The notes below the pieces were generated by a model. It did no database searches. It was not told where the DNA came from and was given only the letters and a program-made list of their open reading frames with translations. Position numbers and translations under genes: made by a program. A stretch of 37,694 nucleotides of DNA from Thermococcus sp. (lineage in GTDB: Archaea; Methanobacteriota_B; Thermococci; Thermococcales; Thermococcaceae): contig WAPO01000069.1 of the NCBI GenBank assembly GCA_015520705.1, forward strand, positions 1 through 37,694. Reading direction: 5' to 3'. Of this stretch, positions 1 to 37,694 are shown in pieces (the first letter of the stretch is position 1; every line of letters begins with the position of its first letter).

Positions 1-251
1 CAGCTTGTCGCCTTCGAGTAGCTGTATTTGATGCTAGCCTTTCTCAGGAGCACTGTACCCCTGTGGGCGAGCAGGACGTCACCGGTTCCCGCGGAGACCC
101 TCAGGTAGCCGTTCGAGACGCTGACGCTGTATATACCGAGCTTCCCGTATGAGCCATCACAGAACGTGCCCTTCACCAACTGCCCGGGCAGCAGCAGGGT
201 CAAAACCATCAGCAGGAGACCCACGACCAGGATGTATTCCTCAGCTTCCAT
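1..251 (-). CDS. Partial CDS (3' end off window), short secreted/membrane protein
   Basis: Reverse-complement translation from the ATG at 251: MEAEEYILVVGLLLMVLTLLLPGQLVKGTFCDGSYGKLGIYSVSVSNGYLRVSAG..., open to the window edge; hydrophobic N-terminus. Confidence 0.6.
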   Translation of the reverse strand, partial: MEAEEYILVVGLLLMVLTLLLPGQLVKGTFCDGSYGKLGIYSVSVSNGYLRVSAGTGDVLLAHRGTVLLRKASIKYSYSKATS

Positions 252-330
252 AACCCCTCAAAAAAGAGATGGAATCATAGTTTAAATGCCTTTCTTGGCC
301 ATGCGCCGGCTGGGAAGAGGAAAGAGGGAG

Positions 331-1161
331 TCAAAGCTTTAACCTTCCTTCAAGAGTTATCCTCGCTTCTCCACCCACCCATGGTCTCTCCCCTTCGAAC
401 TCCACATAGGCGATTCCTTCCCTCCTCAAAGCATGCCCCTGCTCGAAAGTATACCTCTCCTTCACCAGCTTTCCTGTCAGGCGAAGATACCCAGCCAGAA
501 TTCCGCTGGCGGTTCCAGTTACCGGATCTTCTGGGACTCCAACGGCAGGAGCGAAGAATCTTCCTGCGGCATCAAACCGGGAGTCAAGGGTATAGACGTA
601 GACCCCGATTATCCCGTTTTCCCTTGAGAACTCCGCGAGTCTTTCCATATCCGGCCTCAGGTTCATCAGCTCCTCAAATGTAGAAACTCCAACAACGCCC
701 TCTGGAGTTCCAGTCGTCATTGCAAATGCAGGCCCTGTAAGGCTCTCCGAACCCAGGATTTCCTTCAGTGTTCCCAAGTCCAGCTCGCCGAGGATTTCGG
801 GCTTCAGCTGCTTAAGCCATACCTTACCGTCTTTGATCAAGACATCTACCTCTCCAGCCATGGAGAACATTTTGTTAAGGCCTTCAGCCGCCATGCCGAG
901 GCGCCAGAGCAGGTAGAAGGTCGCGACTGTAGCGTGGCCGCAGAGGGGTATCTCATCCCCTGGAGTGAAAAACCTCACCCGGAAGCCGTGTTTTTCGGGC
1001 CATGCAAAAGCGGTTTCCGAGAGATTGAGCTCGCCCGCGATGGCCAGCATGGTCTCCCTGTCGAGCTCAAGGCAGTCGAGAACAACGGCAGCCGGATTTC
1101 CTTTAAAAGGTTGGCTGGTAAAAGCATCAACTTTAAACACTCTGCACTCCACAATCCTCAC
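331..1161 (-). CDS. PhzF family isomerase (phenazine biosynthesis-like)
   Basis: Motifs KVDAFTSQPFKGNPAAVVLD, NLSETAF, RFFTPGDEIPLCGHATVAT, DPVTGTASG are typical of PhzF. Confidence 0.93.
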   Translation of the reverse strand: MRIVECRVFKVDAFTSQPFKGNPAAVVLDCLELDRETMLAIAGELNLSETAFAWPEKHGFRVRFFTPGDEIPLCGHATVATFYLLWRLGMAAEGLNKMFSMAGEVDVLIKDGKVWLKQLKPEILGELDLGTLKEILGSESLTGPAFAMTTGTPEGVVGVSTFEELMNLRPDMERLAEFSRENGIIGVYVYTLDSRFDAAGRFFAPAVGVPEDPVTGTASGILAGYLRLTGKLVKERYTFEQGHALRREGIAYVEFEGERPWVGGEARITLEGRLKL

Positions 1162-1200
1162 CGAAAAGAATTGGAAGGAAAAGGTAAAAGCCTTCCGGTA

Positions 1201-2213
1201 TTACTTCAGAATCCCCAAACTCTCGTTCGTCTTCCTTATGCTCTCCCATTTATCTGCCAGCTCAAACATTGCCCTTATCGCATCGATGTTCTCCGGAACC
1301 ACGTCGCTCTCCTGATGCACCGCCTGGATGTAGAAGAGCCTGTTTCCGCGGACGCTGATGCTCTCCTTCCAGACGGCTATCTCGTAGAGGTTGTTCCACT
1401 CGCGGTGCAGGTTTCTTGCAAACTCTATGAGCTGGGCCGTGCTCTCAAAGCCCCGTTCCTTCTCGAAGAGCAGAACACGCGTGGTATTCTCGAAGATATC
1501 GATGACGTCCTCCTCGGTTATCGGCTTCTTCAGCTCTATCATGACACTGTGGACGTGCATGAGCGTCGTTGGGACGACGAAAGCTGAGGTCTCGATGTTT
1601 ATCGGTAGGACAGTCTGCACATCAGGCCCGTGGTGTGAAGGAACCGTCACGCTCGGGGTTATGGCGTTTACCGGGCCGCGTTTGGAGTCGTTGGGGTCGG
1701 CAGCACGGCGAATCATCACTGCATAGACATAGTCGATGTATTCCTGCAGAGCTGAGAGCGTTCTGGTCAGGCCGGTGGTGTTGCACGAAACGACTCGCAC
1801 GTAGTTTTTGCCCAAAGCTTTCTCGTAGTTGGCTTGGGCTACAAAGGAAACCTCAGCGGTCGAGGCCTTCTCTCCGCCCTCAAAAACTGCCTTAACGCCG
1901 TGCTTCTTGTAGAGCGCTTTATTTTTTGCGCCCATTCCTCCTGGGGTGGCATCTACAACGACGTCGACCTTTTCAAGGAGGTCGTTGAGCGTCCCGGCGA
2001 CCCCAAAGTCCGCTTTCTCGAACCTCGGGAGAACCTCCTCGTTTGCCACAAGACAGGAATGCCCAGTTCTTTAGCACGATAGGCCTCGAAGTCCGGCTTC
2101 GTCTTGGTGACGCCGATGAGCTTCATATCATCCTGTCTGGTAACCGCGTAAGCGACGCGCTTCCCGATAGTTCCATAACCGTTGACTCCAACCCTGACCT
2201 TCATCTTCCTCAC
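1201..2213 (-). pseudogene. gap: Archaeal type II glyceraldehyde-3-phosphate dehydrogenase, interrupted by an apparent 1-nt deletion at about 2050-2051
   Basis: N-terminal part in ORF 1953..2213 ([51 protein letters not shown]), remainder in another frame in ORF 1201..2049 ([19 protein letters not shown]...[11 protein letters not shown]...). Could be a true frameshift or a sequence error. Confidence 0.9.
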
Positions 2214-2230
2214 CGGGATATTTTACAGAA

Positions 2231-2267
2231 GTGAAATACTTAAGCGTTGTTTTCACTGGGGGTGAGA
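2231..2267 (-). promoter_or_regulatory. gap promoter: BRE/TATA-like CGCTTAAGTATTTCAC preceded by a TGM-like site (TTTCAC-N5-GTGAGA, 2251-2267)
   Basis: Partial match to the TrmBL1/Tgr consensus TATCAC-N5-GTGATA, placed just upstream of the TATA-like box. Confidence 0.45.
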
Positions 2268-2291
2268 AAAAGAAAAGTCAAAAGAGCACGA

Positions 2292-3668
2292 TCAGCCGAC
2301 GCCGCAGTAGCTCCAGACAGAGTAGCCATAGTATCCGTTGGCGGGATCATGGGGTGGGGCAGTAAGCTCGACCCATCCATCCCCCTGGACGTATCTGTCA
2401 ACCCATCCTCCAAGGTTGCCGGTGTATTCATGGATGCATGCTCCGGAGAATTTTGGAACATAGACCCATCTATCTGCCCAGTTGCTTCCAAGGTTGATGT
2501 AGGTTATCAGTCCCGGTTTGCTTCCATAGCCGTTTCTTACATAAATGAGCTCATCACTGTCATAATAAACTATCGTGGTGCTGCCCCCCGCGAGGTTATC
2601 ATGTATCCAGATAAGATTATTGAGCTTATCCTTGTTCAGCCACTCCTCATAGTCTCTGTAGAATATCATGGGCTGTCCTTCATATGTCAGAATAAATGCA
2701 TAGGCCGGGTACTTGTTCCAGATTATATCGGTGTCGTGGTTGGCAACAAACGTCACAGCTTTGAAAGGATCCCGCGAAACAACAGTTCCTCCGTTCAGGA
2801 GGGCATCAACGAGTGCCGGAATGTTATTGTTATCAAAGGCCTCATCCATTTTGTAGTAGAGAGCGAAGTCAAAGACCTTGGCCCCACTTGCATATGCCCA
2901 ATTAAGAACCGCATCAACATTGGTGTCCCAGTATTCTCCAACAGCCCAACCACCCCAGGTGTCCAGCCAGTCCTTAACAACCCACGCTGGATAACCCTTC
3001 ACATAGTCAAAACGCCACCCATCAATCCCTATACTTCTGAGATACGCGGCATAGCTTTCATTGCTTGCCCACAGCCAGTACTGATTCCACGGGACGAGAT
3101 GATCTATATCAGGGAAACCACCAAAGCTGCCTTCGTCAGAATAGCTGTAGTTGTCCGGATGGAAGTCCATGTAATGGGCGGTGTACTTGCCAGAAGCAAC
3201 CTTGGAGAAATCTGTCCATGTGTAGTTGTTAACAAAAGGATTCCACTCGAGGTCACCGCCTGAACGGTGGTTTATGACAACATCCTCAATAACCTCAATG
3301 CCGTATGCATGTGCGGTGTTTATCATGTTAATAAGCTCCTGTTTTGATCCAAAGCGGGTTTCAACTGTACCCTTCTGGTAGTACTCCCCGAGATCAAAGA
3401 AATCATACGGGTCATAACCCATGGAGTAAGCCCCGCTGGCTCCCTTTTCCGCTGGAGGTATCCAGATAGCTGAAATGCCTGCATTATGCCACTCCGGTAT
3501 CTTGCTACTTATTGTATCCCACCATATTCCCCCAGCTGGGACGTCCCAGTAGAATGCCTGCATTATAACTCCTCCATTTTCAAGCGTCTCTGCGCCTGCC
3601 GGAACTGCAGATATGCTCAGAAAAACCAGAACTACAACCAACATTGCAACGCCTGCTCCCCTATTCAT
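2292..3668 (-). CDS. Extracellular alpha-amylase, GH13 family
   Basis: Signal peptide [91 protein letters not shown] catalytic motifs. Start set at the ATG at 3668 with SD GAGGTGATA; the ORF-track extension to 3731 runs through the promoter. Confidence 0.96.
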
Positions 3669-3671
3669 GGG

Positions 3672-3722
3672 TATCACCTCAGGTGAAACATTCAATATAT
3701 CACCGATGGTGAAATATTTAAA
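3672..3722 (-). promoter_or_regulatory. Amylase promoter with TATA-like GTTTAAATATTT and two TGM-like sites (TATCAC-N5-GTGAAA at 3672-3688 and 3698-3714)
   Basis: Both sites keep TATCAC-N5-GTGA(A/T)A spacing; the distal one abuts the TATA-like element on its downstream side, the proximal one overlaps the SD. Confidence 0.6.
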
Positions 3723-3819
3723 CTTTGCCATTAATGTGCATCATACCCATATGATGTTCATCATAATCCATTTTTGTAGGCCTATAATTATAAACGGCTA
3801 AAGAGATTAAGATACGGGG

Positions 3820-4584
3820 ATGTCCATGTTCGCCGAAATCCTTACAGTTGGAGATGAGCTATTAACGGGCAACACCGTCGACAGCAACTCCGCTTACATA
3901 GCCCAGAGGCTGACAGAGAGGGGCTACTGGGTGAGGAGAAAGACAACCGTTGGCGACGATGTCGGGGAGATAAAAACAGCAGTAAGGGAAATCCTTGCAA
4001 GAAAACCTGAAGTGCTGATCATATCAGGTGGTCTCGGGCCCACGCACGATGATGTTACGATGGCCGGAGTTGCTGAGGCTCTAAACAGGAGGCTCGTTCT
4101 CTGCGATGATTGCCTTGAGAGGATTAAAGCCTTCTATGAGAAGCTTTACAGAGAGGGCTACATAGATGACCCCGGCCTCAACGAGGGTAGAAAGAAGATG
4201 GCATACCTGCCGGAGGGAGCGGAGCCGCTGGAGAACACCGAAGGAGCGGCACCTGGGGCGTATATCGAGCATGAGGGCGTTAAAATCTTCATCCTCCCTG
4301 GAATGCCGCGGGAGATGAAAGCCATGCTCGAAAACGAAGTCCTGTCGAGGCTCGGCGAGAGAAAGTTCATCCAGAGAAAGCTACTGGCAGAGATAACCGA
4401 CGAGAGCAAGCTGGCCCCTATCCTGAGCGATACCCTTCAGAGATTCCAGGTAAGGATACACTCTTCCCCCAAGGGCTTCGGAAGATATATCGGCATAATT
4501 CTCTTTGGAGAAGATGAGGAAACCATAGAAAAGGCTAAAAGGTTCATGGAGGAGAGGGGAATAAGGTTTGAAGAGGGCTGGTGA
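3820..4584 (+). CDS. CinA-like / molybdopterin-binding (MoaB/MogA fold) protein
   Basis: MFAEILTVGDELLTGNTVDSNSAYIAQRLTERGYWV...IISGGLGPTHDDVTM...ILPGMPREMKAM. The true start could be 3826. Confidence 0.9.
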   Translation: MSMFAEILTVGDELLTGNTVDSNSAYIAQRLTERGYWVRRKTTVGDDVGEIKTAVREILARKPEVLIISGGLGPTHDDVTMAGVAEALNRRLVLCDDCLERIKAFYEKLYREGYIDDPGLNEGRKKMAYLPEGAEPLENTEGAAPGAYIEHEGVKIFILPGMPREMKAMLENEVLSRLGERKFIQRKLLAEITDESKLAPILSDTLQRFQVRIHSSPKGFGRYIGIILFGEDEETIEKAKRFMEERGIRFEEGW

Positions 4585-4588
4585 TTCC

Positions 4589-5416
4589 ATGCTTCCACCA
4601 GAGGTTCAGGCAATCATTGAGGAGATGAGAGCCGAGCGGATTCGGGGGGCAAGCTATCTCGCCGAGAGGGGAGCGGAGGCATATCTGAAGCTCGCCCATC
4701 TATTGGATGGTGAGGAACTCCTAAGCGCACTGAAAGAAATGCAAAACGAAATCATCATGGTAAACCCAACAATGGCCTCCCTCTACAATCTGACGAGATT
4801 CATACCCCTAACGGACAACCCGGAGTTTGTTAAATCAAAAGCCGAGGAGTTCATAAAGCTCGGCAGGGAGGCGAAAAGGGAGATAGGCAACATAGGGAGC
4901 GAGCTCATTGATGAAAATGAGGTAATAATCACCCACTCCTTTTCCTCAGCGGTTCTTGAGATTTTCAGGTCTGCGAAGATGAAGGGGAAGCACTTCAGGG
5001 TTATCCTCACGGAGAGCTCTCCCGATTATGAAGGTCTGGCTCTGGCGCGGGAGCTTGAAAGGCTTGGAATTCCATTTGAAATCATAACCGACGCGCAGAT
5101 CGGGCTCTTTGCGGGGAAAGCAACAATGGCCCTTGTTGGAGCGGACAACATGACTCAGGACGGTGCGGTTATCAACAAAGCCGGAACCTACCTGTTAGCA
5201 CTGGCCTGCCACGACAGAGGGGTTCCCTTCTATGTGGCTGCTGAGAGCTTTAAAATCCATCCGGAGATCAGGGCTGAAGAGGTCGAGATTGTGGAGAGGA
5301 AGTTCAAGAGAAACCACTTCCTCATCAGGGGATATGTTTTCGACGTAACGCCGTGGAAATATGTGAGGGGAGTGATAACTGAATTTGGGGTGCTCGTGCC
5401 GCCGAAGGAGATTTAA
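4589..5416 (+). CDS. eIF-2B alpha/beta/delta-like family protein
   Basis: LTESSPDYEGLALARELERLGIPFEIITDAQIGLFAGKATMALVGADNMTQDGAVINKAGTYLLALACHDRGVPFYVAAES is the eIF2B/R15P-isomerase family signature; start at the ATG at 4589 after GGTGATTCC. Confidence 0.92.
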   Translation: MLPPEVQAIIEEMRAERIRGASYLAERGAEAYLKLAHLLDGEELLSALKEMQNEIIMVNPTMASLYNLTRFIPLTDNPEFVKSKAEEFIKLGREAKREIGNIGSELIDENEVIITHSFSSAVLEIFRSAKMKGKHFRVILTESSPDYEGLALARELERLGIPFEIITDAQIGLFAGKATMALVGADNMTQDGAVINKAGTYLLALACHDRGVPFYVAAESFKIHPEIRAEEVEIVERKFKRNHFLIRGYVFDVTPWKYVRGVITEFGVLVPPKEI

Positions 5417-5703
5417 TGTTCCTCACACTCGCAGGGATTTTTACCGCAGTAGGGGCACACACCGGGATACTTCTCCTCCGCGGCCTTTTCAAGATCTACC
5501 CCGAGAAGGTTTGCAAGGCTCGACAGCCACGCCAGAACGTCGGCGAATTCCTCCTCCATGGCCTTTCTGTCGTTCTTTCTTACAGCCTCGGCCAGCTCCC
5601 CGACTTCCTCAACGAACCAGAGAAAGGTCTTATCCACTCCCCTTCTGGCATCCTTCCGGAAGTAAAGCTCCCTTATCATGTTCTGGAACTCACGGATTTC
5701 CAT
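5413..5703 (-). CDS. MazG-type nucleotide pyrophosphohydrolase-like protein with C-terminal Cys cluster
   Basis: FLWFVEEVGELAEAVRKNDRKAMEEEFADVLAWLSSLANLLGVDLE is MazG-like (EExxE...ExxD); C-terminal CPYCGKNPCEC. Confidence 0.88.
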   Translation of the reverse strand: MEIREFQNMIRELYFRKDARRGVDKTFLWFVEEVGELAEAVRKNDRKAMEEEFADVLAWLSSLANLLGVDLEKAAEEKYPGVCPYCGKNPCECEEH

Positions 5704-5713
5704 GATACCACCA

Positions 5714-6394
5714 TCATTCAACAGCCAGCTCAATCAGCTTCCTCATGTGTATCTCCGCGGTGTCAAAGACCTCAACACTCACATCCCCATGTTTAATTGC
5801 CAGAGGCAGCTCCGTGCAGCCAAGGATAACGCCCTCAATCTTTTCTTCACGAGCATATTTTTCAATGAGCTCTGCTATCCATGCTTTGTTTTTCAGGTTA
5901 TCAAATGCCAGCTCATTGAAAATTATCTCGTTGAGCCTGTCCTGCTCCTCCTCCCTGGGAACGAGGACTTCCAGACCGCTCCTGCGGAGGGCACTCACAT
6001 AGAAGTCCGAACTCATAGTGGTCTTGGTTCCGAGGAGAAGGACTCTCTTTAGGCCTCTGCGCCTTACCTCCTCAGCGACGGCGTCTATTATGCTGACCAT
6101 TGGAACGCCTACCGCCTTCTGGACATCTGGAAAGACCTTGTGGGGTGTGTTTGCAGACATAGCTATCAGCTCGGCCCCGGCCCTTTCAAGGGCTCTGGCA
6201 GCATTTATCAGAATCTCCTTTCGCCCTTCCCAGCCCTTTGGATTTGCCCAGAACTCCCTGAAGTTTATCGAATAGATGATAAGCTCGGGGTAAACATAGG
6301 GTTCGAATCTCTCGCGGCTTATCTCGATGTATTTCCTGTAGTAATAGCTGGTTGATTCAGGGGTCATTCCTCCTATTATCCCGATTTTCTTCAT
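5714..6394 (-). CDS. Aspartate/glutamate racemase family protein
   Basis: MKKIGIIGGMTPESTSYYYRKYIE...MSANTPHKVF...GVILGCTELPLAI; start at the ATG at 6394. Confidence 0.93.
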   Translation of the reverse strand: MKKIGIIGGMTPESTSYYYRKYIEISRERFEPYVYPELIIYSINFREFWANPKGWEGRKEILINAARALERAGAELIAMSANTPHKVFPDVQKAVGVPMVSIIDAVAEEVRRRGLKRVLLLGTKTTMSSDFYVSALRRSGLEVLVPREEEQDRLNEIIFNELAFDNLKNKAWIAELIEKYAREEKIEGVILGCTELPLAIKHGDVSVEVFDTAEIHMRKLIELAVE

Positions 6395-6516
6395 AAAACT
6401 CACCAGCCTTAACTCCCCCGGAGATGTTATGAAAGTTTCGGTGTCCCTTAAAACCCAAGGTTGTACCAATAGTGTTATAAATTCTAAAGCTAACAGAGAA
6501 AAGAGGGGTGGAGAAA

Positions 6517-7881
6517 ATGGCCGTGAGGATGGGAATAGACTTTTTCGATGAATATATAATCAAAGAAGGTTTTCCAGAGGGTTTCACGGTTCTCGTGGCT
6601 GGAGAACCAGGGGCGGGAAAGACAATTTTCGGCGCCACATTTCTCTACAAGGGAATGGAAAAATACGGTGACAGGGCCATCTATATATCCCTTGCCGAAA
6701 CGAAGGAAGATTTCTATGAGGAGATGAGAGGCCTTGGGATGGATTTTACCGAGATGGAAAATAGAGGCCTGTTTAAATTTGTCGATTTGATAACACTCAC
6801 ACCAGAGGCTGTGGAAAAAGAAATCGAGCTTATGATGAGCGAAATACTGAAATTCAGGCCAAAGAGGATAGTAATTGATTCCATAAGCTCTTTTGCACAG
6901 CTCCTCGGTGCTGAGAAGACACGCATGTTCCTCCACACAACACTTGGGAGATTCATAAAGTCCTTCGGTGCCGTTGCTCTCCTCATAGCGGAAAAACCTC
7001 TTGGAAGAAGTGAAATCGGCTACGGCGTTGAGGAGTTTGTTGCGGATGGGCTGATAGTGCTGAGGTATCAGAAGCTCGGCGAGATAACCCACAGGATAAT
7101 GGAAATACCGAAAATGAGGAAGAGATCAGTGGAGAAGGCACAGTATGAATATGTAATAACCAACACTGGCATGCACTTTCTGGAAGTCCCGGATATGGAA
7201 TGGGAAGAGGAGGAGGCATCGAGGGAAAAGCTAACAACCGGGATACCAAAACTGGATGAACTCCTTGACGGCGGGGTTTACCGGGGATCAGTTACACTGA
7301 TAGTAGGAATGACCGGGACGGGCAAAACGACGTTTGCCATGCATTTTGCAGTTGCCAATGCGATGGCTGGCAGGAAGGCAATCTATGTGGGTTTTGAGGA
7401 GCCAATAGGACAGCTTTACCGCGCCGCTAGGGACTACGGATTCCCAATTGATGATGCACTGAAGGAAAATCTAAAGTTTGTAGGATGGATTCCGGAGTCA
7501 ATGAGCCCCGTTTACACATTCATAAGGATAAAGGAGATAATAGAAAACGAAGAACCTGATGTCCTCGTAATAGATGGCCTTACTGCCCTGAGGGAGCATA
7601 TGGATCCAGATGAGCTTGCAAAGATGGTGCGCTATCTAGGGCTCCTCATAAAGAAGCACAAAATCGCCGTTTATATGACCCTGAATGCAGAAACCAGCTT
7701 TGAGGTTGTTCCATACACAAAAGCCAGCACGCTCTCAGACAACATAATAGGACTTCGATACGCCACAGAGGAGGAGAGAATAAAGAGATACATGGCGATA
7801 ATCAAGGCAAGAGGATCGAATCATTCGAGGAAAATCCACGAGTATGAGATTACCTCAAGGGGGGTGAAGATATATGAATGA
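6517..7881 (+). CDS. Double-domain KaiC-like RecA-superfamily ATPase
   Basis: Two Walker A motifs (AGEPGAGKT, VGMTGTGKT) and two KaiC-type domains. Upstream in-frame GTG at 6508 is possible. Confidence 0.92.
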   Translation: MAVRMGIDFFDEYIIKEGFPEGFTVLVAGEPGAGKTIFGATFLYKGMEKYGDRAIYISLAETKEDFYEEMRGLGMDFTEMENRGLFKFVDLITLTPEAVEKEIELMMSEILKFRPKRIVIDSISSFAQLLGAEKTRMFLHTTLGRFIKSFGAVALLIAEKPLGRSEIGYGVEEFVADGLIVLRYQKLGEITHRIMEIPKMRKRSVEKAQYEYVITNTGMHFLEVPDMEWEEEEASREKLTTGIPKLDELLDGGVYRGSVTLIVGMTGTGKTTFAMHFAVANAMAGRKAIYVGFEEPIGQLYRAARDYGFPIDDALKENLKFVGWIPESMSPVYTFIRIKEIIENEEPDVLVIDGLTALREHMDPDELAKMVRYLGLLIKKHKIAVYMTLNAETSFEVVPYTKASTLSDNIIGLRYATEEERIKRYMAIIKARGSNHSRKIHEYEITSRGVKIYE

Positions 7882-8170
7882 GGGGCAAAAAATAGTCGTT
7901 AAGGCAGTCATACATTCGGTTGAAAAGGCCAATCCCACCCTTAAGAACCTTCTTGAGCTGCACCTGAAGGGCACAACCGGACAGGGGTTTGAGCTGGCAT
8001 ACAACGATCCCAAGGCCTTCAAGGATGCCGTTTCCAGGCTCTTCGGTGAATACAGTGCAAGACTTCTTGAGATGCTCATCATCAGCTATTTCCGCGAGAA
8101 TATGGGAATAAAAGGCGACTTCGACAGCCTTGAGGAGGTTGTCAGGCATCTGAAAGAGGTTTACGGCTGA
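7874..8170 (+). CDS. Small uncharacterised protein coupled to the KaiC-like gene
   Basis: 98-aa ORF overlapping the upstream stop by 8 nt, with the SD-like AGGGGGGTGA inside the upstream gene. Confidence 0.8.
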   Translation: MNEGQKIVVKAVIHSVEKANPTLKNLLELHLKGTTGQGFELAYNDPKAFKDAVSRLFGEYSARLLEMLIISYFRENMGIKGDFDSLEEVVRHLKEVYG

Positions 8171-8172
8171 AC

Positions 8173-9399
8173 TCAATGCAGCATGGTGCATATCCTGTCC
8201 CAGAGCCTCTCAGCCAGTTCTCTTTTACTCATTCTTGGTAGTTTTTCAGCCTTATCTCCCGTGACCCAGAAGACCTCGTTCTCCTCCCCTCCAAAGGCAA
8301 CTTCGCCCCTGTTAGCAATTACAACGTCGCTTTTCGCTTTCTCTATCTGCTCCCTCGCCCGGGATATGAGCTCATCCTCATCCACACCGTATTCCGCTTT
8401 GAAGCCCACCAGAAGCACATCCGGCTGAATTTCCTTCACCCTCTGGATTATCTTCGGCGTCGGAATCAGCTCAAGGGTAAGCGCCTGTGTGCTCTTTATC
8501 TTCTTCTCAGCCCTTTCCCTCGGTCTGAAGTCGCTTACAGCGGCGGCCAGAACCACAACATCGTACTTCTTCCCCATAAGCTCGTTTTCTATTGCACGAA
8601 GCATTTCCTCAACAGTCTCGACCTCAATCTGGTTCTCTACGAAGCTCTGAACACTCCCTTCTGTCCTGATAAGAGTTACCTCTGCCCCCCTGAACTCGGC
8701 CTCCTCGGCCATTGCAACACCCATCCTTCCCGAGCTCTTGTTTGTTATGAACCTTATGGGATCTATGTATTCCCTCGTGGCCCCTGCCGTTACCAGCACC
8801 CTTCTGCCCTTCAAATCCTTCCTGTGGAGCTTTTTAATGACATGATAAACGATTTCGCCAGTGCTGGCAACTTTTGCCTTGCCCTCCTCAAATTTGGGCC
8901 CTATGAACTCAACGCCGAGTTTTTTCAGCTTCTCCATGTTCTCTCTGACTATTGGATGCCTATACATGCTTGAATGCATGGCTGGGGCTATCATTATCGG
9001 TATGTGCGCGAAAGCCGTCGTCACGACTGTTGTCACAGGAGTATCGTCAATTCCGCAGGCTATCTTTGAAATCGTGTTTGCAGTTGCCGGGCAGACGAGG
9101 ATTAAATCCGCACTGTTTTCATGCTCCCCTGCCAGCTCAACGTGCTCGATAAAGCCCGTAATCTCTGTAACGACGGGGTTTCCTGTTGCAAACTCCATCG
9201 CATAGGGATGAATTATTTTCTGGGCGCTCTCGCTCATCACGGCATGAACCTCGGCACCGTGCCGTATAAGTTCCCTTGCGAGCTTCACGCACTCAACGGC
9301 CGCGATGCTCCCAGGTATTGCCAGAATTATCTTCTTTCCAAGGAGCTTTTTACTCTTGGTTGCATGGATAAGCCTAACGTGATGGAGCATTCTGATCAC
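8173..9399 (-). CDS. coaBC: Bifunctional phosphopantothenoylcysteine decarboxylase / phosphopantothenate-cysteine ligase
   Basis: LLGKKIILAIPGSIAAVECVKLARELIRHGAEVHAVMS; VCPATANTISKIACGI; APAMHSSMYRHP; VLVTAGATREYIDPIRFITNKSSGRMG. The true start may be slightly downstream of 9399. Confidence 0.96.
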   Translation of the reverse strand: MIRMLHHVRLIHATKSKKLLGKKIILAIPGSIAAVECVKLARELIRHGAEVHAVMSESAQKIIHPYAMEFATGNPVVTEITGFIEHVELAGEHENSADLILVCPATANTISKIACGIDDTPVTTVVTTAFAHIPIMIAPAMHSSMYRHPIVRENMEKLKKLGVEFIGPKFEEGKAKVASTGEIVYHVIKKLHRKDLKGRRVLVTAGATREYIDPIRFITNKSSGRMGVAMAEEAEFRGAEVTLIRTEGSVQSFVENQIEVETVEEMLRAIENELMGKKYDVVVLAAAVSDFRPRERAEKKIKSTQALTLELIPTPKIIQRVKEIQPDVLLVGFKAEYGVDEDELISRAREQIEKAKSDVVIANRGEVAFGGEENEVFWVTGDKAEKLPRMSKRELAERLWDRICTMLH

Positions 9400-9441
9400 C
9401 GGAAGAAGTTCATCTAACTCATATATAATATTTGGGAAGGG

Positions 9442-10194
<753 letters not shown>

Positions 10195-10198
<4 letters not shown>

Positions 10199-10452
10199 CT
10201 ATTTCTCCCCATCAGCAGGTATTTGTCTACTATCCTCTTAGTCTCCTCATCCAGCTTGCCTCCGCCCATCATCCAGTTTTCGCTCAGATAGCCGTATATC
10301 CTTATCGCAAGGGTTCGATTTGTCATGTATGCATCATAAAGCTTGTAGTTCAGGGCGGCCTGTTTCGATGAAAGTTCCATAATCTCTCGTTTCAGGGAAT
10401 CAACATCACCGCCTTTGGCTAGAAATTCCCTCGCTTTTTCTAAATATTCCAT
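10195..10452 (-). CDS. Small uncharacterised protein (type B', similar to 10614..11030)
   Basis: MEYLEKAREFLAKGGDVDSLKREIMELSSKQAALNYKLYDAYMTNRTLAIRIYGYLSENWMMGGGKLDEETKRIVDKYLLMGRNR; overlaps crcB start by 4 nt; start with a nearby SD at 10452. Confidence 0.8.
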
Positions 10453-10621
10453 CACCTGCCCTCCTGAGCCTTTGATTTTCCAGCTTAAGCTTTTCAAGGA
10501 CTTCTTTTAAAACTTCCTGATCTCTCATAGCCTCACGATACTTCCTCTCCATCAGGGCGACTTCCTTTTCCAGAATGTCCTTCAGCTTAAGAAGCTCGGC
10601 AATTTCCTCAAGATCACTCAT
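10406..10621 (-). CDS. Small coiled-coil protein (type A', possibly related to 11008..11343)
   Basis: 71-aa charged helix MSDLEEIAELLKLKDILEKEVALMERKYREAMRDQEVLKEVLEKLKLENQRLRR...; overlaps neighbours at both ends. Confidence 0.7.
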   Translation of the reverse strand: MSDLEEIAELLKLKDILEKEVALMERKYREAMRDQEVLKEVLEKLKLENQRLRRAGDGIFRKSEGISSQRR

Positions 10622-11030
10622 AGCTCTCAAACCCCATGTAATAGTGTATTAGCCTTTCAATTTCGGAATAGTCCTTATCCTCCTTTCCAAGCATTTTTCT
10701 GAGTCTCTTGTTCTCAGCTATGAGACCGGAAATCTGTATTGCCAGATTCTGGTTGTCCATGGCTATGTAGTACGTTTTGAACTTCAGGGGCGACCACTTT
10801 CCCTCAAGCTCATAGAGTTCCCTCTCCAGGCTATCTATCTCCTTCTCAAGCTCTTCAAAGTCGCCGCTTTCCTCATCCTCTATGAACCCTCCAAGGAGGA
10901 TTATCCTCAGAACCCTGTCCATTCTGAAGCCATACCTCTCACCGAGTTCTGAGATTCTCTCAAATACCTCATCAGGAATATTGAAGGTTACCTTTCTCCA
11001 TCCTGATTCAGGTCTCACCACTATCTTCAT
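10614..11030 (-). CDS. Uncharacterised protein with a possible ribbon-helix-helix-like N-terminus and coiled-coil C-terminus (type B)
   Basis: KVTFNIPDEVFERISELGERYGFRMDRVLRIILLGG resembles a small beta-strand/helix-helix module, followed by heptad-like charged sequence. Confidence 0.75.
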   Translation of the reverse strand: MKIVVRPESGWRKVTFNIPDEVFERISELGERYGFRMDRVLRIILLGGFIEDEESGDFEELEKEIDSLERELYELEGKWSPLKFKTYYIAMDNQNLAIQISGLIAENKRLRKMLGKEDKDYSEIERLIHYYMGFESYE

Positions 11031-11343
11031 CCATCCTCACCTTAAGCTGCTGCCGGAACTCTGCGTTTTCATAACTCAGCTCACGTCTTATCTCAAAAAG
11101 GAGCATTTTATCCTTCTTCGCCTTGTTCTCAAACTCAACCAGCTCCTCATAGTGGTGCTTCATTTCTTCCAGCTTCTTTTTCAGGCTATCTCTGTGCTCA
11201 AGCAGATATCTGAGTTTGAGGACCCTCAGCGTTTTTTCAAGCTTCTCCAGCTCATAAAATCTCTTCTCAATAGCTTTCCTGTCCTGCCTTATCCTCTGAA
11301 ACTCATCCCTGCTAACTCTAAGTTCTACTTCCAAAGATGCCAC
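11008..11343 (-). CDS. Small coiled-coil protein (type A)
   Basis: 111-aa charged helical ORF, GTG start at 11343, overlaps both neighbours. Confidence 0.7.
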   Translation of the reverse strand: MASLEVELRVSRDEFQRIRQDRKAIEKRFYELEKLEKTLRVLKLRYLLEHRDSLKKKLEEMKHHYEELVEFENKAKKDKMLLFEIRRELSYENAEFRQQLKVRMDEDSGET

Positions 11344-12028
11344 CCCGTAGTCTTGGCTTTCTGGGGGTCTCGCTGAAGTTCACCTGCAGAGGCAGACCCT
11401 TGAGGCTTTCAATCGCAAGAACAACAGCATCAGCCTCCTTCTTTGTCGGTGCTTCAGTCGACCTGTAATCAAATTTATCGATGAACCTCTCAACCCTCTC
11501 GCGGATTCTTCTGAGCTTCTCTATCTGGAGCTCAGTCAGCTTATCGGCATATGCTGGCTTTTTCTTCCTCAGCTCATCTAACAGCATTTCATAGTGTTTC
11601 TTGCACAGTATTGCCTCAGAATTCTGATAGACGGGCATAAGCTCCTCTATCCTCTTGGAAATTCCCGAGATTACATTTCTCTCCTTCTCCTCCGTCCTCT
11701 CACATAGGAAGCACTTGGACACCCTGATGTTCTGCTTCTGCTCCAGACTCTCAATATAGACGGAGAGCATATGGTCGTATATCACGGCAACTCCTAGGGA
11801 GCCGAGCAGGGGCTCGGAATATGCTATTTCCTTCAGTTTCCACGCATGATATGGACACAGGCCGAGGCTTTTCTTGAACTCTTCCCTCACGGAAGGGTTA
11901 TTTACATGCTCATACAGGATAGTTGAGATCTCATTTCTCTCATACTTTTCGAGGATATTGCACACTGGACAGCCGGCATTTTCAAAGGCCTCTTTAAGGT
12001 AGATTCCAATCAAGTCCATGACGCTCAC
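11318..12028 (-). CDS. DUF6062-like cysteine-rich protein
   Basis: NAGCPVCNILEKYERNEISTILYEHVNNPSVREEFKKSLGLCPYHAWKL...SKCFLCERTEEKERN...ILCKKHYEMLLDEL; repeated CxxC / CxxH pairs. Confidence 0.75.
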   Translation of the reverse strand: MSVMDLIGIYLKEAFENAGCPVCNILEKYERNEISTILYEHVNNPSVREEFKKSLGLCPYHAWKLKEIAYSEPLLGSLGVAVIYDHMLSVYIESLEQKQNIRVSKCFLCERTEEKERNVISGISKRIEELMPVYQNSEAILCKKHYEMLLDELRKKKPAYADKLTELQIEKLRRIRERVERFIDKFDYRSTEAPTKKEADAVVLAIESLKGLPLQVNFSETPRKPRLRGGIFGSRT

Positions 12029-12039
12029 CAGAAAAATAA

Positions 12040-12894
12040 TTAAAAGCTCAGAAGGTCATCCAGCGCCCTCAGCGCCCTGTATGTATTCTGGAAGTTTGAT
12101 ATGCCCATTTCGAGGCTTCTTCTGAAGCCGCCGTTTGGGTTTTGAAGGGCCCTTATGAAGCTTATATGCCCCTTGATGTATCTTGGTCTGCTCCCGATGA
12201 GTCTGAGCCCTCTGATGGCGTAAAAGGTGGGCTCTAAATAGGGCGGCAGGGAATATGGAACCTCAGTAAAGCCCCCGTAGACCTCGCATGCGTCAAAATG
12301 ACGCGTTCTTGGAGCACTGTATCCAAGGGCATCCAGACTGAAAATTGCCTGATAGGTCATTGTTGTCGTCGCCTGTTTAACACCGAACCCGTCTCCCTTT
12401 CTGAACTTCATTATGAAATCCCTGATTCTCTCCTTCATTTCCGGGTTAAGCCTGTAGTTCAACGCTTTCAGCGCCCTCAAAACCCAGTATGTGGCTTCAA
12501 GCGGTGTTGAAGTCCCAAATTCCTCACTTCCACCAAGACCCACGGCAAATTTCCCCTCAAGGGGGTTGTATTTGGAGAATATCAGGTCAAGCTTCTCCTC
12601 TGCCAAATCCTTTGCCCCAAGGAGAACCATGCCTTCCACTGCCATTGCCACTGCCACAACCGCTGTCTGCTTTCCTGCAGCGCTGTGGAGGAATCGGGCT
12701 GTCTTTTCTCCATCAGGAACTTCCAGCTCCAGCAGATCATGTATTTTCACAGCATAATATGTGTCGTTTATATTTGTCTCATCAAGGAGCTGGGCAAAGC
12801 AGTACCCTCCATCCTCATGGCGTCTCTCTTCAATATAACGGATAACCGCATTAGCATTAACGTATCTTCCAATTTCATAAAGCTTCGAGCCCAT
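12040..12894 (-). CDS. Prenyltransferase/terpene cyclase-type alpha-alpha toroid repeat protein
   Basis: Repeats such as RRHEDGGYCFAQLL, KFRKGDGFGVKQ, EVYGGFTEVPYS, LQNPNGGFRRS; start at the ATG at 12894 with SD GGAGGCGG. The ORF-track extension to 13002 runs through the riboswitch and is rejected. Confidence 0.82.
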   Translation of the reverse strand: MGSKLYEIGRYVNANAVIRYIEERRHEDGGYCFAQLLDETNINDTYYAVKIHDLLELEVPDGEKTARFLHSAAGKQTAVVAVAMAVEGMVLLGAKDLAEEKLDLIFSKYNPLEGKFAVGLGGSEEFGTSTPLEATYWVLRALKALNYRLNPEMKERIRDFIMKFRKGDGFGVKQATTTMTYQAIFSLDALGYSAPRTRHFDACEVYGGFTEVPYSLPPYLEPTFYAIRGLRLIGSRPRYIKGHISFIRALQNPNGGFRRSLEMGISNFQNTYRALRALDDLLSF

Positions 12895-12914
12895 TCTACC
12901 GCCTCCTGAAGGTT

Positions 12915-12982
12915 GTAGAACAGGCGTCATTAGCCCCTGTGGGCAGTTCGGGCTCGAAGCCCGGGGCGGACGCCATCGCCCA
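12915..12982 (-). ncRNA. Fluoride (crcB-motif) riboswitch aptamer in the 5' leader of the 12040..12894 gene
   Basis: Reverse strand reads GGGCGATG-GCGTC-CGCCC-[CGGGCTTCGAGCCCG]-AACT-GCCC-ACAG-GGGC-TAAT-GACGC-CTGTTCTAC. It has P1 GCGTC:GACGC, pseudoknot GGGCG:CGCCC, hairpin GCCC:GGGC and the conserved GGCGATG / AACTGCCC / GCTAATG segments of crcB aptamers. crcB lies downstream on the same strand. Confidence 0.92.
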
Positions 12983-13000
12983 AGAACCCATACATCAACC

Positions 13001-13016
13001 ACTTAAAAACTTTTAT
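13001..13016 (-). promoter_or_regulatory. BRE/TATA-like promoter element for the riboswitch operon
   Basis: Reverse strand ATAAAAGTTTTTAAGT about 20-30 nt upstream of the aptamer. Confidence 0.6.
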
Positions 13017-13103
13017 GGTTCAATACCCTAAGGGTAACAAAAGAACAAGAGAACAAAAAATTTAATAACTCTCCAATCTCCCATATTTAAGTGTGAGGGA
13101 TTG

Positions 13104-13745
13104 ATGCAGTTCATAGAAGCAACCTACGCTGGCAACTTCATAGATAAACAGCTGCTCTTCGATGTTTTTGATGAAGTTAACAGGTATTTCACCGAGAATG
13201 ATATAGCTGTCAGACTCGTTTATATCGGGCCGCTGAAACTCGCTCCAGGATATCTCATCAATGTAAAGACCTCGAAGGGCAATCTCAGAGCATACCCTCT
13301 CGAAGCTTTAATAGAAACCCTCTATTCCCGGCTTTTGCAGGATATAAAAGAGAATATCGAGCAGGAAGAGGAAGACGGCCCAAAAAGAATCGTCATGAAC
13401 AAAATTCTTGCCCTTACAACGTTTCCCCTGATTTCGAGGAATCCCTACTTTGACTTCTACGAGAAGTTTCTCGGATATCACGAGACTATAACAAATCTCA
13501 GAATCATGATTCTCTCCACAGAGCCCTTCTATTCGGAGGACACCGAAAAGTTCCGGATGCGTCTCTTTAAGGGCATTCTGCACGAAATCGGCCATTCATT
13601 TGGACTGGAGCACTGCAGCAATGAATGCGTGATGAACCCGCCGAAGAACCTCGAGGAGTGGGATATCAGACCTCCAACCTACTGTGACCGCTGTTTCTTG
13701 GAGCTAAGGAGAAACGTTGAATACGACTACGGGCATGGGTTCTGA
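13104..13745 (+). CDS. amzA: Archaemetzincin-type zinc metalloprotease
   Basis: HEIGHSFGLEHCSNECVMNPP...CDRC matches the archaemetzincin motif HExxHx3GxxHCx4CxM...CxxC. Confidence 0.95.
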   Translation: MQFIEATYAGNFIDKQLLFDVFDEVNRYFTENDIAVRLVYIGPLKLAPGYLINVKTSKGNLRAYPLEALIETLYSRLLQDIKENIEQEEEDGPKRIVMNKILALTTFPLISRNPYFDFYEKFLGYHETITNLRIMILSTEPFYSEDTEKFRMRLFKGILHEIGHSFGLEHCSNECVMNPPKNLEEWDIRPPTYCDRCFLELRRNVEYDYGHGF

Positions 13746-13785
13746 GCTAAAGCTTTAAGTTTTTGATTGTGTATCATCATACGGT

Positions 13786-14820
13786 ATGTTGTTCAGGTAC
13801 CCCGAAATTGCCGGGATTGGAAGTGAGACCCACTATTTTGCCGTGCTCAGGGGAGATGAAAAACCGAATTTTTATCATGTCAGAGAGGTGGAGGTGTCCT
13901 TCAGCAGAGATGCTCCCCTCGAAGAGCTCTGGGAGATACACGAGGAAGGGATGGAAAAGCTACACAGCAATGAACTTTCGGAAAACCCCGCGCAGAACCT
14001 TCTCGATCTGAAGTCCCTTATAGCCCACAGACTCATGAAGAACTGCATTCTTTGTGAAATAAAATGCAGGGCAAACAGGGAGGAGCAGGTGGGCTACTGC
14101 AGGGTGAAGGAGAGCAGAATCGCAAGTGCATTTCTGCATATCGGCGAGGAGCCAGAGCTGATACCCTCATACACGGTCTTCTTTTCGGGCTGCAACTTCC
14201 GCTGTGCCTTCTGCCAGAACTGGGACATAAGCCAGCAGAGGACAGGTGTTGGCTACTCCCCTGAAGAGACCGCCGCCGGAATTGCAGTGGCATACGCTGA
14301 GGGGGCAAAGAACGTTAATTTTGTTGGCGGAGAGCCCACCCCGAACCTGCCCTTCATCCTCGATGTCCTCAGGAACGTCAGAGTCCCGATACCCGTTATC
14401 TGGAACTCCAATATGTATATGAGCGAGGAAAGCATGAAGCTCCTCGATGGCGTGGTTGATGTCTATCTGGCCGACTTCAAATGGGGGAACAACGAGGATG
14501 CACTTAAATATTCAAAAGTTCCCCGCTACTGGGAGACTGTCACGAGAAACTTCCTCCTGGCTAAAGAGCACTACAGGGCAGAATTTCTGATCCGCCATCT
14601 GGTGATGCCGAACCATCTGGAATGCTGCACAAAGCCTGTCCTGAGGTGGATTTCAGAAAATCTCGGCAGGGATGTCAGAATAAACGTGATGTTCCAGTAC
14701 AGGCCGGAGTACAGGGCACACAGATACCCAGAAATCTCCAGAAGGCTCAGCTACGCGGAGATGGAAAGAGCGGTCGAGCTCGTCAGAGAGTTCGGCTTCA
14801 GAAACGCCCTTGTGGGATAG
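13786..14820 (+). CDS. Radical SAM protein, pyruvate formate-lyase-activating-enzyme-like
   Basis: SGCNFRCAFCQNWDISQQRTG (CxxxCxxC), NFVGGEPTPNLPFIL, DVYLADFKWGN; ATG at 13786. Confidence 0.92.
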   Translation: MLFRYPEIAGIGSETHYFAVLRGDEKPNFYHVREVEVSFSRDAPLEELWEIHEEGMEKLHSNELSENPAQNLLDLKSLIAHRLMKNCILCEIKCRANREEQVGYCRVKESRIASAFLHIGEEPELIPSYTVFFSGCNFRCAFCQNWDISQQRTGVGYSPEETAAGIAVAYAEGAKNVNFVGGEPTPNLPFILDVLRNVRVPIPVIWNSNMYMSEESMKLLDGVVDVYLADFKWGNNEDALKYSKVPRYWETVTRNFLLAKEHYRAEFLIRHLVMPNHLECCTKPVLRWISENLGRDVRINVMFQYRPEYRAHRYPEISRRLSYAEMERAVELVREFGFRNALVG

Positions 14821-14824
14821 GCCA

Positions 14825-15025
14825 TCAGGCACCGGCTCTGGAGAGGCGCAGTGCGTTCATAAACCTTTCTATTTCCTCCTCGGGCCCGCTTATGAGCACA
14901 TGATACCAGATTATGCAGTGAAATGACTCTCTTTTGATTACGCTGAGACCTACATTGGCCCCGACTCTGCGTGCTATCTCCCGAATCTCATCTGGCGGTA
15001 CTGCGGTGACAACAACTCTCTTCAT
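14825..15025 (-). CDS. Small conserved-looking hypothetical protein
   Basis: 66-aa ORF MKRVVVTAVPPDEIREIARRVGANVGLSVIKRESFHCIIWYHVLISGPEEEIERFMNAL, compact alpha/beta pattern. Confidence 0.65.
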   Translation of the reverse strand: MKRVVVTAVPPDEIREIARRVGANVGLSVIKRESFHCIIWYHVLISGPEEEIERFMNALRLSRAGA

Positions 15026-15118
15026 GCCAGAATGCCAACAACACTACGGCTTATTAAGATTTTGTTGGATTAGTTAAGGTTATTAGGTGGAAGAGGTAAC
15101 TGATTCCAAGGTGATTTG

Positions 15119-16558
15119 ATGAAGCTTCCGGGCAACAAAACCAAGATTATAGCTACAATAGGCCCTGCTTCCATGGAAAAGAAAGTTCTCGAGGCAATGA
15201 TCAAGGCGGGCATGAGTGTGGCCCGGATTAATTTTGCCCATGGAAACTTTGAGCAGCATGAGAAGACCATTAAAAGAATCAGGGAGGTTTCGGAGAGGAT
15301 AAACAGGAGGGTTGCAATTCTCGGGGATCTGCCGGGGGTGAAGATTAGGGTCGGAGAGATACAGAATGGTTCGGTAACACTGCACAGATGGCAGACAATA
15401 ACCCTGACCACAAGGGATATAACAGGAAATGAAGCGGAGATCCCTGTGGAATTCAAGGATTTCCCCAGGATGGTGTCCAAAGGCGATGTGATATACCTGA
15501 GCGATGGATTCATAGCAATGCGTGTTGAGGAGGTCAGGGATACAGAGGTTCTGTGTAAGGTTCTGGTTGGCGGAACCCTCTTCTCCCACAAGGGAATAAA
15601 TGTCCCCAACGCACGGATGGCCGTGGATGCTGTAACAGAGCATGATATGGAGATTCTCAACTTTGCTCTTGAACAGGGCATAGATGCCATAGGGATTTCA
15701 TTCGTCGGATCAGCATACGACGTCCTGAAGGTTAGGCGCTTCGTGGAAGAAAAGAAAGAGAGGGTCTTTATAATTTCAAAGATAGAAAGGCCCGATGCCG
15801 TCAGGAATTTCGATGATATACTGTGCGCAACCGACGGGGTGATGATAGCGCGTGGTGACTTAGGAGTGGAAATGCCGATAGAAAAGCTTCCTATTTTGCA
15901 GAAAAAGCTTATACACAAAGCGAATGTGGCCGGAAAGCCCGTTATAACCGCCACGCAGATGCTTGAGAGCATGACAGAGGAGACTCTCCCGACGAGAGCT
16001 GAGGTAACCGATGTGGCAAACGCAATTCTCGATGGAACTGACGCCGTTATGTTATCCGAGGAAACCGCCGTAGGCAAGTACCCCGTTGAAACCGTCAGGA
16101 TGATGGCAAAAATTGCAAGAACGACAGAAACCTACAGGGATTCTCTGTGGTCGTCCCGTATAGCAGACTGGAAGATAGTTGAATGGAAGGAGAAAATGCC
16201 CAGAAAAGGCACTATCAAGGATGCAATAACGAGAAGCATCATAGAGGCTCTGAACTCCCTCAGCATAAAATACATCTTAACCCCCACCAGAACAGGACAA
16301 ACTGCAAGGCTGATTTCACGCTTCAAGCCAAAACAGTGGATTTTAGCATTTGCCACAGAGGAAAAAGTTGCCAACAGCCTGATGTTCTCCTATGGTGTCT
16401 ACCCCTTCCTCGTTAACGAGACGAGCGAGAAGGAGATACTCAGCTTGATCAAGGGGCTGGGGCTGGTCTCCGAGAACGATACAGTCCTTCTGACTAAGGG
16501 AACGCCTATAGGAAAAACAGCCGGGACAAACACCATAAGAATCTTCACGGTTGGCTGA
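15119..16558 (+). CDS. pyk: Pyruvate kinase
   Basis: TKIIATIGPASMEKKVLEAMIKAGMSVARINFAHG; VFIISKIERPDAVRNFDDIL; MIARGDLGVEMP; ATQMLESM; DVANAILDGTDAVMLSEETAVGKYPVE. Confidence 0.98.
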   Translation: MKLPGNKTKIIATIGPASMEKKVLEAMIKAGMSVARINFAHGNFEQHEKTIKRIREVSERINRRVAILGDLPGVKIRVGEIQNGSVTLHRWQTITLTTRDITGNEAEIPVEFKDFPRMVSKGDVIYLSDGFIAMRVEEVRDTEVLCKVLVGGTLFSHKGINVPNARMAVDAVTEHDMEILNFALEQGIDAIGISFVGSAYDVLKVRRFVEEKKERVFIISKIERPDAVRNFDDILCATDGVMIARGDLGVEMPIEKLPILQKKLIHKANVAGKPVITATQMLESMTEETLPTRAEVTDVANAILDGTDAVMLSEETAVGKYPVETVRMMAKIARTTETYRDSLWSSRIADWKIVEWKEKMPRKGTIKDAITRSIIEALNSLSIKYILTPTRTGQTARLISRFKPKQWILAFATEEKVANSLMFSYGVYPFLVNETSEKEILSLIKGLGLVSENDTVLLTKGTPIGKTAGTNTIRIFTVG

Positions 16559-16627
16559 ATTTTATTTTTTGACCGTTTAATTTTTATTTGTTCGTTTCTC
16601 AAAATTTAAGAATAGAGAGGCAGAGCC

Positions 16628-17326
16628 TCAGAGAAGCATTCTCGCATCAACTGCAACGGCGCTGTCCTCGTAGGCAAAGATTGGGTTGATATCGAGCTCC
16701 TTGACCTCGGGAAGCTCAAGGGCAAGCTCGCCCACTTTGCTTATTATCTCAGCAAGAGCATCGATGTCCACCGGGTTCTCGCCGCGCGCTCCAGCGAGAA
16801 TCGGATAGGCTTTGATTTCCCTTATCATGTCGAGGGCTTCCTCCTTGGTTATCGGGGCAACGCGGAAGGAGACGTCCTTGAGAATCTCGACGAAGATTCC
16901 ACCGAGACCGAACATTATGGCCGGGCCGAACTGCGGGTCGCGGATCATACCGACTATAACTTCCTTGCCGAGCGGGAGCATGCGGTAAACTATAACGCCC
17001 CAGAGGTCTGCGTCCGGCTTGTAGTTCTTGGCGTTCTCCATTATCTTCTTGAAGGCCTCTCTGGCTTCATCGTCGCTCTTGATGTTGACCTTGACACCGC
17101 CGGCGTCGCTCTTGTGGATTATCTGCGGAGAAACGATCTTCATGACAACAGGATAGCCGATCTCCTTGGCGAACTTTACAGCTTCTTCCTCGTTGGTGGC
17201 GACCTTGAAGTCCGGAACAGGGACGCCGTAGAGCTTGAGTATCTCCTTAGCCTCCGGTTCAACGAGCGGCCTTCCTTCGCTCTTCGCCTTTTCGATGATC
17301 TGCCTTGCCTTTTCAATTCTTTCCAT
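16628..17326 (-). CDS. Acetyl-CoA synthetase (ADP-forming), beta subunit (ATP-grasp)
   Basis: LVEPEAKEILKLYGVPVPDFKVATNEEEAVKFAKEIGYPVVMKIVSPQIIHKSDAGGVKVN...PQFGPAIMFGLGGIFVEILKDVSFR...ELDINPIFAY. Confidence 0.95.
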   Translation of the reverse strand: MERIEKARQIIEKAKSEGRPLVEPEAKEILKLYGVPVPDFKVATNEEEAVKFAKEIGYPVVMKIVSPQIIHKSDAGGVKVNIKSDDEAREAFKKIMENAKNYKPDADLWGVIVYRMLPLGKEVIVGMIRDPQFGPAIMFGLGGIFVEILKDVSFRVAPITKEEALDMIREIKAYPILAGARGENPVDIDALAEIISKVGELALELPEVKELDINPIFAYEDSAVAVDARMLL

Positions 17327-17469
17327 ACCTATCACCTCTCAGTTATCATGACTGCAGTTGCACCTAGTGTTTACAATGTTAAAAGCCTTTCCATCACTAA
17401 AACTGAACGGGGAAATATTTTGTTATCAATAACTAGGTCTTCTATAGAGTAAATAAGACCTTAAAAATA

Positions 17470-17499
17470 GTTAAGGACAAAGAGATAACAAAAAGAAAG
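17470..17499 (-). terminator. T-rich intrinsic-type terminator region downstream of the RiPP-like operon
   Basis: Reverse strand after the permease stop contains TTTCTTTTTGTTATCTCTTTG. Confidence 0.4.
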
Positions 17500-18249
17500 T
17501 CATTTTGGAGCAACTTCTGAAGCTAGTTTTATTGACAAAATAACCAAGCTGATTCCCAAAACTATAGAAACAGCCCAAAAAGCAAGAGATATATTACCTA
17601 AAAGTAAGATGCCTCTAAGGCCAACAACATGGTATGTTAAAGGATTTATTTTTCCCAATATTTGTATCCATGCGGGAGCAGAGCCTTCAAGATAGAACAC
17701 AGGAGAAGTAAAGATTATTGGGAGATTAAGTAAAGCAAATATCATGTTTCTTGTCAATTCACCCCGTATTTTTACTCCTGTTACTATGCCCACACTTATC
17801 CAAAACATTGTCGAGATTATTAAATAAATTATAAACTGAAACAATGTCGCCAAAGATATTGATAAATTGATAAACAAAATTCCAATAAGTACTAAAAATA
17901 GAGAGACCAAAATAACAACGCTGCTCTCTACTAAAATTTTTGCAAGGATGTAACCACTTAAAGTCCCTCCACCAAGGAGAGACGTCCTTATTATTCCAAA
18001 TCTGACATCATTAAATGTCGTTGAGCTAACAACGGGATAAGAGTAAAATATTTGAATTGCAATAATACCTGGAAGAACATAAAGGAGATAACTTATGGTC
18101 TTTCCGTGATACTCAAAATTCACAGTTCTCGATAATGAGAATGCAAAAAACAGAAAGTACATGAGTGGAGTTAAAAATTGTGATATAAATCCTCCTATTG
18201 CCTCTTTCTTTAGTGATATCTCCCTATATATGAACCCATAAAGCCTCAT
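17500..18249 (-). CDS. ABC-2 type transporter permease
   Basis: About six hydrophobic segments, ABC-2 pattern (YVLPGIIAIQIFYS; NLPIIFTSPVFYLEGSAPAWIQILGKINPLTYHVVGLRGIL); ATGA overlap with the ATPase gene. Confidence 0.9.
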   Translation of the reverse strand: MRLYGFIYREISLKKEAIGGFISQFLTPLMYFLFFAFSLSRTVNFEYHGKTISYLLYVLPGIIAIQIFYSYPVVSSTTFNDVRFGIIRTSLLGGGTLSGYILAKILVESSVVILVSLFLVLIGILFINLSISLATLFQFIIYLIISTMFWISVGIVTGVKIRGELTRNMIFALLNLPIIFTSPVFYLEGSAPAWIQILGKINPLTYHVVGLRGILLLGNISLAFWAVSIVLGISLVILSIKLASEVAPK

Positions 18250-19181
18250 TTCTCAATCCCTCCGATGAGCTTTATAAATCCATCAAGCAATGTTTCCTCC
18301 TTAACAGCAATTTGAGTAATATCAAAATCAATATCCCGTAAGAACAGGAGAAGTTCATAAAATGCCGACTTATCTTCTAGCTCTACTGTATCTTCTCCAA
18401 TAATTTTCCCTAAGCTGTTGTGTTTGAGATAATTAGATAATATTTCAATAAGTTGAGGGGATAATTTCTTTTTGAATATCACCATGACTTTACCTGCATA
18501 AACATGTTTGAATTCTCTGAGAGTTGTATGAAGGATTATCTTCCCTTTATGTATGAAGACTATCTCATCAGATAAGCTCTCAACCTCCGCCATGTCGTTG
18601 GTTGTCAGGATGAAATAGTATCCTTCTTTACTCATTTCACGAATGAGATCCCATGTGATCTTTTTTCCAATAGGATCTAGTCCTAAGGTTGGTTCGTCTA
18701 TAAATATTAATTTACTTCTTGGATCTAAAAAGGCCCTAGCTAATTGTGTCCTTCGTCTTAACCCTCCAGATAGTTCAAGCACTCTTTTATGTTGATGTTC
18801 AGTTAAACCAAACATGTCAATAATGTCATCTAAGCGTTTCTCAAGTTCGTTCTTTGGGATTCCACGTATCATGCCATAGAATTTGAGATTTGTTCTGACA
18901 GAAAGTAAAACATCAAGTTCTAAGTCTTGAGCACATAATGATATCATTTCTCTAATTTTCTTTTTATCTCTAACTACATCAAGATCGAAGATTTTAGCCG
19001 TGCCTTTTTGGGATTTAAATGTAGTTGTTAATATATTGACTAAAGTAGTCTTTCCAGCTCCATTGGGTCCCAGAATTGAAAGTATGCCACTGGGTATATC
19101 TGTGCTTAAGTTTATGTCCCTCAACGCGTAGTTCCTTCCATCATAGGAAAAACTTAGGTTGCTAATTTCTAACAATGGCAT
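18246..19181 (-). CDS. ABC transporter ATP-binding protein
   Basis: Walker A LGPNGAGKTT, signature LSGGLRRRTQLARAF, Walker B KLIFIDEPTLGLDP; start at the ATG at 19181 with SD GGTGAT. Confidence 0.95.
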   Translation of the reverse strand: MPLLEISNLSFSYDGRNYALRDINLSTDIPSGILSILGPNGAGKTTLVNILTTTFKSQKGTAKIFDLDVVRDKKKIREMISLCAQDLELDVLLSVRTNLKFYGMIRGIPKNELEKRLDDIIDMFGLTEHQHKRVLELSGGLRRRTQLARAFLDPRSKLIFIDEPTLGLDPIGKKITWDLIREMSKEGYYFILTTNDMAEVESLSDEIVFIHKGKIILHTTLREFKHVYAGKVMVIFKKKLSPQLIEILSNYLKHNSLGKIIGEDTVELEDKSAFYELLLFLRDIDFDITQIAVKEETLLDGFIKLIGGIEK

Positions 19182-20604
19182 CACTATCACCTCTGGGTGT
19201 ATCCCAAAGGAAAATATCATTTGGTGTTCTTTTTGTACCATCTTCAGAATAGGGATATCTAATTATACACCTCGGATCTGCAAGTTCTGGATTTCCGAAA
19301 ACAATTTCAGAAATCATCGGGCAACCTCTTAGACAGTTGTATAAGTAGGAACATTCATTGCAAGGGGGTAAAAATTTGCTTTCCCTAAATTGACTTAGTG
19401 TTTTACTGTTTTCCCAGATTTCTTTTAGAGATTGGTACTTGAAATTACCAAAAACGTATTTTTCAGGGTGTTTTGTCATTAGTGTTCTTCCGGAGTCACA
19501 TAAGGTAACATTTCCATTTGGATAAGCTGCTATAGAGAGTATCCCAGCACTGCATGTTACTGGGATTCCACATCTGAAATAAGAAACCTCAGGCATAAAT
19601 TTTTTATCTTTGAATTTCTCCCTTATAGCGTTTTCTAACCATTTAACCTGTTCCTTAGAAGGAAGTAAGTGACGATCTGCTCTTCCTTCTGGGTAAACGA
19701 CAAATCCAACAATAGTTTCAGCTCCTAAATCATGCATGAACTCCCAAAGTTCAGGAATTTGATCAATGTTATATTTTGTTATTGTACTCCTGACATGTAT
19801 CTTAAAACCGGCATCAATTAAATTATATATTCCACAGAGAGCCGATTCTAATGTTCCATTTGGTATTAATTTTTGGTATGTTTCTGGATCAAGAGTATCA
19901 ATACTAATCTGAATTCTTCTTGCTCCACTTGCATAAAGACGCTTTGCAAATTTCTTTGTTATTCCTACAGCTTTGGTTCCAAAGATAACATGTTGGTACC
20001 CTATATCAAAAGCGTGGCGAATAACTTTAAATATATTGGAATATGCCGTTATCTCTCCTCCTGATATTCCCAAGAGTTTTGCTCCAAGTGCGCTTGCCTC
20101 TTCCAAAAGTTTCAGTGCATCATCCGTTGCCATAATTACTTCATTATCGGGTTTAAACTTTGCTTCCAATGCCATATTACAATAAGTGCATTCTAAGGGA
20201 CATCTTTCTGTAAGTATTAGCCAAAGTGCTGAAAGTTGTGAGAATCTAGTTGGAAATCTTGATATAGTCTTTCTTTCGTTGAGTATTTTTTCCTTGGATT
20301 TCATGAACTTTTTTGATTTTGTAATGTTTCCTAATTTTCTTTTAGATACAGCAATTGCATTGTTCTTATGCATAAACCTTATGAAGTTCTGAACATCATG
20401 TTTAACTTGCTCCCTTGGGACTTCGTATTTCTGAGATATAAGATTTATGATATCCTCCAAAGAATTTTCTCCAGTACATAGACATAGAATATCAAATTGA
20501 GTATAAGTGACAAACATGAATTTGTTTTCCCTTGCTTTATTTATTATAGCTCCAGCATTGGTTTCAATAAGATCAACATCCGGCCTAAGTATTGGGTATT
20601 CCAT
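19162..20604 (-). CDS. Radical SAM/SPASM peptide maturase with N-terminal PqqD/RRE-like region
   Basis: N-terminal about 90 aa resembles a PqqD-type wHTH (FDILCLCTGENSLEDIINLISQKYEVPREQVKHDVQNFIRFM); radical SAM TERCPLECTYCNM; SPASM-type C-terminus CGIPVTCSAG...NVTLCDSG...CNECSYLYNCLRGCP. Confidence 0.93.
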   Translation of the reverse strand: MEYPILRPDVDLIETNAGAIINKARENKFMFVTYTQFDILCLCTGENSLEDIINLISQKYEVPREQVKHDVQNFIRFMHKNNAIAVSKRKLGNITKSKKFMKSKEKILNERKTISRFPTRFSQLSALWLILTERCPLECTYCNMALEAKFKPDNEVIMATDDALKLLEEASALGAKLLGISGGEITAYSNIFKVIRHAFDIGYQHVIFGTKAVGITKKFAKRLYASGARRIQISIDTLDPETYQKLIPNGTLESALCGIYNLIDAGFKIHVRSTITKYNIDQIPELWEFMHDLGAETIVGFVVYPEGRADRHLLPSKEQVKWLENAIREKFKDKKFMPEVSYFRCGIPVTCSAGILSIAAYPNGNVTLCDSGRTLMTKHPEKYVFGNFKYQSLKEIWENSKTLSQFRESKFLPPCNECSYLYNCLRGCPMISEIVFGNPELADPRCIIRYPYSEDGTKRTPNDIFLWDTPRGDSDAIVRN

Positions 20605-20665
20605 CATATCACCTCCTAACTCATGAGATTAATTAATTTATTAAAAAACAAAATAAAGAAGAAAG

Positions 20666-20779
20666 TCAGAATGGAAGTGGAATGTTTATTAAACATAGGG
20701 CACACCATCTATCGTATGGCTCAATTATGCCTCCTCCAACTTTGAGGCTCATATCATATACTGGTTTTGTTTGTTCCAT
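20666..20779 (-). CDS. Candidate RiPP precursor peptide, 37 aa
   Basis: ATG GAA CAA ... TTC TGA gives MEQTKPVYDMSLKVGGGIIEPYDRWCALCLINIPLPF; SD GGAGGTGAT 4-5 nt upstream; promoter TTTATAAG upstream; about 60 nt upstream of the radical SAM/SPASM gene. Below the ORF-track length cutoff. Confidence 0.85.
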   Translation of the reverse strand: MEQTKPVYDMSLKVGGGIIEPYDRWCALCLINIPLPF

Positions 20780-20824
20780 TCATATCACCTCCATATATTT
20801 TCTGCATTACTTATTAGAAAGATT

Positions 20825-20845
20825 AAGCTTATAAATTTTTCTCTA
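20825..20845 (-). promoter_or_regulatory. BRE/TATA-like promoter for the RiPP-like operon
   Basis: Reverse strand GAGAAAAATTTATAAGCTTAA, about 50 nt upstream of the precursor start. Confidence 0.55.
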
Positions 20846-20983
20846 TAGATTTGATATACATCAAACAGTACACAAAAATGATAGAGAACAAAAGACCACA
20901 CAAACACACCAATACTTCAACTCGGATTGAAGCTGTCGCTCATTATAAATAGGATTGAGATGAAAGAAGAGTGGGTGAAGATT

Positions 20984-22285
20984 ATGAAGAAGATTATAGG
21001 CGGTTTTGGAATCGTCCTTCTGGTTTTGGCAATGCTCCTTTTTCAGGGGGAGCAGGCGGCACCGAAGGGGGAAATGGTAGTTCTCTACGACTCCGCAAAG
21101 ATAGGAGTTATTGAAAAGAACATTACACTTGATCTGAAGAAGGGGATAAATGAAGTCCCTATCGAGGAACTCGCAGGTCTGAACATAGAGGAGGCCACGC
21201 TCACTCCCATGAACAGCAGCGTTTATGTGCTTGGAATTGTGAGCAAGCTCACACCGGAGAAGGGAGTCTATGAATCCAACATAGGGAAGGATGTAACGGT
21301 AAAGCTCCGCGACGGAGAGGAGATATCCGGAAAGCTCCTTGGACTGAAAAACGGCAACGTTCTTGTTGAGGGGGACAGGCTCTATGTCATCAACCCAAAT
21401 GAAATAGCATACCTGAAGGTTTCGGGCATCGAGAAGGGCACGGCTCAGGTTTATGCCATAATTCAGGCTGAAAGCGATGGAAAATACTCCTTTGACCTTA
21501 TATACAGGATCGCTGGGATAGGATGGAGCTCAAGATATAAGCTCTATCTGGGGGATAAGGCAAAGCTCTTTGGCTACGTCGTCATAGACAACCCCACGAA
21601 GGAGAAGTTTGAAAACGCCGATGTTGCCCTTGTTTCAGGCGAGGTTAGCTTCTACATGCAGCCGAGAACGGTCTATGCACTCGCCAAAGAGCAGGCAAGT
21701 GTGGGAACCGCACCTTCCATACAGCCGGAAAAGCTGGAGGCGTTTTACATCTACAGGCTCGGCACAGTGTCGCTGAACCCCTTTGAGAAGAAGATGATAC
21801 CCTACGTCTATCAGGAAGCTCCCTTTGAGCGTGAATACCTCTACGAGAGCTACCCCTACACCGGCAGCGGGAGCGTCTATGAGTCAATATCATTCAAAAC
21901 AGAGAAGGTTCTCCCGGCGGGGATTGTTGAAATCTATAAGGAGATGAACGGGAGCAACATCCTCATAGGGGAGAGGATGATTCAGCACACCCCGAAGGGA
22001 GATATCCTTAGGATAGGCATTGGAAAGGACATAGACCTCAAGGGGACAACCAAGGTGCTGGAAGAAAAGCGCGGCGATCGCTACTCATACTACAAGATAA
22101 TGGTGACCGTTGAGAACTTCGGAAAGGATGCAAAAACTGTGATAGTAAGACACTACAAACGCGGAGTGCTGAAAACTTCGTCAGTGAAGCCCCTCGACGA
22201 AACGGCCAACTATGTGGAGTTCAAAGTAACTGTGGGGCCCGGGGAAAAGAAGGAAATAGTATTTGACTATGAGATCAGCTATTAA
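20984..22285 (+). CDS. Secreted/membrane-anchored DUF4139-like protein
   Basis: Signal/anchor MKKIIGGFGIVLLVLAMLLFQ; VKLRDGEEISGKLLGLKNGNVLVEGDRLYVINPNEIAYLKV and YRIAGIGWSSRYKLYLGDKAKLFGYVVIDNPTKEKFENADVALVSGEV are typical of DUF4139; start at the ATG at 20984 downstream of ATTATAAATAGG. Confidence 0.82.
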   Translation: MKKIIGGFGIVLLVLAMLLFQGEQAAPKGEMVVLYDSAKIGVIEKNITLDLKKGINEVPIEELAGLNIEEATLTPMNSSVYVLGIVSKLTPEKGVYESNIGKDVTVKLRDGEEISGKLLGLKNGNVLVEGDRLYVINPNEIAYLKVSGIEKGTAQVYAIIQAESDGKYSFDLIYRIAGIGWSSRYKLYLGDKAKLFGYVVIDNPTKEKFENADVALVSGEVSFYMQPRTVYALAKEQASVGTAPSIQPEKLEAFYIYRLGTVSLNPFEKKMIPYVYQEAPFEREYLYESYPYTGSGSVYESISFKTEKVLPAGIVEIYKEMNGSNILIGERMIQHTPKGDILRIGIGKDIDLKGTTKVLEEKRGDRYSYYKIMVTVENFGKDAKTVIVRHYKRGVLKTSSVKPLDETANYVEFKVTVGPGEKKEIVFDYEISY

Positions 22286-22515
22286 GCCTTTCTCAGGGCA
22301 ATCTCGAAGCTCTTTTCTCCTTTTATTATCTGAAGAATAAGCGTTTTGTCATAGTCCAGAAATCTGGTTCCCTTAAGGGTGTATCCCTCTTCCTTGAGGT
22401 GTTCATGGAGCTTCAATCCGAGATCCTCAAATATTTCTGCCGCCATTGTAGCGAAGCTCGGCTCCTCTATACCGAGCTCATCGTGATATTTCCTTGCCAT
22501 CTCAAAAACATCCAT
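22282..22515 (-). CDS. Small hypothetical protein
   Basis: 77 aa MDVFEMARKYHDELGIEEPSFATMAAEIFEDLGLKLHEHLKEEGYTLKGTRFLDYDKTLILQII with SD GAGGTGAT. Confidence 0.75.
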   Translation of the reverse strand: MDVFEMARKYHDELGIEEPSFATMAAEIFEDLGLKLHEHLKEEGYTLKGTRFLDYDKTLILQIIKGEKSFEIALRKA

Positions 22516-22613
22516 ACCATCACCTCATTTAGCACTACGGTGTTCCTGAATTAAAAATTACCGCTCACCAAAAGCTTTAAAATTTCCATGGCTTACTAAC
22601 CATCGTGGTCATC

Positions 22614-23147
22614 ATGGATGAGAAAATCCTGAAAAAAGGCAGGAGATACTTCAGGGAGGGCCGGGTTCTCTGGGTGGTTAAGAGAGGGAACATGCTGTTT
22701 TCCAAGGTTCTGGGCACCTATCCATACTATGTCGAGCTTGAAATTGAAAACTGGGAGAACAGATGCACCTGTCCGTTGGGAAGCGATTGCAAGCATGCCG
22801 CCGCAACCAGAGTGGCATTTGAGGAGGGATTCTACATCGAAATAGGGGAAGAATACGCCGGATTCTCACCTGAATGTGCCATAGAGCTTTATTTTATCAA
22901 AAATCCTGAATTTGGCTTGGAAACCATTCTGAAGGAGCTGGAGTATGTTTTAAACAGTGATGAGAGCGGGAGTGAAGTCGCGAGACTTTTCAGGAAGGCT
23001 CTGAAACTTTTGGAGCTGTCCCCTGATAAGAAGGCATATTCCATGCTTGAAAAGATTCTCGAAGAATATGAAGCTCTCTTTCCAGACTACCAGCTGACGG
23101 AAATCCTCAAAAAGGAACTAATCCATGCCCGCCAAAAAGCCTTATAA
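22614..23147 (+). CDS. SWIM zinc-finger domain protein
   Basis: RCTCPLGSDCKHAAATRVAF matches SWIM CxCx(n)CxH. Confidence 0.85.
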   Translation: MDEKILKKGRRYFREGRVLWVVKRGNMLFSKVLGTYPYYVELEIENWENRCTCPLGSDCKHAAATRVAFEEGFYIEIGEEYAGFSPECAIELYFIKNPEFGLETILKELEYVLNSDESGSEVARLFRKALKLLELSPDKKAYSMLEKILEEYEALFPDYQLTEILKKELIHARQKAL

Positions 23148-23186
23148 AAGGAACCTTAACTAAATGAGACATTAGAGGGGGGTAAA

Positions 23187-26100
23187 ATGAAGGCCGTATA
23201 CCGGGGAATGTGCCCAAACTGTGGGGATAGAATCTGCGACGAAAGGCTTTACAGAAAAAATCCCTGTGAGACGTGTCTTGACAGCGAGATTCACGCTCCG
23301 ACGTATATTGACCTGATAACTGCTGTAAGGGAAGCCCTGAAAGTAAGAGAAACCCTGAAGCAGTGGGAGGAGATTTATTTTCTTGAGACCAAACTTAGAG
23401 AGGTGGAGGACCTGTTTGAGAAGGCCACGGGCTTCACCTTCTGGAGCGCCCAAAAAACATGGGTCAAAAGGCTTGTAAAGGGAAAGAGTTTCTCTATCAT
23501 AGCCCCGACGGGCATGGGAAAGAGCACTTTCGGGGCCTTTATGGCCATCTACCATGCGATGAAGGGAAAGAAGAGCTATATGGTGGTTCCGACAACCCCC
23601 CTCGTTATTCAGACGATTAAAAAGGTCACCCAGCTGACTGAGAGGGCAGGGATCCAGATCAATCTGGCCTATTATCACGGGAATCTGAGGAAGAAGGAAA
23701 AGGAGGAGATGATTGAGAAAATAAAAAATGGAGATTACGATATCCTCATAACAAGCGCCCAGTATCTGGCCAGGAAATTTGATGAGATGTTCAGCGGGAA
23801 GCATTTTGATTTCATCTTCGTTGATGATGTGGATGCCTTCCTGAAGGCCTCAAAGAATATTGACCGCTCCCTCATCCTGCTCGGCTTCAATGAGGAAATA
23901 ATCCAGAGGGCATGGGAGATTATAAGGCTGAAGAAGCAGATGGCCAGATATCTGAACGGAAATTCAGAGGACAAAAACGAAAAGCTGAAAGAGCTGAACA
24001 GACAGATTGCGGAGATTTCACGTGAGATTGAGGAATTCAAAGAGAAAAGCGACATCGGAGTTTTAATCATAGCCTCCGCAACAGGCAGCGCCCGGGGAGA
24101 CAGGATAAAGCTTTACAGGGAGCTTCTGGGTTTTGAAGTCGGCAGCGGGAGGTCAGTTCTTAGAAACGTCGCCGACAGCTATCTGTTCCCGGCAAATGAC
24201 ATCAAAGAGCACGTTGCAGAGCTTCTCAGCAAACTCGGAAGAGGAGGGCTGGTTTTTGTCCCGATAGATCAGGGAGTGGGCTATGCCGAAGAGCTGACGA
24301 AGTACCTCCGGGAGAAAGGCCTGAAAGCCGAGCTGATTTCATCGAGGAGCAAGAAGGGTCTGGAGAAGTTTGAAAAGGGTGATGTGGATTATCTCATCGG
24401 GGTCGCCACCTATTACGGCAGCATTGTGCGCGGTCTTGACCTGCCTCACCTAATACGCTATGCCGTCTTCACGGGCGTTCCGAAATTCAGATTTTCAATA
24501 GACCTTGAGAGGCCCACCATCTACCGGGTTCTCGGGCTGATGAGTGAGGTCATGGACTTCCTCGAAGGGGATCAGAGAAAGGAGGCGGAAAAGCTCCATG
24601 CCCGTTTGAGGAGGCTCATACGGAACATCCCTCAGTTCGAGCTGCTGAAGATTGAGGAGGCTCTGGCAGAGGGCCTGCCCCTTGAGGGGTTTCACAACCA
24701 TGTTCTCGATGTATTCAAGCAGGCCGTCGAGTTTCTCAGGAAAACCCTGAAGGATGAGGCTGTTCTGAAAAGGATAGCAGAGGATCCCTTTGTAAGCCTT
24801 AAGGAAGAGGAAGGAAAGTGGTACATCGAGATTCCGGACGTTAGAACCTATATTCAGGCAACTGGAAGGACGAGCCGGCTCTTCGCCGGTGGAATCACAA
24901 AGGGACTGAGCGTTCTCCTTGTTGATAATGAAAAGGTCTTCAACGGCCTCGTCAGGCAGATGCGCTGGCGCTTCACAGAGTTCAAAATGGAGCCCTTCGA
25001 GGAGTTAAACCTTGAAGAAGTCCTGAAGGAGATAGATGAGGACAGGCTTAAGGTCAGACTCGTGATGGAGGGCAAAATAAGCCAGAAGACAAAGGATCTG
25101 GTCAAATCAGCACTCATGATAGTTGAATCACCCAACAAGGCGAGAACCATAGCAAACTTCTTTGGACAGCCGAGCAAGAGGAGGATAGGAGACTTGGTGG
25201 CGTATGAAGTCAGCATAGGGGATAGGATGCTGACCATTCTGGCAAGTGGCGGGCACATGTTTGACCTTGTGACGAACGAGGGCTACCACGGCGTTCTGGT
25301 TGACGAGAAAGACGGCATGGTGAAGTTCATCCCGATTTACGACACCATAAAGCGCTGCCGGGACTGCGGGCATCAGTTTGTCGACTGGGAGGAGAAGGGA
25401 ATCTGCCCGAGGTGTGGAAGCAGGAACGTGAGGGACGCCTTTGAGAACGTCAGAGCCATGCGCGAGATAGCCCAGGAGGTTGATGAGATACTCATAGCAA
25501 CCGACCCGGATACAGAAGGTGAGAAGATAGCCTGGGATATAAGGAACGTCCTCAGCCCCTACACACCAAACATCAAGCGCATAGAGTTCCATGAGGTCAC
25601 AAGGCCAGCAATACTCAGGGCGCTTGAGGAAGCAAGGGATGTGAATGAAGCCCGCGTCAATGCCCAGCTCGTCAGAAGAATAGAGGACAGATGGATAGGC
25701 TTTGAGCTCAGCCAGAAGCTCCAGCAGGTCTTTGAGAACAGGAATCTATCCGCAGGCAGAGTCCAGACACCCGTTCTGGGGTGGGTGATTCAGAGATACA
25801 AACAGTTCACGGAAAGCGAAACCGACTTCATGCTGCTGACACTTGAGAACGACCTCACGGTGATGTTCGAAGGTGTGAAGGAGGAGATTGAAGAGGTAAC
25901 TGTGGAGGACGTCACGATAGAGGAGAGGAAGCTCAATCCTCTGCCGCCCTACACAACCGATACAATGCTTCAAGACGCTTCCACTTTCCTGAAGCTTTCA
26001 GCGCCGGAAACGATGAGGCTTGCTCAGGATCTGTTTGAAACCGGTCTCTGTGTTACTCCCGATACCCTCGTGAGCCTTGCTGACGGCAGGATAATGAGCA

Positions 26101-28304
26101 TTAAAGACGCAGTGAAGAACTCGGAGGGCAGGTTGCTGGCTGTGAATGGTCTCAAACCCAGTGAGACAGAGGCTCTCAAATTCTGGGAGATAGACTGGAA
26201 AGGGCCGCTGAAGGTCGTGAAGCTTAAGAACGGACACGAAATAAAAGCTACTCCTGATCACGGCCTCCTTGTAATGAGGGACGGAAAGCTTGGTTGGGTC
26301 TCAGCAAAGAATGTCCAGCCCGGAGACTATCTCGCCTTTGCCTATAACACCGGGCACCCCGGTAGGGGGGAATATACCCTTCTCAGTCTTCTCGTGAAGC
26401 TCAGGATAACCGATGTCATGGTTGAGCTTGATGGAGAGTACTTCGAAAAGCTTGCCCCGCTTATAAAAGAGCGCATTAAGACCAGCACGAAATACAAATA
26501 TCTGCGCAACCATGTTCTTCCGCTGCACCTCCTCATGGAGTGGGGAGTAAAGGATTATGAACCTCACGTGATATCTCTCTACCGCCAGAGGGCTGGAACT
26601 AAGCGCATACCCAACTTCAAACTCAACGATAAGTTCTGGTATGTCTTCGGTCTGATACTTGGAGACGGCACGATAAGAGGAAGCAAGGTGCTGATTTCCC
26701 AGACCCCGCTGAAGAGGGTTAAAGGAATACTCAAGGAAGCATTCCCGTTTCTTCATGTCTTTGAGACAACCAACCAAGTGGGTTTCTCAAACTCTATACT
26801 TGCTGAACTTTTCAGACGGCTTGGCGCCCGGAAGGGTGAGCTTAATCCTCTGATATTTGGTCTGAAGGAAGAATATATTAATGCAATACTGGCAGGATAC
26901 TTTGACACCGACGGAACATTCTCGCTGCTCCATGACAAAAAAGGAGTTAACCTAAGAGCTACACTGACCTCCAAGAGGTATGATGTTCTCAAAATGTTCA
27001 GCATTTATCTGTATCAGATTGGAATACTTAACTACCTCAAGAGGGATAAGCGCACAGAAGTTTGGGATATGATAGTCAGCAACAGAAGCTTAGAACACTT
27101 CAAGAGAAAGATTTATCCCTATCTCAGAATCCGGCGGAAACAGTTTGATGATGCTTATATTGAGTACAGAAGTTCAAGAAAGCCACAGCAGGGCGACCTC
27201 ATTCCCGTTGGGGCGGTCTTTAGAAGACTGAACTTTCCACAAGGAGCCAAGAACCGGATACTGAATGAAACAGGCATTGACGTCTGGAACTGGCTGAAAA
27301 AAGATAACGGAGAGATCCCCCGGGAAAAGCTTGCCGAAGTCATTAAATATGCCAAGGACAGCAGCATAAAAGCTTTCCTTGAGTCACTTGTGAATGCGGG
27401 AGTTACTTGGATCAAAGTCAAGGAGGTAAGTGAAGCACACTACGAGGGCAGGCTCTATGACTTTACGACAACCACGGGGAACTTTCTGTCCAACGGTATT
27501 GTCTCCCACAACTGTACCTATCACAGAACCGACTCGATACACGTCAGCAATACCGGAATTGAAGTTGCCAAGGAGTACATAACCCAGGAAATCGGAGAGG
27601 AGTATTTTGCCCCGAGGAAATGGGGGGAAGAGGGCGCCCATGAGGCCATAAGGCCAACGAGGCCCATAGACACCGGAAGGCTCATGCAGCTCATCAGGGA
27701 TGGGGTAATCACCCTTGCCCGCGGGCTCACCAGAAACCACTTCAGGCTGTATGATATGATTTTCAAACGCTTCATGGCGAGTCAGATGAAAGCAGCCAGA
27801 ATTCTCCATGAAAAGGCAGTAATTGATGCAGGTATTGCCAGAGCTGAGGTCGAGGGCTACACAGAGGTGCTCTACGATGGATGGGCCAGAATAAGAAGGC
27901 TCCCCATGTGGCAGATTCCAAAGCTTGAAAAGGGGCAGAAGCTCAGGGTGAAGGAGTTCAAAAAGTGGCGTGCCCCGAAGGTTCCACTCTACACCCAAGG
28001 GGACATAATAGCCCTGATGAAGGAGAAGAAAATAGGAAGGCCTTCAACATATGCCAAGATAGTCAAAACCCTTCTGAGCAGATACTACGTCATAGAAACA
28101 CGGGGCAGGAAGAAGCTCGTCCCCACGGATCAGGGCATAAAGGTGTATCACTACCTGATAAGCAAATACAGAGACCTCGTCAGCGAGGAAAAGACCAGAG
28201 AGCTGGAGGCGCTTATGGATATGGTGGAAGAGAACAAAATTGATTACCAGAAGGTGCTTGCTGAACTGTATAATGAAATAAAGTTATACATAAATACCGA
28301 TTAA
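23187..28304 (+). CDS. rgy: Reverse gyrase (with in-frame intein)
   Basis: N-terminal zinc finger [22 protein letters not shown], Walker [18 protein letters not shown], second zinc finger CRDCGHQF...CPRCG, topoisomerase IA segments ([41 protein letters not shown]). Confidence 0.98.
26049..27512 (+). mobile_element. Intein (488 aa) with LAGLIDADG/DOD homing endonuclease
   Basis: Starts [14 protein letters not shown] and ends [12 protein letters not shown] followed by Cys (+1); DOD motifs [12 protein letters not shown] and [13 protein letters not shown]; removal restores [14 protein letters not shown]. Confidence 0.96.
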
Positions 28305-28457
28305 ATGTCACTGTTTTATGATTTTGTTTCGTATTTTATTACATCTTACCCTCCCAGCGAGATCAAAAAACTTAAAACCAGAAAAGGAGTAAATTCTTTG
28401 TATGTCTATGCAACCTTGCTAATATTGTCTGGAGTTATATCAGGTTATGAAGATTAA
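28305..28457 (+). CDS. Possible 50-aa microprotein with hydrophobic C-terminal half
   Basis: Begins directly after the rgy stop: MSLFYDFVSYFITSYPPSEIKKLKTRKGVNSLYVYATLLILSGVISGYED; no clear SD. Confidence 0.3.
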   Translation: MSLFYDFVSYFITSYPPSEIKKLKTRKGVNSLYVYATLLILSGVISGYED

Positions 28458-28542
28458 TAACCAGAAAAACTTTGGGTATAAGAAAAAACCTTATATACCT
28501 TAACGCCCTATAAGCAAAATGAAAAATTTGAAGGTGGTAAAA

Positions 28543-29337
28543 ATGGTCAAAGATAGAATGGTAGAACTTTTACAAGAGCACTTTGAACTGAACTTATACG
28601 AAGCCCGGGCATATGTTGCCCTCGTTGGTTTTGGTGTTTTGACACCCGCCGAGCTTGCCAGCGTTTCCGAGGTGCCTGCACCGAGGACTTATGATGTTCT
28701 CAGGAGCCTTGAGAAGAAGGGATTCGCCATCAGCCAGCCCGGCAAGGTCAACAAATACAGGCCGGTACACCCAGAGAACATCCTTGAGAAGTTCATAGAG
28801 GAGTGGCAGGAGCGCATCAAGGAAGAGCTTGAAGCAAAGAAGAAGGCAAAAGAGGAACTCCTTGAGCTCATGACTCCACTGATAGAGACAGAAATACCAA
28901 AATACGGTGTTGAAAGGGTATGGGTTGTTAGAGGAATAAGGAACGCCACACTTAAGACCAAAGAAATGTTCGAGGATGTTAAGGAGCAGATTCTCCTGGC
29001 AGATGACGGGTACATAGCAATAAACCTTGAGAACGACATCATAAAAGCTGTTGAGAGAGGCGTGAAGGCCAAGATCATAGTGGCAAAACCACTGCTGCCA
29101 AGATTACAGAGCTCAAAGCTCATGGACTACTACAAGAGCGGCAAAATCGAGCTTAAGGTCGCCGACAAGCTGGAGCTTCCGATGCTCATCTGCGACGATG
29201 AAGTCTTCTTTGCTCTGGAGGACATGGCCGCGAGATACTTCAACTACGAGACCCAGATATGGATCAAGGACTTCAGGATAAAGGCCCTCTTTGAAGGCAA
29301 GTTCAACGGATACTGGGAGAACGGCAAGAAAGTTTGA
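28543..29337 (+). CDS. trmBL2: TrmBL2-like chromatin/transcription regulator
   Basis: MVKDRMVELLQEHFELNLYEARAYVALVGFGVLTPAELASVSEVPAPRTYDVLRSLEKKGF closely resembles remembered Thermococcales TrmBL2; promoter AACCTTATATACC upstream. Confidence 0.93.
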   Translation: MVKDRMVELLQEHFELNLYEARAYVALVGFGVLTPAELASVSEVPAPRTYDVLRSLEKKGFAISQPGKVNKYRPVHPENILEKFIEEWQERIKEELEAKKKAKEELLELMTPLIETEIPKYGVERVWVVRGIRNATLKTKEMFEDVKEQILLADDGYIAINLENDIIKAVERGVKAKIIVAKPLLPRLQSSKLMDYYKSGKIELKVADKLELPMLICDDEVFFALEDMAARYFNYETQIWIKDFRIKALFEGKFNGYWENGKKV

Positions 29338-29403
29338 TCTTTCTTTTTTCATTGATTTTCTTTAACAGATGACTCAACAGAAAATTAGAAGAAAGCGAAT
29401 AAC

Positions 29404-29616
29404 TCAGATATACTTAAACTCCTCTTCTTCCTCACTTTTCTCTTTAAGCTTCCAGAAAAGCTTTCCTTCCTTCTGGTAACTCTCAACCTTTCCCTGCTCG
29501 ACGAATCTGAGTAGATACCGCCGTACCTCCATAACAGAGAGTTTCGTGATTCCGGTGAGCTCTTCAATTGTTTTTGGGCCATCTTCAAGAGCCTCTAAAA
29601 CCCTGACATTTTTCAT
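29404..29616 (-). CDS. Small winged-helix DNA-binding protein
   Basis: MKNVRVLEALEDGPKTIEELTGITKLSVMEVRRYLLRFVEQGKVESYQKEGKLFWKL, wHTH pattern. Confidence 0.85.
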   Translation of the reverse strand: MKNVRVLEALEDGPKTIEELTGITKLSVMEVRRYLLRFVEQGKVESYQKEGKLFWKLKEKSEEEEEFKYI

Positions 29617-29933
29617 TTCACTCCCTCCAGTTTCTTGTATCTTTCCAGCAGTTCTATTATCTTCTCCATAACCCTTAAGTGTTTCTCAAGTTCATCTATC
29701 TCTTCAGGCAGCGAACTGGCCAGCTCGTTAAGTTTTTCCTTAAGGATCTTCTCAACATCCCCGGTTTCGGTCTTTTTCTGTTTTTCCCTGTATTCACAGA
29801 CAGGACAGAAAACCCTGCCGTTCAGCTCGAACATTGGAGATCCGCATCTGGGGCAGTGCCTGTCGAGCATTTTAGCTCCAGAAAGGAGAAGAGGCGTGAT
29901 GATTTTCCTTATTTCTTCCTGAGTGAGAGCCAT
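29613..29933 (-). CDS. Autoantigen p27 (Sjogren/scleroderma) type zinc-ribbon protein
   Basis: LLLSGAKMLDRHCPRCGSPMFELNGRVFCPVCEYR, archaeal p27 zinc-ribbon family. Confidence 0.88.
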   Translation of the reverse strand: MALTQEEIRKIITPLLLSGAKMLDRHCPRCGSPMFELNGRVFCPVCEYREKQKKTETGDVEKILKEKLNELASSLPEEIDELEKHLRVMEKIIELLERYKKLEGVK

Positions 29934-29934
29934 A

Positions 29935-30663
29935 CTACCCACCTCCCATAAGCTGAAAGACCTCAACTAAAGCTTTTTTGCCCAGTCTGGAACGGCGTAT
30001 CCTGTCTGAAATTTCTGAGATATCAAAGGCAATTATAGTAAAGTTCCTTTTGATTTCCTCCAGAATCTCAATCAGCTGCTCCAGTGTTAGCTCACCGTGC
30101 TGGAAGCGTGCAATCCTGTATTCGGGTCTTAAAACATCCATATCTATGGTCAAATATATTTCCTCTCCGAGGTATTTCCTCGCTTCGGCAATAATATCTC
30201 CGATTGATCCAGTCTGAAGATTTTTGTACGCCTTCCACCTACGTCCAATTTTTCTGCTTCTTAACAGGGCAGGAAATATTTTAACCCTCCGGGTCCATAG
30301 CTCTGTCCTTTCGGTTGTGGGTATCATGAGAACCGGCCCCACAATGGCAGCTCTGTTTATTATCTTCTCCTCAAGGGCATATGCCAGCCACGAGCCGTGA
30401 TCGAGATAGTCATGCATGAGGTCAGTATGGGCATCCACACTTATCAATCCAGGGGGTCTGAGGCTCTTGACTATGCCATAGCTGGCCAGATGTTCTCCCA
30501 CGATATATGCCCTATCCCTGGGAACCCTATCTGCCAGAAGCTCAATATTACTCGACTCCACAATCATATATTCCTCCAGAAGCTTGTTTCTCCTAAGGTA
30601 ATTGAGGACATACAGAACTCCCTCTCTATTTGGTCTCTCGCCAAAAGGAATGAATGTAACCAT
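29935..30663 (-). CDS. Arginase/agmatinase (ureohydrolase) superfamily protein
   Basis: GEHLASYG, ISVDAHTDLMHDYLDHGSW, LTIDMDVLRPEYRIA and a C-terminal AFDISEIS. Confidence 0.82.
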   Translation of the reverse strand: MVTFIPFGERPNREGVLYVLNYLRRNKLLEEYMIVESSNIELLADRVPRDRAYIVGEHLASYGIVKSLRPPGLISVDAHTDLMHDYLDHGSWLAYALEEKIINRAAIVGPVLMIPTTERTELWTRRVKIFPALLRSRKIGRRWKAYKNLQTGSIGDIIAEARKYLGEEIYLTIDMDVLRPEYRIARFQHGELTLEQLIEILEEIKRNFTIIAFDISEISDRIRRSRLGKKALVEVFQLMGGG

Positions 30664-30802
30664 TTTCCATCCCAGCTACATTCTGTAAGGGAGCTTTTAA
30701 ATCTTAGCTACACCAATCGACATAAATCTGTAAAAGAACCATAGTCAAAGTTTAAAAGTGGGTGCGTTAATGTTAAATTGAAAATCTTTTGGAGGTAGCA
30801 AG

Positions 30803-32023
30803 ATGATCCTGCAGGTTGCACTGGATTTGACAGATGTGGAACAGGCAATTTCCATAGCAGAAAAAGCTGCCCGGGGCGGGGCTCATTGGCTTGAAGTTGG
30901 AACTCCTCTAATCAAAAAAGAAGGTATGAGGGCTGTTGAGCTATTGAAGAGGCGTTTTCCTGACAGAAAGATAGTGGCTGACCTGAAGACCATGGATACT
31001 GGGGCTCTGGAAGTTGAGATGGCAGCCAGACATGGTGCAGATGTTGTTTCTATTCTCGGTGTTGCTGATGATAAAACAATAAAAGATGCTGTAGACGTTG
31101 CGAGAAAATACGGCATCAGAGTCATGGTTGACCTTATTGGAGTCAAGGACAAAGTCAAAAGAGCCAAAGAACTTGAGAAAATGGGAGTTCACTACATACT
31201 GGTCCACACAGGCATTGATGAGCAGGTTCAGGGAAAGAGCCCTCTGGAGGATTTAGGAGAGGTGGTGAAAGCTGTCAAAGTTCCGGTGGCTGTGGCAGGT
31301 GGCCTGAATCTCGAAACAATACCCAAGGTCATAGAGCTGGGGGCAACTATAATCATCGTGGGAGGTGCAATAACGAAAGCAAACAATCCCGAAGAAACCA
31401 CAAGAAAAATAATAGACCTTTTCTGGGGAGAATACATGCTCACAATAAAAAAGGCCATGGGGGATATAGTGGAACATATAAGCCAAGTGGCTGAAACGCT
31501 GAAAATAGAACAGGTTAGAGCAATGGTCGATGCCATGATAGGTGCCAACAAAATATTCATCTACGGTGCAGGAAGGAGCGGATTGGTCGGAAAAGCTTTT
31601 GCCATGCGTCTTATGCATCTCGACTTCAATGTGTATGTTGTTGGTGAAACTATCACCCCAGCATTCGAACCCGGGGATCTGCTCATAGCTATCAGTGGAA
31701 GCGGCGAGACGAGGACAATAGTAGATGCCGCTGAAATTGCCAAGAAAGAGGGAGGAAAAATCGTGGCAATAACCTCCTATGCGAACTCCACTTTGGGTAA
31801 AATAGCAAATGTCGTCGTTGAAATCCCGGGGAGAGCAAAAACAGACATCCCGACAGATTACATCGCAAGACAGATGCTAACCAAATACAAGTGGATCGCA
31901 CCTATGGGCACGCTGTTTGAGGACTCGACCATGATATTCCTCGATGGAATCATTGCCCTTCTAATGGCCACCTTCCAGAAAACCGAAAAGGATATGAAGA
32001 GGAAGCATGCTACCCTTGAGTAG
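30803..32023 (+). CDS. Bifunctional 3-hexulose-6-phosphate synthase / 6-phospho-3-hexuloisomerase
   Basis: N-terminal HPS (LQVALDLTDVEQAISIAEKAARGGAHWLEVGTPLIKKEG) fused to SIS-domain PHI (IFIYGAGRSGLVGKAFAMRLMHLDFNVYVVGETITPAFEPGDLLIAISGSGETRT). Confidence 0.97.
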   Translation: MILQVALDLTDVEQAISIAEKAARGGAHWLEVGTPLIKKEGMRAVELLKRRFPDRKIVADLKTMDTGALEVEMAARHGADVVSILGVADDKTIKDAVDVARKYGIRVMVDLIGVKDKVKRAKELEKMGVHYILVHTGIDEQVQGKSPLEDLGEVVKAVKVPVAVAGGLNLETIPKVIELGATIIIVGGAITKANNPEETTRKIIDLFWGEYMLTIKKAMGDIVEHISQVAETLKIEQVRAMVDAMIGANKIFIYGAGRSGLVGKAFAMRLMHLDFNVYVVGETITPAFEPGDLLIAISGSGETRTIVDAAEIAKKEGGKIVAITSYANSTLGKIANVVVEIPGRAKTDIPTDYIARQMLTKYKWIAPMGTLFEDSTMIFLDGIIALLMATFQKTEKDMKRKHATLE

Positions 32024-32031
32024 GGATTTTC

Positions 32032-32811
32032 ATGCTGGCTTCTTTTACCCATATTTTCGTGGGAATCGGAAATGGAGGAGCGAGGATAATCAACAATATA
32101 GGGATAGACGGCACAGTCAGGATAACCATCAACCCTGCCTATTATCTCTCCTCACAAAAAGCTGATGAATATATGGAGAGAATAGAGAGCTTCTTTTCGA
32201 GCATACCTCAAAACACAATGCTCTGGCTGATTTTCGAGGACAAGCCTGTTAACATTGAGATAGTCGAGCTTATAGCAGAACACTCCCCAAGCGATGTAAT
32301 AAAACTCGCATATGTTTTAACCCCTGAGAAGGAGCTCGTTAATGCAGAGAAACCGACATGGGCCGGATATTTTGAAACAGTGTTCTACGACTCTCTGTGG
32401 GAGTTCATGAGAAAGGAGACATTCATAGGCTCTGCCTTTGAAGATGCATCCCTCCAAATCGGGAGAATGTTCTCGAAGCTCTACTATTACCTTGAGAATG
32501 AGATGCTGGTGAACATTGATTATGCTGATCTGTTCAACATAATCCGGGGAGGTAATGTCGGGATTTTAAGAATGCTCCGTGACGTTGATTTCAGCTGGCA
32601 CTGGGGGATATGGGACAGGGGTTTGATCAGTATAATGGTAGGTAAAAACGTCCCGCTAAAAAATGCCCATAGAATACTCGCCAATTTTCAGGAAATACTG
32701 AGCGAGAAGGATATCATATGGGGGATTAGAGTTGTGGATAGTCTTGATGAGGAGATAGAGACCCTCGCTCTGCTGACAAAGAGGTGGTCCGATGAAGGCA
32801 GTGCTATTTGA
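32032..32811 (+). CDS. Divergent FtsZ/tubulin-superfamily-like protein
   Basis: FVGIGNGGARIINNI at the N-terminus and MLVNIDYADLFNIIRGGNVGILRM...NAHRILANFQEILSEKDIIWGIRVVDSLDEEIETLALLT resemble the FtsZ C-terminal domain; no GGGTG(S/T)G tubulin signature. Confidence 0.55.
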   Translation: MLASFTHIFVGIGNGGARIINNIGIDGTVRITINPAYYLSSQKADEYMERIESFFSSIPQNTMLWLIFEDKPVNIEIVELIAEHSPSDVIKLAYVLTPEKELVNAEKPTWAGYFETVFYDSLWEFMRKETFIGSAFEDASLQIGRMFSKLYYYLENEMLVNIDYADLFNIIRGGNVGILRMLRDVDFSWHWGIWDRGLISIMVGKNVPLKNAHRILANFQEILSEKDIIWGIRVVDSLDEEIETLALLTKRWSDEGSAI

Positions 32812-33436
32812 TATCGACGGAACACTCCTTACAGAGGAACCGCTCATGATGCTTTTTCTCCCGTGGGTCTATGATATGCTATCCAAAAAGCTGGGGGTAA
32901 ACAGGGAAGAGGCCAGAAACAGATTTATGGCTGAGATAATCGGCAGACGCGACACATACGACTGGCACGACTGGAACTTCTTTTTCAACCTGTTTGGTAT
33001 AGATCTCCGATATGAGGAGCTCCTCAGGGAGTATCCCTACAAGATTCATGTCTATCCCGACGTTCCTCCGACGCTTGAATGGCTGAAGGAAGAAGGTTAT
33101 AAGCTTGGAGTTGTGACCAGCGGGCCATCATATCAGAAGCTCAAGCTTAGAATAGCGAAGCTGGACAGATATTTTGATGTCATCATCACGAGAGATGATG
33201 TAAATGCCATAAAACCCGAGCCGAAGATTTTTCTTCACGCACTTGAAAGGCTTGGTGTGGAGCCCGAAGAGGCCGTGATGATAGGGGATTCCCTTCAGCA
33301 GGACGTTTATGGTGCAAAGAACGTCGGGATGACGGGAATATGGATAAACCGTAAGGATGAAAAAGGATATAACTTTGCAGATTTTGAAATCCGGACGCTT
33401 CATGAGCTGAGAAAAGTCATGGAGGTGCTGAGATGA
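32792..33436 (+). CDS. HAD-superfamily hydrolase
   Basis: KAVLFDIDGTLLTEE, VVTSGPSYQKLKL, KPEPKIFLHALERLGVEPEEAVMIGDSLQQDVYGAKNVGM. Confidence 0.94.
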   Translation: MKAVLFDIDGTLLTEEPLMMLFLPWVYDMLSKKLGVNREEARNRFMAEIIGRRDTYDWHDWNFFFNLFGIDLRYEELLREYPYKIHVYPDVPPTLEWLKEEGYKLGVVTSGPSYQKLKLRIAKLDRYFDVIITRDDVNAIKPEPKIFLHALERLGVEPEEAVMIGDSLQQDVYGAKNVGMTGIWINRKDEKGYNFADFEIRTLHELRKVMEVLR

Positions 33437-33621
33437 AGGAAATTTTTCGGAAAGATGGTGTTTTTATCGAATATGAGAAGAAAAAGATTAAGCTGGACGG
33501 GAGAAGTGATGAGCTTATCCATAGAAGGGAAAGCCCCACAAAGCTGTGGTGGGAGCTCAGAGAAGCGATAAAGGGCAAAAAGGTAAGAATAATCGTTTAT
33601 GAGCTTACAGAGGGAGAGTGA
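33433..33621 (+). CDS. Small hypothetical protein
   Basis: 62-aa ORF with overlapping start/stop with both neighbours. Confidence 0.75.
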   Translation: MKEIFRKDGVFIEYEKKKIKLDGRSDELIHRRESPTKLWWELREAIKGKKVRIIVYELTEGE

Positions 33622-34430
33622 TGATAGGGCACCTGATAAATACAGATATCGGCAACAGGGGAGTCCTAGAGCTTTACCTTGACTACAGAAGGCAGAACTT
33701 TAATTTTTTACATAATTCTGCAGAGATGCTGTTGAATAATTGTGAAAATGTTCTGGTAATAACAGGATTCCCGATTCCTCCCATGCAGCAGGCGGAGACA
33801 GATGGTCCTCCCGGCGCTCTGGCGGTATACAGAGCCGTTGAAAGGCTGGGAGGAAAAGCTGAAATCCTGACGTATCCGGAGGTCAAAAATGCCCTTGAGC
33901 CCTTCGGGCCCCGCTTTGCCTCTGCCCCGGAAATCTCTGACTACTCCCTCGTTATAGCTATCGAAACCCCCGGAAGAGCCTCTGATGGGAAATACTACTC
34001 CATGAGCGGTCTGGAGATAACGAGGGAAACATTTGACTGGGCCGTGATCAAAGCTAGAGAGCTTGGAATCCCGACAATAGGAATCGGCGATGGCGGCAAT
34101 GAGGCAGGAATGGGCAAAATTCGCGAACTTGTGAAGAAGCACATCCCCCACGGGGAGAAGATAGGGAGTGTTGTTGAGACGGATGAGCTAATAGTCTCCG
34201 CGGTTTCCAACTGGGGAGCCTACGGCCTGATAGCACAGGTCTCAATTGAAAGCGGGAAAAACCTCTTCGGGAACTGGGAGGAGAGGAGGGTTACCGAAGC
34301 CGCGGTTGGTGCAGGGCTTATCGACGGCGTGTCAAAGAAAATCGAGGTCAGCGTTGATGGAATAAGCATTGGGCTTCATGAAAAAATGGTGGAGCTTTTA
34401 AAGGGAATCATACAGGAAAAGCTCAGGTGA
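33618..34430 (+). CDS. DUF4392 / D-glutamate cyclase-like domain protein
   Basis: NVLVITGFPIPPMQQAETDGPPGALAVYRAVERLGGKAEILTY; TIGIGDGGNEAGMGKI; SNWGAYGLIAQVS. Confidence 0.87.
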   Translation: MMIGHLINTDIGNRGVLELYLDYRRQNFNFLHNSAEMLLNNCENVLVITGFPIPPMQQAETDGPPGALAVYRAVERLGGKAEILTYPEVKNALEPFGPRFASAPEISDYSLVIAIETPGRASDGKYYSMSGLEITRETFDWAVIKARELGIPTIGIGDGGNEAGMGKIRELVKKHIPHGEKIGSVVETDELIVSAVSNWGAYGLIAQVSIESGKNLFGNWEERRVTEAAVGAGLIDGVSKKIEVSVDGISIGLHEKMVELLKGIIQEKLR

Positions 34431-34434
34431 TATA

Positions 34435-35049
34435 ATGAGAATTGAGGACTACATAAAAGATAGAGGGAGTCTAAAATTAATCAGAAAAACCGAGGAATTT
34501 GCAAAGAGCTTCTTTGAAAAGGAAGGGACACACGGTTTTTCTCACGTTCAGAGAGTCTTGAACCTGTGCATGCATATCGGAAAAAAAGAGGGAGCCGATC
34601 TTGAAGTTCTGGCCCTGGCAGCCCTACTCCATGATATAGCAAGACCCCTTGAGGATATGGGGAAGATTGAGGATCATGCACTTGAAAGTGCAAAAATCGC
34701 AAGGAGATTCCTCAGAGGTTTGGGATATAAAAAAGTTGAGGATGTCGCCCATGCGATAGAGGCCCACCGTTTTTCAAAGCCCCCTGAACCAAGAACCCTG
34801 GAGGCCAAGATACTGAGTGATGCAGACAAACTCGATGCAATCGGTGCCATAGGGATAGCGAGGGTGTTTATGTATTCAGGGGAGCACGGAAGGGATATTG
34901 AGACCTCTCTAAAGCATTTTGAGGAGAAAATACTCAGGCTTAAGGACATGATGTACACCAGGACAGCAGGAAAAATGGCGCTGGAAAGGCATAGATACAC
35001 AGAGGAATTTATCACGAGAATTAAGAGGGAAATTGAAGGGGAGCTTTAG
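34435..35049 (+). CDS. HD-domain phosphohydrolase-like protein
   Basis: HGFSHVQRVLNLCMHIGKKEGADLEVLALAALLHDIARPLEDMGKIEDHALESAKIA; SDADKLDAIGAIGIARVF. Confidence 0.92.
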   Translation: MRIEDYIKDRGSLKLIRKTEEFAKSFFEKEGTHGFSHVQRVLNLCMHIGKKEGADLEVLALAALLHDIARPLEDMGKIEDHALESAKIARRFLRGLGYKKVEDVAHAIEAHRFSKPPEPRTLEAKILSDADKLDAIGAIGIARVFMYSGEHGRDIETSLKHFEEKILRLKDMMYTRTAGKMALERHRYTEEFITRIKREIEGEL

Positions 35050-35159
35050 TTTTCTCCACTGTATCTCTCTGGATTTTCCATGATAATCTTTTTAAATGAC
35101 ATTCTCAAAAAAGTGTTAGCTTATTTCATTCATTCTTTAAAGAATCCGGAGGTGAGCAC

Positions 35160-35672
35160 ATGAAGGCACCAATCTGTGAGGTCTGCTTGAAAACGGATGA
35201 TATTCTGTGCCCTGCTGATGAAAAAAAGCTTCAGGAGGGCATAATATCCGAGCTTGATGTCAAGATATCCCGGTTGCTTTACAAGCTCCTTGGAGATGCT
35301 GATATCGAATTTAAGAAAGCAGTTGAAGCCGGAGATTTGATAGTTATAGTTGTCGGTGAGGGTGATGTTCCCATAACCATAGGCAAGGGTGGAAAGAACA
35401 TTAAAACACTTATGAGAGAGCTAGGAAAGAGGATAAGGGTTATTGAGAGCAGGGAAATAAAGAGCACCGATGACGTAAAGAAGCTGGCAACCGACCTCCT
35501 TTATCCAGCGGGAGTCTTCGGAGTTAATATAGTCTATAAACCCGGAGGAGAGAATTACTATAAGGTTCTCGTGCTCAGCAGAGACAGAAGTAAGCTTCCA
35601 GAAAAAGCACAGGTTCTTGAGAGCATTCTTGCCCAGATTGTAGGCAGTGATACCAGGCTCTCATTCATCTGA
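35160..35672 (+). CDS. KH-domain / NusA-like RNA-binding protein
   Basis: DVPITIGKGGKNIKTLMRELGKRIRVIE is a KH GxxG segment; N-terminal CEVCLKTDDILC. Confidence 0.85.
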   Translation: MKAPICEVCLKTDDILCPADEKKLQEGIISELDVKISRLLYKLLGDADIEFKKAVEAGDLIVIVVGEGDVPITIGKGGKNIKTLMRELGKRIRVIESREIKSTDDVKKLATDLLYPAGVFGVNIVYKPGGENYYKVLVLSRDRSKLPEKAQVLESILAQIVGSDTRLSFI

Positions 35673-35695
35673 TTCTTTTATGGGAGGTTTTGAAG

Positions 35696-37012
35696 ATGTA
35701 CAGAACCCACTATTCAAGTCAGATTACAGAGGAGCTGGATGGAAAAAAGGTTAAAGTTGCCGGATGGGTGTATGAAATTAAAGATTTAGGCGGAATAAAG
35801 TTTGTATGGATAAAGGATAGGGAAGGAATTGTCCAGATAACTGCACCTAAGAAGAAAGTAGCTCCAGAAGTATTCAAGCTCATCCCGAAACTCGGCATGG
35901 AAGATGTTATAGCAGTTAAAGGAACCGTTAATTTTACGCCCAAGGCGAAGCTCGGTTTCGAAATATTGCCTGACAGCATAGAGGTTTTGAGCAAAGCCCA
36001 GAGCCCTCTCCCTCTTGACCCAACGGGGAAAGTTAAGGCAGAACTGGATACTCGCTTGGACAACCGCTTCATGGACATCAGAAAACCGGAGGTTATGGCC
36101 ATCTTTAAGATACGCTCAAGTGTCTTCAGGGCCGTTCGTGATTTCTTCTATCGGGAGGGTTTCGTGGAGATACACACACCAAAAATCATAGCGACGGCAA
36201 CAGAAGGTGGAACTGAACTCTTCCCAATGAAATATTTCGAGAAGGATGCCTTCCTTGCCCAGAGCCCGCAGCTCTACAAGCAGATGATGATGGCCTCAGG
36301 TCTCGACAGGGTCTATGAAATAGCCCCTATATTCAGGGCAGAGGAGCACAACACCACGCGCCATCTAAACGAAGCGTGGAGCATCGATGCGGAGATGGCC
36401 TTTATTGAAAATGAGGACGAAGTGATGAACCTCCTTGAAAGGCTCGTTGCCCACACAATTAGCTACATCCGGGAGCACAGCGAAAAGGAGCTTGAAATCC
36501 TTGGATTCCAGCTGGAGGAGCCAAAACTTCCCTTCAGGAGAATTACATACACGGAAGCTCTTGAAATTCTCGCAGACCTCGGAAAGGAAATTCCGTGGGG
36601 GGAAGACATTGACACCGAGGGAGAGAGAATACTCGGCAGCTACATCAAAGAGAACTACGATGAGGACCTCTACTTCCTCTACCAGTATCCGAGCGAGGCG
36701 AAGCCCTTCTACATCATGAAATACGACAACAAGCCGGAGATAAGCAGGTCTTTTGACCTTGAATACAGGGGAATTGAGATAACCTCAGGAGGGCAGAGAG
36801 AGCACAGGCATGATATCCTTGTCGAGCAGATAAGGGAGAAGGGCCTCAATCCTGAGAGCTTTGAATTTTACCTCAAAGCATTCCGCTACGGCATGCCGCC
36901 TCATGGAGGGTTTGGTTTAGGTGCAGAAAGGCTTATCAAGCAGATGCTCGATTTGGGCAACATCCGGGAAGTTATTTTATTCCCGAGAGACAGGAAAAGA
37001 CTCACACCGTAA
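35696..37012 (+). CDS. aspS: Aspartyl-tRNA synthetase
   Basis: [109 protein letters not shown]. Confidence 0.97.
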
Positions 37013-37073
37013 GGCCTTTATACTTTCTTTCACTTTTACCATTTAGGTAACTTGATATCTGGAGGCTGGAAAC

Positions 37074-37671
37074 ATGAAAAGGCACGTTGCTCTAATTGTG
37101 GTAGGTGTGCTAATTTTGTCTACTATGCCACTGGTAAAATCCGCGAATATACCATCCCAAGCAAGCCTTGACCTCATAACCCTGCACATGGGGGATTCAA
37201 TCGTCCTCGGGGACTATAAAATCACATTCGCTGGTTTGGGAAGAATCAGCCCCGGAAATGTCCTTGCAGCTGATATTGAGATCTCGGGGCCAGAGGGGAA
37301 AGATGGGTTCCCATTGTCCAACGGGGCCTGGGCTCTCTATCCCTCGTCAAACAATCCACTGCTGAATATAAGCGTTGTATGGCTGAAGGAAAATGAAAAG
37401 ACCGCTCTTGTAAGGGTGAGCTCTCCTCTAGAGAAGCTGATACCCGATGAAACCCTCTCGGTCGGACAGTATCTGACACTGCCATGGGAATCCCCCAGAA
37501 TAAAGATAAAATTAGCTGCCGCTTATTCAACAAAGGCTGTTTTCTACATATATCTCCCATACTCAAGTAGTCCTAAAACTGTTACGGTTGATGAGGATGA
37601 TGGTGTTGGGGTGCCATACAAGCTTGCGGAAGATATGTATTACAGCCCCTACATATACATATATCTAAAGG
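37074..37671 (+). CDS. Partial secreted protein (3' end missing; ORF runs into adapter)
   Basis: Signal peptide MKRHVALIVVGVLILSTMPLVKSA..., then MGDSIVLGDYKITFAGLGRISPGNVLAADIEISGPEG...; genuine sequence appears to stop at about 37671. Confidence 0.75.
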
Positions 37672-37694
37672 CTGTCTCTTATACACATCTGACG
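37672..37694 (+). other. Nextera/Tn5 transposase adapter remnant (sequencing artefact)
   Basis: ctgtctcttatacacatctgacg = complement of the 19-bp Tn5 mosaic end (CTGTCTCTTATACACATCT) plus GACG, the start of the Nextera read-1 adapter complement. Confidence 0.97.

Follow-up and report, generated by a model that had tools for sequence, protein, structure and literature searches.

A 37-codon open reading frame (ORF) on the minus strand of a Thermococcus sp. contig, located at positions 20666-20779 of the window (the whole stretch of 37,694 nucleotides that was analyzed), was shown by its substitution pattern to be a conserved protein-coding gene, and it very likely encodes the precursor of a radical-SAM-modified RiPP. 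The cassette to which it belongs is genuine; RiPP cassettes of this general kind are known, but the present one has not been described before. The encoded peptide, MEQTKPVYDMSLKVGGGIIEPYDRWCALCLINIPLPF, was read directly from the sequence and comprises a leader-like part (M1-G17) and a core (I18-F37) containing C26/C29, Y22 and W25. A preliminary description of this DNA had proposed such an unannotated 37-residue minus-strand ORF, and its sequence, strand, start and stop were all borne out. On the same strand, the peptide is followed by genes for a maturase, an ABC ATPase and an ABC-2 permease and then by an acdB-type ATP-grasp gene; the first four apparently form an operon headed by the peptide. 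The precursor has no match to any family tested, and escapes these as well as length-filtered gene calls.

The start codon of the peptide (ATG, 20779-20777) is preceded by the Shine-Dalgarno (SD) sequence GGAGGTGAT (20784-20792, minus strand) and by the BRE/TATA-like promoter GAAAAATTTATAAG (20828-20841, minus strand), in which an A-rich BRE-like stretch precedes a TATA box of archaeal type, TTTATAAG (20828-20835). The promoter and the strong SD expected from the preliminary description could thus both be located. The distance between the peptide stop and the maturase ATG is 58 nt, and the maturase has its own, identical SD GGAGGTGAT at 20608-20616. Within the 37.7-kb window, only four perfect GGAGGTGA sites are followed at the correct spacing by a start codon that opens a frame of more than 8 codons, namely those of the peptide, the maturase and two further long ORFs, and the arrangement at 20666-20779 is far beyond chance. 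The promoter block AAAAATTTATA is shared with two related copies of the cassette (genomes G118 and G133) and with an unrelated cassette of genome G021, in each of which it precedes the peptide start by about 60 nt. A palindrome, TTTGATGTATATCAAA, is located immediately ahead of the TATA box of the peptide (20850-20865) and is a possible operator; it was not observed in the promoters of G118 and G133. Elsewhere in the window (23187-28304, plus strand), a reverse gyrase carries an intein, consisting of a splicing domain and a LAGLIDADG part, within its topoisomerase part.

The peptide was searched family-wide, and a close maturase was sought in 396 genomes. The latter is rare and was found in G118 (92% identity), in G116 (91%, split by an insertion) and, as a contig-edge fragment of 83 residues, in G016 (93%), and in no further genome among the 396. 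G118 belongs to another genus of the family, and its peptide, MEQTKPVYDMSLKVGGGIVEPYDKWCAQCLINIPLPF, which is the same in G116, is identical to that of the window at 34 of 37 positions (92%), with the replacements I19V, R24K and L28Q. The preliminary description had named a lack of conservation next to homologous maturases, or substitutions not consistent with coding, as findings that would speak against it; instead, the peptide is kept beside the maturase in G118, and the substitutions display a coding pattern. Between the window and G118, 14 codons of the ORF have changed, 11 of them synonymously and 3 nonsynonymously (22.5 S sites, 88.5 N sites; Fisher P = 4.4e-7), resulting in a pN/pS of 0.069 as compared to 0.15 for the maturase pair; this test is based on G118 as the one independent full-length orthologue, since the G116 copies are DNA-identical to those of G118 and add no independent data. 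The family-wide search also yielded shortened peptide copies in G133, G120 and G109. Matches in G103 and G105 proved to be unrelated upon reading of the sequences, and weak matches (E 0.03-1) in the first 101 genomes were rejected as chance; these genomes gave no true orthologue because the orthologues belong to other genera of the family. Single-protein scans of genome contigs and viral contigs revealed no maturase relative, and a tblastn search of plasmids returned PqqE-level matches only, at less than 30% identity.

The maturase (481 residues; 19162-20607, minus strand) was identified by Pfam domains, by an alignment of invariant cysteines and by fold matches to SuiB, PqqE and SkfB. It consists of a PqqD-type RRE (residues 40-85; PF05402, E 7.4e-8, 33.1 bits with a cutoff of 23.4), a radical SAM domain with CX3CX2C motif (131-289) and a 7-Cys SPASM domain (352-447, of which the Pfam match covers 352-419). 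The CX3CX2C motif and all seven SPASM cysteines are intact, and C136, C140, C143, C352, C370, C416, C419, C425, C429 and C447 are invariant among the Thermococcus relatives, in agreement with the radical SAM/SPASM gene with PqqD-like N-terminus that had been predicted to adjoin the peptide. The protein scored below the cutoff of every NCBIfam model, the top match being PqqE (115 bits; TIGR02109 cutoff 381), while the WgkB model gave 85 bits (cutoff 650) and the StsB model (NF045574) 69 bits (cutoff 625). PqqE was also the best sequence match among solved structures in the PDB (E 7.6e-19). The ABC exporter genes predicted to follow were identified by domain matches as a DrrA-like ATPase (18246-19241, minus strand), whose true start is likely at about 19181 (SD-ATGCCATTGTTAGAA), and a DrrB-like ABC-2 membrane permease (17500-18249, minus strand). 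Neither a peptidase domain in the transporter nor a protease gene in the cassette was found.

For structural modeling by AlphaFold, a natural TGA read-through of G118, which places peptide and maturase in one frame, served as input. In the resulting model (mean pLDDT 74, pTM 0.74), the N-terminal domain of the maturase is RRE-like, with a winged-helix pattern of three strands and three helices, and the fold matches were led by SuiB with SuiA (5v1t, E 3e-17), followed by PqqE, SkfB and CteB. When leader docking was sought in this fusion model, the peptide was disordered and the leader undocked (leader pLDDT 26-34). At the sequence level, the leader TKPVYDMSLKVG resembles TKPSFEDLRLG of Rahnella PqqA (shuffle P 0.025). 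For PqqD-like RREs, the motif W/Y/LxxP/L/I was reported in a recent survey (PMC12710340). The window peptide fits this motif loosely only (Y8xxxL12), and the W-type peptides described below approach it (FEEP).

As in the PQQ system (PqqA-PqqD-PqqE), the cassette combines a short precursor bearing a TKPxF/Y...LxxG leader-like segment with a PqqD-type domain and a radical SAM-SPASM enzyme with two auxiliary cluster sites. However, its PqqD domain forms one protein with the maturase, the cassette includes an ABC exporter, the core lacks the Glu/Tyr pair of PQQ, and there is no PqqB/C. The maturase shares the order of N-terminal RRE, radical SAM and SPASM domains with SuiB (streptide) and the Lys-Trp (WGK) cyclases, in whose systems an exporter is located nearby, but the identity is only about 16% and the window core has no Lys-Trp motif. 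The sactipeptide and ranthipeptide enzymes SkfB, CteB and StsB are likewise RRE-bearing radical SAM-SPASM proteins acting on Cys-containing peptides; in contrast to their substrates, the window peptide has only two cysteines, arranged as CxxC, and no SCIFF or six-Cys arrangement.

Comparison with G118 further indicated that the cassette is mobile. The region 17485-20847 (minus strand) forms a continuous DNA match of 87.6% to G118, which begins shortly before the TATA box, ends 15 bp beyond the permease and thereby contains exactly the promoter, the peptide, the maturase and the two ABC genes. The window cassette adjoins acdB and the G118 copy a phosphorylase gene that by eye is MTAP-like, hence the shared block moves as one unit. 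In the other Thermococcus genomes sampled, a divergent gene (by eye, MuiA-like in some genomes and Cas6-like in others) starts immediately ahead of acdB and no cassette intervenes, identifying the cassette as an insertion at this site. The four genes were shown not only to move but also to decay together; the decayed copies have lost the core and/or the maturase. In G120 and G109, leader remnants remain (MEQTKPIYDMSLKMGVGIMP and MEQTKLVYDISIKVGG, each followed by a stop). In G116, a transposase-like insertion (L173 6854-7365) splits the maturase, and the peptide and ABC genes are intact. In G133, which carries its copy at the acdB site, a deletion extends from the core (..EPYDKWCAQ, then a stop) to the end of the maturase and leaves both ABC genes intact. 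The ABC genes of the G133 lineage display 64 synonymous versus 8 nonsynonymous single-base codon changes, a pattern compatible with ongoing selection for the transporter, although part of this lineage may predate the deletion. The retention of a constrained ABC pair without core or maturase suggests that the transporter gives immunity.

Further cassettes were identified by searching 61 genomes of the genus for PqqD and SPASM domains and reading the regions upstream of divergent maturases (20-28% identity), which turned out to be directly preceded by short SD-preceded ORFs of their own. Like the window cassette, these have a promoter, a short SD-preceded peptide, a radical SAM/SPASM protein and then an ABC or MFS exporter; as the identity between maturases is limited to 20-28% and their peptides have different cores, they represent parallel families and not orthologues. 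The short ORFs next to SPASM proteins that the preliminary description had suggested to look for are thus present in both the G118/G116 orthologues and unrelated cassettes. The G021 peptide contains ..PIPICMACCLLGGGGVNPY, and that of G022 ..ILCWKCLLNW... In G007, two tandem Cys-rich precursors, ..PFVCVSCLLCVSG.. and ..PFICKGGCVVCAAG.. (L070 4967-5107 and ~5122-5261, plus strand), precede one maturase and an ABC pair and may possibly form a two-component peptide. Peptides of the WxxWxxWGK type, with TQWxxWxxWGK cores, were found in G057, G025 and G016 (L064 5765-5863, plus strand; L065 8435-8545 and L121 5147-5251, minus strand) next to a PqqD-radical SAM-SPASM protein and an MFS-like transporter, in cassettes using the same MTAP-side hotspot as the window-type copy of G118. 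Finally, 26-residue peptides with an identical C-terminal NAGCYHWNSHDSVGL occur in G021 and G007 (L157 4488-4568, plus strand; L159 4611-4691, minus strand) upstream of 80%-identical radical SAM/SPASM proteins. The pN/pS was 0.069 for the latter pair (NAGC) and 0.076 for the W pair of G025 and G016; none of the eight peptides tested matched NCBIfam. The peptides of G021, G007 and G022 share a CxxC followed by hydrophobic residues, a recurrence that is suggestive only, as CxxC arose in 6-13% of shuffles at each peptide's Cys content. For two SPASM proteins, in G010 and G025:C30, no credible precursor was identified upstream, and therefore the short-ORF rule is not universal. The window's own genome harbors a second candidate RiPP cassette (L120, G000:C67; 3472-3576 and 3649-6470, plus strand) with the peptide MNDPKEIPQIVEEETEEWTFSDTQKGNEKWGSIL, two radical SAM/SPASM proteins and an MFS-like protein.

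Taken together, we propose that the N-terminal KPVYDMSLKV of the precursor binds the PqqD-type RRE of the maturase, which would then introduce cross-links into the core EPYDRWCALCLINIPLPF, with C-S thioethers from C26 and C29 as the most likely bonds. A host protease would remove the leader, perhaps near the GGG; this segment, previously noted as hinge-like, is kept in the full-length orthologues and may serve as a cleavage site. The ABC-2 pair would export the product, which is its most likely fate, and protect the producer, and the product may be directed at close relatives, either like a bacteriocin or as a signalling peptide. We give the Cys thioether chemistry about an even chance and a competitive role of the product slightly less than that. 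The same cassette might instead modify aromatic residues, through cyclophane (C-C) or C-O bonds (Tyr22-Asp-Arg24, as suggested in the preliminary description, or Trp25-Cys-Ala27), the cysteines staying free or forming a disulfide. The core does contain YDR or YDK along with WCA, Y22, D23 and W25 are kept in the orthologues, with R24 becoming K, and the Trp-rich TQWxxWxxWGK cores of other cassettes would suit such chemistry. However, the transporter-linked relatives share CxxC and not YDR, and the maturase scores below the cutoff of all NCBIfam models. As CxxC recurs in independent Thermococcus cassettes, the thioether is favored and aromatic cross-links appear rather unlikely.

An intracellular redox cofactor or metal-binding peptide, similar to PQQ or mycofactocin, would be in line with PqqE being the closest match in both sequence comparisons, although far below the NCBIfam cutoff, with the PqqA-like leader and with a CxxC that could bind metal. 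We nevertheless regard such a product as improbable, as a PqqB/C-like or oxidoreductase partner is missing, the ABC-2 exporter belongs to the transferred unit, and the distribution is very patchy, decay being frequent and one copy retaining only the transporter. That the ORF is merely a translated leader or attenuator controlling the maturase operon, or a chance ORF, could be considered from its shortness and its first position close upstream of the maturase. This is largely refuted by the substitution pattern, which reveals conservation at the amino acid level across genera including the C-terminal core; moreover, repeated regulatory codons are absent and equivalent peptides occur in independent cassettes, leaving this possibility extremely improbable.

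In the open-access literature on radical SAM RiPPs of Thermococcales, no described system was found, and such RiPPs appear to be little studied in hyperthermophilic archaea; passages of a survey of archaeal dark matter mention radical SAM enzymes and not precursor peptides. The heat-stable RRE-radical SAM-SPASM enzyme with its 37-residue substrate is practical for structural and enzymatic work, and the transporter-only copy of G133 makes the exporter's role testable. Judging from the genomic data, it is very probable that the heat-loving archaea harboring the cassette produce cross-linked peptides of a hitherto undescribed type. More tentatively, and with less than an even chance in our estimate, the Thermococcaceae may hold a diversified, horizontally moving arsenal of radical-SAM-modified peptides whose cores include the CxxC and WxxWxxWGK types among others, and which would be produced near boiling and used in competition. 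If so, immune-only derivatives of the G133 type would represent producer-cheater dynamics in hyperthermophilic archaea.
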